DNA of 64,000 bases from Bacillus sp. (in: firmicutes). Lineage in GTDB: Bacteria > Bacillota > Bacilli > Bacillales > Cytobacillaceae. The translations under genes and the position numbers were made by a program. The notes below the pieces were generated by a model, which saw only the letters and a list, made by a program, of their open reading frames with translations, did not search any database and had not been told where the DNA came from. This document shows positions 1 through 64,000 of the stretch, piece after piece. How positions within the stretch are numbered: the first letter of the stretch is position 1; every line of letters begins with the position of its first letter. The stretch spans positions 1-64,000 of the forward strand of contig WTKE01000108.1 of the NCBI GenBank assembly GCA_011524525.1, written 5' to 3'.

Positions 1-40
1 GTTGACGTTTGTTGTCTTGTTCAGTTTTCAAGGTTCAATT
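1..40 (-). other. rRNA operon leader-like sequence (16S would lie to the left, outside the window)
   Basis: Reverse complement reads AATTGAACCTTGAAAACTGAACAAGACAACAAACGTCAAC, the CCTTGAAAACTGAACAA.ACAA motif typical of Bacillus rrn leaders and spacers. Confidence 0.65.
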
Positions 41-52
41 AAGCACTTGATT

Positions 53-81
53 ATCATACTATATCATTTCACCATTGTCAA
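53..81 (-). promoter_or_regulatory. sigma-A promoter, rrn P2-like
   Basis: Minus strand TTGACA - 17 nt - TATGAT. Confidence 0.75.
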
Positions 82-138
82 CTTCTACGAAAAACTTTTT
101 GAAAGTTATTCAAGTCGTTGTTGTCGGCTACTTGTATT

Positions 139-167
139 ACTATAACATCACGATTCGCAGAAGTCAA
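139..167 (-). promoter_or_regulatory. sigma-A promoter, rrn P1-like
   Basis: Minus strand TTGACT - 17 nt - TATAGT, 86 bp upstream of the second promoter. Both -35 boxes share the context AGAAGTTGAC. Confidence 0.7.
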
Positions 168-318
168 CTTCTGTTTTCGAATTATTTTTTGAGGACACTT
201 CAAATTTTGAAGCCGAAGAATATCTTACATAATTTCACGATAAAATACAATAACTTTTTTCTTTCTCATCATTTAACATAGAAATTGCGGACATCAAAGA
301 TATCCGCATCACAATTTA

Positions 319-1128
319 TCATTTATTTCGTTTTCTAATCTTAAAGATCGGATCCTTCATTGCCTCACCGCGAGTGTACTCATCCAAACTTTTAAAAGTA
401 TAACCTTTCTTTTTTAAGTCCTTAATGATTGTTTCCAACGCATCCGCATTGTCTTTAGATACAGTATGCAACAGCAATACCGCTCCCGGATGGATCTGCT
501 TCATCACATTATTGTAAGAATACTGCCAGCCCTTTTGGTCATCGCGGTACCAGTCAACAAAAGCAAGAGACCAGAAAACGTGGGTATAGCCCATTTCCTT
601 TGCCTTCATAAGAGTACGTTCACTAAATACCCCTCGAGGTGGGCGAAGATATACCATATGTTTTACCCCGGTTATTTCTTCGGTACCTGCACGAACTTTT
701 TCAAGCTCTCGGTAAAATCGTTCGTCACCTACGGTCGTCATATCTGGGTGATAATACGAATGATTGCCAACAATATGACCTTCATCAGCCATCCGCTTCA
801 CAAGATCAGATGCACTTTCTAAGTAATGACCCGTTATGAAAAAGGCGGCTGGCACTTTCTCTTTTTTCAGCACATCAAGTACTTTGGCAGTGTACCCATT
901 TTCATAGCCATTATCAAATGTTAAGAATATGTCCTTTTTCTTAGGGTCACCTTTATAAAAGGCACCGTACTTCTCTAACAGCTCGTCATACTCTTTTCCG
1001 GCTTCGACCGGTTCCTCATTTGAAGATTTTTTAAAGCCCCAGTGAATCGGAGCATTGGAGACACTTGCTGAGACGATGGTCGAAAAGCTAAGCAATAAGG
1101 AAAAAAGGATGGCTAACAGCTTTTTCAT
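319..1128 (-). CDS. pdaA: delta-lactam-biosynthetic polysaccharide deacetylase PdaA
   Basis: Signal peptide, then INWGFKK-like start, LTFDNGYENGYT, GNHSYYHPDM and LRPPRGVFSE motifs of PdaA. Start taken at MKKLLAIL. Confidence 0.9.
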   Translation of the reverse strand: MKKLLAILFSLLLSFSTIVSASVSNAPIHWGFKKSSNEEPVEAGKEYDELLEKYGAFYKGDPKKKDIFLTFDNGYENGYTAKVLDVLKKEKVPAAFFITGHYLESASDLVKRMADEGHIVGNHSYYHPDMTTVGDERFYRELEKVRAGTEEITGVKHMVYLRPPRGVFSERTLMKAKEMGYTHVFWSLAFVDWYRDDQKGWQYSYNNVMKQIHPGAVLLLHTVSKDNADALETIIKDLKKKGYTFKSLDEYTRGEAMKDPIFKIRKRNK

Positions 1129-1193
1129 CTGTAGTCCCCTCTCACAGTACAAGTTTCCCTTATTGTCCGTAATTAGAGAAAAAATCATTCATA

Positions 1194-1730
1194 TTATTTA
1201 GAAAATCCTAGTGAAGCTTTGTTAGCTAAAACAAATTCAGCAATGGCTTGAGCATTCTCCATCGGACCATTTATAAAAGTATCCACTTCTATATCATAGG
1301 TTTCATTCTGTTGGTGAACAAATTGAAGTTGCTGTCTTGCTTGTCCAATTCTTCGATCACCCCGTGCCAACTCCCGCTTCTCCAGTTCTTCCACAGGACA
1401 ATGAACACCAACAAAATAGATGGGATAGTCTCTCAATGTATGATAAGCATCTGTGATCGTTTCTTGATCGTGAAGTACATGGTCGATAATCAGATGAATA
1501 CCTTGATCAGAAAACATAGCAATCGACCGATGGAAAAACTTTTCTGTAGGGACAGGGATTAGACGGTCTGTCCCTCGTTCTTCCATTCTTTCTATGATTG
1601 TGTCGTAGTCATCCACACTAAAATGAAAGTAGTTAGGAAGAAGCTTCACGATTTCGTTTGACAATGTGCTTTTCCCCGCACTAGAAGCACCATTTAAAAA
1701 GATAATATTCCCCTTCATTTGTTCCTCCAT
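1194..1730 (-). CDS. chloramphenicol phosphotransferase-like P-loop kinase
   Basis: Walker A GASSAGKST and VDDYD as in the CPT-like family. Start uncertain (MEEQMKGN or MKGN). Confidence 0.7.
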   Translation of the reverse strand: MEEQMKGNIIFLNGASSAGKSTLSNEIVKLLPNYFHFSVDDYDTIIERMEERGTDRLIPVPTEKFFHRSIAMFSDQGIHLIIDHVLHDQETITDAYHTLRDYPIYFVGVHCPVEELEKRELARGDRRIGQARQQLQFVHQQNETYDIEVDTFINGPMENAQAIAEFVLANKASLGFSK

Positions 1731-1774
1731 TATGTAAAAAATCGAGCGCTCCACGAGCACTCGACGATTCTATA

Positions 1775-3325
1775 TTAAAAGACTCGTTCTTTGAATTTAG
1801 CCAGTTTTTCTAAAGATGACTTTTCCACATCTTGATGCAAGCTGTTTCCATGGGAATCCATTGTCACAACGGCTGTAAAACCTTCTACTTTTAAATGCCA
1901 CATTGCTTCTGGAATTCCAAATTGCATAAGGTCTACACCTTCAACTGATTTAATACAATCTGCATAGTATTGGGCTGCTCCCCCGATTGCATTCAAATAC
2001 ACACCGCCATGTTCTTTTAAGGCAGCTAGAGTTTTTAAACCCATTCCGCCTTTTCCAATAACCGCACGGATACCAAATCTCTTCATGATATCTCCTTGAT
2101 AAGGCTCCTCACGAATACTGGTTGTTGGCCCAGCCGCTTTTACATGCCATTGGCCTTCTTCATCCTTTAGCATAACCGGTCCACAGTGGTAAATAATTTG
2201 TCCGTCCAGGCTAATTGGTGCATCATGGTCAGACAAATATTTATGAATGGCATCGCGCCCTGTGTACATCATGCCATTAATTTTAACAACATCGCCCACT
2301 TGAAGTTCACGGATTTGCTCTTCTGTGATAGGGGCTTCAAGAGTAACAACACGATTCTCTGTTTCTTGAGAAGCAGCTGTTTGTGCTTGTGCTTCTTGTT
2401 CTGCAGCAAAATCCACGTTTTCTCCTTCTTGATACATCCAGCTGTTGATCTCACCTGTTTCCGGATTCACTTCTACTCCTAAACGGCGATAGGCCCAACA
2501 ATTATACGCTACTGATACGAAGAAGCTCGCAGGAATACGGTTAATAACACCTACTTTACATCCAAGTAGAGTGGTTTCTCCACCAAATCCCATCGTACCA
2601 ATTCCCAATTCATTGGCATGATCCATCACATACTCTTCTAATTTTCGAAGATCTTCGTTAGGATTCACATCATCTACCGAACGGAATAGCTGCTCTTTTG
2701 CTAGTTCATAACCAGATGTTCGATCTCCCCCGATACCGACACCGATAAAACCAGCGCTACAGCCTTGTCCTTGTGCTTGGTAGACGGAGTGCATAATACA
2801 TTTTCGAATTCCATCTAGATCACGGCCCGCACGACCAAGTCCTTCTAGCTCTGCTGGAAGGCTATATTGAATATTTTTATTTTCACAACCGCCACCTTTT
2901 AATATGAGGCGCACGTCGATATAATCATTTTCCCATTGTTCGAACTTGATAACAGGGGTACCTTCTCCAAGATTGTCTCCACTGTTATCTCCCGTAAGAG
3001 AATCGACTGAGTTTGGACGAAGTTTTCCGGCTTTCGTCGCTTCTTTAATCGCTTCTTTAATCGCTTTTTTCATCACGATTTGGTTGGCTCCAACAGGCGT
3101 TTTAATTTTAAACGTTGGCAAACCTGTATCCTGACAGATTGGCGACACATTGTCATCTGCCATCATAATATTGTTTGTAATCGTTGCTAAGCTCATTGCT
3201 GAGCGTGTACCTGCGCTCTCTTTTTCTTTCGCCGCACGAATGGCACGTCGAACATCCTTTGGCAGCCTTGTTGATGTTTCTACGATGAGTTGATACATAC
3301 TTTCCTGAAACTTCTCGATATTCAT
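1775..3325 (-). CDS. class I fumarate hydratase
   Basis: 516 aa. ICQDTGLPTFKIKTPVG, GGGCENKN, and C-terminal beta-domain motifs GPTTSIREEPYQGD and GKGGMG. Confidence 0.9.
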   Translation of the reverse strand: MNIEKFQESMYQLIVETSTRLPKDVRRAIRAAKEKESAGTRSAMSLATITNNIMMADDNVSPICQDTGLPTFKIKTPVGANQIVMKKAIKEAIKEATKAGKLRPNSVDSLTGDNSGDNLGEGTPVIKFEQWENDYIDVRLILKGGGCENKNIQYSLPAELEGLGRAGRDLDGIRKCIMHSVYQAQGQGCSAGFIGVGIGGDRTSGYELAKEQLFRSVDDVNPNEDLRKLEEYVMDHANELGIGTMGFGGETTLLGCKVGVINRIPASFFVSVAYNCWAYRRLGVEVNPETGEINSWMYQEGENVDFAAEQEAQAQTAASQETENRVVTLEAPITEEQIRELQVGDVVKINGMMYTGRDAIHKYLSDHDAPISLDGQIIYHCGPVMLKDEEGQWHVKAAGPTTSIREEPYQGDIMKRFGIRAVIGKGGMGLKTLAALKEHGGVYLNAIGGAAQYYADCIKSVEGVDLMQFGIPEAMWHLKVEGFTAVVTMDSHGNSLHQDVEKSSLEKLAKFKERVF

Positions 3326-3476
3326 GACTGGTTCCCCTTCCCCATGTATCTAAAAAATAAGTATGAATTTTTCAACATTTCCCCATCACATATTATACTC
3401 CTATCACGATTTGATGGAAAGGGTTTCGGCAATATGTTCCGTCCGCTCCTTGGAATATAGAAAAAGGCCGTGACAT

Positions 3477-4106
3477 TCACGGCCGCCCCACTCCATACTT
3501 CTTCACCAACAAATACCTCTGAAGCCCATGCGTCAGACGAATTGCTTCTTGCTGATGTTGGATTTCGAGATCCCTTTCTCCACGTTTGCCAGCAACCTCC
3601 GCTAATATCGCTTCCTTCATCCACGGTTTCTTCTGCTCATTAGCGAGTTGCAAGGCATGCTCTAGCTCTTCCTCTTCAATGGCCAACAGCCCCTCATAAT
3701 ACAATCGCAACGCTGGGTGCTTGATCTGAGCAATTACATTTTTTTCTTCCACTAACTTTCCTTTATACGCAGCATATGTAACAGAATATATCGTATAATA
3801 ATGACCTTTTTTATATTTTTCACGTACATCACGAAGTGCTTTTTCAACTTGAAAGTCATCCTCGTTTGCTAACGCATAATAAAAATGAAATATAGGCTGA
3901 TTCAATCTAGCTTCTAAAAACCTCTCAACCTTACTCATATTGTCCGTGATATAGAGGTTGATCATGATTGGCAAATAGCTCACTGCTGCCGTAATGAATA
4001 AAATCATTACAATTAATATCCAAAATGGAATGTCAACCAATGCCGCAATGGTACCAAGAACGATGGCAAACCCTAATATAATCGTAAACTGACTCCTACT
4101 TAACAT
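3477..4106 (-). CDS. membrane-anchored hypothetical protein with TPR-like helical domain
   Basis: 209-aa ORF, two N-terminal TM segments followed by alpha-helical repeats. Confidence 0.65.
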   Translation of the reverse strand: MLSRSQFTIILGFAIVLGTIAALVDIPFWILIVMILFITAAVSYLPIMINLYITDNMSKVERFLEARLNQPIFHFYYALANEDDFQVEKALRDVREKYKKGHYYTIYSVTYAAYKGKLVEEKNVIAQIKHPALRLYYEGLLAIEEEELEHALQLANEQKKPWMKEAILAEVAGKRGERDLEIQHQQEAIRLTHGLQRYLLVKKYGVGRP

Positions 4107-4111
4107 AAAAG

Positions 4112-4297
4112 TTATTCCCTCTTTCTCTCCTGTTCAAGCAATTCAATAATACGGTCAAGTTTTTCTTCAACCGCTGAAGAGGAAGGTTTCTTCGAGCGGT
4201 TTAAATAGCTCACAAGTATATAAATAAATACAGTAACAAATCCGACCATTAATAGCATGGAAAAAATCTGAAATATCAAATCTCCCATATTCAACAT
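4112..4297 (-). CDS. small membrane protein with C-terminal coiled coil
   Basis: 61-aa ORF, one TM segment then EEKLDRIIELLEQERKRE. Adjacent and codirectional with the previous gene. Confidence 0.6.
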   Translation of the reverse strand: MLNMGDLIFQIFSMLLMVGFVTVFIYILVSYLNRSKKPSSSAVEEKLDRIIELLEQERKRE

Positions 4298-4390
4298 TCT
4301 TCACATCCTTTCTATATATATGTACGAATACATCAAACATAAGTTTCATCATAGAAAAAAGTGCAGCTACATTTAGCTACACTTTATCAT

Positions 4391-4576
4391 TTATAGATCG
4401 CGGTTATTAAATTCTCGGCATTTCGATTCTAAATCGTCAATCATTTCAATCAGACGATCGATATCTTCAAGCTCTGTATTTTCTGGTTCAATCGCATCCA
4501 ATACTTCAATAAACATATTTAATCGTTGTTTTAAAAATGTAACCTGTGTGTTTTTATCGCTAACTTTGTTACCCAA
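4391..4576 (-). CDS. SE1561 family protein
   Basis: Resembles the SE1561 family (TFLKQRLNMFIEVLDAIEPE...EDIDRLIEMIDDLE.KCREF). Confidence 0.75.
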   Translation of the reverse strand: MGNKVSDKNTQVTFLKQRLNMFIEVLDAIEPENTELEDIDRLIEMIDDLESKCREFNNRDL

Positions 4577-4742
4577 TTCGAATCGCTCCTTTCACTCGTT
4601 TTTCATCCTACAGAAATTCTTTCTAACTTTCAAGGCTGTTTGTTTCTATTTTCCCCATTTTTCGAAGAACTTGAACATGGATTGACAGATTCATCATACA
4701 AATTGATAATAGCAAAGGATGATCTTGAAAAGGAGAGAATCG

Positions 4743-5861
4743 ATGAAGACAATGAACAAACCACTTATCACTCCCCAATATGATCCTTGGGAAGCCTATA
4801 TGGATATGGAACAACACGGGAAAATGACCCTGTCAAATATAGAATTTACAACAACCACACTTTGCAATATGCGCTGTGAGCATTGTGCAGTTGGTTATAC
4901 TTTGCAGCCAAAGGATCCTAAGGGCTTGCCAATTGACTTATTAATTCAAAGGCTTGATGAAATACCACATCTTCGCTCGCTTAGTATTACAGGTGGAGAG
5001 CCTATGCTTTCACTCAAGTCTGTTGAGAACTATGTGCTTCCTTTGTTTGAGTATGCCCATTCACGCGGTGTTCGTACTCAGATTAACTCAAATCTTACAT
5101 TAGATATTGAACGCTATTATAAAATCAGTCCCTATCTAGATGTTCTTCATATTTCACATAATTGGGGAACGGAAGATGATTTTATCGATGGTGGGTTTGC
5201 TATGATGGAGAAGAAACCAACTCGCGAACAACGCGCCGCACTTTTCAATCGAATGATTGAAAACAGCCGTGCATTGGTCGATGCAGGGGTAATGGTATCA
5301 GCAGAGACGATGCTAAATAAGAGGACTCTTCCCTACTTAGAAAGTATTCACGAGCAGATCGTTGAAGAAATGAAGTGTCAACGTCATGAGATTCACCCTA
5401 TGTACCCTTCCGACTTTGCATCCAATCTCGAAGTTCTTGGGCTAGACGAGATTCGGCAAGCAATCCATCAATTACTTGACTTCCGAAACGAAAATGTATG
5501 GATGCTATTTGGAACGTTACCATTCTATGCGTGTAACACAAGTGAAGAAGATCAAGCTCTTTTACAAAAGCTTTATCATGCAAAAAATGTGACTGTCCGT
5601 AATGATCCCGATGGACGCTCACGACTCAATATTAATATTTTCACAGGTGATGTCATCGTAACCGATTTCGGTGATACTCCACCACTTGGAAATGTCCAAA
5701 CCGATGAGTTACCTGCCATTTTTAATAAATGGCTTGAGTCCCCCTTAGCAAAAAGCCTAAGCTGCCACTGCCCAGCCGCTCGCTGCCTAGGACCGAATGT
5801 GTTAGTGAAAAACAGCTATTATAAAGGTGTGGATTTTTCTTCACGTAAAGCACTAATTTAA
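4743..5861 (+). CDS. yfkAB: radical SAM / CxCxxxxC motif protein YfkAB
   Basis: CNMRCEHC radical SAM motif, SITGGEPML, and C-terminal CHCPAARC. Start at MKTMNKPL. Confidence 0.9.
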   Translation: MKTMNKPLITPQYDPWEAYMDMEQHGKMTLSNIEFTTTTLCNMRCEHCAVGYTLQPKDPKGLPIDLLIQRLDEIPHLRSLSITGGEPMLSLKSVENYVLPLFEYAHSRGVRTQINSNLTLDIERYYKISPYLDVLHISHNWGTEDDFIDGGFAMMEKKPTREQRAALFNRMIENSRALVDAGVMVSAETMLNKRTLPYLESIHEQIVEEMKCQRHEIHPMYPSDFASNLEVLGLDEIRQAIHQLLDFRNENVWMLFGTLPFYACNTSEEDQALLQKLYHAKNVTVRNDPDGRSRLNINIFTGDVIVTDFGDTPPLGNVQTDELPAIFNKWLESPLAKSLSCHCPAARCLGPNVLVKNSYYKGVDFSSRKALI

Positions 5862-5867
5862 AAAATA

Positions 5868-5902
5868 AGGGTCGATCACCATGTTGAGTGATCGACCTTT
5901 AC
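5868..5902. terminator. Rho-independent terminator (bidirectional)
   Basis: GGTCGATCACcatgttgaGTGATCGACC with flanking A/T runs, between convergent genes. Confidence 0.75.
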
Positions 5903-5904
5903 TT

Positions 5905-6729
5905 TCACCTAGGCTTATCTGGTGCGATGAATCCAAATGAAACATGGTCCTGAACAGGAATCCAAGCACCAATTCCTTGTGACGTCACGTTTTTCACCAC
6001 GATCATTTTTTTGCTACCTTTAAGCATGATATACACTTCACCATAAGTGACTTTCCCTTTTTCATTCACAGCTGGTGCGTATCCATAGAGGTAGCCAAGG
6101 CGTTTCGGTGGTACATTGTATACTTGATCTTTTTTCGTTCCTCCGCCTACGACGGTTTCAAATGCGAGAGGAAGACCAGTTTTTTCAGCAGCTTTTAACA
6201 GCATCATTTTCTTTACATCCTCTGCATTAGCCACCTTTGAGGTTAAGCCACCTCGGACAATTTTCTGCATTTCTTGTACATAATGCATTTGGTAGTTTGT
6301 GTTTCCACCCCGATTGTCTACATAATTCGTATTAATTTTTTGATATTCCCAGTTCGGTGCCGTTTCACTTGATTCATAATTTAACGGCCATTGTCCTAAG
6401 TAAATGATCGCACGGTAACCGACAGCAAATGGTGTACTGTTCACAGTTGTTTCATTTAACATGCGAATCAATTCTGGATTTTCAATTTTCACCTTAGAAG
6501 ATTCAATTAAATCCTTCGTCAGTTCACTAGGTTGTAAGGTCGGCATATCCTGCGTTGGGTTTGGATATGTATTTTCTTTTGTAATGTTTAGTACCGAGTT
6601 TGGAACTTGAACCTGTTGTTTCTTTTCCTTTTTTGCTTCAGGTGCAGCTGGTTTTTCAGCGTGTATAGTGGAAAAAGATAAGAGCGAGAAAAGAAAGCCA
6701 ACGACTAGCGCATACAATAACTTTCTCAT
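5905..6729 (-). CDS. yfkD: YfkD family protein
   Basis: Signal peptide, PNSVLNITKENTYPNPTQDMPTLQPS, and synteny with yfkAB and yfkE. Confidence 0.8.
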   Translation of the reverse strand: MRKLLYALVVGFLFSLLSFSTIHAEKPAAPEAKKEKKQQVQVPNSVLNITKENTYPNPTQDMPTLQPSELTKDLIESSKVKIENPELIRMLNETTVNSTPFAVGYRAIIYLGQWPLNYESSETAPNWEYQKINTNYVDNRGGNTNYQMHYVQEMQKIVRGGLTSKVANAEDVKKMMLLKAAEKTGLPLAFETVVGGGTKKDQVYNVPPKRLGYLYGYAPAVNEKGKVTYGEVYIMLKGSKKMIVVKNVTSQGIGAWIPVQDHVSFGFIAPDKPR

Positions 6730-6816
6730 GTAGTGGAACTCCTTTCAGCTAACTCATAGATTTGATATTAGTTTTTTCGGAGTTCCATCAAATTATCCAT
6801 TTGCCAAAAACTTCTA

Positions 6817-7452
6817 CTATCTCTTAATTAAAACTCTTTCCCACATCAAACTAAAAAAAGCAATAAACGGCCCAAGACCAAGTGCCACAGCAAATGTACC
6901 TAACCCTATCGGCCCATGAAGGAGAACCGCAAAGCATAACGCTAGAACCTCACCAATCGTTTTGGCGGTTCCGAGAGTAATCTTGTATCTCTCCTTCAAG
7001 GCAATCATAAAATCATCGATGGGGCTCAGTGGCCATCTAGCCTGTATATACGTAGCGATACCTAATGAAATGAGTAGGATTCCCACGGAAAGGCTTATTA
7101 ACTTAGGATAAAACCCTACAGGATGAAACCCATCAAACACAAATAATAACCACCCATCAATAAAAATCCCACTAATAGCGACCGTGATGGCGCAGGATAC
7201 TTCAGGGATCGTCTTCTTGATCAGCGCATTCAAGAAGATGAGAAGTAGACCAATAATGATGGACCAACCACCAACCGTTAGCCCTAGTAAATGGGTCAAA
7301 CCAACATTCAGTGAATCCCAAGGGCCAGCACCAAGATCAGCTTTTATGGTCAAAGAAGCACCTAAAGTCAAAATAGCAAGTCCACCAACATAGAACAATA
7401 ACCGATGTATAAACAACGAGTAAATAAGCCCCCTTTCGCCAAATTGTAACAA
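6817..7452 (-). CDS. YczE/YitT family membrane protein
   Basis: Multi-TM; GAGPWDSLNVGL and SPIDDFMIAL motifs. Confidence 0.75.
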   Translation of the reverse strand: MLQFGERGLIYSLFIHRLLFYVGGLAILTLGASLTIKADLGAGPWDSLNVGLTHLLGLTVGGWSIIIGLLLIFLNALIKKTIPEVSCAITVAISGIFIDGWLLFVFDGFHPVGFYPKLISLSVGILLISLGIATYIQARWPLSPIDDFMIALKERYKITLGTAKTIGEVLALCFAVLLHGPIGLGTFAVALGLGPFIAFFSLMWERVLIKR

Positions 7453-7471
7453 TATTGTAATGTTCTGAATA

Positions 7472-7500
7472 TTTACATAAATAATTTTATCAGCTATAAT
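7472..7500 (+). promoter_or_regulatory. sigma-A promoter with no obvious downstream ORF
   Basis: TTTACA - 17 nt - TATAAT. Confidence 0.65.
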
Positions 7501-7504
7501 TAGC

Positions 7505-7755
7505 TTACATTCTTAATAAAGGAGGATAGCAGAGCATACGCTTAACACTTTTTAAAGGAGGTTTGTAGTTTATCTTGTTATTCGTCTCTTCTTTAACGAA
7601 ACCATTATCATAGAGAGGGAGTTGATAAACTAGAAAACAAGCGTCTGTATCTTTTTATTCCGACCTTGTCCAACATATTCTTGGAAATGTAAATATTACT
7701 TAAAAAAAAAATAAAAAAAAGACTCTGTACCGTTTCTTGATACAGAGTCTTTTTG
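7505..7755 (+). ncRNA. candidate structured small RNA
   Basis: Follows a good promoter, ends at a strong terminator, has no ORF track entry, two AAAGGAGG motifs and nested inverted repeats. Confidence 0.4.
7717..7755. terminator. bidirectional Rho-independent terminator
   Basis: AAAGACTCTGTAccgtttcttgaTACAGAGTCTTT flanked by A and T runs. Confidence 0.85.
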
Positions 7756-7758
7756 TCC

Positions 7759-8817
7759 TTATAGTAAGTAAAAACCAATCCCCATAATAAAATAGGCAGC
7801 TAGCAAGGTCGCCCCTTCAAACCAGTTGGATTCTCCATCGTTTGCAATGATAATCGACAATAACACAGCCGACGCCATCGCAATCAGCTCTTGTATAGTG
7901 AATACTAATGGCATCGGTGTTGGGAAAAATAACGAAACTAACACAAGCGCTGGTGCAACGAACATCGATATTTGCAGGGTCGAACCCACCGCAATTTCTA
8001 CTGCGATATCCATCTTGTTTTTATAAGCCATAATTACGGCCGATGCGTGCTCAGCAGCATTTCCGACAATGGCCACGATAATAACCCCGATGAAAAGCTC
8101 GGTCCATCCAAAGGTTTCTCCAACTACTTCAAAGGTATGAACGAGATTTTCAGAAACGTAAGCGACAGCAAGTGTGGCAATAAATAAAACTCCGATCGCT
8201 TTGTTTCTTCCCCATTCTGGTACCTCTTCTTCATGTTCTCCACCTTCCTGAGTGGTTTGGTAGACCCCTCGATGAGTAACCAGCTTAAAAAATAATGCCG
8301 CTAAATATAAAAGAATTAAAATCACCGAGATGCCAATGCTTAAGGACATTTTTTCCGTTGGTTCCATGGTCATCGAAAATACTTCAGGTATTACAAATGC
8401 AACAATCACGGCAAACATTAATAATCCGGAATTATGCCTTGCATCAAACACATTAAAGGTTTGTCTTTTATATTTTAGTCCGCCGACAAAAAACGAAAGT
8501 CCCGCCACCAATAAAAGGTTTCCAAGTACAGAACCGGTTAATGAGGCAAGCACGACACCCGTTAATCCAGCTTTTAACGCAAATACAGAAATAATTAACT
8601 CAACCGCATTACCAAAGGTCGCATTCAATAATCCACCTACCCGTGGCCCCGTAACAATAGCCAAGCTCTCGGTCGCTCTCCCCATGAAGCTAGATAACGC
8701 AATAATCGTTAAACAGTAGATAATAAACATAATAATGCTCGACCAGTGCATCATTGTACCAATCACAGATAACGGTACACCAACAAGGACCAATATCATG
8801 AATACTTTATTTGCCAT
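7759..8817 (-). CDS. chaA: calcium/proton exchanger (CaCA family)
   Basis: GRATESLAIVTGPRVGGLLNATFGNAVELIIS and GNAAEHASAV repeats; syntenic with yfkE. Confidence 0.88.
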   Translation of the reverse strand: MANKVFMILVLVGVPLSVIGTMMHWSSIIMFIIYCLTIIALSSFMGRATESLAIVTGPRVGGLLNATFGNAVELIISVFALKAGLTGVVLASLTGSVLGNLLLVAGLSFFVGGLKYKRQTFNVFDARHNSGLLMFAVIVAFVIPEVFSMTMEPTEKMSLSIGISVILILLYLAALFFKLVTHRGVYQTTQEGGEHEEEVPEWGRNKAIGVLFIATLAVAYVSENLVHTFEVVGETFGWTELFIGVIIVAIVGNAAEHASAVIMAYKNKMDIAVEIAVGSTLQISMFVAPALVLVSLFFPTPMPLVFTIQELIAMASAVLLSIIIANDGESNWFEGATLLAAYFIMGIGFYLL

Positions 8818-8908
8818 AATGTCTTCCTTCTTCCATGTAAAATTTATCAGTTATAAAAACTCGGTAACGAGACAGATTATAGATAGCTTCTTAAAAGGAG
8901 AGATCGCC

Positions 8909-9322
8909 ATGAATGTAAAAGATAAAGTACTACATATGTTTGATAAACACGCGATTGGAACACTCGCTACCATTCAAGATGGGAAACCGTTTAGCCGATT
9001 TATGCTCTTTTTTCACGATGGGTTGAAATTATATGCAGCTACTCACAAACACACGCATAAGCTAGATGATATAAATGCCAATCCGAATGTTCATATTTTA
9101 CTCGGTCTAGAAGCAGGAAGCTTTACCAGCCATTATTGCGAAATGGAAGCAACCGCCTCTATTGAGGAATCACCAGACCTCCGGAAAAGATTTTGGGACG
9201 ACTCGTTAGCTGAATGGATGTCGGGCTCGGATGATCCGAATTACGTATTATTAGCTTTTAAGCCAGAAAAAATACTATATTTTGAAAAAGCTGGAAGTGA
9301 GCCGGAAGAGCTAACCATGTAA
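8909..9322 (+). CDS. general stress protein, pyridoxamine 5'-phosphate oxidase-like family
   Basis: 137 aa with RBS AAAAGGAG; IGTLATIQDGKPFSRFMLFFHDGLKLY. Confidence 0.8.
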   Translation: MNVKDKVLHMFDKHAIGTLATIQDGKPFSRFMLFFHDGLKLYAATHKHTHKLDDINANPNVHILLGLEAGSFTSHYCEMEATASIEESPDLRKRFWDDSLAEWMSGSDDPNYVLLAFKPEKILYFEKAGSEPEELTM

Positions 9323-9325
9323 AAC

Positions 9326-9356
9326 GAGGGGCAGAAAAATTCTGCCCCTCCCTTTT
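9326..9356. terminator. Rho-independent terminator
   Basis: GAGGGGCAGAaaaaTTCTGCCCCTCCCTTTT. Confidence 0.8.
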
Positions 9357-9360
9357 ATAA

Positions 9361-9747
9361 TCACTTTGAAGCAATTTCAAACGTTTCAATGATCTCAATT
9401 TTTCCAATCACGGATTGAACCATCGAGCAGTTTTTCCGTGTTAATTCCATTGCCTTATGGATTTTCTTTTCGTCTAGGTTCACACCTTTAATCGTAAAGT
9501 GAACTTTAATCAACTCAACTCGATCCGCTTCCTCTTTGTTTCTTTCCACATCTGTAGCAATATGTATATCTTCAATCGTCATGCGCATCTTTTCAAGCAC
9601 TTTGCGAAGAACTCCCCCGCTACATACAGCAACTGAAGCAACTAAAAGCTGATAAGGACGGAATCCGTAAGCTTCATCACCAGCCACATCTAATCTTCCA
9701 TATGGTGTTTCTGTATAAAACCCAACATCCTTCATATGAAATTCCAT
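9361..9747 (-). CDS. OsmC family protein
   Basis: 128 aa; PYQLLVASVAVCSGGVLRKVLEK and CSMVQSV. Confidence 0.8.
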   Translation of the reverse strand: MEFHMKDVGFYTETPYGRLDVAGDEAYGFRPYQLLVASVAVCSGGVLRKVLEKMRMTIEDIHIATDVERNKEEADRVELIKVHFTIKGVNLDEKKIHKAMELTRKNCSMVQSVIGKIEIIETFEIASK

Positions 9748-9889
9748 TTTTTCTCACCTCGATATGATTTTTATACACATGAGACTACACTATTTTTCCA
9801 TTTTTAAAAAGAACTTCAACACAAAAATTTGTTTCAACCTTCGAAATATTCTTGTATGATGGGAGAAGAAATATGAAGGAGAAACAATC

Positions 9890-11071
9890 ATGAAAAATAG
9901 TAAATATGCTTTCTGGATCCTCGTCAGTATTGTAGCGATTTCAGGCTTTAGTCAAGGAATGCTGCTGCCATTAGTCGCGGTTATTTTTGAAAAAAGCGGG
10001 ATCAGTTCCGGAATGAATGGAATGAATGCTACTGCTTTATATATAGGAATTCTTCTAGCCTCTCCTTTTATGGAGCAGCCGCTTCGAAAATTTGGATATA
10101 AAAACATTATTTTATTCGGAGGATTGTTGGTGGTCGTTGCCCTGGCCCTTTTTCCTTTGTGGCAAAACTTTTGGTTTTGGCTTTTGCTTCGCTTTTTCAT
10201 TGGGATAGGCGACCACGCCCTTCACTTTGCCACACAAACGTGGATTACTTCTTCTTCTCCAGAAGCAACGAGAGGAAGAAATCTTTCGTTGTACGGATTG
10301 TTTTTTGGCATCGGATTTGCGGTTGGACCACTGATGACACCGCTTGTTAACATTAGTCCTTCCCTTCCCTTTATCATCTCATCAGGCATGTGTCTCATCG
10401 GATGGGTGTTTATTTTTGCCTTAAAAAATGAATATCCTGAGAATGATGAAGGGATTGGAGGCTTTAAAGACACGGGAAAACGGTTTGGTCAAGCTCTAAA
10501 GTACGGCTGGGTGGCATTTTTACCACCGCTTGCGTATGGTTTTTTGGAATCCTCATTGAATGGAATATTCCCGGTATATGCCCTCAGATCTGGTATTGAA
10601 GTGTCAGAAGTGTCGATCTTGCTGACTTCCTTCGCAGTGGGTGGGATTATTACACAGCTGCCACTCGGAATCCTTAGTGACCGCTTTGGTCGTCGAAAAG
10701 TGTTGATTGTTATTTTATTTCTTGGATTTACGAGCTTCTCAGCAGCGAGCTTTTTAGAAGAATCCTTCCTTGGCTTATTTATTTGTTTCCTATCAGCCGG
10801 AATGGTAGTAGGTTCAACCTTCTCGCTTGGAATAGCGTTTATGACAGATATTATGCCGAAAAATCTATTGCCTACAGGAAATCTGCTTTGCGGAATCGCC
10901 TTTAGCCTTGGAAGCTTAACAGGACCATCGATTGGTGGAGTCATCATACAAGCCTTCCATCAAATCAGCTTTTTCCATATCGTCAGCACGCTTCTTTTTT
11001 CCATCTTCCTTGTAATTGTTGTGTTTGGAAAACGGATGAAGGTAAACTTAGCCAGTGAAAAAAGTGTGTAA
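9890..11071 (+). CDS. yfkF: MFS transporter, YfkF-like
   Basis: 12-TM MFS with GILSDRFGRRKVL; syntenic. Confidence 0.8.
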   Translation: MKNSKYAFWILVSIVAISGFSQGMLLPLVAVIFEKSGISSGMNGMNATALYIGILLASPFMEQPLRKFGYKNIILFGGLLVVVALALFPLWQNFWFWLLLRFFIGIGDHALHFATQTWITSSSPEATRGRNLSLYGLFFGIGFAVGPLMTPLVNISPSLPFIISSGMCLIGWVFIFALKNEYPENDEGIGGFKDTGKRFGQALKYGWVAFLPPLAYGFLESSLNGIFPVYALRSGIEVSEVSILLTSFAVGGIITQLPLGILSDRFGRRKVLIVILFLGFTSFSAASFLEESFLGLFICFLSAGMVVGSTFSLGIAFMTDIMPKNLLPTGNLLCGIAFSLGSLTGPSIGGVIIQAFHQISFFHIVSTLLFSIFLVIVVFGKRMKVNLASEKSV

Positions 11072-11322
11072 TTCTCTAACTTTTTACTCATTTTAAAATT
11101 AAAACTATTACAATGTATGTAAACATGGTATATTCTCCACCCATCTAAGGAAGAAAAATATAATGAGCAAATCCCTTCTGAACTCATAAAAAATATGGTA
11201 TGATGAACTTAATAAAATATAACCCAAGCAATTCTGCTGTCATCATTAGATGACAGCTTTCGTGTTTTTTAGGGGTAATGACTTTGATTATTTTTCTCAA
11301 TTAGACGAATGGAGGAGAGAAT

Positions 11323-13242
11323 ATGAATACAGAATTAAAGGCTTTAGAGAGACCTATTGAAGCAAATGAAAGCTTTTTTGAAAAAATGAAGCCGCATGTG
11401 GAATTAATTGCTGCCATTACTAGTGGGGTTCTTATTGCGGTTGGCTGGACATTAGAAAAAATCGATTGGTCGACCGCTTCTATTGTTGCCTTTTTGTTCG
11501 CTTTTGTGATCGGTGGATTTGCTAAGGCCAAGGAAGGAATAGAAGATACAATTGCAGACAAGGAATTGAACGTAGAAATGCTGATGATTTTTGCTGCGAT
11601 TGGTTCGGCCATTATCGGTTATTGGACAGAGGGCGCCATTCTTATCTTTATTTTTGCGATGAGTGGTGCACTTGAAACGTACACCATGAACAAGAGCCAT
11701 AAGGAGATTTCCGCATTAATGGAGCTTCAGCCGGAAGAGGCACTCCTCATTCGCGGTGGATATGAGGCAACTGTTCATGTGAGCGAGCTTCGTATCGGAG
11801 ATCATATTTTAGTAAAGCCTGGGGAACGTGTTCCTTCAGACGGGAAAATTATTAAAGGCCAATCCAACTTAGATGAAGCGGCGATTACAGGGGAATCGAT
11901 TCCAGTAAGTAAAGGAATCGGAGAAGAAGTGTTTGCTGGTACGGTGAATGTTAATGGATCTCTAACTGTTGAAATCACGAAACCAAGCAGCGACACCCTA
12001 TTTCAAAAGATCATTCAATTGGTTCAATCCGCACAAAGTGAAAAATCACCTTCTCAGCTTTTTATTGAGAAATTTGAAGGGACTTATGTAAAAGTTGTTC
12101 TTGCCGTCGTAGTACTTATGATGTTTGTTCCACATTATGTTCTTGGCTGGAGTTGGACGGAAACCTTTTATCGGGCGATGATTTTACTTGTGGTTGCCTC
12201 CCCTTGTGCGTTAGTTGCGTCGATCATGCCGGCCACCTTATCTGCCATTTCCAATGGCGCGAAGCACGGCATCCTTTTTAAAGGCGGGGTTCATCTAGAA
12301 AATCTTAGCCACCTGCAGGCCATTGCCTTTGATAAAACAGGAACTCTTACAAAAGGGAAGCCTGAGGTAACAGATATCATTGTGGCTGATGCTTCGGAAA
12401 GGCAGTCCCTTTTACAAGTAGTGGCATCCATTGAGAATCATTCGAATCATCCACTAGCTCAGGCAATTGTTACTTATGTAAAAAAAGAAACAGGATCTAC
12501 GCTAGCTCATCCAGATAGCATTGAAGATGTATCAGGATATGGGGTGAGAGCAAGTCTTGACGGACTGGATTGGAAAATTGGGAAAGCTGACTTTGTTGGC
12601 AAGATCGAGGCAGAAACCTTTTCTAAAGGAATAGCCAAACAGCTCGCATCTGAAGGGAAAACGATTGTTTTTGTGAAGCAAAATGAGACGCTTGTTGCTC
12701 TTATTGCATTAAAGGATGTGGTACGTGAGGAAACAAAAGCGGCCATTGATTTGTTAAAAGCAAAAGGGATTTACACAATCATGCTAACGGGCGACAGTGA
12801 GAAAACAGCTGAAGCCATCGCTGGCGAAAGTCATGTGAATGAATATGTAGCCGAATGCCTGCCAGAAACAAAGGTGGAAAAGTTAAAAGACATTCGGAAG
12901 CGTTTTGGAACTGTTGCAATGGTTGGAGATGGAATTAACGATGCACCTGCCCTAGCAACCGCAAATGTGGGAATTGCCATGGGTGAAGGGTCAGATGTGG
13001 CACTTGAAACAGCTGATATCGTGTTGATGAAAAATGATCTTCCTCGTATTGCCGAAGCCATTACATTATCACAAAGAATGAATCGTATTATTAAACAGAA
13101 TGTCATTTTTTCTATCACGGTCATCATGTTGTTAATCGCTTCAAACTTCCTCCAATTTTTAGACCTACCTTTTGGGGTCATTGGACATGAAGGTAGTACG
13201 ATTCTTGTTATTTTAAACAGTCTACGTTTATTAAAGTCATAG
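11323..13242 (+). CDS. pfeT: P1B4-type metal-exporting ATPase (PfeT/ZosA-like)
   Basis: DKTGTLT, TGES, GDGINDAP, SPC instead of CPC in TM4, and C-terminal HEGSTILVILNSLRLL (the P1B4 HEG motif); no N-terminal HMA domain. Confidence 0.82.
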   Translation: MNTELKALERPIEANESFFEKMKPHVELIAAITSGVLIAVGWTLEKIDWSTASIVAFLFAFVIGGFAKAKEGIEDTIADKELNVEMLMIFAAIGSAIIGYWTEGAILIFIFAMSGALETYTMNKSHKEISALMELQPEEALLIRGGYEATVHVSELRIGDHILVKPGERVPSDGKIIKGQSNLDEAAITGESIPVSKGIGEEVFAGTVNVNGSLTVEITKPSSDTLFQKIIQLVQSAQSEKSPSQLFIEKFEGTYVKVVLAVVVLMMFVPHYVLGWSWTETFYRAMILLVVASPCALVASIMPATLSAISNGAKHGILFKGGVHLENLSHLQAIAFDKTGTLTKGKPEVTDIIVADASERQSLLQVVASIENHSNHPLAQAIVTYVKKETGSTLAHPDSIEDVSGYGVRASLDGLDWKIGKADFVGKIEAETFSKGIAKQLASEGKTIVFVKQNETLVALIALKDVVREETKAAIDLLKAKGIYTIMLTGDSEKTAEAIAGESHVNEYVAECLPETKVEKLKDIRKRFGTVAMVGDGINDAPALATANVGIAMGEGSDVALETADIVLMKNDLPRIAEAITLSQRMNRIIKQNVIFSITVIMLLIASNFLQFLDLPFGVIGHEGSTILVILNSLRLLKS

Positions 13243-13243
13243 A

Positions 13244-13270
13244 AAGAGCCGGGGATCTTCCCCGGCTTTT
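13244..13270. terminator. Rho-independent terminator
   Basis: AGCCGGGGatcttCCCCGGCTTTTT. Confidence 0.8.
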
Positions 13271-14094
13271 TAGCATGCTTTGTCTTTCATTTTGCTATAT
13301 AGTGCGTTAATTTCTCCACCAATAATCATAATTACTCCCGACATATAAAACCAAATCATTAATACGATGATAGCTCCAATACTTCCATACGTTGCCGTGT
13401 AATTGCCGAAATTACTTACATAGTAGGAAAAGGCAAGCGAAACAAGAGCCCAGCCGATGGTTGCAAAAATCGCACCCGGCACCGCACGGACACATTTGAA
13501 TTTTTTATTTGGTGCAATCCAGTAGAGACCGACAAAGACGGTAAACAAAATAAGCGAACTAACCACCCAACGTAGTGCATTCCAAATCGATAAAAATTCA
13601 TCAGATAATCCAAAGGTAGAAAATAAGAAAAGGCCGATTTGTTTACCGAAAACAGGAAGCAATAAAGCGACAATAAAGACAAAGATCATCGCGAAGGTTA
13701 GCAGGATAGACATGCCCCTAGCGACAATAAAGGAACGACTCTCCTTCACATCATATGCATGGTTAAAAGCTTTAACAATGGCATTAATCCCATTTGACGC
13801 TGACCAAATGGTGGCAATAATACCGAATGACAGCAAGCCTCCATTCCTTTTTTCCATAATGTCGTTTAAGTTGGTTTCAATTAGTGTAAAGGTTTCTGTT
13901 GGAGCAAAATCTTCCACAAACCCTAGGAGCTCTGGTTGAGAAATGGGCAAAAACGAAACCAGCGTTGCTAAAAATATTAACAATGGAAATAAAGAAAGCA
14001 GAAAGAAGTAGGCTAGCTGTGCAGCCAGTCCAAATACATCATCCTGCAATACTCTTTTTGTAAGTAAGGTAAGAAATCTCAGATTAATAACCAT
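13270..14094 (-). CDS. yfkH: YihY/virulence factor BrkB family membrane protein
   Basis: QLAYFFLLSLFPLLIFL, NAIVKAFNHAYDVKESRSF and WFYMSGVIMIIGGEINAL. Confidence 0.88.
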   Translation of the reverse strand: MVINLRFLTLLTKRVLQDDVFGLAAQLAYFFLLSLFPLLIFLATLVSFLPISQPELLGFVEDFAPTETFTLIETNLNDIMEKRNGGLLSFGIIATIWSASNGINAIVKAFNHAYDVKESRSFIVARGMSILLTFAMIFVFIVALLLPVFGKQIGLFLFSTFGLSDEFLSIWNALRWVVSSLILFTVFVGLYWIAPNKKFKCVRAVPGAIFATIGWALVSLAFSYYVSNFGNYTATYGSIGAIIVLMIWFYMSGVIMIIGGEINALYSKMKDKAC

Positions 14095-14119
14095 TCCATT
14101 CCCCCTTGTTTACTATGAA

Positions 14120-14446
14120 CTATTCCTCTTCCTTTTGAAATGCCTCTTTCGTTTCCTTTACAATCCCCGTTACCGCTGGTGTGACTTCGCGAAGTTCCTC
14201 CACCTTGTCAGCGATAAAAGATATATCTCCACTCACCTGCTCCACGGTTGAACGAATTTTTGTTGTTGCGTCCTTCACTTGTTCGACCACTTCATCTGGG
14301 TGCTTGATATAATAGGATAATTCTCCACTTGTCTTTTTACAGCTTTGTACAACAGCGTGTCTCGTGTCACGATCAAGCAAACTGATTGCCCCTCCAGCAA
14401 GAGCTCCCCAAAGAACACCTGTCCAAAACTTTTTTGTACCACTCAT
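14120..14446 (-). CDS. yfkI: YtxH domain-containing protein
   Basis: MSGTKKFWTGVLWGALAGGAISLLDRDTR; start chosen at MSGTKK after the RBS. Confidence 0.72.
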   Translation of the reverse strand: MSGTKKFWTGVLWGALAGGAISLLDRDTRHAVVQSCKKTSGELSYYIKHPDEVVEQVKDATTKIRSTVEQVSGDISFIADKVEELREVTPAVTGIVKETKEAFQKEEE

Positions 14447-14447
14447 C

Positions 14448-14933
14448 TCATTTTCCCTCCCAGCTTGCATTCTCATTCGTTTGAATTTCTTGTAATAAAC
14501 GTTCACAGCCGATCTTTAATAAATCAAACACTTCTTGAAAGTTCCCGGTAAAGTACGGGTCTGGAACATCCACTTTTTCTGCCTCCGGAACATAATCAAG
14601 TAGTTTTACAATTTTGGCACTCGACTGAAGAGACTTCAGCTTATGTATATTTTTTTCATTTTGAGAGTCCATTGCCACAATATAATCAAACTCGTTCAGA
14701 TCAGCCGTAGCGATTTGTCTCGCCACCTGACCTTCAAAACTAATCTGATGCTGAGTTAATATATCCTGTGTTCCCTGATGAGGAGGCTTCCCAAGATGCC
14801 AATCCCCCGTACCCGCAGAGTCAACCGTTATTTTATGTTCTAATCCTTCCCTTTTCACTAAATCACGAAACATCGCCTCTGCCATTGGTGAACGACAAAT
14901 ATTCCCGAGGCATACAAATAAAACTTTTACCAT
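14448..14933 (-). CDS. yfkJ: low molecular weight protein-tyrosine-phosphatase
   Basis: [14 protein letters not shown] active site and [11 protein letters not shown]. Confidence 0.92.
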
Positions 14934-15078
14934 AACTATTCCCTCCTTTCTACATTTTGTAGGAAAAGGAACGGCTTTTCAACCTTTCAGGAAGGAAGTT
15001 GTCGAAATTCATTTGACTTTTATAAGGGAACATGGAAAGATAATTTTACAAGCTTGCAGAAAAAGGGGAGAACAAACG

Positions 15079-15303
15079 ATGAACTTATCTGAAAAATCAG
15101 TAGAAAACGTGGAATATATGATTGAAAAGATAAAAGAAAAGTTAAAGGTATTAAATTTAGGGGCCATCAAGCCATCACACTTTGATGAAAATATGTATGA
15201 AGAGCTAAAAGAAATTTATGATCTAGTCATGAAAAGAGATTCGTTTAGCCCAAGTGAAACGCAAGCATTAGCGGAAGAATTAGGGAATCTAAGAAAACAA
15301 TAA
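15079..15303 (+). CDS. yfkK: DUF1128 family protein YfkK
   Basis: 74 aa [37 protein letters not shown]; synteny. Confidence 0.85.
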
Positions 15304-15405
15304 TGAGCCGATTTTTTTAACGGCTGCATGGCTCAGTTTACTATACTGAGCCATTTTTAATATCCTTTTTTGGTTGCCTGATGAGGGAAACAGCAGGTTT
15401 GATCA

Positions 15406-15593
15406 ATAAGCGGAGAAATTTCTCTTAATTAGAAAATAGCATTAAAAATAGCAGAAATAGACGGAAAGATTCCGTCTATTCAGTCAAAAAACGTGTAAAT
15501 GGGTGCTTTTCCTCTGCTTAATCGGAAAACCTCCGCTTATATCCCCTGAACAGAGCTCTACACTAAAGGATAACGGAAAATTCTCCGCTTATT
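15406..15593. repeat. cluster of four imperfect short palindromes (family A)
   Basis: ATAAGCGGAGAAATTTCTCTTAAT, AATAGACGGAAAGATTCCGTCTATT, TTAATCGGAAAACCTCCGCTTAT, GATAACGGAAAATTCTCCGCTTAT. Confidence 0.7.
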
Positions 15594-15651
15594 TCAATAT
15601 CCACACCAAAAATAAGTGTCAATTTCATAAATGTTGGCGATAAGCTCTTTT

Positions 15652-16632
15652 TTACTGGTCCAACACTTCAGTAATTAATAATGTATGATTCTCCCCTAAT
15701 GAAACTTCTTTATTTGAATCTAAGTATCGCACAAATGGTCTTTGAAGATTTCCTTTTACCTTCGTCACTATCGCTTTTTGCCCATTGTTTAATATAACCT
15801 TTGTTCCAGGAATAAAGTGTGGTACCTCTTGGACGAATAGCTTAACAAGGTCCGTGCTAAAAAGCGTTCCACTTTTTGTCATGACGTACTCCATCACCTC
15901 ATGGGGCGGAATTCCCTTTTTCGATAATGCGTTCTCGTACAGATTTGCGATACTGCAGATTTGAGCAAACTCATGTATTTCTTTTTCACGTAACCCTCTA
16001 GGGACTCCGCTACCATCAAAGGCTTCGTGGTGCTGATAGGCAACATGAGCTGAAAGCAAACTCACTTCTCTTGTTTTTCGTAAATATTCAAACCCTACCC
16101 TCGGATGATCATCCTCCAAAGGGGTTAGAACTTTTCCTAGGTCATGAAGCAATGTACCGACTGCTAAATCACGAATTTGCATTTGAGAAATTTGGTATTT
16201 TTTCGCAATTTGTAATGCAAGAAGGGTGACATTAACCGAGTGGGCATACTCTCGTAGGTCTTCTGCTAATGAAGAGGCAGGAATTAGTAGGATGGCCTTT
16301 CTTTTATTTACTTCCTCGACCAGTTTAATTGCGAGCTGTTGAATCGGTCTAATCGGAAGTTCTTCCTTTTTCTCTACCGCTTTATAAACCGCTTGTAGTA
16401 CATCTACTGCATCCACCCATGTTGGAACATCGAGCATCTCCTCCATGGAAATTCCGAATGACTCTGCATCCTCTATAAATAAATATCGAATATCAAGATC
16501 GATTAACTTTTGCAAGTATGTTGGATGGATCGAGCGTCCTGCTGCAAGAAGCACCCTTTTCTGCCGATCAAATACCGGTTTGGCCAATTGCATGGTACTT
16601 GGCTCATATTCATCAATTCGAATTAATCTCAT
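15652..16632 (-). CDS. HD-GYP domain protein (candidate c-di-GMP phosphodiesterase)
   Basis: TLLHDLGK plus AYQHHEAFDGSGVPRGLREKEI (GVP instead of GYP). Start at MRLIRIDEYEPS. Confidence 0.8.
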   Translation of the reverse strand: MRLIRIDEYEPSTMQLAKPVFDRQKRVLLAAGRSIHPTYLQKLIDLDIRYLFIEDAESFGISMEEMLDVPTWVDAVDVLQAVYKAVEKKEELPIRPIQQLAIKLVEEVNKRKAILLIPASSLAEDLREYAHSVNVTLLALQIAKKYQISQMQIRDLAVGTLLHDLGKVLTPLEDDHPRVGFEYLRKTREVSLLSAHVAYQHHEAFDGSGVPRGLREKEIHEFAQICSIANLYENALSKKGIPPHEVMEYVMTKSGTLFSTDLVKLFVQEVPHFIPGTKVILNNGQKAIVTKVKGNLQRPFVRYLDSNKEVSLGENHTLLITEVLDQ

Positions 16633-16805
16633 GATTACTCCCTCTACATTCATTATTATCCTAAGTATACAAATTGTTCGTCTCTATTTCTATTGTCCTT
16701 TACTCCTAAGTTTCGCTTTGTCTATAGGATTGACAGGGGAATAGTTTGGAAGGGTCCTCCAAATAATATGTTTGAGTGATCCAGATTGAAAGGAGGGATG
16801 CTTGA

Positions 16806-16925
16806 ATGTTACGTAAATTTCTTATGATTTTACTTGCAGGTTTTCTAGTGACGTCTGTTGTTGCTTGTGACGACGAACCAGGAGAAGATGAGATTGGCGA
16901 TGGCGAAGTACAAGATGAGGAATAA
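16806..16925 (+). CDS. tiny acidic lipoprotein (39 aa)
   Basis: RBS AAAGGAGGG; MLRKFLMILLAGFLVTSVVACDDEPGEDEIGDGEVQDEE with lipobox VVAC. Confidence 0.65.
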   Translation: MLRKFLMILLAGFLVTSVVACDDEPGEDEIGDGEVQDEE

Positions 16926-17029
16926 GACTTTTAAAAGGCTCTTTTCCAAAACAAGAAACTTTACGCTTTTAAAAACAAGAAGGGAACAGCACTAGTTACG
17001 TGTTGTTCCCTATTTTTAGTTATTGAGTC

Positions 17030-17218
17030 TTACACACCCATTTTACGGCGTTGATTGCTCACCTTTTTGGTTTGCTGGCTTTTCATTTTCTTTGTGGTTG
17101 CAGGACCGTTTGCGTTAGCTTTTCCGCCTGCTTGCTGATTTTTCTTTTTTTCAAGTTGTTGCTTGATCGCTTCTTGTAAGCTTATTTTCTTTTTTTCTGT
17201 TTCATGGTTTTCTGTCAT
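17030..17218 (-). CDS. small basic hypothetical protein
   Basis: 62-aa K/Q-rich ORF with RBS, codirectional with map. Confidence 0.5.
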   Translation of the reverse strand: MTENHETEKKKISLQEAIKQQLEKKKNQQAGGKANANGPATTKKMKSQQTKKVSNQRRKMGV

Positions 17219-17267
17219 GAGTCTTCCTCCATCTTGCTTCTAATAGTTTTTTGTTGATATGGATTGA

Positions 17268-18020
17268 TTATTCACCTTGATCCGTTAGAATGATCGGACC
17301 ATTCTTCGTGATGGCAATGGTGTGCTCAAATTGAGCTGAGTTTTTTCCATCCACAGTACGAGCGGTCCAGCCATTGGAATCCATCTTTGTTTCATAGCTT
17401 CCGACATTAACCATCGGTTCGATCGTAAATACCATTCCCTCTTTTATACGAGGACCTTTTCCTGGTAGACCAAAGTGCGGAACATCAGGCTTTTCATGAA
17501 TGGAGGGGCCAATTCCGTGACCAATAAAGTTTCTTACGACCGAGAATCCCTCTCCTTCCACGTAGGTTTGAATCGCATGTCCAATATCTCCGATTCGATT
17601 GCCTACGACAGCTGCTTCAATTCCTTTGTATAAACTCGTTTTTGTTACTTCTACCAAGCGTTTTGTTTCTTCAGAAGCTTCTCCGACGATATATGTCCAT
17701 GCGGAGTCTGCTAGAGCACTATTCACATTGACAACCATATCTATAGTGACAATGTCCCCTGTATTTAGAGGTTCTTTTCTTGGAAAGCCGTGACAAATCT
17801 CATCATTAATACTAGCACATGTTGCGTACTCATAACCTCGGTAACCCTTTTGTTGAGCAGTTGCACCATGCTCTGCTAAATATTTATCAACAAACTGGTC
17901 AATTTCCCAAGTAGTTATTCCTGGTTTGATCATTTTTTTTATTTCTTTATGACAAGCAGCCAGAAGCTCCCCTGCTTTTTTCATGGCCTCAATTTCACGA
18001 GGTGATTTTAAAACAATCAT
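17268..18020 (-). CDS. map: type I methionine aminopeptidase
   Basis: CASINDEICHGFPR, GHGIGPSIHEKPDVPHF and MVFTIEPM motifs. Confidence 0.92.
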   Translation of the reverse strand: MIVLKSPREIEAMKKAGELLAACHKEIKKMIKPGITTWEIDQFVDKYLAEHGATAQQKGYRGYEYATCASINDEICHGFPRKEPLNTGDIVTIDMVVNVNSALADSAWTYIVGEASEETKRLVEVTKTSLYKGIEAAVVGNRIGDIGHAIQTYVEGEGFSVVRNFIGHGIGPSIHEKPDVPHFGLPGKGPRIKEGMVFTIEPMVNVGSYETKMDSNGWTARTVDGKNSAQFEHTIAITKNGPIILTDQGE

Positions 18021-18132
18021 TTATCTCACTTCCCCAAATTCCAATAATGTATAGTCTTTATTGTACCTTCTATAGGTCTATATTAGCAAAGTATTCCTCT
18101 GTCTAATTTTGTTAGATAACCGCAAACAATAG

Positions 18133-18152
18133 TCAATCAAACGTTTGATTGA
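18133..18152. promoter_or_regulatory. perfect 20-bp palindrome (orphan operator candidate)
   Basis: TCAATCAAACGTTTGATTGA. Confidence 0.5.
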
Positions 18153-18241
18153 ATTCCCTTCCCCCCTTTAAAATCAACAAACACAAAAAAAGAATTTGTC
18201 GAACAAAAAAAACAGGTTTCACCCACCCCCATCCCGGGTAT

Positions 18242-18332
18242 AAAAGGGTGTCAGACACCCTTCGTGGACAAAATAGGCCATTCTGTCTTTTGGTGGTGTC
18301 TGTCACCGTTCGTGGACAGATTGGGTGGTTTT
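18242..18332 (-). repeat. family B 48-bp repeat, locus 1 (two units)
   Basis: Minus strand TGTCCACGAAC-GGTGACAGACACC...TTTTGTCCACGAAG-GGTGTCTGACACC, cores 48 bp apart. Confidence 0.8.
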
Positions 18333-18501
18333 GTCCATTTGGGATGGACAGTGGATTTTTTTTTGTTACGCCCACAATTATCACTTACATTACGAATGGT
18401 ATTGTGTATAATGCTACATAGAAGTATTAAAAACTGTTAATCAGCTTTTAATCACTAGAACCGTAATAACCATCCATTTGTGACTAACTAAAGAAAATTT
18501 T

Positions 18502-18528
18502 AAGAACGGAACCTACTATTTTCGTTCT
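18502..18528. promoter_or_regulatory. candidate SinR operator upstream of sinR
   Basis: AAGAACGGAACCTACTATTTTCGTTCT: inverted AGAACG/CGTTCT resembling SinR GTTCTYT half-sites. Confidence 0.4.
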
Positions 18529-18595
18529 GAATATGGAACTAACGATTTTTTTTTGCTATTATGAATTCATACAGAGAGATAGGTGAGTGATCTAG

Positions 18596-18925
18596 ATGAT
18601 TGGAGATCGTGTTAAGAAACTTCGTCTTGAAAAGAAAATGTCCATGTCTGAGCTAGCTGAACAAGCTGGTGTCGCGAAATCATACTTAAGTTCATTAGAA
18701 AGAAATTTACAAACGAATCCGTCGATCCAATTTCTGGAGAAAATTTCAGCTGTCCTTCATGTACCAGTTGACCATCTTATACACGAGCATCCAAATAAAG
18801 ACGAACTTGACTCTGACTGGATGAAGCTTGTGAAAGAGGCAATGAACTCCGGGGTTTCGAAGGATCAGTTTAAAGAGTTTCTTGAGTTTAATAAATGGAG
18901 AAGTAATCAATCAAATAATGACTAA
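18596..18925 (+). CDS. sinR: SinR-like HTH transcriptional repressor
   Basis: N-terminal HTH_3 (MIGDRVKKLRLEKKMSMSELAEQAGVAKSYLSSLERNLQTNPSIQFLEKI) and C-terminal SinI-type helical hook ELDSDWMKLVKEAMNSGVSKDQFKEFLEF. Confidence 0.88.
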   Translation: MIGDRVKKLRLEKKMSMSELAEQAGVAKSYLSSLERNLQTNPSIQFLEKISAVLHVPVDHLIHEHPNKDELDSDWMKLVKEAMNSGVSKDQFKEFLEFNKWRSNQSNND

Positions 18926-18929
18926 TGCA

Positions 18930-18963
18930 AAAAGACAAAATCTAGGTGATTTTGTCTTTTTTT
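18930..18963. terminator. Rho-independent terminator after sinR
   Basis: AAAAGACAAAATCtaggtGATTTTGTCTTTTTTT. Confidence 0.85.
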
Positions 18964-19054
18964 CAAAATAAAAAGCATTCCCATACGGTCTGACCCTAAC
19001 AGAAATACCTTCATTCTATGTATGAAAACAACATGCTAGTATGCGAGTTTCTTT

Positions 19055-19189
19055 TTATCCTCTGATTTCAGTCTCTCCTAAAAATCTTCTAATCTCATCT
19101 TTCTCCAGGCCTAGCTTTTTTGCCTCAATGATCAACATCATCCACTCATAGTCTAGCTCTTCTACTGTCACTTCACTCGTTTCTAACAT
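19055..19189 (-). CDS. SinI-like anti-repressor (44 aa)
   Basis: MLETSEVTVEELDYEWMMLIIEAKKLGLEKDEIRRFLGETEIRG; ELDYEWM.LI.EAK..GL..DEIR.FL matches the SinI/SinR dimerisation domain; RBS GGGGGAG. Confidence 0.82.
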   Translation of the reverse strand: MLETSEVTVEELDYEWMMLIIEAKKLGLEKDEIRRFLGETEIRG

Positions 19190-19221
19190 CCCTTAATCTC
19201 CCCCTAAAATACAATCGTATT

Positions 19222-19320
19222 CCAGGCAGTCCAGCCGTCTTAGCAAAAAACTTCCAACTACCTTAGACCTGCGACTTTGCGTCCCCCCTTTTCAGAAGGT
19301 TTGCCCTTTTCTGCGTTTTT
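19222..19320 (-). promoter_or_regulatory. cyclic-di-GMP-I (GEMM-I) riboswitch
   Basis: Minus strand ACGCAGAAAAGGGCAAACCTTCTGAAAAGGGGGGACGCAAAGTCGCAGGTCTAAGGTAG...GCTAAGACGGCTGGACTGCC: GGGCAAACC, GAAA tetraloop, GGACGCAAAG and the receptor-side sequences of GEMM-I. Confidence 0.88.
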
Positions 19321-19361
19321 CTCTCCCCGTATGATTAACTTATTTATCATTTTACTACTCG

Positions 19362-19391
19362 ATTTTAGTAAATTGTGTAAAAATTTGTCAT
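19362..19391 (-). promoter_or_regulatory. candidate sigma-A promoter for the riboswitch-sinI transcript
   Basis: Minus strand ATGACA - 18 nt - TAAAAT. Confidence 0.5.
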
Positions 19392-19572
19392 ACACTTTAA
19401 AATTTTCCCAACTTTTTAGTTACAGTATTCGACAAACACCTCCATGAAAACCAATCTTAGCCTTTCAAACACATACAATTTTTTACATTTTTAAAATCAA
19501 GCGCAAAAAAACTATAAGCCTTCCTGTCGCCCACTGTCGAAATCATTTTTAAAATTTTCTGACTTCAAACAA

Positions 19573-19779
19573 TTAAGTCTTTATTCCTAGTTTTTGTTTC
19601 TCGTATGCTTTTAATTTTCTTTGGATAGGAATGATATTTACATGTACCCTTTCAAGTGTAATTGCGTCAAAAAATGGTAACTTAGTTAGGTTATGGCCAC
19701 AGATAGGACAGATCCATTCCCCTGCTTCCGAACTACTGTATGAAGGGCGATAACATTTGTCACAGTTTTTTCGGTACAT
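19573..19779 (-). CDS. small zinc-ribbon-like hypothetical protein
   Basis: 68 aa with CDKC...CPIC pairs. Confidence 0.6.
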   Translation of the reverse strand: MYRKNCDKCYRPSYSSSEAGEWICPICGHNLTKLPFFDAITLERVHVNIIPIQRKLKAYEKQKLGIKT

Positions 19780-20092
19780 TCACTCCACCTACTATTCTAA
19801 TAGTTTCCGTTTCTTATTCTATTAAATTTCGTTCTATATAAAGAATATTTCACTTTTATTTTAGATGCTAGTGCTTTTAAACTAAACTCCTTAAACGGAC
19901 CGTTTTTTCGTTATAATGAACAATTTCCTTCGATTTTCATCTCCTTTCTCCATATTTCTTACTTTTGTAATTTTTTAAAGAACAATTCGTTCGTTGTAAT
20001 GTACATTTTACGAAGTTTGTAAATCTAGTACTATTTTTATGCAAATAAAAAAGGAATCAGTCCTTATGAGACTGACTCCTCAAAAATAATTT

Positions 20093-21007
20093 TTAAGATA
20101 GAGTGTTGAGTTGAACAGCTATTTTTGATCCGACATCAGCATTATTTTTCACCAATGCAATATTAGCTTCCAAACTTCTTCCTTCTGTAAGTTCTTTTAC
20201 CTTTGCTAAAAGAAATGGAGTGACATTTTTACCAGAAATCTCGTTTTCCTTTGCTTCTTTTAATGCCGATTCAATTACACCATTTATAAATTCCTCTTCA
20301 AGAGCATCGGTTTCCGGGATTGGGTTGGCAATAACCACTCCACCCTTCAAGCCTAAATCCCACTTTGTACGAATCATGCTTGCTGCTTCCTGTTCATTTT
20401 CCACTTGAACGTTCACTTGGAAGGGACTTGTTCTAGTATAAAAAGCAGGAAGAACATCGGTACCAAAACCAACGACAGGCACCCCATGAGTTTCTAAATA
20501 CTCTAGTGTTAATCCAATATCTAGAATAGATTTCGCCCCTGCGCACACAACAGCCACATTGGTTTGAGCCAGTTCTTGAAGATCAGCTGAAACATCCATC
20601 GTTACTTCTGCTTCACGGTGAACTCCACCGATCCCACCTGTTACAAACACTTCAATTCCTGCAAGCTCGGCACATATCATCGTCGCAGCTACCGTTGTTG
20701 CTCCATTTTTCTTCGTCGCAACTAAGTAAGGTAAATCTCTACGGCTTGCCTTTTCAATGTCCTTTCGTGTAGCCAGCATTTCTAACTCTTCGTCTGATAA
20801 GCCTATTTTAATTTTTCCGTTTAAAATAGCTATCGTTGCTGGTACAGCACCATTTTTACGAATTATGTCCTCTACTTCCTTTGCCGTTTGTACATTTTGT
20901 GGGTACGGCATCCCGTGAGAGATGATGGTCGACTCTAATGCCACGACTGGTACATTATTTTTTTTTGCCTCTAAAACTTCTTGTGAGTATTCTAAGTATT
21001 TTTCCAT
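20093..21007 (-). CDS. psuG: pseudouridine-5'-phosphate glycosidase
   Basis: [17 protein letters not shown] and [14 protein letters not shown]. Confidence 0.92.
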
Positions 21008-21020
21008 GTTTGTTTGCTCC

Positions 21021-22118
21021 TTAGTGGAAATTATGTTGAAAAGCTTCTTGTAGCTGTTGATGATTTAATGACGGGTTAACCGTTTCCTCCGTTGCTAAAG
21101 TAAGCATTGAACATGCCATACCAATTTTACAGGCATCTTCCGTTTTTAAGTCACGTAAATAGGCATACACAATTCCTGCAACCAGTGCATCTCCTGCACC
21201 CGTTACATCTACAACATCAACCTTTGGCGGTAACAACACACCCGCTTCATTTGCCTTTGTAAAGTAAATAAGTCCTTTGTCTCCGCGAGAAATGACCACT
21301 CTTTCAACGCCTTTTTTCATAATTGCTTCTGCAGCTTTAAAAAAGTCACCTTCGTCTTTGATTGGTGTCCCAGCTAATGCCTCTGCTTCGTCCTTATTTG
21401 CAATCAACCAAGCCACTCCATCAAGATTGTGTGGCAATTTCTTAATTTTCGGAGCTGAAACAGGAGTAATCACGAGGGGAATCGCTTCTTCTCTACAACG
21501 ACCAATCACTTTTGCGAGCACTTCAGAAGGGAAGTTTGTATCTATCATGACAAGCTCTGTTGATGCTAGAAAACCCCAGCGCTTTTCAACAAACTCTAAA
21601 TCGACACGATCATATATCCCCATATCTGCTAAAGCAACCGCCATTTCTCCATCCACATCCAAAACAGCCGTGTACGTTCCCGTTGCTTCATTAGGAAGAA
21701 TTTTTGAAGGCTCTATGTCGACGAAAGACCTTGTATAGTCTAGTAACCATTTTCCTTCATGATCATCACCTACAACGCTCATAAGTGAAACATCTAATCC
21801 TAGCCTTCCCAAGTTCTCAGCAATGTTCCTTGCCACCCCTCCGCAAGAATTACTAGTACTTGCAGGATTGGATGTTCCTAACTGAAGCTTATCGATCACT
21901 TGCATTTTCCTATCCACATTGGCTCCGCCTATACAGATCACCTGTTTTTTATTAGGTAATACATACGCCCGACCTAATAGTTTTCCTTGCTTTGTTAGAG
22001 AAGAAATATAACCAGCAACAGCCGACCGAGACAAGCCCGTCCTTTCCGCCAACTCATTTTGAGATATAAATGGATCTCTTTTAATCAGTCCAAGTATTGT
22101 TGCTTCCTTATCACTCAT
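21021..22118 (-). CDS. psuK: PfkB-family pseudouridine kinase with N-terminal winged HTH
   Basis: N-terminal HTH, then [10 protein letters not shown] and [12 protein letters not shown]; operonic with psuG. Confidence 0.88.
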
Positions 22119-22338
22119 AATTCACCTCATGACAGTAAAGACATTTGTCTTTATTATAAACTTTTGTTCACTAATTTACTACCTGTTTTCTCATTATCTG
22201 GAAAATATTATCGATCGAGTTCCACCTAAGATTATTGTCAATTGCTAAATTTGTATATTTTTTGAATTTTATTTGCCATATATGTAAACAAACACTATAA
22301 TAAAAGTAGATTCAACCATGTGTGAAGGAGGTATTTCC

Positions 22339-22458
22339 ATGACCGTTGTTCACATCTTGAATTTTACCATTCCAATTGCATGCATACTCTTTGCTGGGAT
22401 TTTAATGGATCGAATGTGTAAACCGGAAGTACCACAACCTGATAATAACAACGATTAG
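22339..22458 (+). CDS. small membrane protein (39 aa)
   Basis: RBS GAAGGAGG; MTVVHILNFTIPIACILFAGILMDRMCKPEVPQPDNNND. Confidence 0.55.
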   Translation: MTVVHILNFTIPIACILFAGILMDRMCKPEVPQPDNNND

Positions 22459-22585
22459 TTCTTGTGTTTTGCGTTTCTTGTAAGCGCTTCCTAATGAATA
22501 ATCCCTTGTATCTCTTTTTGGCCACTCTTTGGAGTGGTCCTTTTTTATTTTTAATAATATAGAAAAAACTGAACCTATGATAGGC

Positions 22586-23386
22586 TCAGTCTGCCGTTCT
22601 TGGTAAAATTAAAATTTCTACACGACGATTTTTCGCTTTTCCTGCAGCATCTTCATTTGAAGCAATAGGTTGAAATTCTCCATATCCCTTCGCACTAAAC
22701 CAACTTGGGTCAAGCTTGTCGTTTTCCAGTAAGATCTTCATAAAGTTAATGGCACGCATGACACTTAGCTCCCAGTTAGAAGAGAACCTTGCATTTTTAA
22801 TCGGAACATTATCTGTATGTCCACTGATAATCACACTTCGCGCTGGATCCATAACGAGTAAATCTGAGATCTCTCTAACAATGGTTAAATCTTGCGTTCT
22901 CACCGAGTCACTGCCCGATTCAAATAAAACATTGTCTCTTATCGTTACGTGTAGTCCGTCATCTTCGAGAGTGGTTTCAAGTTTGTCCTCTAACCCTTTG
23001 CTCGTTATATACTCATTCACCTTTGCTTGAATAGCTTGGAGCTCAACCTGTTCCGCTTGTTCTGCTAGTTGCTGCTTTTGCTCTTCCGTCATCCCTTCAG
23101 ATTGAGCTTGTGATTGTTCGGTACTTTCAGAATCATTTTGCTGCTCGTCTGGTGCTGTTGCTCCTTCTTCAGGAATCGGGCTCGGAAACTCAAATATCCC
23201 CGTTCCACTCGTAAACTGAGCGTTAAACACTTCGGCCATTGCTTGAAACTTTTTCGCATCCAACGAACTCATTGAGAATAATACGATAAACAAAGCAAGT
23301 AGGAGAGTTAAAAGGTCAGCGTAAGGAATTAACCAAGATTCGTCAACATGCTCCTCATGATGATGCTTCTTATGTCGCTTACTCAT
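22586..23386 (-). CDS. motB: flagellar motor protein MotB
   Basis: WLIPYADLLTLLLALFIVLFSMSSLD and OmpA-like ISGHTDNVPI. Confidence 0.93.
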   Translation of the reverse strand: MSKRHKKHHHEEHVDESWLIPYADLLTLLLALFIVLFSMSSLDAKKFQAMAEVFNAQFTSGTGIFEFPSPIPEEGATAPDEQQNDSESTEQSQAQSEGMTEEQKQQLAEQAEQVELQAIQAKVNEYITSKGLEDKLETTLEDDGLHVTIRDNVLFESGSDSVRTQDLTIVREISDLLVMDPARSVIISGHTDNVPIKNARFSSNWELSVMRAINFMKILLENDKLDPSWFSAKGYGEFQPIASNEDAAGKAKNRRVEILILPRTAD

Positions 23387-24173
23387 TTGCCGGCTCTCCT
23401 GTCGCAGCTAAGAACTTCTTCTTTTCACTACCTGGTAGGTAAGAAGCTAACTTTGTTTCAATGACTCGAGGAGCTTCCCCTTCTAAAATGGATAGAATCC
23501 CCTCCACCATCATTTGTTTAATTTTCACTTCTTGCTTTGACTTTCGCTTCAATTTGTTTGCAAATGGATGCCATAGTACATAACCGGTAAAAATACCTAA
23601 TAGGGTTGCAATGAACGCAGCACTGATCGCGTGGCCTAGTCCCTCGATATCATTCATGTATCCAAGGGCAGCTATCAAACCTACTACCGCTCCAAGTACC
23701 CCAAGGGTCGGAGCGTACGTACCTGCTTGTGTAAAAATCAGTGCACCAGATTGATGTCTTTCTTCCATCGCTTCAATTTCTTCCGATAGCACGTCGCGAA
23801 TATAGTCGGCACTTTGTCCATCGACCGCTAGCGATAGTCCATTTTTTAAGAAATCATCGTCTACTTCGTTTGTTTTAGACTCTAGAGCTAATAGTCCCTC
23901 TTTACGAGCTAGCTGCGCCCAATCCGAAAACATTTTAATTAAATCCACTGGGTTTGGTAGCTTGTCTTCCTTAAATAGCTTTCCGAAAAGCTTGGGCACT
24001 CTTTTGATTTCACTTGTTGGGAATGCGATTGTTACAGCCCCAACCGTTCCTAACAAAATAATTAAAAGTGCCGCGGGATTCACTAGTTGCACTGGGCTAA
24101 CGCCTTTAAAGAACATTCCCACTAATACCGCCACGACCCCTACGACAACACCTATTACCGATGTTTTATCCAT
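23379..24173 (-). CDS. motA: flagellar motor stator protein MotA
   Basis: Four-TM MotA; APTLGVLGAVVGLI; overlaps motB. Confidence 0.93.
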   Translation of the reverse strand: MDKTSVIGVVVGVVAVLVGMFFKGVSPVQLVNPAALLIILLGTVGAVTIAFPTSEIKRVPKLFGKLFKEDKLPNPVDLIKMFSDWAQLARKEGLLALESKTNEVDDDFLKNGLSLAVDGQSADYIRDVLSEEIEAMEERHQSGALIFTQAGTYAPTLGVLGAVVGLIAALGYMNDIEGLGHAISAAFIATLLGIFTGYVLWHPFANKLKRKSKQEVKIKQMMVEGILSILEGEAPRVIETKLASYLPGSEKKKFLAATGEPANE

Positions 24174-24339
24174 ACTTCATTCTCCTGTCTTTTCCCTTTA
24201 GTATCTTGTATGATAGAAGTCCTCTTTCTATCAACCTACTACCTTTTATTTCGGCTAATTATGTCATTTTTTTAGGGAATATGTAAAAAATTATATTTGA
24301 AGATGTGACAAAAAAATGCCTAAAGGGTATCCTTAGGCA

Positions 24340-24720
24340 CTAAAATAACTTCTTATTTATTTTTTGCTCATAATTTTTAAAAATAGAGGAGTTTGTATTC
24401 ACCCGGCGTTTGGATAACATACTGTTATAACGCAACATCTTTTCATTTAATTTTTTCTGTAAACCAATTCTTTGATCATCGTCATCACAGGATTTTAACA
24501 GAGATTCTATAGACATCATTTCCTGCTTGAGTGCATGTTCTTCCGGAGAATACCCCGCATTTTTCAAGACGGTAAATGCCATACGAAGTTCCTCAGGAAT
24601 GGCAGATAAATCATCAAGCTTTAAAGGTTTCCCATAGCCAGGTAAATGATCGAATTCTCCATTTTCCATCGCCTTACGAATGCGTTCCTCTGAAATACTT
24701 TGAGAAAAATCCATGAACAT
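24340..24720 (-). CDS. DUF1992 / DnaJ-homologue-subfamily-C-28-like protein
   Basis: ISEERIRKAMENGEFDHLPGYGKPLKLDD. Confidence 0.85.
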   Translation of the reverse strand: MFMDFSQSISEERIRKAMENGEFDHLPGYGKPLKLDDLSAIPEELRMAFTVLKNAGYSPEEHALKQEMMSIESLLKSCDDDDQRIGLQKKLNEKMLRYNSMLSKRRVNTNSSIFKNYEQKINKKLF

Positions 24721-24782
24721 CCCTCCTTCCCTTATTATACCTTGTATAGTGGAAAGCGAGGAAGTTTTCCATCATTTGCTTT

Positions 24783-25343
24783 TTAACTTTGATCAGGCAT
24801 CCAGTTTGCTGGGACACCTTTCCCTGTATTCTTGGCATGCTGAAGGGCCTGCATAAGCCTAACATGCTCATAAAGGTTTCGTCCGACTTCCCTTGGATAG
24901 ACGAGTTTAGCAACAATGATTTGTTCAGGATCTATAAAAAATGAGGCTCTAAAAGCAGCACCTGTTTTCTCATCCAGTACTCGATACGATTGGGAGATCG
25001 CATGAGTTCTGTCACTCAACAAAGGGTAGTAGACATTTTGTAAAGAGGGAGTGGTTTCTCGAAACACTTTATGTGAATAGATGCTATCTGTGCTAATAGC
25101 CAAAACCTCAACATTCATTGCTTGAAAATAAGGATAAACAGCAGCGACCGCCGCTAGTTCTGTCTCTCAGACGGGTGTAAAGTCACTTGGATAGAAAAAC
25201 AAGAGAAGCCATTTCCCTTTATATTGCTCGAGTTCAAATGTTTTGATTTCTCCATTTATAAATCCTTTTGTCGAGAAGATTGGAGCTTGATCGTCTCGCG
25301 TCGTACAAAATGGCTGTTGCTCATTTTGAGATAGATTAGTCAC
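24783..25343 (-). CDS. candidate selenocysteine-containing peroxiredoxin (in-frame UGA at 25167-25169)
   Basis: GTG start after RBS GGGGGG; 186 codons in one frame reading MTNLSQNEQQPFC...KWLLLFFYPSDFTPV-U-ETELAAVAAVYPYF...GKGVPANWMPDQS with UGA at the peroxidatic Cys position. The ORF track shows only the part after the UGA (24783-25118). Confidence 0.72.
25140..25155 (-). promoter_or_regulatory. SECIS-like hairpin downstream of the in-frame UGA
   Basis: AGCGGC-GGUC-GCUGCU, 6 bp (one G-U), loop GGUC starting 18 nt after the UGA. Confidence 0.6.
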
Positions 25344-25484
25344 TTGGATCCCCCCTCTTTTTTAAAATTTACAACCCATTACTTTCTATAAATATGCATG
25401 AACCTTCTGAACTGTCCTGTTTCTTTTCTACATAGAAGCGAAATTTTCCGGAAAAGCTAATTTTGAGGAAAGGAGTGTGGAAAA

Positions 25485-25649
25485 ATGAGTCGCGGAAAAG
25501 ATTTTGAGCATAAGAAAAAGGGACATCCTGGGAAGTTTCCTGAGGGGACTCTTGTTGAAAAACATACAAAGGACGCAATTGGCGATGAGGAATTTCTTGT
25601 CGTACGTGAAGCGTTTAAAAATCGAGTAGAAACTAGAGACGTGGAATAG
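25485..25649 (+). CDS. small hypothetical protein (54 aa)
   Basis: RBS GGAAAGGAG; MSRGKDFEHKKKGHPGKFPEGTLVEKHTKDAIGDEEFLVVREAFKNRVETRDVE. Confidence 0.6.
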   Translation: MSRGKDFEHKKKGHPGKFPEGTLVEKHTKDAIGDEEFLVVREAFKNRVETRDVE

Positions 25650-25766
25650 ACCTTGCAATCGCAAGGTCTTTCTTATTTATCCAGCGCCATGAGCTATTCT
25701 TATTCCCCTTTTCTTTCGTTTTCCTGTATACTTATCCCGAGCAAATGGAAATTCGGAGGATAAATA

Positions 25767-27857
25767 ATGAAATCACTCGTACTCGCTGAAAAGCCAAGCG
25801 TAGCTAGAGAAATTGCGCGCGTTCTTGGCTGTACGCAAACACATAAAAGCTATATTGAAGGGCCGAAGTATATTGTCACTTGGGCACTTGGACATTTAAT
25901 TGAGTTAAAAATGCCTGAGCATTATGATACGAAATACAAGCAATGGAATTTAGAAGACCTACCGATCATCCCTGATCAGATGGGGCTTAAGGTGATGAAA
26001 CAAACCTCTCACCAGTATAAAGCGATCGAGTTTCTTGCCAAGCGTAAAGACGTGAAGGATTGCATTATCGCCACCGACGCGGGACGTGAAGGGGAGCTTG
26101 TTGCGCGCTGGATTTTAGAAAAAATCCGCTGGAATAAACCGATTAAGCGTTTGTGGATCTCATCCCATACAGATCGTTCGATTAAAGAGGGATTTGCTAA
26201 GCTCCGTCCTGGTAGCGAGTATGAAAATTTATATGCTTCAGCGGTTTGTCGAGCGGAAGCCGATTGGTTAATTGGACTGAATGTGACTCGTGCTTTAACC
26301 ACCAAATATAAGGACCCACTCTCTGCAGGTCGAGTGCAAACTCCAACTCTTGCGTTAGTAATGGATCGCGAAAAAGCCATTCAGACATTTAAGCCACAGG
26401 AATACTGGACGATTTCTGCCCAAATTGGACCTTTAAAGACAGATTGGGAAGAAAATGGAGAGAAGAGAATTTTTTCAAAAGACAAAGCAGATCATATTTT
26501 AGCAAAAGGTAAAGGACAAAAAGCGGTCGTTCAGTCGATCAATCGTACCGCAAAGTCTGAACAACAGCCGCTGCCCTATGATTTAACAGAGCTGCAACGT
26601 GATGCCAACAAGCGCTTTGGCTTTTCAGCGAAAAAGACATCGAGCGTATTGCAAAAATTGTATGAGCAGCACAAGCTCGTAACTTACCCGCGTACGGATT
26701 CTCGTTACCTTACGACGGATATGGAAGCGACGATGCTCGACCGAGTCGAAGCGATTGCTGGAGGCTATAAAGAAGAAGTACGAAGCATTCTAGCTAACAA
26801 GGGTAGGGTAGTTGCAAAACGGGTGTTTAATAATGAGAAAGTAACCGATCACCATGCCATAATTCCTACAGAAGAGCGATTATTTCTTCGTGATTTAGAA
26901 TCAGATGAACGGAAGCTCTACGATTTAATTGTGAAGCGATTCCTTGCTCTGTTTTACCCTGCCTATCAGTATGAAACTGTTCGTGCCGTATTTGATGTGA
27001 ACGGGGAGTCCTTCTCAGCGAAGGAAACGGTCGTGGTTGATGCAGGTTTTAAAGCTATTACAGGAAAAGATCAGGAGCTAAGTGGCCAAAAGCTCGGACA
27101 GATCACGAAGGGACAGTCCTTCTCGATAGGTCAGGTTCAGGTAGAGAAAAGGTTAACCGAACCCCCTGCTCGATTCTCAGAGTCTGATATTTTAGGTCAA
27201 ATGGAGAAATACGGGCTTGGTACCCCTGCGACTCGCGCGGAAATTATCGAAAGAATCATTGAAACTGAGGTTGTTGAACGGAAAAATGGACGTTTGCATC
27301 CGACTCCTAAAGGAAAGCAATTGATGGATCTTGTGAATGAGGAGCTTACCTCTCCTGAGCTTACCGCACAATGGGAAAAAGAGCTTGAAGCTATTTCACG
27401 TGGCAAAGGAGATCCAAAGCAATTTTTAAAACGAATTCGTAAGCAAACCGAGCAATTGATCTCTGAAATTAAGACGAGTGATAAATCGTATCGCGCTCAT
27501 AACTTAACGGGATCCAAATGCCCAGAGTGCCAATCTTTGTTAAAAGAGAGAAATACGAAAGAAGGCAAGATTCTCGTTTGCTCGAGCTCGGAATGTAACT
27601 ACCGAAAGCGTAAGGATCCAAAGCTTTCTAACAGACGCTGTCCTCAGTGTAAAAAGAAAATGGAAATGCACGAAGGAAAAGCTGGCTTGTACTTCCAATG
27701 CCGGAAGTGTAACGTGGTTGAGAAAGCAGAGGAACGAAAGAAAGCGGTCAATAAACGCGAGGAACGAAAGCTTGTCCAGAAGTACACCCAAAAAGATGAC
27801 AACTTCGGAAACAGCCTCGGAGACTTATTAAAAGCAGCATTAGAAAAGAAAGAATAA
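25767..27857 (+). CDS. topB: DNA topoisomerase III
   Basis: LAEKPSVAREIARVLG, TYPRTDSRYL active site, and C-terminal zinc-finger motifs. Confidence 0.95.
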   Translation: MKSLVLAEKPSVAREIARVLGCTQTHKSYIEGPKYIVTWALGHLIELKMPEHYDTKYKQWNLEDLPIIPDQMGLKVMKQTSHQYKAIEFLAKRKDVKDCIIATDAGREGELVARWILEKIRWNKPIKRLWISSHTDRSIKEGFAKLRPGSEYENLYASAVCRAEADWLIGLNVTRALTTKYKDPLSAGRVQTPTLALVMDREKAIQTFKPQEYWTISAQIGPLKTDWEENGEKRIFSKDKADHILAKGKGQKAVVQSINRTAKSEQQPLPYDLTELQRDANKRFGFSAKKTSSVLQKLYEQHKLVTYPRTDSRYLTTDMEATMLDRVEAIAGGYKEEVRSILANKGRVVAKRVFNNEKVTDHHAIIPTEERLFLRDLESDERKLYDLIVKRFLALFYPAYQYETVRAVFDVNGESFSAKETVVVDAGFKAITGKDQELSGQKLGQITKGQSFSIGQVQVEKRLTEPPARFSESDILGQMEKYGLGTPATRAEIIERIIETEVVERKNGRLHPTPKGKQLMDLVNEELTSPELTAQWEKELEAISRGKGDPKQFLKRIRKQTEQLISEIKTSDKSYRAHNLTGSKCPECQSLLKERNTKEGKILVCSSSECNYRKRKDPKLSNRRCPQCKKKMEMHEGKAGLYFQCRKCNVVEKAEERKKAVNKREERKLVQKYTQKDDNFGNSLGDLLKAALEKKE

Positions 27858-27897
27858 AAGGAACGCTTAGGCGCCCCAGGCACCTAAGCGTTTTTTC
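27858..27897 (+). terminator. Rho-independent terminator of topB
   Basis: ACGCTTAGGcgccccaggcaCCTAAGCGTTTTTT. Confidence 0.8.
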
Positions 27898-27937
27898 AGG
27901 AACAAAACTGTCCGCCCCACACGGACAAATTAGAACA

Positions 27938-28108
27938 ATCTGTCCACGAGCGGTGACAGACACCCTAAAAAGACAGAATGGGTAGTTTTGTCCACGAAGG
28001 GTGACAGACACCACAAAAAGACAAATCATGTAGCTTTGTCCACGAAGGGTGACAGACACCATAAAAAGACAAATCATGTAGTTTTGTCCACGAAGGGTGT
28101 CTGTCACC
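27938..28108 (+). repeat. family B 48-bp repeat, locus 2 (four units)
   Basis: Core starts at 27952, 28000, 28048 and 28096 (exact 48-bp spacing); TGTCCACGARNGGTGACAGACACC, with the last core inverted (GGTGTCTGTCACC). Confidence 0.9.
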
Positions 28109-28154
28109 GCACTTGTGTCACCGCAATTGTCACGGTAATTAGGAGGTTTTCAGC

Positions 28155-29438
28155 ATGAGAATACGCGAGTGGGATTCCAATTTGAAGGTTCGTTTGTTTG
28201 GTGAGGCGTTAATGAACATTACCTTTTGGATGTTTTTTCCCTTTTTAACAATATATTTTGCCGATGAGTTCGGTAAAAGCCTCGCTGGTTTGTTATTAGT
28301 TCTTTCACAGGTTTTATCAGTTTTTGCTAATCTTATAGGTGGCTATTGTGCCGATAGATATGGTCGTAAACGAATGATGGTTCTTTCTGCCTTTGGCCAA
28401 GGTATTTGCTTTATGTTGTTCGGATTTGCAGATTCACCGTGGCTTCAGTCTCCATGGATTGGCTTCCTCTGTTTCTCGCTTGTTGGATTTTTCGGATCCA
28501 TCTACTGGCCAGCCAGTCAGGCCATGGTCGCAGATGTGGTCGACGAGAAAAATCGAAGCAGCGTGTTTGCTGTCTTTTACACATCGATTAACATCGCAGT
28601 TGTGATCGGTCCTCTACTGGGAGCGATTTTCTATGTGAATCACCGCTTTGAGCTGCTCCTTATCGCTGGGATTGTTTGTGTCGCTCTTGCTGCAGTCCTA
28701 CAAAAATGGACACGTGAAACAGCACCAACATACGAATACAAGGAAAGCACCACCACGAAGTGGTATTCGTTCGTTGGTAATCAGCTGCGCGACTACAAAG
28801 TCATTATCAAGGATCGAATCTTCCTTTTATTCATCACTGCAGGGATTCTATCCGCACAAACCTTTATGCAACTCGACTTGCTCATCCCAGTCTATACAAA
28901 GGAAGTCGTTCATAACCAAACTCTCCTCGCAATCGGCAATTGGTCATTAAGCGTTGGTGGGGAACAAGCCTTTGGTTTCATCCTTGCAGAGAACGGCTTG
29001 CTTGTTGCTCTTTTAACCGTAGCCATTACTAAATGGGTCATTGGTTTTCAGGAAAGAAATGTATTTATCATCTCTTCCCTGCTATATGCCATCGCCATTA
29101 TCGCCTTTGGCCAAACAGAATGGATATGGGGACTTGTATTCGCCATGGCTATTTTCACTCTAGCAGAACTGCTGGTTGCCGGATTACAGCAAAGCTTTAT
29201 TTCAAAAATAGCTCCTGAGCATATGAGAGGGCAATACTTCGCTGCAGCAAGTCTAAGATACACCATCGGTCGAACCATTGCACCGATTTCCATTCCTTTG
29301 ACCGTTTGGATCGGCTATGAATGGACCTTCTTTACCATTGCTGTTCTTGCTATCATTAGTGCCGTGATCTATTGGATTATGTTTTCAAGGCTGAATCACA
29401 AGCAGCAACCTTTAACAGATGCAAAAGGCTCTGCATAG
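28155..29438 (+). CDS. MFS transporter
   Basis: 12-TM MFS with GGYCADRYGRKRMM. Confidence 0.88.
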   Translation: MRIREWDSNLKVRLFGEALMNITFWMFFPFLTIYFADEFGKSLAGLLLVLSQVLSVFANLIGGYCADRYGRKRMMVLSAFGQGICFMLFGFADSPWLQSPWIGFLCFSLVGFFGSIYWPASQAMVADVVDEKNRSSVFAVFYTSINIAVVIGPLLGAIFYVNHRFELLLIAGIVCVALAAVLQKWTRETAPTYEYKESTTTKWYSFVGNQLRDYKVIIKDRIFLLFITAGILSAQTFMQLDLLIPVYTKEVVHNQTLLAIGNWSLSVGGEQAFGFILAENGLLVALLTVAITKWVIGFQERNVFIISSLLYAIAIIAFGQTEWIWGLVFAMAIFTLAELLVAGLQQSFISKIAPEHMRGQYFAAASLRYTIGRTIAPISIPLTVWIGYEWTFFTIAVLAIISAVIYWIMFSRLNHKQQPLTDAKGSA

Positions 29439-29560
29439 GAGCTAAAATCGCCGCCCCATCCTGTATAAAAAAACCTTTCGGGTGGCGAATTTGTTTTCTT
29501 TTTCTAGAAAAAACGAATACAATAAGAAAGAAGAATCCATAAAAAAAGGAGACTATACAT

Positions 29561-30790
29561 ATGAGCTTTCAAGCTAATTTAGAAAAATACGCAGAGCTGG
29601 CTGTTAAAGTGGGCGTGAATGTCCAACCTAACCAGACACTCGTTATCAATACATCACTCAACTCTGCTGAATTCGTTCGCCTAGTTGTTCGGAAAGCCTA
29701 CGAAGTTGGTGCCCATAATGTTATTGTCAACTGGCAAGATGATGAAGTCTCACGTACCAAGTACGATTTAGCACCAGATGCTGCTTTTACAGAGTATCCT
29801 GAATGGCGAGCACGAGAAATGGATGAACTTGCCGACAAAGGCGCTGCCTTCATGTCCATCGTTTCTTCAAGTCCAGACCTATTAAAAGGTGTCAACCCTG
29901 AGCGCATCGCAAACTTTCAAAAAGCTGCAGGTACAGCATTAAGTAACTACCGTAAAAAAATTCAATCTGATAAAGTGAGTTGGACCGTTATTGCAACACC
30001 TTCTCCTGCTTGGGCTGCTAAAGTATTCCCAGACGCAGCACCTGAAGAACAAGTGAGACTCCTTTGGGATGCGATTTTCAAAGCAACTCGTGCAGATCTA
30101 GACAATCCAGTGGAAGCATGGAAAAAGCATGACGAGACACTTCACGAGAAAGTTGCTTACTTAAACGAACGTCGCTACAAAAAGCTACACTATACCGCTC
30201 CTGGAACAGACTTAACGATTGAACTTCCTGAGAAACATATTTGGGTGGGTGCCGGCAGCATTAACGAACAAGGAAACCACTTTATGGCCAATATGCCTAC
30301 AGAAGAAGTCTTCACTGTTCCACACAGAACCGGAGTGAACGGATATGTAGCAAGCACCAAACCGCTTAGCTACGGTGGAAATATCATTGATAACTTCACC
30401 ATTACTTTTGAAAATGGACGTATTGTCGATGTAAAGGCCGAGCAAGGCGAGGATATTTTAAAACGGCTCGTTGATACAGATGAAGGCTCACATTATTTAG
30501 GAGAAGTTGCATTGGTGCCGTTCCAATCACCCATCTCTCAATCCAATGTACTTTTCTACAACACCCTTTTTGATGAAAATGCATCTAACCATTTAGCGAT
30601 CGGAAGTGCCTACGCATTCTGTATTGAAGGTGGAAAAACGATGTCTGCTGAAGATCTTGAAAAAAATGGCCTGAACGAAAGCATCACACATGTTGATTTC
30701 ATGATCGGCTCAGCTGAAATGAACATTGATGGTATTACAAAAGATGATCAAACAGAACCCGTATTCCGAAACGGAAATTGGGCTTTCTAA
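29561..30790 (+). CDS. ampS: M29 family aminopeptidase (AmpS-like)
   Basis: LTIELPEKHIWVGAGS, MPTEEVFTVPHRTGVNG, HLAIGSAY and HVDFMIGS. Confidence 0.93.
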   Translation: MSFQANLEKYAELAVKVGVNVQPNQTLVINTSLNSAEFVRLVVRKAYEVGAHNVIVNWQDDEVSRTKYDLAPDAAFTEYPEWRAREMDELADKGAAFMSIVSSSPDLLKGVNPERIANFQKAAGTALSNYRKKIQSDKVSWTVIATPSPAWAAKVFPDAAPEEQVRLLWDAIFKATRADLDNPVEAWKKHDETLHEKVAYLNERRYKKLHYTAPGTDLTIELPEKHIWVGAGSINEQGNHFMANMPTEEVFTVPHRTGVNGYVASTKPLSYGGNIIDNFTITFENGRIVDVKAEQGEDILKRLVDTDEGSHYLGEVALVPFQSPISQSNVLFYNTLFDENASNHLAIGSAYAFCIEGGKTMSAEDLEKNGLNESITHVDFMIGSAEMNIDGITKDDQTEPVFRNGNWAF

Positions 30791-31131
30791 CTCGATACTA
30801 ATAGCTGGGGTTCCTAACCAAGCATGAGACTGTAGTCAAATTCGTAAAATTTAGAGTTTGCCTACAGTTTTCTTTTATTTATCCACTGTTAAAGGTATAT
30901 CAGATGCCTGAGTATTGACCCAGTGGTTTTCAGAACTTAGTTTTGTGATTATGACGTGGAATACTTAGCCAATCCTTTAACAGCTAAACTGCTGATTGGA
31001 GCGGAAATCAGCCTTTTCTCTACCGTATCAAATAATAAAAATTTCCCCTCACATGGTCTAAACCCTCCAACTTTCCTATATTTTATAACATGGATCATTC
31101 CATACACTTAAAAGGAATGGGTGAGGTCTAG

Positions 31132-31353
31132 ATGTATGTGGTAACTTATTATGATAATAGGACTGTTTTATTAACTCAGTTACTCAAAAATCTCCCTGCA
31201 GAAGGGGAAAATGTTAAGATCAAAGGGAGAAAAGGAAAGATTACGGCCGTTTCACCCATCGATGAAAAGATTGTTCACGTAAACGTTGCTCTTGAAGCAG
31301 TTAATAAAAATAAACTTGCAGTACTGGATAATTCCAAAAAGAAAAAGCGATAA
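31132..31353 (+). CDS. small hypothetical protein
   Basis: 73-aa ORF preceded by AAAGGAATGGGTGAGG. Confidence 0.5.
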   Translation: MYVVTYYDNRTVLLTQLLKNLPAEGENVKIKGRKGKITAVSPIDEKIVHVNVALEAVNKNKLAVLDNSKKKKR

Positions 31354-31380
31354 AAAAAGCATGAGGAAATTCCTCATGCT

Positions 31381-31512
31381 TTACTTATTGTCGTTATTTT
31401 TCCCTTCCACTCCAGCACCTAACTCCTCAAAGCTTTTTACTTTTCCGTGAGGGTGCTGATTCTCTTTTCTCTGCCTCCACTGGCGTTCTTCTTGACTCTT
31501 CGATTTTGTCAT
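31381..31512 (-). CDS. small hydrophilic hypothetical protein (43 aa)
   Basis: RBS AAAAGGAG; MTKSKSQEERQWRQRKENQHPHGKVKSFEELGAGVEGKNNDNK. Confidence 0.55.
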   Translation of the reverse strand: MTKSKSQEERQWRQRKENQHPHGKVKSFEELGAGVEGKNNDNK

Positions 31513-31692
31513 CACAGATGCTCCTTTTCAAATAAATTCTTATTTATTTTCTCAGGAACTACTATAACTTATGTAATCATCTTGTTTTTTACAAACAAAC
31601 CCAGCGACCTCGGGTACCAGGATAACTGAAAGAGACTATTGCAATGAAATTCGAATTATGGGAGGATAAAAATACATATATATATTGTTAAG

Positions 31693-31986
31693 ATGAATTT
31701 AGGAGTGAATAATGTGGACCAGTTACATATTGTCGTTTCTGGTAAAGTTCAAGGAGTTGGCTTTCGATACTATACGCAAATGAGAGCCGCACAATATGGA
31801 GTGACCGGCTGGGTTAAAAATATGGAGGATGGCAGCGTAGAAATCATTGCTGTCGGTCAACCGGAGGACCTCCAGCTTTTTATAGAGTCCGTAAGAGAAG
31901 GAAATCCTTTCTCTAAGGTCAACAACATGGAAATACATACAAGGGAAAAAACCGATCCATATCCATCCTTTAAGATTAAATATTAG
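31693..31986 (+). CDS. acyP: acylphosphatase
   Basis: VSGKVQGVGFRYYTQMRAAQYGVTGWVKNMEDGSVEI. Confidence 0.93.
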   Translation: MNLGVNNVDQLHIVVSGKVQGVGFRYYTQMRAAQYGVTGWVKNMEDGSVEIIAVGQPEDLQLFIESVREGNPFSKVNNMEIHTREKTDPYPSFKIKY

Positions 31987-31994
31987 GTTACAAT

Positions 31995-32028
31995 AAACTG
32001 GCCAAGGTGGTATTGGCCAGTTTTTTTG
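31995..32028 (+). terminator. Rho-independent terminator
   Basis: AACTGGCCAaggtggtaTTGGCCAGTTTTTTT. Confidence 0.8.
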
Positions 32029-32305
32029 AAAACAATCACTCACTATCCTCCGTTATTCGTCCCCCATAACCATGGGGCTTTGGAGCATTTTTCAAATGTG
32101 TCGTCCCTTTTGTTTCAACATCTGCTTCATAGGAGTTTGTCTTAAATTGCTTTTCGGACTTTTTTTTCAATTCGCTCACCTCCCTCTCTACCTTTCCCAA
32201 ACAAGAAATAATCAAGCCCACTAAACTTTTACCAATAAATAACCAGGAACTACAGCTCTACAAATGCACATATTAGCTTTGTGCACTAAAGGAGGTGTCT
32301 ATTTA

Positions 32306-32509
32306 ATGAAAACCACAACACTCGGCGTACACGAAACACTTGAACTACATGAACTGATGACATTTAAGAGTCTGTGTCTAACAAAATCCTCCACGATGAG
32401 TGGATTTGTACAAGATAATGAACTCATAAACCTTCTAAAACAGGATGTTAGTCAAACAAAAAATCATATTCAAACATTGCAACAGTTTGTACCACGAAAG
32501 GAGCAATAA
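32306..32509 (+). CDS. small protein operonic with CotF-like coat protein
   Basis: 67 aa, RBS AAAGGAGGTG; LHELMTFKSLCLTKS. Confidence 0.65.
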   Translation: MKTTTLGVHETLELHELMTFKSLCLTKSSTMSGFVQDNELINLLKQDVSQTKNHIQTLQQFVPRKEQ

Positions 32510-32513
32510 CCCA

Positions 32514-32903
32514 ATGGACCAGTCCGGACAAAATAACAATAATTCTTTGCAAAGCGTTGACCCGATGGTTTCAAGCCCATATAACTTAACTCAAGCTGGA
32601 ATGGGAGATCGTATGGCTGGTGCAAACCAATCAGGTCAAATGAGCGCAATGACTGAGCAAGTTATTGCTACTGATTTACTAATGGCAGCTAAATCAGCTA
32701 TCAAAAATTATGCCAGCGCTATTTCTGAATGTGCAACACCAGAGTTGCGCCAGGCTTTGACAGAACAACTAAACGATACCATTCGTTCCCATGAGCAAAT
32801 CACTAACTACATGATTAACAAAGGATACTATCACCCAGTCGATGTCCTTGAACAACTACGACTTGACCAGCAAGCGACTCAAACAGCTTTAAACCTACAA
32901 TAA
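32514..32903 (+). CDS. CotF-family spore coat protein
   Basis: 129 aa; MTEQVIATDLLMAAKSAIKNYASAISECATPELRQAL. Confidence 0.8.
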   Translation: MDQSGQNNNNSLQSVDPMVSSPYNLTQAGMGDRMAGANQSGQMSAMTEQVIATDLLMAAKSAIKNYASAISECATPELRQALTEQLNDTIRSHEQITNYMINKGYYHPVDVLEQLRLDQQATQTALNLQ

Positions 32904-32959
32904 TTACTTAGCCTTGAAGGTATTTCCTTCAAGGCTTGAACAAATGGAGGGATTCTAAT

Positions 32960-33646
32960 ATGACTTTTTGGGATGCATCGATACGAATCACCTTTACCTT
33001 TATTACATTGTTTATCATGAGTCGTATTTTAGGAAAAAAGTTAATCGCTCATATGACATTTTTTGATTTTGTTGCTGGAATTACGATTGGTTCCCTCGGA
33101 GCCTCTTTTGCTTTTAGCCATACGATTCCTATTAGTATTGGAATTTACGGGATTATCCTTTTTGCCCTAATTGCTCTTATCACTGATGTGTTATCCATTA
33201 AAGTATATGCTACAAGAAAGATCTTTAACGGCGAACCGTTGCTCATTATTAAGAATGGGAAAATTCATGAAGATGGAATGTCTAAAGCGCGATTAACGGT
33301 GGATGACCTTCTCTTTCTTCTTCGAAAGAAAAATATTTTCTACCTTGATGAAGTAGAATTTGCCTTTCTTGAGACGGATGGGACGGTTTCTGCTCAAAAA
33401 AAAGGAACTCAACAATTCACGAAAAATATTGACTTCAAAATCAATCCGATATCCCGTGGGATACCACAAACGTTTATTATTGATGGAAAAATTATGATGG
33501 AGAGCCTTGAGGCTGCCGGGAAGGATCAAAACTGGATAAATTCTACCCTCAAAGAACATAACATTCAAAAAGTCAAAAACGTAACTGTTGGTCAGGTTGA
33601 TGAGCAAGGAAAGGTTTATCTGGACAGTAGTACTGATAAACAGTAA
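32960..33646 (+). CDS. DUF421/YetF family membrane protein
   Basis: MSRILGKKLIAHMTFFDFVAGITIGSLGA; C-terminal YetF domain. Confidence 0.85.
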   Translation: MTFWDASIRITFTFITLFIMSRILGKKLIAHMTFFDFVAGITIGSLGASFAFSHTIPISIGIYGIILFALIALITDVLSIKVYATRKIFNGEPLLIIKNGKIHEDGMSKARLTVDDLLFLLRKKNIFYLDEVEFAFLETDGTVSAQKKGTQQFTKNIDFKINPISRGIPQTFIIDGKIMMESLEAAGKDQNWINSTLKEHNIQKVKNVTVGQVDEQGKVYLDSSTDKQ

Positions 33647-33673
33647 AAAAGACACCCTCTAAGGTGCCTTCCA

Positions 33674-33979
33674 TTAAACTTGCGACTCATATACATCCTG
33701 ACTTGACTCTACCACATACTCAGGCTTTGACTTACCAGCTTTGGCTTTATGCCCGGCAATATGATCGGGGTGCTTCTCCCAATTTTTCCAATCTGATTCA
33801 GATTTCCAGCGAATCATCACGATGACTTCTTCATTCCCACGACGGCTTTTTTTCAGCAACACTTGCTTATCAATAAAACCAGGCTGCTCTGAAATCAATC
33901 CACCTTGCTTCGAAAAGCGTTCGATTACTTTTGAAGAGTGTCCCTCTTCAACTACGATTTTTTTCATTTGATAAAACAT
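33674..33979 (-). CDS. antibiotic biosynthesis monooxygenase / HmoA-like heme-degrading monooxygenase
   Basis: 101-aa ferredoxin-like ABM domain; W..E..WKNWEKHP.H; next to siderophore transport genes. Confidence 0.7.
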   Translation of the reverse strand: MFYQMKKIVVEEGHSSKVIERFSKQGGLISEQPGFIDKQVLLKKSRRGNEEVIVMIRWKSESDWKNWEKHPDHIAGHKAKAGKSKPEYVVESSQDVYESQV

Positions 33980-34033
33980 TGAGATAGCCTCCTATTTTGT
34001 AAAAAGCCGGAACGATGTCCGGCTAATCACGTA

Positions 34034-34978
34034 TTAATTAAGTGCTGCTTTTACTTCTTCTACCATAGATATTGTGGATTGAACTCCATTTCCAGCGATA
34101 TACCAGTTAACTGCATCAAGATAAATAATCTTTCCATTCTTAAATGCGTTTGTTTTCTTCACTAACTCATTTTCAATCGTTTCTTTTGCACCCACTTCTC
34201 CACCAACGGCAGCAGAGCGGTCGATAACAAAAATCACATCTGGATTTTTCTCTAGAATGTATTCAAATGTAATACTTTGACCGTGTTGAGATACTTCAAG
34301 ATTTTCATCCACTGCTTTGAATCCAAATGCATCATGAACAAAACCATAACGTGAACCTGGACCGTATGCACTTACTTTTCCTTCATTTGCTAATAAAATT
34401 AATGCTTTGCTTTCAGAAGCTGAAGCTGCCTTGTTAACTTCATCGATGCTTGCCTTTAACTCTTCTACTTTTGAATCAAGAACATCTTCTTTTTCAAAAA
34501 TTTCAGCTAAAAGTTCAAAGTTCTTTTCAAGCGAAGACATATAGTTGGTATAATCCACATCAATAAAAACAGTAGGAGCAATTTCAGCAAATTGGTCATA
34601 CAATTCCGCTTGTCTTCCAGAAATAAAAATCACATCTGGCTCTAAGTGATGAATGGCTTCAAAATCAGGCTCTTTTAATCCACCTACATTGGTATATTCA
34701 GAACCAGCATATTTTTCTAAGCTTTTTGGAATTACGGCTTGTGGTACACCCGCCACTTCTACCCCAAATGCATCTAATGTATCAAGAACACCAAAATCAA
34801 ATACTACGACCTTCTGAGGGTTCTTTTCTACAGTCACTTCTCCATATTCGTGAGTAATCGTTACTTCTTCTTTTTCTCCTTCAGTGCTTGCAGCCGTGCT
34901 CGCTTCCTCTTTGTCGCCACATGCAGCTAATAAGAAAAGCATTGTGAAAATAAGAGTAAATAAACCAAGCTTTTTCAT
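34034..34978 (-). CDS. yclQ: siderophore ABC transporter substrate-binding lipoprotein (YclQ-like)
   Basis: Lipobox LLAAC; VVFDFGVLDTLDAFGV; operon order. Confidence 0.85.
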   Translation of the reverse strand: MKKLGLFTLIFTMLFLLAACGDKEEASTAASTEGEKEEVTITHEYGEVTVEKNPQKVVVFDFGVLDTLDAFGVEVAGVPQAVIPKSLEKYAGSEYTNVGGLKEPDFEAIHHLEPDVIFISGRQAELYDQFAEIAPTVFIDVDYTNYMSSLEKNFELLAEIFEKEDVLDSKVEELKASIDEVNKAASASESKALILLANEGKVSAYGPGSRYGFVHDAFGFKAVDENLEVSQHGQSITFEYILEKNPDVIFVIDRSAAVGGEVGAKETIENELVKKTNAFKNGKIIYLDAVNWYIAGNGVQSTISMVEEVKAALN

Positions 34979-34994
34979 CTTTCTATCCCCTTTT

Positions 34995-35756
34995 TTATGA
35001 ATTAAAGTACACGCAGATTCTGCAATTGTTCATTTCTTGAATCGGAATATCCATATCATAAATTTCTTTCAAAGCTTTTGATTGGATAATCTCATTTGTT
35101 GGTCCATCTTTTACAACCTTACCATCCTTTAGAGCAACGATACGGTCCGAGTAGACAGAAGCAAAATTGATATCATGGAGAACGATTACAACCGTTTTTC
35201 CAAGCTCATCCACCAGACGGCGTAAAATTTTCATAATCTGCACAGAATGCTTCATATCCAGATTATTTAACGGCTCATCCAGCAAGATATACTCGGTGTC
35301 TTGAGCAATAACCATCGCTATAAAAGCTCGCTGCTTTTGCCCCCCGGACAACTCATCTAAGTATCTGTCCTCCATGTCCTTCAACGCCATGTATTCAATG
35401 GCTTGGTCAACCATTTTCTCATCCTCAGCCGTTAAACGGCCCTTTGAATAAGGGAAGCGACCGAATGAAACCAGCTCACGAATCGTCAAACGAACATTCA
35501 TATAATTTGATTGCTTTAAGATCGATACAATTTTTGAAAAGTCATTGGACTTCATCTTTTTTATATTCGATTGATCAATGAGTACCTCACCTGTATCTGC
35601 ATCTAAAAGACGACTGACCATCGATAACAGAGTGGACTTTCCTGCTCCGTTCGGGCCGATAAAAGAAGTAATCTTCCCTCTTTGAATCGAGACAGTTACA
35701 TCTTCTACGACTTTCTTTTTTCCATAAAACTTCGAAAGTGCTTGAACTTGTATCAA
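34995..35756 (-). CDS. yclP: siderophore ABC transporter ATP-binding protein (YclP-like)
   Basis: GPNGAGKSTL and LSGGQKQRAFIAM. Confidence 0.88.
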   Translation of the reverse strand: MIQVQALSKFYGKKKVVEDVTVSIQRGKITSFIGPNGAGKSTLLSMVSRLLDADTGEVLIDQSNIKKMKSNDFSKIVSILKQSNYMNVRLTIRELVSFGRFPYSKGRLTAEDEKMVDQAIEYMALKDMEDRYLDELSGGQKQRAFIAMVIAQDTEYILLDEPLNNLDMKHSVQIMKILRRLVDELGKTVVIVLHDINFASVYSDRIVALKDGKVVKDGPTNEIIQSKALKEIYDMDIPIQEMNNCRICVYFNS

Positions 35757-36703
35757 GATGATCGACTCTCCTTTAGCAGTAAATAAATGAAGTACACGCC
35801 ACCAATGAAGTTAATAATGACGCTAAGTGTCGTTGAAAAAGTAAAGATTCTTTCTACCACCCATTGGCCACCAACGAGGGCAATGATACTAATTAAACCA
35901 GCTCCACTGATCAGAATCTTGTGTTTATAGGTTCCAAACAATTGATAAGACAGGTTAGCAACAATCAATCCAAAAAACGTAATTGGCCCTACAAGTGCTG
36001 TTGAGACGGAAATAAACACCGCAACAAGTATGAGCATCTTCTTTACTAAGGAGTCATAATTCACACCTAGATTAACGGCATTATCCCTACCTAGTGACAG
36101 TACATCTAAATACGTTGTGTATCGCCAAGCATAAAGAATGAGCAATCCGATGATTCCAATAGCAATCCATAAAATATCGGTATTGACATTATTAAAGCTT
36201 GCAAACATTCGATCTTGTACAATTTGGAATTCATTCGGATCAATCAATACCTGTAAGAATGTCGAAATGCTTGAGAAAAAGGTTCCTACAATAATTCCAA
36301 TCAACAATAGGAAGTAGATGGGTTGATTACCTTTCTTAAAAAGAAATCGATAGAGTAGTAGCGCGAAGACAATCATCGCGACGACCGAAATGCTGAAATT
36401 CACTTGCTTGTTCGTCACCGTAACATGGGTTGAACCTAAGAAGAAAATAATGACGGTTTGAATGAGCATGTATAGGGAGTCTAACCCCATAATACTCGGA
36501 GTAAGAATTCGATTGTGAGTAATCGTTTGAAAAACAACCGTGGAATAAGCGATAGCCACCCCTGTTAAAATCATCGCAATGACCTTGAATCCTCTTCTAG
36601 GAAGAGCATAATCATAGCTTCCATTCAAATCATGAAATAAATAAAGAGCACAAACGGCTATTGCAGCCACAGTCAGTAATATATTCTTGGTTGAATTACG
36701 CAT
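35753..36703 (-). CDS. yclO: siderophore ABC transporter permease (YclO-like)
   Basis: FecCD-type multi-TM protein; start at MRNSTKN. Confidence 0.85.
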   Translation of the reverse strand: MRNSTKNILLTVAAIAVCALYLFHDLNGSYDYALPRRGFKVIAMILTGVAIAYSTVVFQTITHNRILTPSIMGLDSLYMLIQTVIIFFLGSTHVTVTNKQVNFSISVVAMIVFALLLYRFLFKKGNQPIYFLLLIGIIVGTFFSSISTFLQVLIDPNEFQIVQDRMFASFNNVNTDILWIAIGIIGLLILYAWRYTTYLDVLSLGRDNAVNLGVNYDSLVKKMLILVAVFISVSTALVGPITFFGLIVANLSYQLFGTYKHKILISGAGLISIIALVGGQWVVERIFTFSTTLSVIINFIGGVYFIYLLLKESRSS

Positions 36704-37646
36704 ACGCCTTCCTCCGGAACAACAAGAATAGGAAGATTCCACTACCGATCACACCGACCATTAATGAAATAGAGATCTCATATGGATAAATAAGGACTCG
36801 GCCGAGAATATCGGTTACTAACAGAAAGTTTGCCCCGAGTAACGCCGTATGTGGCAACGTCTTTTGCAGATGATCGCCTTTAAAAATAGAAATAATATTC
36901 GGAATAATCAAGCCTAAAAAAGGAATGACCCCGACGGTAAGAACCACCGTCACCGTAATAAGAGCCACTAATACCAACCCAATATTCACAACTCGCTTAT
37001 AGGCAAGACCCAGGTTTTTGGAAAAATCCTCACCCATCCCAGCGACCGTGAACCGATTAGCATACAAGTAAGCTACTATTAATACCGGTATACTTATGTA
37101 CAACAGTTCGTAGCGGCCTTTCATAATCATTGAAAAATCTCCCTGTAGCCAAGCTGACATATTCTGAATCACATCGGCTCGATACGCAAAAAACGTAGCA
37201 ACCGATGATAAAATGTTTCCGAACATAAGTCCGACTAATGGGATAAATATAGCATCCTTGAACTTAATTCTGTCCAGGATTTGCATAAATAAAAAAGTTC
37301 CTGCTAAGGCGAAGGCAAAGGCAATCCCCATCTTCTGAAGCATCGTGGCATTCGCAAAAAACAGCATCGATACGAGAATTCCTAGCCTTGTCGCATCTAA
37401 TGTTCCAGCGGTTGTCGGAGAAACAAATTTGTTTCTACTTAATTGCTGCATAATCAAACCAGCAATACTCATCCCAGCTCCTGCTAGCAAAATAGCAATT
37501 AACCTTGGAACACGACTAATTAAAAAGATCTCAGTTTCTTCTGATTGAAAGTCAAGTAACATCTTCGGTGAAATGCTGCTTACCCCTACAAAAAGAGATA
37601 GAACTGAAAGAATAAGTAACGCGAGTAGTAAGTATCGTTTCTTCAT
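36696..37646 (-). CDS. yclN: siderophore ABC transporter permease (YclN-like)
   Basis: FecCD-type; first gene of the operon below a Fur box. Confidence 0.85.
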   Translation of the reverse strand: MKKRYLLLALLILSVLSLFVGVSSISPKMLLDFQSEETEIFLISRVPRLIAILLAGAGMSIAGLIMQQLSRNKFVSPTTAGTLDATRLGILVSMLFFANATMLQKMGIAFAFALAGTFLFMQILDRIKFKDAIFIPLVGLMFGNILSSVATFFAYRADVIQNMSAWLQGDFSMIMKGRYELLYISIPVLIVAYLYANRFTVAGMGEDFSKNLGLAYKRVVNIGLVLVALITVTVVLTVGVIPFLGLIIPNIISIFKGDHLQKTLPHTALLGANFLLVTDILGRVLIYPYEISISLMVGVIGSGIFLFLLFRRKAYA

Positions 37647-37676
37647 CGGCTCTCCTCTTTATCAAGTATCTAATAA

Positions 37677-37691
37677 TGAGAATCATTATCA
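37677..37691. promoter_or_regulatory. Fur box
   Basis: TGAGAATCATTATCA, one mismatch to TGATAATNATTATCA; 31 bp upstream of yclN. Confidence 0.85.
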
Positions 37692-37897
37692 CAGCTTCTA
37701 TCATATATTCATATACAAATAGTGTCAACCTAAATGAGAATGTTTTTCATATAAAATTGTAAAATTACCCAAATCCACACCTCCCTTTTACTTGGTACAA
37801 CAGGCTTTCTTAAGTTGTGAAATTTTTTTGACAATAGTAGATTTCACTGAGTTCATATAAGATGTTTTGTCCTTTATCGAGTAACTAGAAAAGCAAT

Positions 37898-38088
37898 AAT
37901 AAGCGGAGAATTTCCGGTTAGATGCAGAATGGAGCCTCGTTTGGGGGTAAATAAGGGGAGGTATTCCGCTAATGCAAAGCAAAATCTCCTATTTTCGTAT
38001 TTTTAGAGCCAATAGGCGGAATCTCTCCTTCTATTTAAGCCTTTTTTAATAAAAATTACTAATTAAGCGGAATATCTCCGTCTATTAT
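37898..38088. repeat. second cluster of family A short palindromes
   Basis: ATAAGCGGAGAATTTCCGGTTA, ATAAGGGGAGGTATTCCGCTAA, AATAGGCGGAATCTCTCCTTCTATT, TTAAGCGGAATATCTCCGTCTATT. Confidence 0.7.
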
Positions 38089-38166
38089 CAGCTCGGGTGC
38101 AGACCAGGTCCCCAACCGAGAAGTGCGGACCCTCTTGAACCTAGATGTTGATACTGAAAATGACAT

Positions 38167-38203
38167 AAAAAAAGACGTATGACCAAATTCATACGTCTTT
38201 TCT
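38167..38203. terminator. Rho-independent terminator
   Basis: AAAAAAAGACGTATGaccaaattCATACGTCTTTT. Confidence 0.8.
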
Positions 38204-38238
38204 TGTGTATTTTAATAAGAAAGTACCCGAAAACAGAG

Positions 38239-38751
38239 TTACAGCTTCGCATTGGTAATATGGGCAAGATGATGATTTCCGTGCCATGCGTACAATCCGA
38301 TATTTTTCTCTACTGTCACGATACCTGAATCTGGGTGGACGAAGGTTCGCTTCATTTCTTCTTCATTCACACTTTTTAGAAGTGCTACTAATCTTGTGTG
38401 AACAGATTCAATAAGTGTTAAAGACACCTCTACCGGTAGCTTTGAGTCTTCTAACTCAGCCCATCTAGCTTCCTCGTAAGGTTTGATAACAGGACTTTCT
38501 TCAGTCAAGGCCAGCTTAAAACGTATATATGCATTCATATGGCTATCAGCAATATGATGCACCACCTGTCGAATCGTCCAACCTCCGTCACGATAAGGTG
38601 TATCAAGCTGTTCATTGCTTAAGCCTGACACAGCTCCTCTTAGCTTTTTAGGTAAGCTGGCAATTTCCTCTATCCAGTGATGTGTTAACGCTCTATCGAT
38701 CTCTCCCTCAACATGAAACGTCCCAATTGGGTATCTCGCATCCATCTTCAA
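38239..38751 (-). CDS. YfiT family DinB-like metal-dependent hydrolase / bacillithiol transferase
   Basis: RYPIGTFHVEGEID, GGWTIRQVVHHIADSHMNAYIRFK and AWHGNHHLAHI. Confidence 0.85.
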   Translation of the reverse strand: MKMDARYPIGTFHVEGEIDRALTHHWIEEIASLPKKLRGAVSGLSNEQLDTPYRDGGWTIRQVVHHIADSHMNAYIRFKLALTEESPVIKPYEEARWAELEDSKLPVEVSLTLIESVHTRLVALLKSVNEEEMKRTFVHPDSGIVTVEKNIGLYAWHGNHHLAHITNAKL

Positions 38752-38769
38752 CCTCTCCCCATCACCTTT

Positions 38770-38946
38770 TTATTGATCTGCTTGGTCCGAAGTTCCTTTC
38801 TCTATACCTGAACCATGCTTCACACCTTTACTTTTATATGGCTTTGCGTTCTTAGCTTTTTTTGCTCCAGCCTGCCAACGCGTCCAGCCTTTTTTACCTG
38901 TACCTTTGCCTACTCCACTCTTGCTCTTTGCTTTTACTCTCGCCAA
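38770..38946 (-). CDS. small basic protein, DUF3934-like (TTG start)
   Basis: MARVKAKSKSGVGKGTGKKGWTRWQAGAKKAKNAKPYKSKGVKHGSGIEKGTSDQADQ, 58 aa. Confidence 0.65.
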   Translation of the reverse strand: MARVKAKSKSGVGKGTGKKGWTRWQAGAKKAKNAKPYKSKGVKHGSGIEKGTSDQADQ

Positions 38947-39236
38947 TTCAAATCACTCCATTGCTATACTATCTTATATTATAGCTCTTTTTTTAAACTT
39001 TGTTGTTTTTTGGAACATCATTTTGTTGATTGCACTAAGTATCCGCAGAAAATAGCATCAATCAAATAAGAAAAGAGCTTGCAAACTGCATTCTTAGGCG
39101 GGAAAATAGCTTTTTGCACGTTAAAATCGGCTTTAAGATTTTAACATCAACCTTTACGAAAACAGCCTATATTATAGACTAGTTTTCACTTATTGGAGGA
39201 TCATATGCTAATATTTCTCAATTAGAGTGAACGAAC

Positions 39237-40040
39237 TTACTGCCAAGCTTGCTCTAATAGCTCTCTAAAAATCTCATTGAGTAAAGGTGTAGATGTGTCT
39301 TTTTCACTTGCTTTCATGCTTTTCATCAGGCTTTCCATATCTTCCATCTCTTGTTGTAGGTAGTCGTTAAGCAATCCAATGGGAGGTTCTAATTGGAATG
39401 AGTGCTCTTTTCTCGCTTTTTTACGAGCGATTAGTTCTTCAATGGATTGCCTTACCGGACCCATGGGAAGTAATTCTTTTACAAGTACATCAAACTCAAT
39501 GGATGGAAAGGTATGATTCAAAATAATCCATTTCCCTGCTAAAAGAGGACGCAGAACCGTAAAGTACTTTTTATGATGCACTTCTTCTTCTAAAAGGTAC
39601 GTACGGAAGTTTCTTTTCGCCATGCTAATATAATGATAAAGACAGGTTACAGGCGCAAACACCTTCTGTTCGATCGCTAACAATGTTTCTAGAGTTGAAT
39701 ATTTTTCATAGTACACAAGGTCAGAATGAAGCCACTCGAAAAATGGCGGGTTAGACTTTCGGTACAATCGTAATGCTTTCGTTAACTCCCACCCACTCAT
39801 GTCTAATAGCGGATGAACCGGGATGGAAAGTGAGTCTTTTGATGGCACTTCAAGTACATCTCTCCCTTGGTCAATGGACAAATACCATTCCTTTTTATGT
39901 ACATACAAAAATCTTACATCATAATCGCTATCCACGGAAGGAAATCCCCATGCCCGACTTCCTGATTCACATGCATACAATACTTTAACATCATATTCTC
40001 GTTCAATTTGTTGAAGAACTTCTATTATATGTTCCTTCAT
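39237..40040 (-). CDS. nucleotidyltransferase (YcgL-like)
   Basis: CESGSRAWGFPSVDSDYDVRFLYVHKKEWYLSI. Confidence 0.85.
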   Translation of the reverse strand: MKEHIIEVLQQIEREYDVKVLYACESGSRAWGFPSVDSDYDVRFLYVHKKEWYLSIDQGRDVLEVPSKDSLSIPVHPLLDMSGWELTKALRLYRKSNPPFFEWLHSDLVYYEKYSTLETLLAIEQKVFAPVTCLYHYISMAKRNFRTYLLEEEVHHKKYFTVLRPLLAGKWIILNHTFPSIEFDVLVKELLPMGPVRQSIEELIARKKARKEHSFQLEPPIGLLNDYLQQEMEDMESLMKSMKASEKDTSTPLLNEIFRELLEQAWQ

Positions 40041-40142
40041 GAAATCCCTCTTTTCTTTTATCATAATAGGCAGATAAACGAGAACAAATACCACCCTCAA
40101 TATAGAAAAAAACCGGCAGGATCTCGTCCTACCGGTCTTTTA

Positions 40143-42149
40143 CTAGATTTTAAATTTTTTGATCATTTCAGCAAGCTGTGCACTTGCCTCATTTAATTCG
40201 ATAGCTGATTGTGTCACCAAATCGAGCGCGCGGACCTGCTCCTCAGTCGATTCACTCACCTTGTCTGAAGCTACTGCTGAGTGCTCAGCAACGGAAGCGA
40301 TACTTTGAATAGAAGCGACCACATCATCCTTTAAATCATTGATATGCTCGGTATCCTTCCTGATCGATCCGATGGAAGAGATAATCGCATTTATCGTATG
40401 TGAAATATCATTAAACGCTATCTCTGTTTGACCAACAGCCTTGCTTTGCAGTTCTGAAATGGCTACGGTTTGTTTCATTTCCTTCACAACATGCTGTGTT
40501 TCTTTCTCAATGCTTGAAATCGTTTGTTTTACTTGATGTGCTGCTTTTGCTGATTGCTCAGCCAGCTTTCTCACCTCATCAGCAACAACGGCAAATCCTT
40601 TTCCACTTTCACCCGCTCTAGCTGCTTCAATACTTGCATTTAATGCGAGTAGATTCGTCTGATCGGAAATCTCTGTAATCGAGTGAATCACCTTTTCAAT
40701 TTCCTTTACCTTTGAATCTAGATTATGAATGACTGTCCCAACACTCTTAATGACTTCATCGCTTTCGATCGCTCGTTGTCTTAAGAAGTTCATTTGCTCC
40801 AAGCCTTTTGCATTCGTGACTTCGGCTTGTTTGGACAATCCAGTCATTTCACTGACATTCTCTTTTACTTTTTCGATTTGTGTGGATAATCCGATGGCCT
40901 TTTGGTTTGCACCGTCTGCGTCCTGTGCTTGCTGATATGCTCCTGTGGCAATCTCTCCTGTCGCTCTTGCTACCTCTTCACTTGCCGCAATGGTTTCCTC
41001 GGATACGGCTGTTAAGTTAGAAGCTGATTCGTTTACACTGTCTACCGATTTTTCTACAGAGGCTATGAGTTCTCTCATGTTTTCAACCATGATGTTAAAA
41101 TGATCAGTTAATTGACCTGTTTCATCCTTTGATTTGCTTTCCACGTGAATCGTCAAATCTCCAGCCGCCACCTCTTGAACTTGCTTGTTTAAGAGAGTGA
41201 TTGGTTTTGCGATACTTTTTGACAGGAAATACGTAATCAAAAGACCTATCATAATGGCGATCGCTGCAATGATGAGGATCGCATCTTGAAGGCTTTTGGC
41301 GCTTTCTAATACATTTTTCGTCTCATATACCATTCCGACCTTCCAGCCTGTTTGATCTAATGTCTGGTAGTAGAGTTCGTAATCGATTTTACTTTCTGTG
41401 TACGAAGTTGCTCCCTTTTCACCACCCATTACAGTAGAAAAATAAGCCTTTTCACTAACTTCTTTTCCTTGATCCTTTGGATGTACTAAAGCCATTCCGC
41501 TTTGGTCTAATAATAGAGAATACCCATTATAGCCCACTTTTGTCTCTTTGATGATTCCTGATAATCCTGCGAGACTAAGGTCCATCCCAACAACCCCAAG
41601 CGTTTCCTTCGTTACTGGATCAACTACAGCCTGTGCTACCGTTACGATATATTCTCCAGAGCTTGCATCCTCATATGGGTCCGTCCAGATGGTTTGTCCT
41701 GATGATTGAACGGCAGCTGTATACCAAGGTCGTCCCGTTGGATCAAAATCTGCCGGTAGCTCAATCACAGGGGTAGTTGTAAATTGCTTCGTTTCTGCCC
41801 CAACATAAATGGTTGCTGCATTTTTATTAAGATTCATAAACTCTTGAAAGTCTTGGTCCACGATAGGCCAATAAGTGCTTAAGCCATTTTGTTCATTCGC
41901 TTTCACTTGCTTTAAGTAATCAATAATTCGGCTATCTTTACTATAGCGATCCACTGAACTTCCATAGAAATGTAAGTATAAATCCATATTGCTTTTTAAG
42001 CTATCTACTTGAGCACTTGAGCTCGAACTCACGCTAGTCAAAATTTCATCTTTCGTTTTGAAAAACGTCACAGACGAAACAACTAGTAATGTAACAGCTA
42101 TAAGGATACTGACGGTTAGCATAATCTTGGTTTGTATTTTCTTAAACAT
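40143..42149 (-). CDS. methyl-accepting chemotaxis protein (dCache, HAMP, MCP signal domain)
   Basis: [40 protein letters not shown] hairpin; start at MFKKIQTK. Confidence 0.92.
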
Positions 42150-42268
42150 ATCCTCACTCCAACAATGTTTATTCTTAATATCGTCACAATTGATGAAATT
42201 TGAAGGATTTTGTCGAATTTTTAGAAAAAAATAAAAAGCAGAGAATTCAATCTCTGCTTTCATGGATA

Positions 42269-42766
42269 TTAGCGATTATCAATCGTCTCTGGATTCAAGT
42301 CATGGTTCATTAAGCGATAATGGGCCATTTCTTCGTATTTCGTACCCGGCTTTCCATAGTTTGTGTACGGATCAATTGAAATTCCGCCTCTAGGAGTGAA
42401 TTTCCCCCATACTTCAATATAGCGCGGATCCATTAACTCAATTAAATCGTTCATGATAATGTTCATGCAATCTTCATGAAAGTCACCATGATTTCTAAAG
42501 CTAAACAAGTAGAGTTTCAATGACTTGCTTTCTACCATTTTCTGATCAGGAATATAGCTAATGTAAATCGTTGCAAAGTCCGGCTGACCTGTTTTTGGAC
42601 AAAGACTTGTAAACTCCGGACAGTTAAACTTTACAAAATAATCGCGATTTGGGTGCTTGTTATCAAAGGCCTCCAGAATACTAGGAGAATACTCAAACAA
42701 GTATTTTGTCCCTTGATTTCCTAATAAAGTTACACCTTCTAATTCTTCATCTTTTCTTCCACTCAT
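42269..42766 (-). CDS. queF: NADPH-dependent preQ0 reductase
   Basis: [54 protein letters not shown]. Confidence 0.95.
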
Positions 42767-42784
42767 GGAAAGAACCTCCTTCTA

Positions 42785-42819
42785 GAAAAAATAAAACCAT
42801 ATCCTCATTGGATATGGTT
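42785..42819 (-). terminator. leader terminator between preQ1 aptamer and queF
   Basis: Minus strand AACCATATCCaatgaGGATATGGTTTTATTTTTT. Confidence 0.8.
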
Positions 42820-42838
42820 GATAGGTAGTATCAAAGCC

Positions 42839-42877
42839 ATAGTTTTTTATAGAGGGTTTTGTTCGCTATGAACCTCT
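42839..42877 (-). promoter_or_regulatory. preQ1-I riboswitch
   Basis: Minus strand AGAGGTTCATAGCGAACAAAACCCTCTATAAAAAACTA; matches AGAGGUUC...ACCCUCUAUAAAAAACUA. Confidence 0.93.
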
Positions 42878-42910
42878 CCCGACACACGGGAATATAAATA
42901 TGTCACCGTT

Positions 42911-42939
42911 ACTATAGTGAATTTCAGTAAAAGTGTCAA
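42911..42939 (-). promoter_or_regulatory. sigma-A promoter for the preQ1-queF transcript
   Basis: Minus strand TTGACA - 17 nt - TATAGT. Confidence 0.85.
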
Positions 42940-43031
42940 CGGTTTTTTATTCCACTTGTTTTAGCAACAGGTGCATATTTCATGCAAGATTAGTAAAAAT
43001 TAACCTTCGAGTAAAGAAAGGAGGGAAATTG

Positions 43032-43388
43032 ATGAAGAAATTTGTTGGAATCATGGCTGCATGCTTGCTTTCAATGTCCATTTTTGGTGCCACATCTTCT
43101 TTTGCTGAAGTTGAAAAACCTGAAGATGCTAAGAACAATGAAGAGGTGAAGCTAACTGACGCTCAAAAGGCAGAGCTCGCTAAATTACATAAAGGTATTT
43201 TGGAGCAGAAAAAACAACTGATTCAAAAATATGTAGAATTTGGTGTTATCCCGAAGGAAAAAGCCGACAAAATGATTCAGCGTATCGAAGAGCATTACAA
43301 AATGCTTGAGGAGAATGGCTTTATTTTCAGGGGGCCACAAGGCGGATCCGACCGCGGACCACACCATCAACACAAAAGCGAAGAGTAA
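43032..43388 (+). CDS. secreted DUF2680/YckD-like protein
   Basis: Signal peptide, then LTDAQKAELAKLHKGILEQKKQLIQKYVEFGVIPKEKADKM. Confidence 0.75.
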   Translation: MKKFVGIMAACLLSMSIFGATSSFAEVEKPEDAKNNEEVKLTDAQKAELAKLHKGILEQKKQLIQKYVEFGVIPKEKADKMIQRIEEHYKMLEENGFIFRGPQGGSDRGPHHQHKSEE

Positions 43389-43453
43389 CAACGAAAAACG
43401 GACCAGCTCATGAATATGAAGTGGCCCGTTTTTTTGTTGGGTATTATACGTTA

Positions 43454-44446
43454 TTACAATTCCTTATTATCCGCTGGAAATTTTACACCAATTTGCTTGC
43501 GGACTTCATCCATAATTTCCATCGTTACCAAGGAGTTTTCGTATGTATTAATGTTTGACTCCATCTCGCCTTTTTCAATTAGTTCGATGAATTCCTTTGC
43601 TTCATAATACATAGAATTTACTTTTTGTGGAACGGAGAGGTCTACTTTTTCTCCATTTCGATATTGTAGTACCACTTTTTCTGGCGTGTTCACTTTATCG
43701 ATTACTAGATTGCCGTCTTCCCCTTGAATTTCAGAAGGAATGTTAGAGTTCGTAATCTTTGAGTACATCAACACGGCATCCATATTTTTATAAGTTAAAA
43801 GAATACTTCCTTCTCCATCCACACCAGATTCTAACAAGACACCAGATGCTTTAACGGATAAGGGCTTCCCGAATAGAGCCACGACCGGGTAAATACAATA
43901 CACACCAATATCCATTAATGCCCCATTGGAAAAAGTAGGGTCAAATGCATTCAAAATCGTTCCACTTCGATAGGCATCATAGCGCGAAGAATACTGGCAG
44001 TAGCTTGCAAATACGCGGCGTACCTGACCGATTTTCTCCAGATTCTCCTGAATCACAGCAAAGTTTGGAACAAAGGTAGATTTTAATGCTTCCATTAAAA
44101 GAACATTGTTTTCCTTCGCTATTTGAATCATTTTCTCTAATTCAGCTTTGTTCGAGGCAATCGCTTTTTCGCAAAGAACATGCTTCCCATGCTTTAATAA
44201 TAAAATCGCTTGTTCTGCGTGAAAAGAGTTCGGACTTGCAATATACACCGCATCCAGATGTTCACTTTTTGCCATTTCCTCGAGGTTTGTAAAAAAATGC
44301 GTAGCTTGGTATTTCTCCCCGAATTCCTTCGCCTTCTCCTCAGACCGTGAATAAACGGACGTTAATTGAAAGTTTGGCAGTTCATTTGCCGCCTGTAAAA
44401 ATGATTCGGTAATCCAGTTGGTTCCTATTACACCAAAGCGTATCAT
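43454..44446 (-). CDS. Gfo/Idh/MocA family oxidoreductase
   Basis: GVIGTNWITESF, YIASPNSFHAEQA and GKHVLCEKAIASN. Confidence 0.9.
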   Translation of the reverse strand: MIRFGVIGTNWITESFLQAANELPNFQLTSVYSRSEEKAKEFGEKYQATHFFTNLEEMAKSEHLDAVYIASPNSFHAEQAILLLKHGKHVLCEKAIASNKAELEKMIQIAKENNVLLMEALKSTFVPNFAVIQENLEKIGQVRRVFASYCQYSSRYDAYRSGTILNAFDPTFSNGALMDIGVYCIYPVVALFGKPLSVKASGVLLESGVDGEGSILLTYKNMDAVLMYSKITNSNIPSEIQGEDGNLVIDKVNTPEKVVLQYRNGEKVDLSVPQKVNSMYYEAKEFIELIEKGEMESNINTYENSLVTMEIMDEVRKQIGVKFPADNKEL

Positions 44447-44552
44447 TGTGTCTCTCCTTTGCCGTTAGTATGCTACCATTATCTTCCCTTCTTACGATTT
44501 TTTCAACCTTCATTAAAATCCACTTGCCAACATTAGGAAATAGAGGTATTAT

Positions 44553-44575
44553 TTAATTGACCGGTGTTCAATTAA
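44553..44575. promoter_or_regulatory. operator upstream of tetR-like gene
   Basis: TTAATTGACCGGTGTTCAATTAA, near-palindrome. Confidence 0.65.
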
Positions 44576-44589
44576 TGAGGTGAAACAAT

Positions 44590-45162
44590 TTGTCTCCTAG
44601 AAAACCTGCACAAGACGAACTAACAAAGGAAGCTATTATCCACGTTGCTCGTGAACTATTTGTAACTAGTGGCTATCCTCACTTTTCCATGAGGAAGTTG
44701 GCAACTAAGCTTGGATGTAGTCATGGGGCTATTTACTACCATTTTAAAAATAAAGCGGAACTATTTTATGAAATTGTCACTCAAGATTTCCTTACTCTCG
44801 ATCAAGTACTTGAGGAAGTGCTTTCCACTCCAACCAATTCGAATGATGAGAAACTATATTTGATTCTTTTTGAGTACATCCGTTTCGGCTTAACTCATCA
44901 GCCTCAATATGAAGTGATGTTTCTGATCAAGGATGAAGAGATTAAAGGATATCTGCTCGAGGCTCCGAATAAAAGTTATTTACACTTTGCTCATGCGGTT
45001 GCTCATCTTGCAGCCAAGCCACTTTCACCAAAGGATATCTGGTCCTTATTTATTGGGATTCATGGGTTTGTCACGCATTATTGCCGGACTGAGACCACCT
45101 TTGAAGACGTGAAGCTACTAGCAGACTCGCATGTGAAGTTTCTATTAAAAGCAATGAAATAA
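44590..45162 (+). CDS. TetR/AcrR family transcriptional regulator (TTG start)
   Basis: FSMRKLATKLGCSHGAIYYHFKNKAELFYEIV. Confidence 0.9.
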   Translation: MSPRKPAQDELTKEAIIHVARELFVTSGYPHFSMRKLATKLGCSHGAIYYHFKNKAELFYEIVTQDFLTLDQVLEEVLSTPTNSNDEKLYLILFEYIRFGLTHQPQYEVMFLIKDEEIKGYLLEAPNKSYLHFAHAVAHLAAKPLSPKDIWSLFIGIHGFVTHYCRTETTFEDVKLLADSHVKFLLKAMK

Positions 45163-45197
45163 AGTAAAGGGCGGCACAAGCCTTTTATTTTTACATT

Positions 45198-45218
45198 TTA
45201 TTGAACAGTGGTCAATAA
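45198..45218. promoter_or_regulatory. second copy of the TetR-like operator
   Basis: TTATTGAACAGTGGTCAATAA. Confidence 0.65.
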
Positions 45219-45240
45219 TTGAAAAAAGGAGAGATTTTAT

Positions 45241-46173
45241 ATGAAAAAAGCATTGGTATTAGGCGCTACGGGTGGGATGGGATTTGCTTTAGTAGAAGAA
45301 CTTGTTAGTAGAGGGATAGAAACGATTGCCTTTGCTCGTTCTTCTGAAAAACTGGCTCTTTACAAACAAGATTGGGGTCCGTTAGCAAAGCCCATGGTTG
45401 GTGACGTGTTGAATGAGCAACATTTAGGCGAGGCAGTGAAACAAGTGGATCTCGTATTTCACTCTATTAATCTTCCTTATGAAAATTGGAATCCGAGATT
45501 ATTTCAGATTCTTGAAGCTATCCTTACTCAATGTACCAAACATAATAAACCACTCATTTACGTTGATAATATTTATTCTTACGGTAGACAATCATCACCT
45601 GTTTCTGAACATACCTCTAGACATCCACATACGAAAAAAGGAAACATTCGCTTACAGCTTCAAAATCAAATTCAAACATCTACCGTTCCCTACATCATTG
45701 CTTACTTCCCAGATTTCTATGGACCTAAAGCGGAGAGTACGATCCTTCAATACACCTTTAAGCAAATGCTGAAAAAGCATTCTGCTGGCTTTGTGGGAGA
45801 CACGACCCTTCAACGTGAATTTATTTATACGAAGGACGGTGCAAAAGCACTTGTTGAACTTGCCTTGAAAGATAACTGTTACAATCAAGATTGGAATATT
45901 TCAGGTGCAGGCACGATTTCTGGAGAAGATATTGCTAAGATTGCCTCACACTTTCTTGATAAGCCGCTGAAGGTAAAACCGATCGGCCGACGGATGATAG
46001 CCGCTCTTGGTCTATTTAATCCTTCTATGAGAGAAGTGACAGAGATGATGTACTTAAATGAGACACCCGTCATCCTTGACTCTACCAAGTATGAAACTTT
46101 CATTGGACCTCTTCCAAAAACACCCTATCACGAAGGTATTGTCGAAAATTTAAAAGAGTTGGCAAAAATATAG
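45241..46173 (+). CDS. NAD-dependent epimerase/dehydratase family protein
   Basis: VLGATGGMGFALVEELVSRG Rossmann motif; YVDNIYSYG. Confidence 0.85.
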   Translation: MKKALVLGATGGMGFALVEELVSRGIETIAFARSSEKLALYKQDWGPLAKPMVGDVLNEQHLGEAVKQVDLVFHSINLPYENWNPRLFQILEAILTQCTKHNKPLIYVDNIYSYGRQSSPVSEHTSRHPHTKKGNIRLQLQNQIQTSTVPYIIAYFPDFYGPKAESTILQYTFKQMLKKHSAGFVGDTTLQREFIYTKDGAKALVELALKDNCYNQDWNISGAGTISGEDIAKIASHFLDKPLKVKPIGRRMIAALGLFNPSMREVTEMMYLNETPVILDSTKYETFIGPLPKTPYHEGIVENLKELAKI

Positions 46174-46178
46174 AAACA

Positions 46179-46208
46179 AAAAAAGACTCGTAAAGAGTCT
46201 TTTTTTTT
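46179..46208. terminator. Rho-independent terminator
   Basis: AAAAAAGACTCgtaaaGAGTCTTTTTTTT. Confidence 0.8.
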
Positions 46209-46218
46209 CAAGCTTAAA

Positions 46219-46419
46219 TTAAGCTTTGTTTACGTTAGCAGCTTGTGCTCCACGTTGTCCTTGTTCTACGTCAAAAGTAACTTCTTGACCTTCTTCTAAA
46301 GTCTTGAAGCCTTCGCCTTGGATAGCTGAGAAGTGAACGAATACATCGTCTCCACCTTCGCGCTCGATGAATCCAAAACCTTTTTCTGCGTTAAACCATT
46401 TTACTTTACCTTTTTCCAT
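46219..46419 (-). CDS. cspD: cold shock protein
   Basis: [41 protein letters not shown]. Confidence 0.9.
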
Positions 46420-46633
46420 TGTGAGTTACCTCCTAGTGCCTTGACACCTATAATACTATCCTTGCTCTCATTGATATAAAGAAGTAGTTTTCTTACATAC
46501 CGAACAAAAATAATTCTCTTACATCTTACCATCAATAACTAGTTTTAGCAAACGCATTCAACGTTTATTTTTCGAGTCCTTTTGACAGGATTAAACAAAT
46601 TGACGCAAAGCTCTACTTTTTTCTACTATAACT

Positions 46634-47071
46634 TTAATAGAAATGATGTAATTTTTTTCGAAGCTCTTCGATCCCTTCTTTGCAAACCCCATAAGGCAGC
46701 CAAGAACACCCTTTACATAGGTGATCCAAATCGTCGGGAGTGACTTTGGAAGCTGTTAAGGCCACTAGATGTGACTTCAAGTACGACTTCTCTTTTTCTA
46801 GTCCTAAATGGGAGAGCACTCTTTCATCCATTGACAAAACATGCTCATTGGATCCCGCGCTGGCCTCACATTTTGTGTTCCCCCGATGAGGACAGGCCAT
46901 GCATGCATCATCAAAGGCTGCGACCGTTTTTATCTTAAAGTCATCATGATCATTTCTAACTTTTGCTACAATTTCCGTCATTCTTTCAACGAAGGCTGGG
47001 CTATACCCCATTCCTTTGAAACCATGAACACAGAGGAGATGATGTCCTCTTAACACCTTTACTTCTTCCAT
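46634..47071 (-). CDS. DUF1284 domain-containing protein
   Basis: LRGHHLLCVHGFKGMGYSPAFV plus several Cys. Confidence 0.85.
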   Translation of the reverse strand: MEEVKVLRGHHLLCVHGFKGMGYSPAFVERMTEIVAKVRNDHDDFKIKTVAAFDDACMACPHRGNTKCEASAGSNEHVLSMDERVLSHLGLEKEKSYLKSHLVALTASKVTPDDLDHLCKGCSWLPYGVCKEGIEELRKKLHHFY

Positions 47072-47121
47072 TTTCCCTTCCTCCTCTCTCTCATTTATTC
47101 TAGCAAGAAAAGCAAAATCCT

Positions 47122-48453
47122 TTAATGGTTTTCTTCGGCCAGTTTTTTAAGGGAGAAATGAGAGATACCGATTTTTTTACAAATGGTTAGATAGTGCATA
47201 AGTGTTAGTAACAAGGCTCCTGTGTTCAAACCAATTAGAACTCCCTCCATTTGAAATTCGCGGAGTGAGCCAAGCACGTACATAATGGTAAACTGGATAA
47301 TCGATGACCATACGGTATGGTAAAACGCATCCTTCATAAGACCGAGGCCAATCAAGTAAGCCTGCATCGGGATCACAAAGAAATGAAGCAAGAAGTATGG
47401 CCAAAGGATCTGTAAATATCCGGAGGCGACTGACGATTCAAAAAACATACTGGTAAGTGGTTCAGCAAAAAAGTAACAAACGAACATAGCTGGTATTCCG
47501 TATAATGCCGTCCCTTTTATGACCTGCTGCAACAAACGTTGAAGCCGGTTAAAGTCTCTGTCGGCATATGCTTTAGAAACCGTGGGAATGAGCATAATCA
47601 ACAAAGAATGGCCAATAAAAGCTGGGAAAAATCCGATCGTCATCGCTACCCCGGTGAGCATTCCAAATTGTTCCGTTGCTACCTGTTCGCTCACCCCTGC
47701 ATGTACAAGAGCAATTTTAATAATGAAGGGCTGAACCGCATGTGTGAGCGAATGGAAAATCCGTAGTCCCGTAGTTGGGATGGATACGGCCATCAAGCTC
47801 TTTCTGACCTCTTGATTAGGAAGTGCCTCTCTCGGCCTTCTTTTTAGCTCATGATATTGAATAAAAAACGTATGAATTAAATAGAGGACGATTACAAACT
47901 CGCTCCCTACAAAGGTACAAAAGGCAATAAGGATCGCCGTGTCTGTCTGAAATTCGAACAATTGGAAGAGAAAGACGAGCAAACCAAGCTGTACGAGCTT
48001 TCGAACCAGCTGTGTAGATGCAATCTTGCTCATTTGCTGTTTCCCCATAAAATATCCACGAGCGATGGAAGAGAATGAAATCATCGGAATCAGTAAAATA
48101 ACGAGCCAGCGCAAGAGTGGATGATACGTGTCAAAAGTCGATATATACGGGAGAATGATCGTGACAGCAGCAAGTAAGACGGAAGTGAAAATAATTGTTA
48201 GCTTAATCACATGCTGAAGCATGCTTTGGTGATAGCGGGCATCCTTTTCAGCAATAAACTTAGAAATCGAAACGGGCATCTCAAAGCTTGCCAGCATAAT
48301 AATTAGAAAAATGGTCGGCAAAATTTGCATATATAAGCCAAGTCCATGCTCCCCTAACTCCTTAGCTAGTACCATATTCGCAATAAACTCTACACACTCA
48401 CCCATAAAGGTGGCGACAACCAACAATAATGTTCCTTTCATAAATGCACTCAT
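47122..48453 (-). CDS. oligosaccharide flippase / SpoVB-like polysaccharide biosynthesis protein
   Basis: MATE-like multi-TM; ELGEHGLGLYMQILP...ISKFIAEKDAR. Confidence 0.85.
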   Translation of the reverse strand: MSAFMKGTLLLVVATFMGECVEFIANMVLAKELGEHGLGLYMQILPTIFLIIMLASFEMPVSISKFIAEKDARYHQSMLQHVIKLTIIFTSVLLAAVTIILPYISTFDTYHPLLRWLVILLIPMISFSSIARGYFMGKQQMSKIASTQLVRKLVQLGLLVFLFQLFEFQTDTAILIAFCTFVGSEFVIVLYLIHTFFIQYHELKRRPREALPNQEVRKSLMAVSIPTTGLRIFHSLTHAVQPFIIKIALVHAGVSEQVATEQFGMLTGVAMTIGFFPAFIGHSLLIMLIPTVSKAYADRDFNRLQRLLQQVIKGTALYGIPAMFVCYFFAEPLTSMFFESSVASGYLQILWPYFLLHFFVIPMQAYLIGLGLMKDAFYHTVWSSIIQFTIMYVLGSLREFQMEGVLIGLNTGALLLTLMHYLTICKKIGISHFSLKKLAEENH

Positions 48454-48594
48454 GCTGTCTCTCCTTACATTTAATAGCGTTCACCCTACACTATATGAGA
48501 CAAGTTCTAAGAATATTTTAATTAATTATTTTGGTGGTCGGGATTTAGGGTCAGAAAGAGCAGGTAACTTTATGGATTAAAGGGATTTAGACAG

Positions 48595-49432
48595 GTGTTG
48601 AGGGGTTTCGTACTTGGGAGGCCGAATGCTAGGGGTATTCGGACAAGACTTGGTGATATTAGCACTTGAGAGGCCGAATGCTGGCTTTATTCGGACAAGA
48701 CTTGGTGATATTAGCGCTTGAGAGTCTGAATGCTGGCTTTATTCGGACAGGACTTGGTGGGATTAGCACTTGAGAGGCCGAATGCTGGCTTTATTCGGAC
48801 AAGACTTGGTGGTATTAGCTCTTGGGGGTCCGAATGCTGGCTTTATTCGGACAAGACTTGGTGGTATTAGCTCTTGAGAGTCCGAATGCTGGCGTTATTC
48901 GGACAGGACTTGGTGGGATTAGCACTTGAGAGTCCAAATGCTGGGGTTATTCGGACAGGACTTGGTGGGATTAGCGCTTGGGAGGCCGAATGCTAGGGGT
49001 ATTCGGACAAGACTTGGTGATATTAGCACTTGAGAGTCCGAATGCTGGGGGGATTCGGACAGGATTTGGTGGGATTAGCACTTGGGTGTCCGAATCATGG
49101 CGTTATTCGGACAAGACTTGGTGATATTAGCACTTGAGAGTCCGAATGCTGGCGTTATTCGGACAGGATTTGGTGGGATTAGCTCTTGGGAGTCTGAATG
49201 CTAGGGGGATTCGGACAAGAATTGGTGGCATTAGCACTTGAGAGTCCGAATGCTGGAGCTATTCGGACAGGACTTGACTGATATTAGCACTTGGGTGTCC
49301 GAATCATGGCGTTATTCTCACAGGACTTGACTGATATTAGTACTTGGGTGTCCGAATGCTAGTGGTATTCGGACAGGATTTGGTGGTATTTGCGCTTGGG
49401 AATCCGAATCCTGGCTTTATTCGGACAGGATA
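48595..49432. repeat. 52-bp tandem repeat array, 16 units, each with a hairpin
   Basis: CCGAAT anchors at 48622, 48674, 48726, 48778, 48830, 48882, 48934, 48986, 49038, 49090, 49142, 49194, 49246, 49299, 49352 and 49404; consensus GACTTGGTGRTATTAGCACTTGAGAGTCCGAATGCTGGCKTTATTCGGACAR. Confidence 0.97.
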
Positions 49433-49629
49433 GAAAGAAATTACATTTGGTAGTATGAATCCGATAGTTAAATGCTTACAAGTGTATAATTGCAGATAAT
49501 ATGACAGTCTAATCGATAGTATCGAATGCCAATTAAACTAAATCCCTTGTTTAAAAGAAAAATAGCGTGAATACTCACGCTATTTTATATGTCAATTTAT
49601 GCCTATTCACTCGAAATCGAAATAACTTC

Positions 49630-51513
49630 CTATGCTAACTCCTCTAGCTGCGAATAAAGTTCTTCCACATGGCTCTCAAGAGTTTCTTTTTCACTGTAAA
49701 GCCCTTGAATAATGGAGAGCTCCTCTTCCAACTGTAGCTTTTCGTTTAATTCTTTTAGATGAGCTTCCACTTTTTCTATCCTGCTCTCAATTTCTTCTAT
49801 CGTCACCGTACTCGCCTTTTTATCGGTGTCTGTCACCCTCGTTTTTTTTGAGGGGCCTGGAGGTGTTTCGATTTTTTGAGGTTGCATTTCTAATAGTTTC
49901 TGTCTCGCCCACTCGTACCCACCTGCGAACTGATACAGTCTTTTGTCTTTAATCCAATAGATGCGATCAAAGAGCTTATCTAAAAAGTAGCGATCATGCG
50001 ATACAGCCAGGATCGTTCCATTAAATTCTTCAAGAGCTTCCTCAAGAACTTCACGGGATTCGATATCTAAGTGATTGGTAGGTTCATCAAGGATGAGGAA
50101 ATTCAAATCCTGATACATCATCTGTGCCAGACGAAGTCGCATTTTTTCTCCACCACTTAGCTGAGATACCTTGCGAAACACACTGTGACCATAAAACAGA
50201 AAGCGAGCAAGAATATGCCTGGCCTCTCCTTCTGTGACCTTTATTTCCTCTCTGAATAAGTCAATCACCGTTTCATCGTTTTTATCAGGGAAAATATGCT
50301 GAGAAAGATACCCGACTTTCACATTGCTTCCAAGCTTTAATTCTCCACTATCAATCTGTTCTTGCTGCAGAAGCATTTTAATAAGCGTGGATTTTCCCGT
50401 CCCATTTTCACCAACCATTGCCACCCTTTCGCGGAACTGAATGTGAAGATTGGCATCCTGAAATAGCAATTGCTCCCCGAAGGATTTATTTACCTCCCTC
50501 ATGACCACCACATCCTTGCCACTTCGGTCAGCTACCTCCATCTCCAAATTCATCTTTTTACGGTTTAGTACAGGTCGATCCAATTTCTCCATTCTCTCAA
50601 GCGCTCTTTCCATATTACGTGCTCGCTTATGAAGTCCTTCATTCGGTGGATTAGCACGATTAGCCCACTCACGTAATCTTTTGATGGCTTCTTTCATTTT
50701 CTTAATCTTTTTTTGCTGCTCTTCGTATGCTTGGAATTCCTTTAAGAGACGCTCTTCCTTCTCCTTCACAAAGATAGAGTAATTCCCGATATACGAAGTA
50801 ATCTCTCCATCCTCTAAATCAAGCATTTTGGTCACCACATCATCGAGAAAGTATCGGTCATGAGACACAATTACAACCGTACCTTTATACTCTATTAAAA
50901 ACTGTCCCAGCCACTCCACTGACATCAAATCTAAATGATTCGTTGGTTCATCCAGTAATAAAAGACCCGGTTGCTTTAATAGAAGTTGCGCTAAGCCAAT
51001 TTTTGTTTTCTCGCCTCCACTTAGAGACTGAAACGACTTATCTAAGAGGTGTTGAATGGAAAGGCCATTGGAGATGCGATCAATATTGGCATCCATTTCA
51101 TAACCGCCTAGCAGTGTGTATTGGTCTTGAATTTGGCCGTATTTTTCCACGCATCTTTCAAGATCTTCTGCAGAGAGATTCGGACTCGCCATCTTCACCT
51201 CAAGCTCTTTCATTTGCATCTCCATGTCTACCAATGAAGCGAATGCGGTTTTTAACACATCCAAGGCCGATATCTCGCTTTGGAAAACAGGAATTTGTTC
51301 TAAATACCCGATTGTCGTCCCTTTTCTCCAATGAATTTGACCACTGTCCGGAATTTCTTCCCCAGCCAAAAGCTTAAAAAGAGTCGTTTTTCCACTCCCA
51401 TTTCGACCAACCAGCCCGACACGGTCTCCTTCATGTATTTCAAGTGATAGGTTTTCAAAAATGGTGTTTCCACCAAACATTTTGCTAATGGAATTTACGC
51501 TTAAAGTAATCAT
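49630..51513 (-). CDS. ABC-F family ATP-binding protein
   Basis: Two ABC domains (GRNGSGKTT and GENGTGKST; LSGGEKTK and LSGGEKMR) and a C-terminal coiled coil. Confidence 0.9.
   Translation of the reverse strand: MITLSVNSISKMFGGNTIFENLSLEIHEGDRVGLVGRNGSGKTTLFKLLAGEEIPDSGQIHWRKGTTIGYLEQIPVFQSEISALDVLKTAFASLVDMEMQMKELEVKMASPNLSAEDLERCVEKYGQIQDQYTLLGGYEMDANIDRISNGLSIQHLLDKSFQSLSGGEKTKIGLAQLLLKQPGLLLLDEPTNHLDLMSVEWLGQFLIEYKGTVVIVSHDRYFLDDVVTKMLDLEDGEITSYIGNYSIFVKEKEERLLKEFQAYEEQQKKIKKMKEAIKRLREWANRANPPNEGLHKRARNMERALERMEKLDRPVLNRKKMNLEMEVADRSGKDVVVMREVNKSFGEQLLFQDANLHIQFRERVAMVGENGTGKSTLIKMLLQQEQIDSGELKLGSNVKVGYLSQHIFPDKNDETVIDLFREEIKVTEGEARHILARFLFYGHSVFRKVSQLSGGEKMRLRLAQMMYQDLNFLILDEPTNHLDIESREVLEEALEEFNGTILAVSHDRYFLDKLFDRIYWIKDKRLYQFAGGYEWARQKLLEMQPQKIETPPGPSKKTRVTDTDKKASTVTIEEIESRIEKVEAHLKELNEKLQLEEELSIIQGLYSEKETLESHVEELYSQLEELA
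49825..49837. repeat. family B 13-bp core inside ABC-F CDS
   Basis: GGTGTCTGTCACC, identical to the family B core; encodes RVTDTD in the linker before the coiled coil. Confidence 0.7.
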
Positions 51514-51654
51514 TATTTAACGAACCTCCGGAGTTTTTTATATACAAAAAAACCATGAGAAAATCCCATGGCACGAAAAATGTGTACGAAAAAAAGAGAG
51601 CGGAAAGCCCTCTTTCATCCATTCATTATTTGTGGATAAGAGATGTTTCACTGT

Positions 51655-51780
51655 TTAGTTTGCTATGGAATTGCTAGAAAAGGGCAGACTTCTCCCGTTG
51701 TTCGCAAAACCAGCAAAAATTGCACGGACGATATACGTATAGTCCATCCAGAATCCGCGCAACAAAACAGCATTTTTCAT
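51655..51780 (-). CDS. tiny hypothetical protein downstream of liaR (41 aa)
   Basis: Strong RBS GGAGGTGG 6 nt before ATG; MKNAVLLRGFWMDYTYIVRAIFAGFANNGRSLPFSSNSIAN. Confidence 0.4.
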   Translation of the reverse strand: MKNAVLLRGFWMDYTYIVRAIFAGFANNGRSLPFSSNSIAN

Positions 51781-51860
51781 CTCTCTCCACCTCCGTTTCA
51801 GTTCAGTTACTTTCATCATATTCATTCCGGAGCTGAAAAGCAAGAAATTTATGTAAAATT

Positions 51861-52502
51861 TTACTTTACTAGCTCATGTTTGAACGCGTATATCACGGCT
51901 TGCGTTCGATCTTGTACTTGAAGCTTGCTTAACACATTACTCACATGGGTTTTTACCGTCTTTAGGGCAATAAACAAGTCATCCGCAATTTCCTGATTGC
52001 TTTTTCCCTCAGCCATCAACAAGAGGATTTCCATTTCTCTTGATGTAAGCTCCTCATGTGGTGCTACATCATTTTTTTGCCGCATTTTCATCATCATTTT
52101 TCCTGTTACCTCAGGTTCAAGAACGGACTGGCCATGATAGGTGGCACGTACAGCATTAGCTATTTCACTCGCCTTTGAGGTCTTCAACATATAGCTCGTT
52201 GCACCCGCTTCAAGTGCTGGGTATACTTTTTCATCGTCTAAAAAGCTTGTCACAATGATGATCTTTGCCTCAGGCCATTCTGCAATGATTTGCCGTGTTG
52301 CTTCGATGCCATCCATTTCCTTCATCACTAAATCCATTAATACGATATCCGGCCTTAATTCTAGCACCATTGGAATCGCTGCTTTCCCATTATCCGCTTC
52401 ACCTACAACCTCAATATCTGGCTGTGCCGATAAATACGAAGAAACTCCAATTCTCACCATCTCATGGTCATCAACAAACACGACTCTAATCATTGCTCTC
52501 AC
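51861..52502 (-). CDS. liaR: response regulator LiaR
   Basis: NarL/FixJ type: [13 protein letters not shown] and [44 protein letters not shown]. Confidence 0.9.
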
Positions 52503-53523
52503 CCTTCCTCATTAACGGGACCTTCACTTCTAGACGAGTTCCTTTATCTTTCACACTAATAATTTTACACGTTCCACCAATTTCTACGGCGCGTTCATGC
52601 ATATTTTGAAGTCCATATGAACCTGCTTTTGATTCTTCCACATCAAAGCCAACTCCATCATCCACTACCCTCATGATGATAAAATTATCTCGCTGGATGA
52701 GTAAAACCTCGAGCTCCTTCGCTTTTGAATGACGAAGAATGTTCGAAACAGATTCCTGAAGAATCCGAAAGAGATGGTCCTCCACCCCTTTATCAAGTGG
52801 AAACTCCTCTACCTTCCATCCTATTTCCATCGTTACTTTTTGTGATAGTTCGACTAACAGCTCCTCAATTCCTTCTTGAAGAGTTTTTCCTTTTAACGGC
52901 ACTGGACGTAAATGAAGAAGAAGCGCTCTCATTTCCAATTGAGACTGGTGAATCATTTCTTCGACCATCTTCATTTGCTTTGCTTCTCGATCTTCACTTT
53001 CCACCTGTTTGGTCTCATTGATAGCCGACATCATCATTGAAGCCGCAAAGAGCTGTTGGCTCACGGAGTCATGGAGCTCTCTTGCCAACCGATTGCGCTC
53101 TTGAGAAATAATTTCTTGAATCCGATTTTCCTGATCCTCTGCCTTCTCATTCGCAAGCTTTTGGGATGCCTTTGCCTGTTCAGCAATTTGCTTTTGAATT
53201 TTACGAACTCTGTGGACAATTGGTTCATACGAAATCCCATTCTCCATCTGACTTGAGCGTCCTTCCTCTACTTCATGAAGAAGATCGTCAATCGACTGCA
53301 GCTGTTTCCGCCAATAAAAACCCGATCCCAAACCAAACAAAATTCCAATCGCAATACTTACGCTTGGAAGAAAAAAGATGAACGGGATATCCATTAAATC
53401 ACGTTCCCATAGCTCAGACCAATTGTAGACTGGAAAAGCGATAAAAAACGAGACAGATAAAAAGATGAAAACGAATAGAGATAGACTTATCCCCCACACG
53501 ATTTGGCGTTGAACGATACTCAT
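52486..53523 (-). CDS. liaS: sensor histidine kinase LiaS
   Basis: HisKA_3 motif [24 protein letters not shown]; overlaps liaR. Confidence 0.9.
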
Positions 53524-54323
53524 ACTCGCTTCACCTCGAGGTCACCCACCAGCATTGAAGTGAATATCTTCACCTTCTGATCCGCTTTCTCATATTCGCT
53601 TGTTTGAACATGCAGTCGCTGATTGAACAGCTTATCTCCTGTTACATTCAATATATTACTAGAGCCAGCAAGAACACTATGATTCACACAAACCTCAACA
53701 TCGTATGGAACTTGAATCTGGATATTCCCGACTAACCCTCTTACAAAAATAATCGTCTCGCCTTTTGGTAAAACGGTATAACTTAGATCGATGATCGTGT
53801 CACCGATTCCTGTTTGTATATTAATATCATTCCATTCATACACATGGTCTTTCGTTCTTTGTTCACCGAAAATGGTATTATCAAATAAGGGCGTTTTCTT
53901 CACAATGGTTTCTGTCTGAGATGCACTCAGTTGTGCTTCTACTACCTCAGGCTGTATTTTTTCTGGGGAACGCTTGGATTTGGCAAATTGAAAAATCAAA
54001 TAGCCCAATATCCCAAATAAAAAGACTTTGATGGTCATCATATTAAATACACTTAAAATAAAGAAGATCGTTCCTGCCCAAAACAAGAACTTGCCTGATG
54101 TTTTTGGCTGACGCTTCCTCCCGATATAAATCATTCCTGATGCAACAAGGAGGGAGAAGATCAGTCCACGATTAAAGAAAGTGACTTCAAGCAATAACAA
54201 TACAATTCCAAACATAACAGCCCAGCTGAGAAGATCACTCTTCTTTTTTCCTACCATGTTGATTCCTCCTCTCCTACCATATATACCTATAGAAGGCGTA
54301 GTGCTACGCCTTCTAATCTCCAT
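53520..54323 (-). CDS. liaF: LiaF-like membrane regulator
   Basis: C-terminal IGDTIIDLSYTVLPKGETIIFVRGLVGNIQIQVPYDV. Confidence 0.88.
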   Translation of the reverse strand: MEIRRRSTTPSIGIYGRRGGINMVGKKKSDLLSWAVMFGIVLLLLEVTFFNRGLIFSLLVASGMIYIGRKRQPKTSGKFLFWAGTIFFILSVFNMMTIKVFLFGILGYLIFQFAKSKRSPEKIQPEVVEAQLSASQTETIVKKTPLFDNTIFGEQRTKDHVYEWNDINIQTGIGDTIIDLSYTVLPKGETIIFVRGLVGNIQIQVPYDVEVCVNHSVLAGSSNILNVTGDKLFNQRLHVQTSEYEKADQKVKIFTSMLVGDLEVKRV

Positions 54324-54344
54324 CTTTTACAATACCAGTTTTTT

Positions 54345-54983
54345 TTATAAAGTAGTAGTTTCTTTCATTTCTTTTTCTAGTTTGGCGATGCGGGCATCGA
54401 TGGTGTTTCTATAATAAGAAGTATTTACCTTCTCTTCAATCCGGTCAAGGTATGACTCAATTTCTTGGAAGCGCGCAACGGATGGGTTGGAATAGTTGTC
54501 ATTGTCTAGCACCTTATTCATTTGATAGTGTGCACGTGATAGGTTTTCTCTCCCCATGAGTTCCATTCGGCGTATATGCATATCTTTCAACTTATGCTTC
54601 ATTTCCTCGTATTTTTGCTCTAGCTCTTGCAGCTGATTTTCCGTGTAACGAAGGGATTCGCTTAATCGTGTGGCTCTCTCTTCGTACTGAAGTTTCTCCG
54701 CACTTGCAAATGTGTAAAGCTCCGTTTCACCTGCATTTTGTGCTACTTCCGCTTGGTATTTTCTCTTTTCAGCCAGTTCCTGCGCTTGCTTTAACTCACG
54801 AGTAAACCCATCACGTAACGTATATTGTCTTTCAACCAACTTTCTTACCTTTTCTGTTTCCAATTCACATTCACGTAAATACTGGTTCAGCATCGCTATC
54901 GGATTTTTGTTTTCCTTTTTTTCTAGTGCTTCATTTAAATCAGCTACAATCGTGTTTTTTAATCGAGTAAATAAGTTTGACAT
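54345..54983 (-). CDS. liaH: PspA/IM30 family protein LiaH
   Basis: LFTRLKNTIVADLNEALEKKENKNPIAMLNQYLRECE coiled coil. Confidence 0.9.
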   Translation of the reverse strand: MSNLFTRLKNTIVADLNEALEKKENKNPIAMLNQYLRECELETEKVRKLVERQYTLRDGFTRELKQAQELAEKRKYQAEVAQNAGETELYTFASAEKLQYEERATRLSESLRYTENQLQELEQKYEEMKHKLKDMHIRRMELMGRENLSRAHYQMNKVLDNDNYSNPSVARFQEIESYLDRIEEKVNTSYYRNTIDARIAKLEKEMKETTTL

Positions 54984-55007
54984 AAATATCTCTCCTCTTT
55001 TTTAAAA

Positions 55008-55352
55008 TTAGTTTTTATTCAGTTCTGACCATTGATTTTCAAAGTTTTGAAAAGGGTCATTTGAAACAGTTTCTTTCACTTTTGTTTCGTTAAATTTTTT
55101 ATAAACCACATAGAGAATATAAGCAGCGACAATTCCCACGATCGCTGGTGCGTTAGAGATGGATGCCATCAGGAGAATGAATCCTAAGATTCCTAACCCG
55201 ATTTTCATCCCAGTCGAATCTGTCTTTAAAAACTGTTTGAACACAAAGTACAGAATCGCCATGCTGACCACTAACCCTACCAATGGACCAAGATTTGCTA
55301 ACAAAACTAACGCTGCAATGCCTCCTATTAAAAGCAACCCGAATTTTTTCAT
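55008..55352 (-). CDS. liaI: LiaI-like membrane protein
   Basis: Small multi-TM protein first in the lia operon. Confidence 0.78.
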   Translation of the reverse strand: MKKFGLLLIGGIAALVLLANLGPLVGLVVSMAILYFVFKQFLKTDSTGMKIGLGILGFILLMASISNAPAIVGIVAAYILYVVYKKFNETKVKETVSNDPFQNFENQWSELNKN

Positions 55353-55613
55353 TTGTTGTTGCCTCCCTTCTTGATATCATCTTACCTAGATTTCGAACTT
55401 CTCATAACGAGCTTAAGCTTGATTTTCATATACGACTTGAGGCTTAGAGTGTGATAGGACTGGTGGTAAATCGCGGGTTTTAGTGGGGTTACCCCGTCAT
55501 TTTGTGGTTGGTGAGGTTTTTTTAGGAGGATTTTCGTTCATTTGCTTTTCATTGGTTTGTTTTTAGATCTTTCTTTTGAAAAAATGGGTGCTATTTCATG
55601 AACTGTGAGTTCT

Positions 55614-55873
55614 TTATTTGCGATACTCGGATTTTATTTGCGTTTTCAGAATTTTATTTGCGATTCTCAGATTTTATTTGCGATCTTCAAAATTTACTTG
55701 CGATTCTCAGATTTTATTTGCGATCCTCAAAATTTACTTGCGATTCTCAGATTTTATTTGCGATCTTCAAAATTTATTTGCGATTCTCAGATTTTATTTG
55801 CGATCCACTTACTTTACTTGCGATTCTCACATTTTATTTGCGATCTCACCGGTTTATTTGCGATCCTACCCTA
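55614..55873. repeat. 20-bp tandem repeat array, 13 units
   Basis: TTAYTTGCGAT starts every 20 bp from 55614 to 55854 without a single indel; consensus TTATTTGCGATYCTCARATT. Confidence 0.97.
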
Positions 55874-55884
55874 TCATCCATCCA

Positions 55885-55917
55885 TAAACAAAAAAAGCCG
55901 GAGTTCTCCCCGACTTT
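55885..55917 (-). terminator. Rho-independent terminator of the LysM-CAP gene
   Basis: Minus strand AGTCGGGGagaaCTCCGGCTTTTTTT. Confidence 0.75.
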
Positions 55918-55919
55918 CC

Positions 55920-56543
55920 CTACTTCGATATAAACATCTGTGTCCAGTAATGCTGCTTGGACCCTCCTTGTGCATATCCCACACCGATATGCGTATAGCC
56001 TGAGCTCAGGATGTTTTTGCGATGACCTTCACTGTTCATCCATGCAGTCACTACCTCTTGCGGTGTGCGTTGACCTGCTGCAATGTTTTCTCCTGCACTA
56101 CGATACGATATTCCGAAGTTTTTCATCATATCAAATGGCGATCCGTATGTAGGGCTTGTGTGAGAAAAATAGTTTCGGTCTCTCATGTCAGCTGATTTGT
56201 AACGTGCCACTCGTGCAAGTTCCCAGTCCGCAACCAGAGGCTTTAATCCATATTTGGCACGCTCTTGGTTCGTCAATTGGACCACTTGATTTTCAATCGA
56301 CTTGGTCGCATCAAAATTTGGAATGTTTACCTTTTGTCCTGGATAGATTAGAGCTGGATTCTTGAATTGCGGGTTCATTTGAATAATTTCAGATAATCCT
56401 ACTTGATAGCGTACAGCAATTTTCCATAAGCTATCTCCCGGTTGGACCGTATACACTTGTTGTGCGAACGAGTTTGTTGGGATAACAACCAATGACAGTA
56501 ATAGAGCAATTCCTAAGAATAGCTTTTTAAGCATATTTACCAC
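55920..56543 (-). CDS. secreted LysM and CAP-domain protein
   Basis: LysM VQPGDSLWKIAVRYQVGLSEIIQMNP; CAP NQERAKYGLKPL...HRKNILSSGYTHIGVGYA. Confidence 0.9.
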   Translation of the reverse strand: MVNMLKKLFLGIALLLSLVVIPTNSFAQQVYTVQPGDSLWKIAVRYQVGLSEIIQMNPQFKNPALIYPGQKVNIPNFDATKSIENQVVQLTNQERAKYGLKPLVADWELARVARYKSADMRDRNYFSHTSPTYGSPFDMMKNFGISYRSAGENIAAGQRTPQEVVTAWMNSEGHRKNILSSGYTHIGVGYAQGGSKQHYWTQMFISK

Positions 56544-56655
56544 CTCCTAACAATAATAGAATTCATCTTCCTCCTCTAAAAAAAACAAGGAGAATGTTTC
56601 CAAATGGGAAAAGATTCATGGTTCCTTTCATATAGTGTGTAAAGGAGGGATTTCC

Positions 56656-56790
56656 ATGGGTTTGATGTGGGTAACAACCGTTGGATTGGCTATTTGCTTA
56701 GGAATTGTTGGTGGAGTGTTTATTTATTATCTAAGAACGGCACTTGATTCAGACGATGCACATCGAATTGATCCCGCTCCAAAAGAATAG
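56656..56790 (+). CDS. small membrane protein (44 aa)
   Basis: RBS AAAGGAGGG; MGLMWVTTVGLAICLGIVGGVFIYYLRTALDSDDAHRIDPAPKE. Confidence 0.6.
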   Translation: MGLMWVTTVGLAICLGIVGGVFIYYLRTALDSDDAHRIDPAPKE

Positions 56791-56825
56791 AATTAAGTGG
56801 CTCGACTCTCTCTCGGGCCACTTTT

Positions 56826-57638
56826 TTAGTTCCTTTGACAACCTGGACAATAGAAACATTTCCTCGAAGATACCTCTTCAAAACAAATCGTTCCTCCACA
56901 TCTCCCACACAACTCCCCTTCACGATCGTACACAAAGCATTGTTCATTATACCCACCCGTGAAGGTATCGCCTTTATATAAAGGCTGGTCCATATAGCCT
57001 CCAAACCCAAGCGCTCGCTGCAGAACTGATTGAATCGCATCATAAAGATCCTTTTGCATTCCCTCATCCAAAGTATCTGCTCGCTTGGTAGGCATGAGCC
57101 TAGCACCATAGCATATTTCATCCGAATAACAATTCCCAATTCCTGCGATAAATTGCTGATCAAGAAGTGTGGTTTTAAGTCGCCCTTTTTTATCACCGAT
57201 TAAATCAAGCCAATCTGTATAGCTTAAGTGCCCATTCAACGGTTCTGGACCTAGATCGGACAGCTCCTTTTCAAGCTCCGCTTCTGATAAAAGATGTAGA
57301 TATCCTAGCCGTAAACCAATAAAATATAACTCCATTTCACCAAAAGAAAGAATCACCTGTTTGGTTCTTTTTGGCTGGTCATTTTCACTTCCCACATACA
57401 TCCATCCGCCAAGCATTAAGTGCAGAAGTAAGCTGTCTCCTGTACTTAATTTAAAGATCAAATGCTTGGCTCTTCTATAAATGGCTTGTACCCTAGCTCC
57501 TTGTACTTTCGAGATAAACGATTCACTCTCCATATTGATCGACTTTTCACGATTGATGGTCACCCTAGAGATCTCTTTCCCTGACACTCGCTCACTTAAT
57601 AACTTCCGATACGTCTCCATTTCTGGCAATTCAGGCAT
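56826..57638 (-). CDS. Fpg/Nei family DNA glycosylase
   Basis: N-terminal PELPEMETYRKLL; GIGNCYSDEICY; zinc finger CGRCGG...CFYCPGCQ. Confidence 0.88.
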   Translation of the reverse strand: MPELPEMETYRKLLSERVSGKEISRVTINREKSINMESESFISKVQGARVQAIYRRAKHLIFKLSTGDSLLLHLMLGGWMYVGSENDQPKRTKQVILSFGEMELYFIGLRLGYLHLLSEAELEKELSDLGPEPLNGHLSYTDWLDLIGDKKGRLKTTLLDQQFIAGIGNCYSDEICYGARLMPTKRADTLDEGMQKDLYDAIQSVLQRALGFGGYMDQPLYKGDTFTGGYNEQCFVYDREGELCGRCGGTICFEEVSSRKCFYCPGCQRN

Positions 57639-57778
57639 CGTTCACCCTCCTTAGTGCGGTTTCTTATAGTATGTGCAAATCCGGATGTGTAGCTTGGAAA
57701 TTTGTCCTTTCTTCCATACATATTTCTATCTCACTTGGAAAAATTATGATTATCTAGAAGATTTGAGGAGGAACGGCT

Positions 57779-59314
57779 ATGTCTATGAAGGACTATGAAA
57801 TGCCCCGCTTTCCAGAACCGTATTGGAGAGATATGGATTTACCGATTTACAATTCTTTAATCGAGGATATTCATGTGGATGTGGCTATTGTTGGGGCTGG
57901 TATCACCGGAATAACAGCTGGTTATCTTTTAGCTAATAAGGGATTAAAGGTTGCCATACTAGAAGCTGGAAGAGTTCTGAATGGAACGACTGGCCATACG
58001 ACCGCAAAAATTACGGCCCAGCATGGCTTAATCTATAATGAGTTGCTCCAAAACTTTGGTGAAGAAAGAGCAAAACTATATTACCAAGGCGCTACAGACG
58101 CCATGGAATTTGTTAGTCGAATGGTAAGCGAAAACAGGATAGAGTGCGATTTTTCAAACCAAGAGGCTCTTATTTATGCTGCTACAGAGAAAAATGCCTA
58201 TAAAGTGGAAGAAGAGGCAGATGCCTATCAAAAGCTAGGCATTCGTGGTGAATTAACAGAGGAAGCCCTTCCTTTTAACATAAAATCGATGTCTACCCTT
58301 GTGATGCATGATCAAGCCCAGTTTCATCCACTAAAATACCTCAATGTCCTTTTACGCAAATTTATTGAGGCTGGTGGTGTGGTTTACGAAAATGTAACGG
58401 CTACCGATGTAGAGGAGGGCTCCCAACCTAAGGTCGTATTAAGAAACGGAAAAAAGGTATCCTGTCAGCATGTCATTGCAGCGTCTCATTACCCATTTGT
58501 TGATAAGAATGGCTTTTATTTTTCTCGACTTGAAATTAAGCGTTCCTATATCGTTGCAGTGACAACACAAAAAGAGTTTCCTGGTGGAATGTTCTACAGT
58601 GCCGACTCACCGACTCGCTCGTTAAGGTCTACCCCCCTTGAGAACGGAGAGCAGCTTGTGCTTGTTAGTGGAGATGGTCATAAAACAGGACAAGGTATAG
58701 ACACCATGAAGCATTACTTGGCACTTGAGGATTTCGCTAATGATGTCCTTGGCATTAAAGAATACAAGTACCGCTGGTCTGCACAGGATATGATTACCTT
58801 AGATAAAATCCCTTATATCGGACCTGTTACAGAGAAAAATCCCAATATCCATATTGCAACCGGGTACCGTAAATGGGGAATGACAAACGGCACACAGGCA
58901 GCACTCGTTCTTGTAGATGCCATCCTTGAAAAAGAGAATCCCTATCGTGACTTTTATGCACCTCAGCGTTTCGATGCTGATCCGGATATTAAAAAGTTCA
59001 TTAAACTGAATTCCGATGTAGCTAAACATCTAGTAAAAGGAAAACTAGAATACGTGGGGAAAGAACTACACGAAGTGGAAGTGGATGAAGGGGCCGTCGT
59101 TATGGTAAAAGGAGAGCGTGCTGGTGCCTATCGTGACCATGATGGTTGTCTTCATCTCGTAGATACGACTTGTACCCACTTAGGCTGTGAAGTGGAATGG
59201 AATCACGGAGATCGCACATGGGATTGCCCTTGCCACGGATCACGATACACTTATGACGGTGAAGTTGTGGAAGGACCTGCGAATAAACCGCTTAAAAAAG
59301 TGGAATTAGATTAA
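57779..59314 (+). CDS. FAD-dependent oxidoreductase with C-terminal Rieske domain (YhfW-like)
   Basis: VAIVGAGITGITAGYLLA; Rieske CTHLGCEVEWN...WDCPCHGSRYTYDGEV. Confidence 0.92.
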   Translation: MSMKDYEMPRFPEPYWRDMDLPIYNSLIEDIHVDVAIVGAGITGITAGYLLANKGLKVAILEAGRVLNGTTGHTTAKITAQHGLIYNELLQNFGEERAKLYYQGATDAMEFVSRMVSENRIECDFSNQEALIYAATEKNAYKVEEEADAYQKLGIRGELTEEALPFNIKSMSTLVMHDQAQFHPLKYLNVLLRKFIEAGGVVYENVTATDVEEGSQPKVVLRNGKKVSCQHVIAASHYPFVDKNGFYFSRLEIKRSYIVAVTTQKEFPGGMFYSADSPTRSLRSTPLENGEQLVLVSGDGHKTGQGIDTMKHYLALEDFANDVLGIKEYKYRWSAQDMITLDKIPYIGPVTEKNPNIHIATGYRKWGMTNGTQAALVLVDAILEKENPYRDFYAPQRFDADPDIKKFIKLNSDVAKHLVKGKLEYVGKELHEVEVDEGAVVMVKGERAGAYRDHDGCLHLVDTTCTHLGCEVEWNHGDRTWDCPCHGSRYTYDGEVVEGPANKPLKKVELD

Positions 59315-59317
59315 GAA

Positions 59318-59345
59318 ACTGGCCGAAGCAATTCGGCCAGTTCTT
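59318..59345. terminator. Rho-independent terminator
   Basis: AACTGGCCGAAgcaaTTCGGCCAGTTCTTT. Confidence 0.8.
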
Positions 59346-59348
59346 TAG

Positions 59349-59486
59349 TTATTGATTGGTCGGACGGTTGCGGCGAATGTCCTTTTTATCCGTTGTTGAA
59401 AACTCAACTAGCTCCGAGCTAGTTTGTTGCTGCTTTCGGTTGTTATTACGTTGCGCATTGGCATTTCCAAGCTTTGTTCTTCCCAT
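59349..59486 (-). CDS. small N/Q/R-rich protein (45 aa)
   Basis: MGRTKLGNANAQRNNNRKQQQTSSELVEFSTTDKKDIRRNRPTNQ; RBS AAAAGGAG. Confidence 0.6.
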   Translation of the reverse strand: MGRTKLGNANAQRNNNRKQQQTSSELVEFSTTDKKDIRRNRPTNQ

Positions 59487-59549
59487 GTAAAACATCTCCT
59501 TTTAAAAAGAGGATACTTACATAGGTAGTATGAGAAGTAAAGTCTCAGC

Positions 59550-61016
59550 TTATTCGAATGTTGGAGGTTTTCGATGCTGTGTTGCTTGTTCAAAGGCAAA
59601 ACCCAGTTTAATAAGAGTGGGTTCACTATAGGCGGTCCCGGTGAACGTGATTCCAACCGGTTCTCCTTCACTCGTATAACCAGCAGGAACGGTAATAGAT
59701 GGATATCCTGCTTTCGCTGGGATTCCTGCTCCAAAATTATTTGGGAACACGATGGCATCCAATTGGTGCTCTTTTAACACATAATCAATTCCTTGCTCTG
59801 TAGAATAGTATAGATCTTCTTCGAGCGCTTTTAAGTATGCTTCTTCGGTTAATTTACCAGATGTAGCCTCTGCTTCCTCAAGAACGATTTGTCCATACTT
59901 TAAGCATGTTTCTTCATTCTCTTTATTAAACTGAATCACATCGGATAGTGAACGAATTTTCACCGAGGAATCCACTGTTTTTAAGTACGCATTCACATCT
60001 GATTTAAACTCATATGTGAGCACATCATAGCTCCAATTTCGTCCTGTAGATGGGATTACCACATCGTCTACGACCTCGGCACCAAGCTCGATTAGCTTTT
60101 CAACGGCTGTATTCATCACCTGAATCTGACCATCATTTAAATATCCAAAGTATACCTCACGGGCAATTCCAATACGTGCGCCTTTTAACCCTTGATCATC
60201 CAAAAATGAAGTGAAGTCGATCTCAGCCAAATCTGTATTCGTTAACGTCACTGGATCATTTTCATCACGCGCAGATAAAGCGCTTAATAAATAGACGGCA
60301 TCTTTTACGGTTCTTGCCATCGGACCAGCCGTGTCCTGGCTATGAGCGATTGGTATAATCCCTTTTCTGCTCACTAACCCTACCGTTGGTTTTATTCCCA
60401 CCAAAGAATTTTGGCTAGCAGGACTTAAGATGGAGCCCGAGGTTTCGGTTCCCACTGCTACAACAGCTAGGTTCGCTGCAATAGAAGCACCTGATCCAGA
60501 ACTTGATCCTCCGACATCAAACTGACCAGGTCCGTACGGGTTTAACACCTGTCCACCACGAGAGCTATATCCGCTTTTCATTCCCTCAGCCATAAAATTG
60601 GCCCATTCCGTCATATTGGTTTTCCCTAATATGACTGCACCTGCTTGTCTTAAAAGAGCAGCTACCTTTGAGTCTTCTTTTGCATACGAATCAGCAAGTG
60701 CCAATGAACCTGCACTCGTATGCATATGGTCACCTGTATCGATATTATCCTTAATCAGAACAGGAATTCCGTGGAGCGAGCCGCGTGGTCCCTTTAATTT
60801 CCGCTCTGCATCAAGACTTGCTGCAATCTGAATGGCATGAGGATTCACTTCAAGTACGGAATTGATCTTTGGATCTACTGTACGAATGCGATGTAAATAC
60901 ATGGTTACAAGTTCTTTTGAGGTAATTTCACCAGAAGCCATCTTTTCCTGAATCAAGTCGACCGTTGCTTCTTCAAGCCACTCTTCATAAGCGTTATGTA
61001 AACGTGGACTCTCCAT
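59550..61016 (-). CDS. amidase (amidase signature family)
   Basis: GIPVLIKDNIDT and DVGGSSSGSGASIAANLAVVAVGTETSGSI. Confidence 0.92.
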   Translation of the reverse strand: MESPRLHNAYEEWLEEATVDLIQEKMASGEITSKELVTMYLHRIRTVDPKINSVLEVNPHAIQIAASLDAERKLKGPRGSLHGIPVLIKDNIDTGDHMHTSAGSLALADSYAKEDSKVAALLRQAGAVILGKTNMTEWANFMAEGMKSGYSSRGGQVLNPYGPGQFDVGGSSSGSGASIAANLAVVAVGTETSGSILSPASQNSLVGIKPTVGLVSRKGIIPIAHSQDTAGPMARTVKDAVYLLSALSARDENDPVTLTNTDLAEIDFTSFLDDQGLKGARIGIAREVYFGYLNDGQIQVMNTAVEKLIELGAEVVDDVVIPSTGRNWSYDVLTYEFKSDVNAYLKTVDSSVKIRSLSDVIQFNKENEETCLKYGQIVLEEAEATSGKLTEEAYLKALEEDLYYSTEQGIDYVLKEHQLDAIVFPNNFGAGIPAKAGYPSITVPAGYTSEGEPVGITFTGTAYSEPTLIKLGFAFEQATQHRKPPTFE

Positions 61017-61088
61017 TCCTCCAACCCCTTTTTAAAATATACCTTTATTATACAACAAGGAGTGGGTATCTCTCCCACTCCTTAGAAC

Positions 61089-62231
61089 TTACTTTCTTGA
61101 ATTTGCATCAACCATTTGGCCTTTAAAAAACACCTTTTTTACAACGTCCTTTTTTAAATCGCGAGAAAATTTCTTTAAGTCTCTCTCTTCACGTTCATTT
61201 ACTAAAGAAATGACCGTACCTTCTGCCCCAAATCTTCCCGTACGTCCCGATCGGTGCACATATTGCTCTATATCTCTAGGGAAATCATAATGAACCACAT
61301 GTGTGATGCCCTTTATGTCTAACCCTCTCGCAGCGACATCTGTAGCAAGCAACATATTCACCTTTCCTGTTCGAAAATCCTTCAAAGCATTCTTACGTTT
61401 GTCCTTGTTTAAATCACTATGTAAGACAGACGCTTTTACATTTTGAAAGGCAAGCTTTTCTGATACCACATTCAAATTTCCGATATCTTTAATAAATACG
61501 AGGACACTTGCTTCTTCCAAGCGGGAAATTTTTTCAAGCAGCTTAATTTTATCGCGTTGTTCCGCAGCAAAATACACATGGTCAACCGCACCAGACTCAA
61601 TTGTTTCATCTTTCGTTACTTTAATAACTTCAGCATCCTTCGTCAATTCCTTCGCTAAAGTCACGGAATGCTCCGGTAAAGTCGCTGAAAATAGAACCAC
61701 CTGTCGATCTGCCTGGGAGGATTTCACAATATTCTTTACTGTCTGCAGATGCTCTTTTGTTAATAGCTGGTCACCTTCATCAAGTACAATCGTTTTTACC
61801 TCATGCATTTTGATTTTCTTTTGTGCAATCAATTCCATCATTCGCCCCGGAGTTCCAGCGATAATATGGGGCTGCTTTTTTAGCTTTTCGAGCTGACGCT
61901 TGACGTTAGCTCCTCCGATAAAAGACGCAGAACGAATTCCGCTTCCTTCACTCCATTTTTGAATCTCTGAAAGGATTTGCATGACTAGCTCCTGCGAGGA
62001 AGCAAGGATGACTGCTTGAATCGTTCGTTTCTCAGGATCCACTTTATTTAAGACTGGTAGAAGATATGCTAGTGTTTTTCCCGTTCCTGTTGGCGACTCC
62101 GCTATCACATCTTTCCCTTCTACAATAAAAGGAACGGCTTTTGTCTGAACACTCGTTAACTCCTTAAATCCTTCTTTTGTCCATACATCCTGTATAAATG
62201 GCTGTAGCTCGTTTACAATTGTCGTACTCAT
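61089..62231 (-). CDS. yfmL: DEAD-box RNA helicase (YfmL-like)
   Basis: ESPTGTGKTLAYLLPVL, VLDEGDQL (variant DEAD box), and HRSGRTGRFG. Confidence 0.88.
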   Translation of the reverse strand: MSTTIVNELQPFIQDVWTKEGFKELTSVQTKAVPFIVEGKDVIAESPTGTGKTLAYLLPVLNKVDPEKRTIQAVILASSQELVMQILSEIQKWSEGSGIRSASFIGGANVKRQLEKLKKQPHIIAGTPGRMMELIAQKKIKMHEVKTIVLDEGDQLLTKEHLQTVKNIVKSSQADRQVVLFSATLPEHSVTLAKELTKDAEVIKVTKDETIESGAVDHVYFAAEQRDKIKLLEKISRLEEASVLVFIKDIGNLNVVSEKLAFQNVKASVLHSDLNKDKRKNALKDFRTGKVNMLLATDVAARGLDIKGITHVVHYDFPRDIEQYVHRSGRTGRFGAEGTVISLVNEREERDLKKFSRDLKKDVVKKVFFKGQMVDANSRK

Positions 62232-62316
62232 ATGCTTCTCCTTTAATCAAAGCTGATCTATTTCAGCTCGCTCTTTATAAACCTATATAAATACTAGCTG
62301 AAAGACCCCACAATGT

Positions 62317-63534
62317 CTATTCTCTTGGAATTTCTGTAATAAAGGTTTTCCCTCTAACTCCAGATCTTCTTAAATGAAGATTGATATCAACATCTACATC
62401 AGCCTGCGCGAATACTTCATCCCAATTGTTTTCTACCTTTACATACTCTTTATGATGTTGCCGATTAAAGGCTTCTCCAAAACCAAAAATATCAACACCA
62501 AATTCTGTTTGCACTTTCTTGATGGTTTCCTGAATATTCTTCGCCACATAACGATTGATTTTCTCTTCAAAATCTCTATATGTATCCATTTTTGTTAAAT
62601 CATTCATACATTGAGTGGCTTCAATTCTTGTTTCACCATTTATTTTCACCTTTAAGACAGGCTTTCCATTCGAATAATCTACTTTAAGTTTATTATGAGT
62701 TTCAGTTACTGTTACGGCGATATAATCCTCTTCCTCGGGTTTTTTCTGCTCGTCTGAACAGGGCACGCTCATACTGGTTGTCTTTAGTTTTTGTGTCCAG
62801 TAATAATTTCTAGTTTCATCCACAGTTAAATATCCAATTAACTGGTCATTTTTAAAAACAGCCATCCCGTCCATTTCTACAATTGTATCTACACTCGTCT
62901 TCGTATTATTTTCAGCTTTTTCCCCCTTTTCGGGGTCCCCTTTAATCACTAATGTTGCTGACACAGGATTGCGCCCCTTAGATGTTAAAGCAGAAATAAA
63001 ATCAGTCAGTCTGACTCCCGGGTCTCCTCCCCACTCATCATTAAAGGATTGTGTTTGCTTGTGTACTTTTAAAGAAGGGACCTTTTGGATCGGATACGTT
63101 ACTTTTACAAATGCTTCTGCCTTTTCACCCTTTGTTATCATAATGTTAAAGTCATTACGGAATTGACCGCTACGATCAAGGAAATCAATAAATTCAATAA
63201 TCCCTTCCTTTGCTATTTTTTCACTGATGTATAACACCCTCGTATGAGAAAAAATTAATCTTCTTGTAATCCCAATATTCATTTTATGAAGAAGCTCAGA
63301 GACTGAATTTCCTTCAAGTGAGTAAGTTAAGGCCGGAGCAGCCTCTCCACCCATTTGATTTTTTGAAAATTGACTCGCATTGACTACCTCGATGGTTAAT
63401 CGATATTTACTGTTCTCTCCCTTATCAACAGCAAGCCCTGTGACAATGGAAACATCGTTCAATTCAATTCGGTCCCAACAGCCAGCTAATATAACGACGC
63501 ATCCCAAGATCAATAATGCTTGTTTAAATTTCAT
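62317..63534 (-). CDS. Ger(x)C family spore germination lipoprotein
   Basis: Lipobox LAGC; WDRIELNDVSIVTGLAVDKGE. Confidence 0.9.
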   Translation of the reverse strand: MKFKQALLILGCVVILAGCWDRIELNDVSIVTGLAVDKGENSKYRLTIEVVNASQFSKNQMGGEAAPALTYSLEGNSVSELLHKMNIGITRRLIFSHTRVLYISEKIAKEGIIEFIDFLDRSGQFRNDFNIMITKGEKAEAFVKVTYPIQKVPSLKVHKQTQSFNDEWGGDPGVRLTDFISALTSKGRNPVSATLVIKGDPEKGEKAENNTKTSVDTIVEMDGMAVFKNDQLIGYLTVDETRNYYWTQKLKTTSMSVPCSDEQKKPEEEDYIAVTVTETHNKLKVDYSNGKPVLKVKINGETRIEATQCMNDLTKMDTYRDFEEKINRYVAKNIQETIKKVQTEFGVDIFGFGEAFNRQHHKEYVKVENNWDEVFAQADVDVDINLHLRRSGVRGKTFITEIPRE

Positions 63535-64000
63535 TTTTGTCCTCCTAATGGCTGATCAGGTGGACTTGGCTGGGTATTTTCTTCACTTCTAACTGGTGAT
63601 TTTGGATACAAATATGAAGGTCGTTTTTTATTTAACCATATCGGAAGACGTACAAATACATCATCCTGATTTCTCGGTTGAAACGGTGCCACCGGTGCCA
63701 AATAGGGGATACCAAAGGACCTGAGACTGACTAAATGAATAACCATTACGATTAAAAATAGAAGTACACCATATAATCCCATAAAGGCGGCGCTAAATAT
63801 TACAACAAAACGGAGCAAGCGTGTGGCAATAGAAAAGCTATAAATAGGAGATACAAAGCTCGCAATGGCGGTAAAAGCAACAACAATTACGAGAACATTA
63901 GACACGAGGCCCGCTTCTACAGCCGCTTGTCCTATAACGAGTGCCCCAACAATAGAAACGGTTTGTCCAACCACCCTTGGCATACGTACTCCTGCTTCTC
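63531..64000 (-). CDS. GerA-family spore germination protein, A subunit (partial, truncated by window end)
   Basis: PRVVGQTVSIVGALVIGQAAVEAGLVSNVLVIVVAFTAIASFVSP; the true start is beyond 64000. Confidence 0.9.
   Translation of the reverse strand, partial: EAGVRMPRVVGQTVSIVGALVIGQAAVEAGLVSNVLVIVVAFTAIASFVSPIYSFSIATRLLRFVVIFSAAFMGLYGVLLFLIVMVIHLVSLRSFGIPYLAPVAPFQPRNQDDVFVRLPIWLNKKRPSYLYPKSPVRSEENTQPSPPDQPLGGQK

Follow-up and report, generated by a model that had tools for sequence, protein, structure and literature searches.

A gene of the AhpC/Prx1 fold located in the window (i.e., the whole 64-kb stretch of DNA analysed here) almost certainly encodes a selenoprotein peroxiredoxin, in which a hairpin downstream of an in-frame UGA would direct the insertion of selenocysteine (Sec) at codon 59, and which probably works through a 1-Sec catalytic cycle. 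The location of this UGA at the catalytic site, its conservation among relatives, the compensatory changes of the hairpin and the occurrence of Sec machinery can all be read directly from the sequences compared. Altogether they lend good support to the initial annotation of this DNA, which had proposed a selenoprotein. Sec peroxiredoxins are an established family, as several reports state (PMC1794560; PMC5029168; PMC13188914), of which the clade described here is a separate Bacilli branch.

A reading frame with a single internal UGA

Re-reading of the reverse strand reproduced exactly the frame of the initial annotation, which starts with GTG (25343-25341), runs for 186 codons with TGA (25169-25167) as its sole internal stop, and ends with the TAA at 24783 (Table 1). 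The residues flanking the UGA are ...LLFFYPSDFTPV-UGA-ETELAAVAAVYPYF..., the active-site stretch of the protein being FYPSDFTPV-U-ETELAAVAAVYPYF. By itself, a TGA-split open frame is unremarkable, since a mechanical scan of the window, requiring at least 30 + 40 codons around one TGA, returned 37 of them, namely this frame and 36 others (the latter assessed by eye, from their flanking residues only). What goes beyond chance is the presence of a full AhpC-TSA domain spanning the TGA, together with the placement of this codon in the column of the catalytic Cys and its invariance across all orthologs examined. The aligned column holds TGC or TGT in Cys homologs, in agreement with the claim that the stop falls exactly at the peroxidatic Cys.

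Table 1. Features of the peroxiredoxin locus and their positions in the window.
Feature	Positions	Strand	Details and evidence
Predicted Sec-containing AhpC/Prx1-type peroxiredoxin gene (Sec-Prx)	24783-25343	-	186 aa, GTG start, TAA stop; domain, structure and ortholog evidence
In-frame UGA, codon 59, at the peroxidatic Cys position, predicted to be read as Sec	25167-25169	-	Ortholog alignment
SECIS-like hairpin GCGGC-GGUC-GCUGC, apical loop 25149-25146	25141-25154	-	Pairing, covariation, synonymous codon freeze
Shine-Dalgarno-like GAGGGGGG upstream of the Sec-Prx GTG	25350-25357	-	Direct reading; purine-rich in 5/5 Robertmurraya sequences
Divergent conserved small ORF, 54 aa, MSRGKDFEHKKKGHPGKFPEG...	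25485-25649	+	Adjoins Sec-Prx in 41 of 80 named loci
Inverted repeat, possible terminator between Sec-Prx and the next gene (DJC28_CD family)	24749-24772		Consensus match only

Fold and family placement

The fold class of the protein is that of AhpC/Prx1, as read from its sequence: translated through the TGA, it matches the Pfam AhpC-TSA domain (PF00578, 124 bits) and solved 2-Cys peroxiredoxins (E about 1e-37), and it carries the PxxxTxxC/U motif as P52-S-D-F-T56-P-V-U59. In an AlphaFold2 model (mean pLDDT 89.5, residues 1-9 being a low-confidence tail), residue 59 sits close to the beginning of the helix after the active-site loop; among solved structures, Foldseek gives human Prx3 and Salmonella AhpC as the nearest folds. 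Typical 2-Cys peroxiredoxins (bacterial AhpC and eukaryotic Prx1-4; PDB 5jcg, 4ma9), which provide these best structural matches, share with the window protein the fold and the frame FYPxDFTxV(C/U)xTE. Whereas they have a peroxidatic Cys and a resolving Cys within VCPANW, the window protein has a predicted Sec and lacks the resolving Cys. It also resembles the "Peroxiredoxin (Prx)" selenoprotein family of two selenoproteome surveys and a review (PMC1794560; PMC5029168; PMC13188914), as the predicted Sec form of a PF00578 peroxiredoxin whose TxxU motif reads T-P-V-U.

A more particular comparison is offered by PrxU of Peptoclostridium (Eubacterium) acidaminophilum, a characterised Sec peroxiredoxin (Sohling et al., 2001, as cited in PMC13188914, reference 83, PMC9312934 and PMC8533274). 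Both proteins have an AhpC-type sequence with UGA at the peroxidatic position (FYPGDFTFVU in PrxU), a hairpin at the identical offset from the UGA (UCAGC-AGUU-GCUGA in PrxU) and no C-terminal resolving Cys (EVAPSGW in PrxU). The alignment with PrxU and Cys homologs suggested in the initial annotation showed the shared UGA and hairpin position in the former and TGC/TGT in the latter. PrxU is, however, only about 42% identical to the window protein and falls on a separate branch with strong support (100/97 to 100/98). Filing the window protein as a PrxU equivalog was rejected, as it scores 157.2 bits with NF040737, below the curated cut-off of 270 bits; the gene thus belongs to a related branch and is not PrxU itself.

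In the tree, a single branch (100/99) separates all Sec rows from the 14 Cys rows, a topology compatible with a single Cys/Sec switch, the root not having been set independently. Two rows (L147 and L165) have long branches, and their placement is unreliable. As to earlier descriptions, the tables of Zhang et al. (2006; PMC1794560) give the Bacillales selenoproteins as a total only (3), and none of the papers found describes the Bacilli branch or its missing Cys forms, supplementary tables and subscription journals lying outside the search.

Conservation of the UGA among relatives

Peroxiredoxin genes of this type with exactly one internal TGA (UGA-Prx) occur in 28 of the 61 genomes searched, the window's own included, with 51-94% identity to the window protein. 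The four other Robertmurraya species all carry one (91-94% identity), and the nearest named orthologs are those of the cultured Robertmurraya korlensis (90-92%), which makes a Robertmurraya species the most likely source of the window. A sequencing error, which the initial annotation had listed among the findings that would speak against its proposal, is excluded because the TGA is common to five species of the genus. A second such finding, close relatives with TGC or TGT at this codon, did not materialize either: the catalytic codon is TGA at every one of the 80 named GTDB loci (Robertmurraya, Mesobacillus, Cytobacillus, Alicyclobacillus and others) and TGC or TGT at none, though the choice of these loci relied in part on the peptide TELAAVAA, a criterion that could be biased towards Sec forms. 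A class-wide profile search of 399 genomes, free of that restriction, gave a graded picture in which each match of at least 201 bits has one TGA, a second tier of UGA peroxiredoxins appears at 178-181 bits, and ordinary Cys peroxiredoxins with TGC or TGT score 177 bits or less. No Cys member of the window clade was found in the 61 genomes, the 80 named loci or the 399-genome search. The statement that the gene is invisible to standard gene callers turned out to be too strong, since the public annotation of the Cytobacillus spongiae ortholog reads through the UGA as a full-length "peroxiredoxin".

Several loci and genes met along the way deserve mention. Four loci are titled Pseudomonas sp. ISL-84, Chryseobacterium sp. 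ISL-80, Sporosarcina globispora and Paenibacillus sp. FSL R5-0490 (L068, L070, L074 and L077, respectively); their genes and synteny are Cytobacillus/Mesobacillus-like, and the record names are probably wrong or outdated. Another type of UGA peroxiredoxin, with U-PTECACIA and extra Cys at +4 and +6, is represented by L146 (genome G205) and L148 (genome G225), both genomes also holding a window-type gene. Its SECIS is probably different, as the GCRGC-GGUC hairpin is absent from the usual place. Furthermore, many relatives contain extra short AhpC/TSA-like frames (about 155-190 aa) with one internal TGA (e.g., G021:C28:391219-391587 and G017:C56:74541-74912), which probably represent further selenoprotein peroxiredoxin-like families.

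A SECIS-like hairpin downstream of the UGA

Taking the U of UGA as position 1, the hairpin occupies nucleotides 16-29, with the consensus GCRGC-[GGUC or AGUU]-GCYGC in nearly all sequences. Its five stem pairs form in all 64 distinct sequences (100% of 320 cells). In particular, pair 18-27 is AU in 30 of them, GC in 24 and GU in 10, and is broken in none, while pair 16-29 includes a UA, found in the distant PrxU. The covariation score of the hairpin was reached by none of 500 shuffles and a tree of 95 sequences shows 8-9 changes in each of columns 18 and 27, with pairing kept throughout. Loop positions 21 and 24 switch jointly from G/C to A/U (84 versus 11 rows, none mixed), and on the same tree they changed together about five times, from GC to AU or back; since these concerted changes occur without mixed cases, they suggest that the two positions also contact each other.

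The constraint extends to the coding level. Synonymous variation drops sharply over codons +5 to +9, where the encoded residues AAVAA, in the helix after the active site, are almost invariant and the codons are limited to GCR GCR GTY GCY and then mostly GCT; the synonymous entropy of the two loop codons is 0.42 bits, versus 1.3-2.0 for four-fold degenerate codons beyond the hairpin. In Cys homologs, this stretch reads ITALSD or similar, and the RNA hairpin appears to have shaped the AAVAA segment of the protein.

Folded as a single sequence, the window hairpin is not exceptionally stable (z = -1.18, not significant), and the case for a SECIS was built on the alignment evidence instead. A conserved G within a small apical loop is given as a criterion in PMC1088965; here, a covarying stem-loop with the loop GGUC or AGUU stands directly after the UGA.

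Selenocysteine machinery

The assembly to which the window belongs comprises 113 contigs (2.92 Mb) and is about 67% complete. It contains a tRNA-Sec gene (selC; C7:54679-54771, 64.6 bits), selA (C53:22225-23604, 559 bits) and, close to the latter, a Sec-type selD (C53:20306-21232), itself with one TGA. The initial annotation had proposed a search for the whole set and had named a genome devoid of Sec machinery as a third finding against its proposal, which did not arise. One piece was not found, as neither the family model nor a congener's SelB detected selB in this 67%-complete assembly. As selB is full length in all four Robertmurraya congeners, the incomplete assembly is the simplest reason for its absence. 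At a broader scale, UGA-Prx is present in 28/47 Sec-positive versus 0/14 Sec-negative genomes (Fisher p = 3.8e-5, with no correction for relatedness).

Proposed catalytic mechanism and alternative readings

The resolving Cys (+117) is present in 14/14 Cys homologs compared and is replaced in the window clade by VPANW or TPANW, so that the VCPANW signature of 2-Cys enzymes is missing. The C-terminus of the window protein reads GKGVPANW and its only Cys, C13, lies near the N-terminus (PFCTT), both as first described, and the replacement of the resolving Cys agrees with the 1-Cys-like design then suggested. The N-terminal Cys, though present in the window, proved not to be conserved, since this position is Tyr in the four congeners, whose proteins are devoid of Cys. 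In view of the replaced resolving Cys and of these Cys-free congeners, the most likely mechanism is of the 1-Sec type, with an external thiol serving as reductant. During translation, the hairpin downstream of UGA codon 59 would recruit SelB-GTP-Sec-tRNA(Sec), and Sec would be inserted in place of termination. The Sec selenolate would then attack H2O2 or organic hydroperoxides, yielding a selenenic acid, and the oxidised Sec would probably be reduced by an external thiol, be it a thioredoxin-like protein or bacillithiol or another low-molecular-weight thiol. The insertion of Sec, the peroxidase activity and the nature of the reductant are predictions from sequence.

Concerning this last step only, a different cycle has some, clearly smaller, probability: the Cys near -46 (that of PFC in the window) might resolve the selenenic acid as a selenenylsulfide, making a Sec + Cys enzyme. 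A Cys within -49 to -45 is found in 73/95 sequences, the window's included, and could participate in some lineages; yet the four Cys-free congeners, at 91-94% identity, weigh against such a cycle, and residues 1-9 of the model belong to the low-confidence tail.

The remaining alternatives concern the UGA itself, and all are far less probable than the previous one. Every Sec UGA competes with termination by release factors, and the codon might thus be mainly a selenium-responsive switch, whose regulated outcome would be a 58-aa truncation at low selenium. We consider this very improbable, as the alignment reveals nothing conserved that would be specific to the truncated peptide, and the invariant columns are mostly located at the active site or beyond it. 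Even less credit is due to a non-Sec reading of the UGA, in which near-cognate decoding or an altered code would give, e.g., Trp or Cys: among the 61 genomes searched, UGA-Prx is restricted to those with the Sec trait, the downstream hairpin covaries, Cys homologs carry Cys at the UGA column, and several orthologs terminate with TGA as an ordinary stop. Finally, the UGA does interrupt the frame, and chance split frames are common in the window (37), so that a nonsense mutation in a decaying pseudogene, or a sequencing error, might have hit the catalytic codon by chance. This explanation was rejected as practically negligible, because the same UGA recurs in five Robertmurraya species and in over 100 orthologs with identities as low as about 51%. 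Moreover, the frames on both sides are intact, with no further in-frame stops and with strong amino-acid conservation past the UGA, as had been argued initially from the intact frame.

Significance of a branch with no Cys form found

The reading as a Sec peroxiredoxin adds a well-supported selenoprotein branch in Bacillaceae, including the cultured genera Robertmurraya, Cytobacillus and Mesobacillus. We lean slightly towards a broader view, in which this Bacilli-wide branch would be obligately Sec-dependent and the hairpin would have dictated the AAVAA stretch, which may help explain the non-reversion to Cys. The obligate dependence is suggested because no Cys member was found, the resolving Cys was lost and some members are free of Cys. 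The missing Cys version makes the branch suited to testing what keeps a protein locked into Sec, and the Cys-free orthologs would be natural 1-Sec enzymes, with which the reductant could be identified cleanly. With regard to the environment, Zhang et al. (2006; PMC1794560) proposed that Sec forms are disfavoured by oxygen, while Peng et al. (2016; PMC5029168) no longer found a strong link between oxygen and Sec.

Genomic setting

The Sec-Prx gene stands alone; the 54-aa ORF and topB are divergent from it, and a DJC28-family gene and motAB come after it. The 54-aa ORF, without a Pfam match, adjoins Sec-Prx in 41 of the 80 named loci (57-98% identity), and topB, DJC28 and motA recur nearby in many of them; none of these neighbours appears in the examined flanks of orthologs from other genera (Rossellomorea, Halalkalibacter, Alicyclobacillus and others). 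Its synteny with topB, DJC28 and motAB points to a gene resident in the chromosome. A plasmid or mobile origin was considered and rejected, the best plasmid match being 54% identical and located on a large Cytobacillus spongiae replicon. No sigma-70 promoter match or regulatory site was identified in 24700-25780, and the upstream region is conserved in the five Robertmurraya species without a motif that could be named.

Elsewhere in the window, a c-di-GMP-I-GGC riboswitch aptamer (Rfam RF03167, 62.4 bits) lies at 19221-19314 on the reverse strand. The next ORF of at least 120 aa past it on the same strand, at 17268-18020 and about 1.2 kb downstream, looks like a methionine aminopeptidase.
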